This document shows positions 1 to 7,073 of a stretch of 7,073 bases of DNA, one piece after another; within the stretch, counting starts at the first letter, position 1; every line of letters begins with the position of its first letter. The stretch is from positions 1 to 7,073 of the forward strand of contig JASLAV010000819.1 in assembly GCA_030146905.1 (NCBI GenBank), read 5' to 3'. Position numbers and translations under genes: made by a program. This DNA comes from Lentzea sp. (GTDB lineage: Bacteria; Actinomycetota; Actinomycetes; Mycobacteriales; Pseudonocardiaceae). The notes under the pieces are model-generated. The model was not told the origin of the DNA. It worked only from the letters and a program-made list of their open reading frames with translations, and did no database searches.

Positions 1-1111
1 GGTCGCGCCGCCGTGACCTGATGGCGGGCAACGCGATCAGCAGTGCCGTCATCACGGCGGTGCCCCCGGCGACGGCGGCGACGAACGGCAGCCGGTCCGC
101 GATCTCGACGGCCGGCTGCGCGGAACGCTGGGAGGCGCGCGCCGGAGCCGGTTGCGTGGTCGACGGCTTGGGCACCGGCAGCAACGGGTTCCGTTCCACC
201 TGCGGGAGCTGTGCGGTGAGGGCGCCCATCGGGTCGACCATGCCGAACCCGGTCGTGACGTCACGGCCGGGCTCCGCCATGTCCTTGGCCGTCTTGACCA
301 GCACGTTGACGACGTCCTTGGCCGGCATCCGCGGGTGCTTCGCGCGGACCAGCGCGGCGACCCCCGACACGATCGCCGACGCCGCGCTCGTGCCGTCCAT
401 CTCGGCGTAACCGCTGGAGTAGACGCTTTCCGGCGCGGTCGTGACGATGCCCTCCGCGGGTGCCGCGAGCACCGTGTCCTCACCGACGTTGGACGACTTC
501 CACGGCTTGCCCTCGCGGTTCGTGCCCGCGACCGCGATCACGCCGCCGATGTTGGCCGGCGCGGAGACCTCCCCGCCCTCGTTGCCCGTGGCGGCGACCA
601 GGACGACGTCCTTCTCGATCGCGTAGTTCACAGCTTTGACCAGCGTCGGCGTCAGCGAGCTGGAGAAGCCGAGCGACAGGTTGATGACCTTGGCGCCGTG
701 GTCGGCCGCCCACCTGATGCTCTCGCCGACGACGTCGAGCGCGAACTGGTCCTTCTCGTCGGCGCTCGCGATCGGGAGGATCTTGGCGCCGGGCGCGATG
801 CCGAGCGCGCCGCCATCACGTCCGGTCGCGGCGATGATCCCGGCCATCCCCGTGCCGTGCCCGTCGGTGTCGGTCGTGCCGTCGGTGCCCTTGGACCTGC
901 CGAAACCCGCGCCCGGCAAGACGCGGCCTGCCAGGTCGGGGTGGCTGGCGTCGACCCCGGAGTCGATCACCGCGACGATCACGCCGTCACCGCGCGACTG
1001 GTCCTGCGCGGAGTAGACGTCGAGGGTGTTGAGATGCCATTCCTGCTCCTCGATCGTCTGCGCGGCGAGCAACAACGGCAGCGCGACGGCGAGCGCGGGC
1101 AGCAGTGGCAC
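1..1111 (-). CDS. mycP: Mycosin-like S8 serine protease, 3' end cut off
   Basis: Subtilisin-family protease of the mycosin type, which in mycobacteria works with type VII (ESX) secretion at the membrane. 370 residues are visible and no stop is reached at the window edge. Seen: a hydrophobic N-terminus (residues 1-18), the mycosin-like segment EQEWHLNTLDV (about 22-32), the catalytic Asp50 in AVIDSGVD, His85 in DGHGTG, the oxyanion Asn177 in AATGNEGG, and Ser242 in DGTSAAS. A Pro/Ala/Ser-rich linker (about 308-335) leads to one membrane span (about 341-363) followed by basic RSRRR, so little of the protein should be missing. GTG 1111 is the only reasonable start: an in-frame stop lies about 40 bases upstream. 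It has no good ribosome binding site (AAGGCGG is 18 bases away), and the signal region lacks the usual basic residues. No esx, ecc or PE/PPE gene is visible, so it could be a stand-alone mycosin. Family confident; the symbol is by family only. Confidence 0.9.
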   Translation of the reverse strand, partial: MPLLPALAVALPLLLAAQTIEEQEWHLNTLDVYSAQDQSRGDGVIVAVIDSGVDASHPDLAGRVLPGAGFGRSKGTDGTTDTDGHGTGMAGIIAATGRDGGALGIAPGAKILPIASADEKDQFALDVVGESIRWAADHGAKVINLSLGFSSSLTPTLVKAVNYAIEKDVVLVAATGNEGGEVSAPANIGGVIAVAGTNREGKPWKSSNVGEDTVLAAPAEGIVTTAPESVYSSGYAEMDGTSAASAIVSGVAALVRAKHPRMPAKDVVNVLVKTAKDMAEPGRDVTTGFGMVDPMGALTAQLPQVERNPLLPVPKPSTTQPAPARASQRSAQPAVEIADRLPFVAAVAGGTAVMTALLIALPAIRSRRRD

Positions 1112-1197
1112 GTCAGCTACATCGTGTTTCCGCCTTGACGTGCAACGTGCCTGGCGTCACACCGTGCGTAAGACCGCTGTTAACAAGCCGTGAAAAC

Positions 1198-1249
1198 CGG
1201 CGTTTCGGACATCATCGGCGTTTGAGTTCGCGTTGAATCGGGATATCCC
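1198..1249. promoter_or_regulatory. Divergent intergenic control region: direct repeat and palindrome
   Basis: Between the protease (leftward) and the 170-aa gene (rightward). CGGCGTTT occurs at 1198-1205 and again at 1216-1223, start-to-start 18 bases. GGGATATCCC at 1240-1249 is a perfect palindrome. A weak -35/-10 pair for the rightward gene may be TTGAGT (1222-1227) and TATCCC (1244-1249), with a 16-base spacer, so the palindrome would overlap the -10. Operator function is inferred. Confidence 0.3.
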
Positions 1250-1256
1250 CTGTGCC

Positions 1257-1261
1257 GGAGG
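1257..1261 (+). promoter_or_regulatory. Strong ribosome binding site fixing the start at 1268
   Basis: GGAGG, 6 bases before GTG 1268. It decides for this start over the out-of-frame GTG at 1261. Confidence 0.75.
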
Positions 1262-1267
1262 TGGCCC

Positions 1268-1780
1268 GTGGCGGTTCACGTTGAAGCAATGCTCAGCCTC
1301 GAGTGGTCCGACGCGCTCGAAGCTCCCAACTCGGTCGACCTGGCCAGCACGCCGGCGGAAGCTCGCCGGTCCTGGGTGAACAAAGCGGACGAGAAGCAGG
1401 TCCTCGCGACGTACCGTTCGGTCAGAGCGGTGGGCAACGCTCCTGCGCCGTGGTGGTTGCGCGCGCTGGACCGTGGGAAGATCTCCTCTCGTGCCGAAGG
1501 TCACGCCGTCGAGGACGCGGTGACCGAACTGCTGTCCTCGCGTCCCGGTTGGGTGTTCGTGCCGTGGGCCGACTTCGGTGAGGTCGGCTACTGGGAGTTC
1601 GTGCCGTCGGAGAGCGGTGTCTACGGACCGGCGACCCCGACGACGGTGCAGTTCACCGACTCGCACCGCGGCTGGATCCACCTCGTGCCCGCTCACCACG
1701 GACCCGGCCACGCGCAGCCCATCGACTTCACGGTCGCCGACCTGCGTGCTCAAATCGAGGACATCGAACTGATTGCCTAG
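1268..1780 (+). CDS. Conserved-looking hypothetical protein, 170 aa
   Basis: I do not recognise the family. The reading frame has strong G/C third-position bias and starts at GTG 1268 behind GGAGG, so it is a real gene rather than the antisense frame that covers the same stretch. The protein appears soluble: no signal peptide or membrane span. The N-terminal half is mixed charged (about 10-50). The middle holds APAPWWLRALDRGK (58-71) and a helix-like AEGHAVEDAVTELL (76-89). A Trp/aromatic-rich, probably beta-rich part follows (GWVFVPWADFGEVGYWEFV, 94-112, then GWIHLVP, 135-141). The C-terminus (about 152-170) is acidic and helical. Its stop codon TAG (1778-1780) forms the first half of the putative -10 of trmB, which starts 11 bases later. 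A functional link to trmB is not implied by the sequence. Confidence 0.8.
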   Translation: MAVHVEAMLSLEWSDALEAPNSVDLASTPAEARRSWVNKADEKQVLATYRSVRAVGNAPAPWWLRALDRGKISSRAEGHAVEDAVTELLSSRPGWVFVPWADFGEVGYWEFVPSESGVYGPATPTTVQFTDSHRGWIHLVPAHHGPGHAQPIDFTVADLRAQIEDIELIA

Positions 1781-1783
1781 AAT
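1778..1783 (+). promoter_or_regulatory. Putative leaderless -10 of trmB
   Basis: TAGAAT lies 8 bases before GTG 1792, the spacing expected if transcription begins at the start codon itself. No Shine-Dalgarno sequence is present there. The -35 is weak (TCGAGG at 1755-1760). The first three bases are the stop codon of the upstream gene. Confidence 0.5.
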
Positions 1784-1791
1784 GCCCGGTC

Positions 1792-2493
1792 GTGACCAGG
1801 CCTGAGTTCCCCCGTTCCATCGTCAGCTTCGTCCAGCGCGGCGAGCGCATGACCGTGGGGCAGGAACGCGCCTGGGACACGTACTGGGAGAAGATGGGCA
1901 ACGACGTGAAGTCGTTGCCCGAGGGGCCCCTCGACTTCGACTCGTGGTTCGGCCGTTCCGCCCCCGTGCTGCTGGAGATCGGTTCCGGCATGGGCGAGAC
2001 CACCTCCCAGCTCGTCGCCGCCGCTCCCGAGCTCAACTACGTCGCCGTCGAGGTCTACAAGCCGGGTCTCGCCCAGCTGCTGCTGCGCGGCGAGCACCTC
2101 GGCGGCCTCGACAACCTGCGCGTGCTGCGCGGTGACGCCGTCGACCTCCTCACCGACCACGTCGCGCCCGCGTCGCTGCACGGCGTGCGGATCTTCTTCC
2201 CCGACCCGTGGCCGAAGAAGAAGCACCACAAGCGCAGGCTCGTGCAGCCGGAGTTCATCTCGCTGGTGGCCTCGCGCTTGGAGCCGGGTGGTGTGCTGCA
2301 CCTCGCGACGGACTGGGAGCACTACGCGGAGCAGATGCTCGAGGTGTGCTCCGGCGAGCGCCTGCTGACCAACGTGTACGACGGCTGGGCGCCGCGTCCC
2401 GACTGGCGGCCCGTCACGAAGTTCGAGCAGCGGGCCGTGAACGAGGGCCGCGTCTCGCACGACCTGATGTTCAAGCGGAACGACCTCACCTGA
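1792..2493 (+). CDS. trmB: tRNA (guanine-N7-)-methyltransferase TrmB
   Basis: SAM-dependent enzyme that makes m7G at position 46 of the tRNA variable loop; cytoplasmic. 233 residues, a normal length for bacterial TrmB. Visible motifs: SAM motif I EIGSGMG (62-68), the acidic AVEVY (85-89) and GDA (114-116) that line the cofactor pocket, the family signature FPDPWPKKKHHKRR (136-149), TDWEHYA (173-179), and TKFEQR (209-214) near the C-terminus. All key residues look intact. The N-terminal SFVQRGERMT is the usual lead-in for actinobacterial TrmB, supporting GTG 1792. The next gene starts 132 bases downstream and appears to have its own promoter, so trmB is probably transcribed alone or with its upstream neighbour. 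Confidence 0.95.
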   Translation: MTRPEFPRSIVSFVQRGERMTVGQERAWDTYWEKMGNDVKSLPEGPLDFDSWFGRSAPVLLEIGSGMGETTSQLVAAAPELNYVAVEVYKPGLAQLLLRGEHLGGLDNLRVLRGDAVDLLTDHVAPASLHGVRIFFPDPWPKKKHHKRRLVQPEFISLVASRLEPGGVLHLATDWEHYAEQMLEVCSGERLLTNVYDGWAPRPDWRPVTKFEQRAVNEGRVSHDLMFKRNDLT

Positions 2494-2537
2494 TCGAGGT
2501 CTCAAGCTGGGGTTACTGCCACCGGGGGTCGAGCTTT

Positions 2538-2551
2538 CACTCGTTGGAGTG
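2538..2551. terminator. Short hairpin after trmB, possible weak terminator
   Basis: CACTC (2538-2542), loop GTTG, GAGTG (2547-2551), 45 bases after the trmB stop. Five base pairs, no T run, so termination is uncertain. The rest of the 2494-2586 gap shows nothing else clear. Confidence 0.2.
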
Positions 2552-2594
2552 GCTGGTGTTGATCACCCGAAATGCCCCGAGTGGCAGTGACGCG

Positions 2595-2617
2595 TAAGGC
2601 CGTTCCGGCCTTAGGTT
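2595..2617 (+). promoter_or_regulatory. Leaderless promoter with overlapping inverted-repeat operator of the NOS homologue
   Basis: TAAGGCC (2595-2601), five bases, GGCCTTA (2607-2613) is a perfect 7-bp inverted repeat. Its right arm overlaps TAGGTT (2612-2617), a -10-like hexamer 8 bases before GTG 2626. GTGACG at 2587-2592 is a possible -35 (19-base spacer). A protein bound to the repeat would sit between -35 and -10, suiting repression. It could also be only a DNA or RNA hairpin. Regulator unknown. Confidence 0.45.
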
Positions 2618-2625
2618 CTCGCTCC

Positions 2626-3732
2626 GTGACCCCCGACGTCCTCCCCGTCGCGGAGGAGTTCGTCCGCATGTTCCACGCGGCGCACTCCGACGCAGGCTCG
2701 CTGACCGCCCGCATCGCCCAGGTGCGCGCCGAGATCGCCGAGACCGGAACCTATCGCCACACGACCAACGAGCTCGCGTACGGCGCGCGGATCGCGCTGC
2801 GGGACTCCGGCTGGTGCACCTCGGGTGTGCCGTGGCGCCGGTTGAAGGTCCGCGACCTGCGCGGCTACCGCAACGCCGCGGCCGTCGCCGGTGAGTGCGT
2901 CGAGCACCTGCGGCTCGCGACCAACGGCGGTGAGATCCGGCCGCTGGTCACGGTCTTCGCGCCGGACTCACCCGGTTCGCCGGGACCGGTGATCTGGAAC
3001 GAGCAGCTGATCCGGTACGCCGGGTACGCCGACGGCACGGGGGACCGCCGGTACGCCCAGTTCACCGAGACCATGCAGGGCATGGGGTGGCGTCCGCCGG
3101 CGCGGCGGTCCCGCTTCGACGTGCTGCCGTTGGTGGTGGAGACCCAGCACGAGGGACCGCGGCTGTTCACGCTGCCGTCCGAGATCGTGCACGAGGTCCC
3201 GCTGGAGCACCCGACGCTGCCCTGGTTCGGCGAGATGGGACTGCGCTGGCACGCGGTTCCGCTCATCTCGAACATGCGGCTGTCGATCGGTGGCGTGAAC
3301 TACCCCGCCGCGCCGTTCAACTCGTGGTTCGTCGGCGCCGAGATCGGCACGCGGTCATTGGCTGAGGAAGGCGCGTACGGCGTGGCGCGTGAGGTCGCCG
3401 AAGCACTGGGCCTGGACACGACGTCCGAACGCACGCTGTGGCGGGACTTCGCGACCGTTCACCTGAACGCGGCAGTGCTGCACTCGTTCGACAAGGCGGC
3501 CGTCACCATCACGGACCACCACGCGGAGGCCCTGCACCGTCTCGCCTGGCTGCGCTCCCGGCAGCGCCCGTCGCCGGCGCGTCCCGCGTTCCGGCTGGAC
3601 ACCGCAGCCGCGTCGCGCGCACGGACCGGTGCTCCGGCGCGCTTCACGGCCGCGTTGGACGAGACCCGTCCTCAGCCGACGAGCAGGCTGGCGGAACTTC
3701 TCCGCCAGCAGAACTCCCTGACCAGCGTCTGA
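2626..3732 (+). CDS. Divergent nitric oxide synthase oxygenase-domain protein
   Basis: Heme protein of the NOS oxygenase fold; family members turn L-arginine into citrulline and NO. 368 residues, oxygenase domain only, as in bacterial NOS. Seen: the heme ligand Cys64, WNEQLIRYAGY (124-134), FDVLPL (164-169), WHAVPLISNM (208-217), PFNSWFVGAEIG (230-241) with the guanidinium-binding Glu239, LHSF (285-288) and TITDHH (294-299). Odd: Leu58 replaces the Trp six residues before the heme Cys, the usual CIGR is CTSG, Ser244 and Ala250 replace substrate-site residues (Asp376 and Arg382 of mouse iNOS), and the C-terminal pterin-site WxW...PP motif is missing. GTG 2626 is preferred over ATG 2572: it sits 8 bases after a -10-like hexamer, the homology begins after it, and the upstream extension would carry a rare TTA codon. 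No reductase lies nearby. Fold confident, reaction uncertain. Confidence 0.88.
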   Translation: MTPDVLPVAEEFVRMFHAAHSDAGSLTARIAQVRAEIAETGTYRHTTNELAYGARIALRDSGWCTSGVPWRRLKVRDLRGYRNAAAVAGECVEHLRLATNGGEIRPLVTVFAPDSPGSPGPVIWNEQLIRYAGYADGTGDRRYAQFTETMQGMGWRPPARRSRFDVLPLVVETQHEGPRLFTLPSEIVHEVPLEHPTLPWFGEMGLRWHAVPLISNMRLSIGGVNYPAAPFNSWFVGAEIGTRSLAEEGAYGVAREVAEALGLDTTSERTLWRDFATVHLNAAVLHSFDKAAVTITDHHAEALHRLAWLRSRQRPSPARPAFRLDTAAASRARTGAPARFTAALDETRPQPTSRLAELLRQQNSLTSV

Positions 3733-3766
3733 CTTCCCCATCACACGCTGGCGCTCCGGTGGCTCC

Positions 3767-3865
3767 CTACCTGTGCGAGTCGATCATCACGCCCGAGAGA
3801 GCCATCAGCGCAAGGACCAACAGGCCGACCACAGCGGCGGCCCAAGTGAACACAACTGACAACAT
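3767..3865 (-). CDS. Small single-span membrane protein, 32 aa
   Basis: Unrecognised microprotein. ATG 3865 follows GGAGG with a 5-base gap, one of the strongest initiation sites in the window, and 26 of 32 codons end in G or C. The product begins MLSVVFTWAAAVVGLL and is hydrophobic from about residue 4 to 28, enough for one membrane helix, ending in the polar tail DSHR. It is convergent with the NOS homologue (34 bases between stops) and divergent from the sensor kinase. KdpF is similar in size and hydrophobicity, but no kdpA follows. It may be a small partner of a membrane protein, possibly the divergent kinase; this is inference from position only. Confidence 0.6.
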   Translation of the reverse strand: MLSVVFTWAAAVVGLLVLALMALSGVMIDSHR

Positions 3866-3870
3866 GGCGT

Positions 3871-3875
3871 CCTCC
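3871..3875 (-). promoter_or_regulatory. Strong ribosome binding site of the 32-aa membrane protein
   Basis: GGAGG on the minus strand, 5 bases before ATG 3865. It is the main evidence that this short frame is translated. Confidence 0.7.
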
Positions 3876-3920
3876 GTTCTCCGGCTCCTGCTACTCCAGA
3901 GTCCGTTACCGCGTCGTCAT

Positions 3921-3947
3921 CCGGCATCCGCCGGAGGGGTATTTCCG
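3921..3947. repeat. Composite inverted-repeat element, copy 1
   Basis: CCGGC-ATCC-GCCGG (3921-3934) is followed by AGGGGTATTTCCG (3935-3947). The same architecture recurs 47 bases further on. It lies between the 32-aa gene and the sensor kinase, so it may be a tandem operator, or a stem-loop in the leader RNA of the 32-aa gene. Confidence 0.5.
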
Positions 3948-3967
3948 CAGGTCGTCCTCTCAGCCTT

Positions 3968-3991
3968 CCGGCTGATGCCGGGGTATCCCCG
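3968..3991. repeat. Composite inverted-repeat element, copy 2
   Basis: CCGGC-TGAT-GCCGG (3968-3981) runs directly into the symmetric CGGGG-TAT-CCCCG (3979-3991). The arms match copy 1 while the loop bases differ, which points to conserved pairing or dyad symmetry rather than simple duplication. Confidence 0.5.
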
Positions 3992-4020
3992 AGTCGGACG
4001 CGTCGTCGTCCCTTCGGCCC

Positions 4021-4026
4021 TACTGT
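4021..4026 (+). promoter_or_regulatory. Putative leaderless -10 of the sensor kinase
   Basis: TACTGT lies 7 bases before GTG 4034, with no Shine-Dalgarno sequence in between. It favours GTG 4034 over the in-frame GTG 4025, which would overlap the hexamer. The -35 is not clear. Confidence 0.4.
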
Positions 4027-4033
4027 GTGTCGG

Positions 4034-5191
4034 GTGGAGAGCACGGATCTGAGCTGGCGGCTGCTCGCCAAGCGCCAGTGGCCGCTGGTGCTCACGCTCA
4101 CCGGCATCGTCATCGCGGAGACCGGGTCGATCACCACAGCGCTGGGCTGGTGGCAGATCCCCGGTGTGCTGATCATCTGCGTGATCGCGGTCCTGGCACC
4201 CTGGCGTCCGTTCGACGCGGCGCTGGCCGCGGCCGTCGCCATCGTCTGCGCGGCCCTCTACCTGCGGTTCCTCGGCGTTCCGTTCGAGCCGCACTTCTTC
4301 GTCAGCGGTGTCAACGTCTCGATCACCGGCGCGGCGATGGCGACCATCGCGGTCCTCGTGCGGGAGTCCACGCACCTGCGCGCGGTGGCGGGCACGGTGC
4401 TGGTGGTGGCGTCGATGGTCACCGCGGAGGTTCTCGGCTGGCGTGCGGTGTCGGCCGTCGAGTACCGCGACTGGGACCCGGACATGAGGTCGTACCTGTT
4501 CGGCGCGTGCATCATGCTCGTGCTGGCCGTCGGCACCGGGCTGTACTTCCGCGCCAGGGACAACGAGCGCGCGTCTCAGCTGGCGGCGTCCGTCGCGGCG
4601 GCCCAGAACGCCGAGCGGATGGCGTTGGCACGCGAGCTGCACGACGTGGTGGCGCACTACGTGACCGCGATCGTCGTGCACGCGCAGGCAGGTCAGCTCA
4701 ACCGCGAGGTGGACGTGCTGCCGTCGATCGCCGCGTCCGGCAACGAGGCGCTGACGGCGATGCGCCGCCTCGTCGGAACGATGCGCGACGGCACCTCCAA
4801 CGGCCCGGCCGCGTCCTCGTCGCTGATGGACGACGTGCGGTCGCTGGCGGAGGAATCAGGTCTGCCGGTGCGGCTCTCGTTCGACCTGCAGGACGCGGTG
4901 CCGCAGGAGCTGGCCCGGTCGGTGCTGAGGCTGGTGCAGGAATCCTTGACGAACACTCAAAAACACGCCACGGCGGTGTCCTCGGTGGACGTGTCGTTGT
5001 CCTCGAGCGACGGTGTGCTGCGGTTGAGCGCCCTGGACGACGGTGTCGCCTCGGAGGTTCCCGTCGGCGGGTCCGGGGGTTACGGGCTCGTCGGCATGCG
5101 CGAGCGGGTGGAACTGCTGGGCGGGACGTTCTCGGCAGGCCGGCGCGAACCGACCGGCTGGACGGTCCGCGCCGAACTGCCGATCGCCTAG
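4034..5191 (+). CDS. Membrane sensor histidine kinase, HisKA_3 type
   Basis: Two-component sensor of the NarL/DesK-like class, which autophosphorylates on His and passes the phosphate to a response regulator. 385 residues from GTG 4034. The N-terminal third (about 17-171) carries roughly five to six hydrophobic spans with a short external-looking loop around VEYRDWDPDMRS (142-153). The dimerisation/phosphoacceptor part has ARELHDVVAH (199-208) with His203. The ATPase part has the N box QESLTNTQKHA (302-312), DDG (335-337), and GYGLVGMRERV (349-359). All catalytic motifs are present. No separate sensor domain is seen, so the ligand is probably detected in or at the membrane. The usual downstream response regulator is absent; instead a minus-strand small gene overlaps its stop. 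Whether it is an orphan or its partner lies elsewhere cannot be told. Confidence 0.92.
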   Translation: MESTDLSWRLLAKRQWPLVLTLTGIVIAETGSITTALGWWQIPGVLIICVIAVLAPWRPFDAALAAAVAIVCAALYLRFLGVPFEPHFFVSGVNVSITGAAMATIAVLVRESTHLRAVAGTVLVVASMVTAEVLGWRAVSAVEYRDWDPDMRSYLFGACIMLVLAVGTGLYFRARDNERASQLAASVAAAQNAERMALARELHDVVAHYVTAIVVHAQAGQLNREVDVLPSIAASGNEALTAMRRLVGTMRDGTSNGPAASSSLMDDVRSLAEESGLPVRLSFDLQDAVPQELARSVLRLVQESLTNTQKHATAVSSVDVSLSSSDGVLRLSALDDGVASEVPVGGSGGYGLVGMRERVELLGGTFSAGRREPTGWTVRAELPIA

Positions 5192-5274
5192 CGCTCGTCG
5201 CGGATGACGTCGAACTCCTGCGTCATCTCGGCATCGCTGAGCTGGTCGTCGTTCTGAGGGTCGATGTCAGCCAC
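5188..5274 (-). CDS. Very acidic small peptide, 28 aa
   Basis: Unrecognised. GTG 5274 follows GGAGG with a 5-base gap, and 25 of 28 codons end in G or C. The product starts MADIDPQNDDQLSDAEM and ends DVIRDER: ten acidic residues, two Arg, no hydrophobic span, no Cys. An in-frame ATG at 5319 would give 43 residues but has no ribosome binding site and lies in the dyad. The stop TAG overlaps the stop of the convergent sensor kinase inside one CTAG. It could be a regulatory microprotein or a precursor peptide; nothing nearby resembles a modification enzyme. Confidence 0.55.
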   Translation of the reverse strand: MADIDPQNDDQLSDAEMTQEFDVIRDER

Positions 5275-5279
5275 TGATG

Positions 5280-5284
5280 CCTCC
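5280..5284 (-). promoter_or_regulatory. Strong ribosome binding site of the 28-aa acidic peptide
   Basis: GGAGG on the minus strand, 5 bases before GTG 5274. It decides for that start over the in-frame ATG at 5319. Confidence 0.65.
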
Positions 5285-5321
5285 GCATGATCACGCCCGT
5301 ACCCGTGCGGTGTGATCATGC
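5285..5321. repeat. Long dyad with nested TGATCA palindromes
   Basis: GCATGATCAC (5285-5294) pairs exactly with GTGATCATGC (5312-5321), and CC/GG just inside (5296-5297, 5309-5310) can extend it. Each arm contains the palindrome TGATCA; the two centres are 25 bases apart. It lies upstream of the minus-strand 28-aa gene, so it is a candidate operator for it. A further CATGATCA is at 5407-5414. No T run, so a terminator is less likely. Confidence 0.5.
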
Positions 5322-5419
5322 CAACTCAACGGCGAGTCGGCGGTTTGGGGGTGGCGGGCTTCTGCGCGCGCCGGAAGGACCCTGAGGAGGTGCACGGCTT
5401 CTTCGACATGATCAAGTGA
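5318..5419 (+). CDS. Doubtful small ORF or gene fragment, 33 aa
   Basis: ATG 5318 to TGA 5417-5419. From the in-frame GTG 5351 on, 21 of 22 codons end in G or C and the product (AGFCARRKDPEEVHGFFDMIK) looks protein-like, while the first 11 codons do not. No ribosome binding site is seen at either start. It could be a translated small gene or the 3' remnant of a lost gene. The opposite strand also carries a 27-codon frame here. Confidence 0.2.
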   Translation: MPTQRRVGGLGVAGFCARRKDPEEVHGFFDMIK

Positions 5420-5456
5420 CGTCCCTGCTGTGTCGATGGTTGCCCGGGAAGCACAA

Positions 5457-5486
5457 AGGGCCCGCCGGTCGTACTCGACGAGCCCT
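5457..5486. terminator. Interrupted hairpin, possible terminator
   Basis: AGGGC (5457-5461) pairs with GCCCT (5482-5486), and GTCG (5468-5471) with CGAC (5476-5479) inside. On the minus strand a short TTT follows. No clear U tract on the plus strand. Confidence 0.25.
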
Positions 5487-5507
5487 CTGGTCAGAGAGAA
5501 GTTTGTG

Positions 5508-5544
5508 GTCAGGCGCGCACCCTGGGGGTCGGCCCGCGCCTGAC
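5508..5544. terminator. Strong GC hairpin, possible terminator
   Basis: GTCAGGCGCG (5508-5517) pairs perfectly with CGCGCCTGAC (5535-5544); inside, ACCC (5519-5522) can pair with GGGT (5526-5529). High stability without a T run, a form often seen as an actinobacterial terminator. It could end transcription coming from the kinase before the deaminase promoter. Confidence 0.4.
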
Positions 5545-5583
5545 ACAGCCAGGATGCCCAAGCGTCGCGGATGTATGCATGAG

Positions 5584-5599
5584 TGTGACCGCGATCACA
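5584..5599. promoter_or_regulatory. CRP/GlxR-type binding site before the deaminase gene
   Basis: TGTGA-CCGCGA-TCACA matches the TGTGA-N6-TCACA consensus of CRP-family regulators (E. coli CRP, mycobacterial Crp, corynebacterial GlxR) at every arm base. It ends 17 bases before ATG 5617 and overlaps a possible -10, CACAAT (5596-5601). That position suits repression. Binding is inferred. Confidence 0.6.
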
Positions 5600-5616
5600 A
5601 TGGCAGGATGAATTGC

Positions 5617-6978
5617 ATGTCACTGCGCCTGCAAGCCCCGGTGGTCCTGCCCTGCAACCCGTCCTGCTCCGTGTTGCGAGACGCGGTCGTGGACGTCGTC
5701 GACGGCCGGATCACCCACGTGGGCGTCGCGTCGGAAGCCCCCGAGTTCTCCGGTGAGGTCCGGCAGCTGTCCGGCATCCTGCTGCCCGGCCTCGTGAACA
5801 CCCACGCGCACAGCCCGATGGCGGTGCTGCGCGGCCTCGGCGCCGACCTGCCGTTGCTGCGCTGGCTGCAGGAGCACATGTGGCCGAACGAGGCGCGCAT
5901 GACCGCGGCCGACATCGGCACGGGCATGCTGCTCAGCGCCATCGAGATGCTCCGGCACGGCGTGACGACGTCCGCCGAGATGTACTTCCACGGCCCCGAA
6001 CTTGTGGCCTCGGTGCTGGAGGCCGGGTCACGCGTGGTGTTCGGCGGGGCGATCCTCGACGTGCCGGGCATGGACTGGAAGGCGATGACCGACGAGATCT
6101 CGGCGTGGATCGACGCCGACGGCCTGCGCTTCGGCCCCGGCGACCGGGTCGAGCTGGCCTACGGCCCGCACTCCGCCTACACGCTCTCACCGGCACAGCT
6201 GACCGCCGTGGCCGTCGAGGCGCGGGCCCGCGGCGCGCTGCTGATGGTGCACGTGGCCGAGTCGCCGTTCGAGGACGAGGCGCAGCGCGCGGAGTACGGC
6301 TCGGTGCCGACCCTGCTGAAGGCGTCGGACGTGCTGGGCGGACGAGTGCTGTCCGCGCACTCCGTCCACCTGTCCGACGACGACATCGCGCTGTACGCGT
6401 CGCACGGCGTCGGCGTGGCGCATTGCCCCGGCTCCAACGCGAAGCTCGCGTCGGGGATCGCGCGGGTGCCGGAGATGCTGGCCGCCGGCGTGGCGGTCGG
6501 GCTCGGCACCGACGGCCCCGCGTCCAACGACGACCTGGACCTCTTCGAGGAGGCCAGGCTGGCCGGGCTGTTCGCGCGGGTGTCCAAGATGGACGCGACC
6601 GTGCTCGGGGCCGCGCAGGCGTTGCTGATGGCAACTCGTGGCGGAGCCGCCGCGCTCGGGCGTTCCGACATCGGGGCGCTGGAGGCAGGGCGCTGGGCCG
6701 ACGTCGTGCACGTCGACGCCGACGACCCGGCGTTCGCGACCGGGCTGGACGCGCCGGACCCGCAGCTGCTGGCGAACCTGGTGTGGGCCTCGGGGTCCCG
6801 GCGGGTCACCGACGTGTGGGTGGCGGGGGACCAGGTGGTGACCGGCGGTGAGTCGACCCGTGTCGACCGCCGGGTAGCGCAGGCCGGGGTGGCCGCGGTG
6901 TCGCGGCGACTGCGGAGCGCATATGGACCGATAGCGGCGCGCAGCAGCAGCTGGCGCGCCGGGTTCCCCCCTGTTTGA
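5617..6978 (+). CDS. Amidohydrolase, MTA/SAH deaminase-like
   Basis: Zinc-dependent hydrolytic deaminase of the amidohydrolase superfamily, in the group containing 5-methylthioadenosine/S-adenosylhomocysteine deaminase (MtaD) and TrzN/AtzB-like enzymes. 453 residues, close to the family length. Seen: a short N-terminal beta part, then PGLVNTHAHSP (57-67) with metal ligands His63 and His65, the family stretch RGLGADLPLLRWLQEHMWP (72-90), GVTTSAEMY (115-123), GPHSAYT (183-189) with a likely substrate His185, VHVAES (211-216) with His212 and Glu215, SAHSVHL (246-252) with His248, and GLGTDGPASN (295-304) with catalytic Asp299. GRWADVVHVD (358-367) closes the barrel into the C-terminal beta part. 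Active site intact. ATG 5617 has AGGA 8 bases upstream; ATG 5608 is an in-frame alternative. Aminofutalosine deaminase or another purine or pterin deaminase is equally possible; the substrate cannot be fixed from sequence. Cytoplasmic. Confidence 0.9.
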   Translation: MSLRLQAPVVLPCNPSCSVLRDAVVDVVDGRITHVGVASEAPEFSGEVRQLSGILLPGLVNTHAHSPMAVLRGLGADLPLLRWLQEHMWPNEARMTAADIGTGMLLSAIEMLRHGVTTSAEMYFHGPELVASVLEAGSRVVFGGAILDVPGMDWKAMTDEISAWIDADGLRFGPGDRVELAYGPHSAYTLSPAQLTAVAVEARARGALLMVHVAESPFEDEAQRAEYGSVPTLLKASDVLGGRVLSAHSVHLSDDDIALYASHGVGVAHCPGSNAKLASGIARVPEMLAAGVAVGLGTDGPASNDDLDLFEEARLAGLFARVSKMDATVLGAAQALLMATRGGAAALGRSDIGALEAGRWADVVHVDADDPAFATGLDAPDPQLLANLVWASGSRRVTDVWVAGDQVVTGGESTRVDRRVAQAGVAAVSRRLRSAYGPIAARSSSWRAGFPPV

Positions 6979-6996
6979 TCTTTACCGTTCGTGATG

Positions 6997-7032
6997 GTTG
7001 AGCCACAGGTTGTTGTTGAGCGTGTGGCCAAC
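6997..7032. terminator. Putative bidirectional terminator hairpin
   Basis: GTTG-a-GCCACA (6997-7007) pairs with TGTGGCCAAC (7023-7032): ten base pairs with one bulged A and a 15-base loop. It lies between convergent genes and its right arm nearly touches the minus-strand stop codon. No T run. Confidence 0.4.
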
Positions 7033-7073
7033 TCAGCGCGGGCGGGTCCGCACGACCACCTCGGTGATGTGGG
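7033..7073 (-). CDS. C-terminal tail of a minus-strand gene, cut off
   Basis: Only the last 12 codons and the stop are visible, reading HITEVVVRTRPR and ending in TGA at 7035-7033. The alternating hydrophobic strand with a basic end is plausible for a protein C-terminus, and the frame is open to the window edge. Product unknown. Convergent with the deaminase, with a hairpin in between. Confidence 0.4.
   Translation of the reverse strand, partial: HITEVVVRTRPR

Follow-up and report, generated by a model that had tools for sequence, protein, structure and literature searches.

The window, by which we mean the whole stretch of 7,073 nucleotides of DNA from the soil actinomycete Lentzea sp. that was analysed, encodes a protein that in all likelihood belongs to a conserved nitric oxide synthase (NOS) paralogue family of Pseudonocardiaceae, derived from NOS and not itself a pterin-dependent arginine NO synthase. 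Judged from its residues, the NOS fold is kept, the proximal Trp, the Gly and Arg of the CxGR motif and the whole pterin loop are lost, and the contacts to arginine are changed. The missing pterin loop and the altered arginine contacts make the variant unlikely as an arginine NO synthase, and synthesis of NO from arginine has probably been lost in the family, whose most likely origin is the duplication of a trmB-linked NOS ancestor. The gene and its three decisive segments are the following.

2626 to 3732, plus strand: coding sequence, 368 aa from a GTG start, of the NOS-like protein (PF02898, 356.6 bits).
2794 to 2835, plus strand: residues 57-70, ALRDSGWCTSGVPW, the rebuilt loop proximal to the heme, which keeps Cys64 and has Leu58 in place of Trp, Trp63 in place of Arg and Ser66-Gly67 in place of Gly-Arg.
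3316 to 3357, plus strand: altered substrate-side loop, residues 231-244, FNSWFVGAEIGTRS, canonical FNGWYMGTEIGARN (Ser233, Phe235, Val236 and Ser244 changed; Trp234, Glu239 and Arg243 kept).
3538 to 3597, plus strand: residues 305-324, site of the canonical pterin loop CPADWSWIVPPxSG, where a short strand around RPAF (319-322) is all that comes past the last shared helix.

Translation may start at GTG 2626 or at ATG 2572; from the latter the same frame is open and gives 386 aa, as in database entry P0002. Against the NO_synthase profile (PF02898, cut-off 22.7 bits) the product of 2626-3732, alone among the six window proteins scanned, gave a match, with residues 4-304 covering profile positions 4-307 of 362 and the last 55 positions unmatched. 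It carries the NOS heme-domain fold, and the high score, rather than a poor one, upholds the placement in this family made by an earlier sequence-only reading. No match was obtained with NCBIfam models for the protein at 0.001 or with Rfam for the window at the gathering threshold. The domain order and signatures of bacterial NOS, which had also been claimed, hold for the fold and fail for the C-terminal pterin segment, which is absent, and for the arginine contacts, which are altered; at the level of the clade, furthermore, there are relatives that share the pocket and in which the heme Cys is lost.

The claimed residues themselves, Leu58 (codon 2797-2799), Trp63 (2812-2814) and Cys64 (2815-2817) together with the CTSG motif, are all present and in frame, and codons and alignment columns alike confirm the proposal of a rebuilt heme-proximal pocket around a kept Cys. 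A sequencing error is excluded, since 22 loci (L001-L021 and L041) with proteins 92-97% identical to that of the window, which is therefore Lentzea-like, all read ALRDSGWCTSG[VL]PW. Nor is the pocket a single-strain oddity: with Leu58 and Trp63 it is conserved in one clade, and relatives with the normal motif occur, among the matches listed, only at about 63% identity and below.

The alignment behind these statements held 250 rows after removal of 12 fragments and 12 duplicates, 60 of them canonical and 190 non-canonical; the canonical group was defined by the proximal Trp, which is therefore present in 60/60 by construction, the remaining columns being independent. The non-canonical rows comprise 150 of Cys-Thr type (including the query), 18 Cys-Pro, 3 Cys-Gly, 3 PC (reading PCTTRLPW or PCATRLPW) and 16 others, made up of L119 and 15 rows without the heme Cys. 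Positions are given below in human eNOS or in iNOS numbers, whose correspondence between isoforms we take for granted. The proximal Trp (iNOS 188, eNOS 178) occurs in none of the 190 non-canonical rows, being replaced by Leu in 186, Met in 2 and Val in 2, and in the window it is Leu58. Position 183 of eNOS is Trp in 186 rows, Pro in 3 and Arg in 1, so that the Trp63 equivalent is missing only in the PC rows and L119; the heme Cys (184), Cys64 in the window, stands in 175 rows, with Ser in 9, Trp in 3, Ala in 2 and Arg in 1. Position 186 is Ser in 163 rows and Gly in only 2, and position 187 is Gly in 171 and Arg in only 3, the PC rows. Taken together, L58, D60, G62, W63, R269 and D289 are new residues, fixed at 93% or more. 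ALRDSGWCTSGVPW or near versions of it were also read in most of the best 120 of 1926 proteins and in most of 44 loci, both sets being biased to the query and the loci search having used WCTSGVPW as its word. In the consulted portion of PMC4304226, the proximal Trp of NOS bonds the heme thiolate.

Low AlphaFold confidence at the Cys loop (77) was considered as a sign of a broken pocket and set aside, as the canonical control dips there too (68) and the AlphaFold model is without heme. Two unusual relatives may be recorded here: L119 (G014, 990-2312, minus strand) is a lone long-branch sequence, ALRESGRCPPGLGW, with Cys present, neither Trp and an altered substrate loop, and in P0107 the former Cys loop is lengthened by an insertion of 15 residues (DSGWALARQRGRARSNAAAPSGSVPW).

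On the arginine side, Gln247 (eNOS numbering; iNOS Gln257) and Arg250 (eNOS numbering) are kept in 183/190 and 179/190 non-canonical rows. Within the 150 Cys-Thr rows, eNOS Tyr357 has become Phe (114) or His (36), Asn366 Ser (91), Gly (36) or Ala (23), and Gly355 Ser (110), Thr (38) or Arg (2), and Glu361 is Glu in 126 and Asp in 24. The 18 Cys-Pro rows keep Tyr357 in 17 and Gly355 in 17 and have Val for Trp356 in 17, their position 361 being Ala in 13, Thr in 2 and Gly, Ser and Glu in 1 each; the odd row, P0084, is put by the tree among the Cys-Thr rows. The substrate Glu is accordingly replaced in the Cys-Pro branch, as it is in the Cys-Gly branch, and is present in the window as Glu239. For these comparisons, eNOS 361 is presumed to correspond to Glu592 of nNOS. 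The latter is the substrate Glu in the text cited from PMC6120233, and the passages used from PMC6104048 place a Trp-Tyr pair at the arginine, which in the Lentzea protein would map to the kept Trp234 and to Phe235 in place of Tyr. Tyr341-to-His was rejected as a diagnostic of the variants because 53/60 canonical rows also carry His.

The C-terminal motif DWxWxxP, whose DWxW we take to be the pterin-binding part of NOS, is present in 57/60 canonical rows (absent from L062, L096 and L108), and the alignment search found it in 0/190 non-canonical rows, the window included; positions 445 and 447 of eNOS are gapped in every one of the 190.

The variant rows group into a single clade with support of 100/100 (22 of 51 rows), which persists at 100/99 when the proximal loop, the substrate loop and the C-terminus are left out, and in the 131-row trees the canonical rows lie on one side of a branch with support of 100, or 99 without the trait columns. 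On the 131-row tree the heme Cys must change between present and absent at least 11 times, and well-supported branches force 7 changes, or 3 on the tree without trait columns. One 33-row branch holds 12 of the 15 Cys-less rows, and the remaining three (P0062, P0068 and P0070) share a 23-row branch with the window (support 80). The 15 are two MAG entries and 13 sequences with source tags only, none under an isolate name, and a search of 390 genomes with P0121 for Cys-less members gave nothing above 73% identity; GWC was read in 29 of 30 variant loci taken up after this search, L165 having no match to the motif pattern.

An unbiased view of distribution, one not driven by the query, came from a PF02898 scan of 390 genomes of the family, of which 256 gave a match. 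By comparison, 8 of 396 genomes drawn across the phylum matched, the variant occurring only in the centre genome (G001) and each of the other seven having a single match, at 408-515 bits in six of them and, as a divergent protein, at 214 bits in the seventh. Among nine genomes compared, variants scored 346-374 bits and ended at profile positions 306-323, against 495-523 bits and 356-360 for canonical proteins; the paralogues occur together in seven and the variant alone in two (G007 and G008), and in G005 two copies are canonical and a fourth match is divergent. The query search gave, before the first canonical match at 425.7 bits, at least 86 genomes at 461-816 bits and three at 430-440 (matches listed, counted by hand), and sequence reading identified twenty more genomes, of Cys-Pro and Cys-Gly type. 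By hand count, 109 genomes bear the variant, 88 with two or more PF02898 matches, the further matches having been only partly read, and 21 with a single match, in assemblies that may be incomplete. As the sole PF02898 match in these 21 genomes, the variant seems independent of the canonical enzyme.

The neighbours of the gene in the window are as follows.

2 to 1111, minus strand: mycosin-type S8 protease, cut by the window edge (TIGR03921, 291.2 bits; cut-off 278.75).
1268 to 1780, plus strand: protein of 170 aa with no match in Pfam or NCBIfam, conserved upstream (61/64 loci).
1792 to 2493, plus strand: trmB, tRNA (guanosine-46-N7)-methyltransferase, conserved upstream neighbour (TIGR00091, 157.7 bits; 61/64 loci).
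4025 to 5191, plus strand: HisKA_3-type sensor histidine kinase, downstream neighbour (profile matches).
5608 to 6978, plus strand: TRZ/ATZ-type amidohydrolase, deaminase-like, downstream neighbour (below the cut-offs of named models).

The 170-aa gene and trmB, the latter on the same strand, precede the variant in all loci except L142-L144, and the Cys-Pro and Cys-Gly loci keep the same upstream neighbours. The kinase was found in 56/64 and the amidohydrolase in 52/64 variant loci, counts that are lower bounds only in part, some windows ending early and some kinase matches lying far upstream; in 8/9 Cys-Pro loci measured the amidohydrolase begins about 15-34 bp 3' of the variant gene. A mycosin-type protease lies near trmB in 36/64 variant loci.

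Ten regions from genomes without the variant bear on the history of the locus. A canonical NOS adjoins trmB in three (L145, L153 and L154), and in the other seven (L146-L152) trmB and the amidohydrolase are present and NOS was not found. All three canonical genes linked to trmB, together with three further canonical rows, fall outside the branch joining 14 canonical rows with the variants (99/94, from the tree with trait columns), and the two canonical NOS surroundings that were read (L186 and L187) are both without trmB. This suggests, on the argument of three loci, that the variant occupies the ancestral trmB-NOS locus. In the simplest history, an ancestral trmB-linked NOS would have been duplicated, the resident copy would have diverged and later been lost in some genomes, and the canonical copies would have moved elsewhere. 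The amidohydrolase, considered as proof of a shared pathway, is weakened in that role because in L150 it follows trmB where no NOS was found, and in L153 and L154 a canonical NOS is close to it. In L186 (G009:C45) of Saccharopolyspora hirsuta, the canonical NOS frame (7523-8758) comes after a murein/division-like cluster (136-4142 onwards) and is followed by sugar-ABC-transporter-like frames, both named by eye.

The variant gene is under purifying selection, with a median dN/dS of 0.066 across the 22 Lentzea-type loci and the window; the medians of its neighbours are 0.093 (trmB), 0.133 (amidohydrolase, 20 sequences), 0.150 (170-aa gene) and 0.265 (kinase). Full-length variant frames occur in several genera. 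As to expression, the part of PMC9782250 drawn on here reports RNA-seq of S. hirsuta VKM Ac-666 after 24 h with cholesterol in rich medium, with 28 raised genes. Among them are F1721_08440, named nitric oxide synthase oxygenase (5.40-fold), 08445, an FtsX-like permease (26.54), 08450, an ABC ATPase (40.83), 08455, a kinase (6.79), 08460, a regulator (3.71), and 08470, an amidohydrolase (9.71) (PMC9782250). In the authors' view these genes are most likely unrelated to sterol breakdown. The order at L185 (variant, FtsX, ABC ATPase, kinase, regulator, ABC-F-like gene, amidohydrolase) matches these tags in turn, with 08465 as the one tag missing from the list, and no such match is given by L186, the region of the canonical NOS. 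By gene order alone, F1721_08440 thus fits the S. hirsuta variant, induced with its neighbours. In the window, the FtsX-like permease, ABC ATPase and regulator do not adjoin the variant gene.

A more far-reaching reading, less likely than not, is that of a natural NOS pseudoenzyme family: the resident copy may have given up the pterin and the contacts to arginine and, last of all and more than once in separate lineages, the heme ligand, may have fixed a Trp beside the old Cys, and may now be a non-NO-making part of a membrane-stress-type regulon. On the main reading, the Lentzea protein itself would still bind heme via Cys64, its thiolate without the Trp hydrogen bond; heme binding is likely in the branch of the window because Cys, Glu and Trp are kept there. 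With no pterin to supply the fast electron, the arginine-to-NO cycle could not run. Less surely, the protein may be a heme- or ligand-binding accessory, co-induced with kinase and ABC-transporter genes; our best guess is a sensor, sink or scaffold tied to that neighbourhood. An accessory rather than a monooxygenase is indicated by the absence of the heme Cys and the substrate Glu in sister lineages and by the wider retention of Trp63 (186 versus 175 of 190). Since the fold and the new SGW motif are shared most widely and Cys less so, the common function of the clade would seem to point away from thiolate-heme catalysis.

Set against this, Cys64, Trp234, Glu239 and Arg243 are kept in the branch of the window, and the arginine-site Gln and Arg in most rows; this would suit both heme retention and a ligand of guanidine type, and catalysis may persist there. 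A pterin-free heme-thiolate oxygenase or peroxygenase, with a freer, more electron-donating thiolate, an open pterin side and a guanidine-like or other small substrate oxidized by peroxide or otherwise, is a possible though doubtful alternative: strong purifying selection and an amidohydrolase often nearby agree with it as well, but the heme Cys is gone in 15/190 rows, and the substrate Glu is replaced in the Cys-Pro and Cys-Gly branches despite the same upstream neighbours. The different oxygen chemistry proposed by the sequence-only reading therefore stays one option; for the clade taken together, a non-catalytic role is no less likely. NOS is a dimer, and the coexistence of the paralogues in seven of the nine genomes would suit a regulatory partner that dimerizes with the canonical NOS present in its own cell; this is rather improbable, given a variant that is the sole match in 21 of the 390 genomes, on the hand count and assemblies qualified above. 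A working but unusual NO synthase, in which another electron donor replaces pterin, is very unlikely: the PF02898 score, the fold and the Cys and Glu of the window's branch would allow it, but the pterin loop is gone, the equivalents of Tyr357, Asn366 and Gly355 are replaced in that branch, and many of these genomes also have a canonical NOS. A decaying duplicate, to which the lost catalytic residues and the seven trmB regions where NOS was not found might point, is largely refuted by the low dN/dS, the full-length frames, the fixed new residues and the raised transcript in S. hirsuta.

Canonical bacterial NOS (PDB 2flq and 4d3v; L049) shares with the variant the fold, the Cys ligand, the heme Trp, the substrate Glu and the arginine-site Gln and Arg, whereas the variant is without the proximal Trp, the Gly-Arg of CxGR and the pterin loop and has Phe for Tyr, Ser for Asn and Ser for Gly on the arginine side; L049, the canonical paralogue from a Lentzea genome, is 54% identical to it over 317 residues. 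Laboratory NOS mutants of the proximal Trp differ from the wild type in heme potential and NO release. They have the same loss of the Trp-thiolate bond (described in the excerpt of PMC4304226) as the variant, which differs in being natural, clade-fixed and coupled to the loss of the pterin loop. The natural-product NOS proteins PtnF, TxtD, RufN/IlaM, FlsN1 and Laj3 are likewise actinobacterial and, in the sections consulted of PMC10831120, lie in biosynthetic clusters, in contrast to the chromosomal block beside trmB that holds the variant, a contrast of gene setting and not of sequence. The open-access literature, to which the search was confined (subscription journals outside its scope), yielded no description of this variant NOS subfamily. 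As the same sections of PMC10831120 describe the use of NOS genes in genome mining for nitrated natural products, and named members of the branch carry nitric oxide synthase as their source label, the branch could mislead both annotation and NOS-based mining. For NOS enzymologists it offers a natural experiment on which active-site parts can be dispensed with from the NOS scaffold under strong selection, the canonical paralogue, in genomes that have both, being a matched control within the same cell.

Additionally, broken or split NOS-like frames were seen in G226, G303, G353, G013, G042 and G148, and two very divergent NOS-like proteins were noted: L062 (1477-3693, minus strand), a 739-aa frame with 244 bits to PF02898 from the genome of a Kutzneria locus, and L097 (1447-2454, plus strand), with 214 bits, from a distant genome of the phylum.
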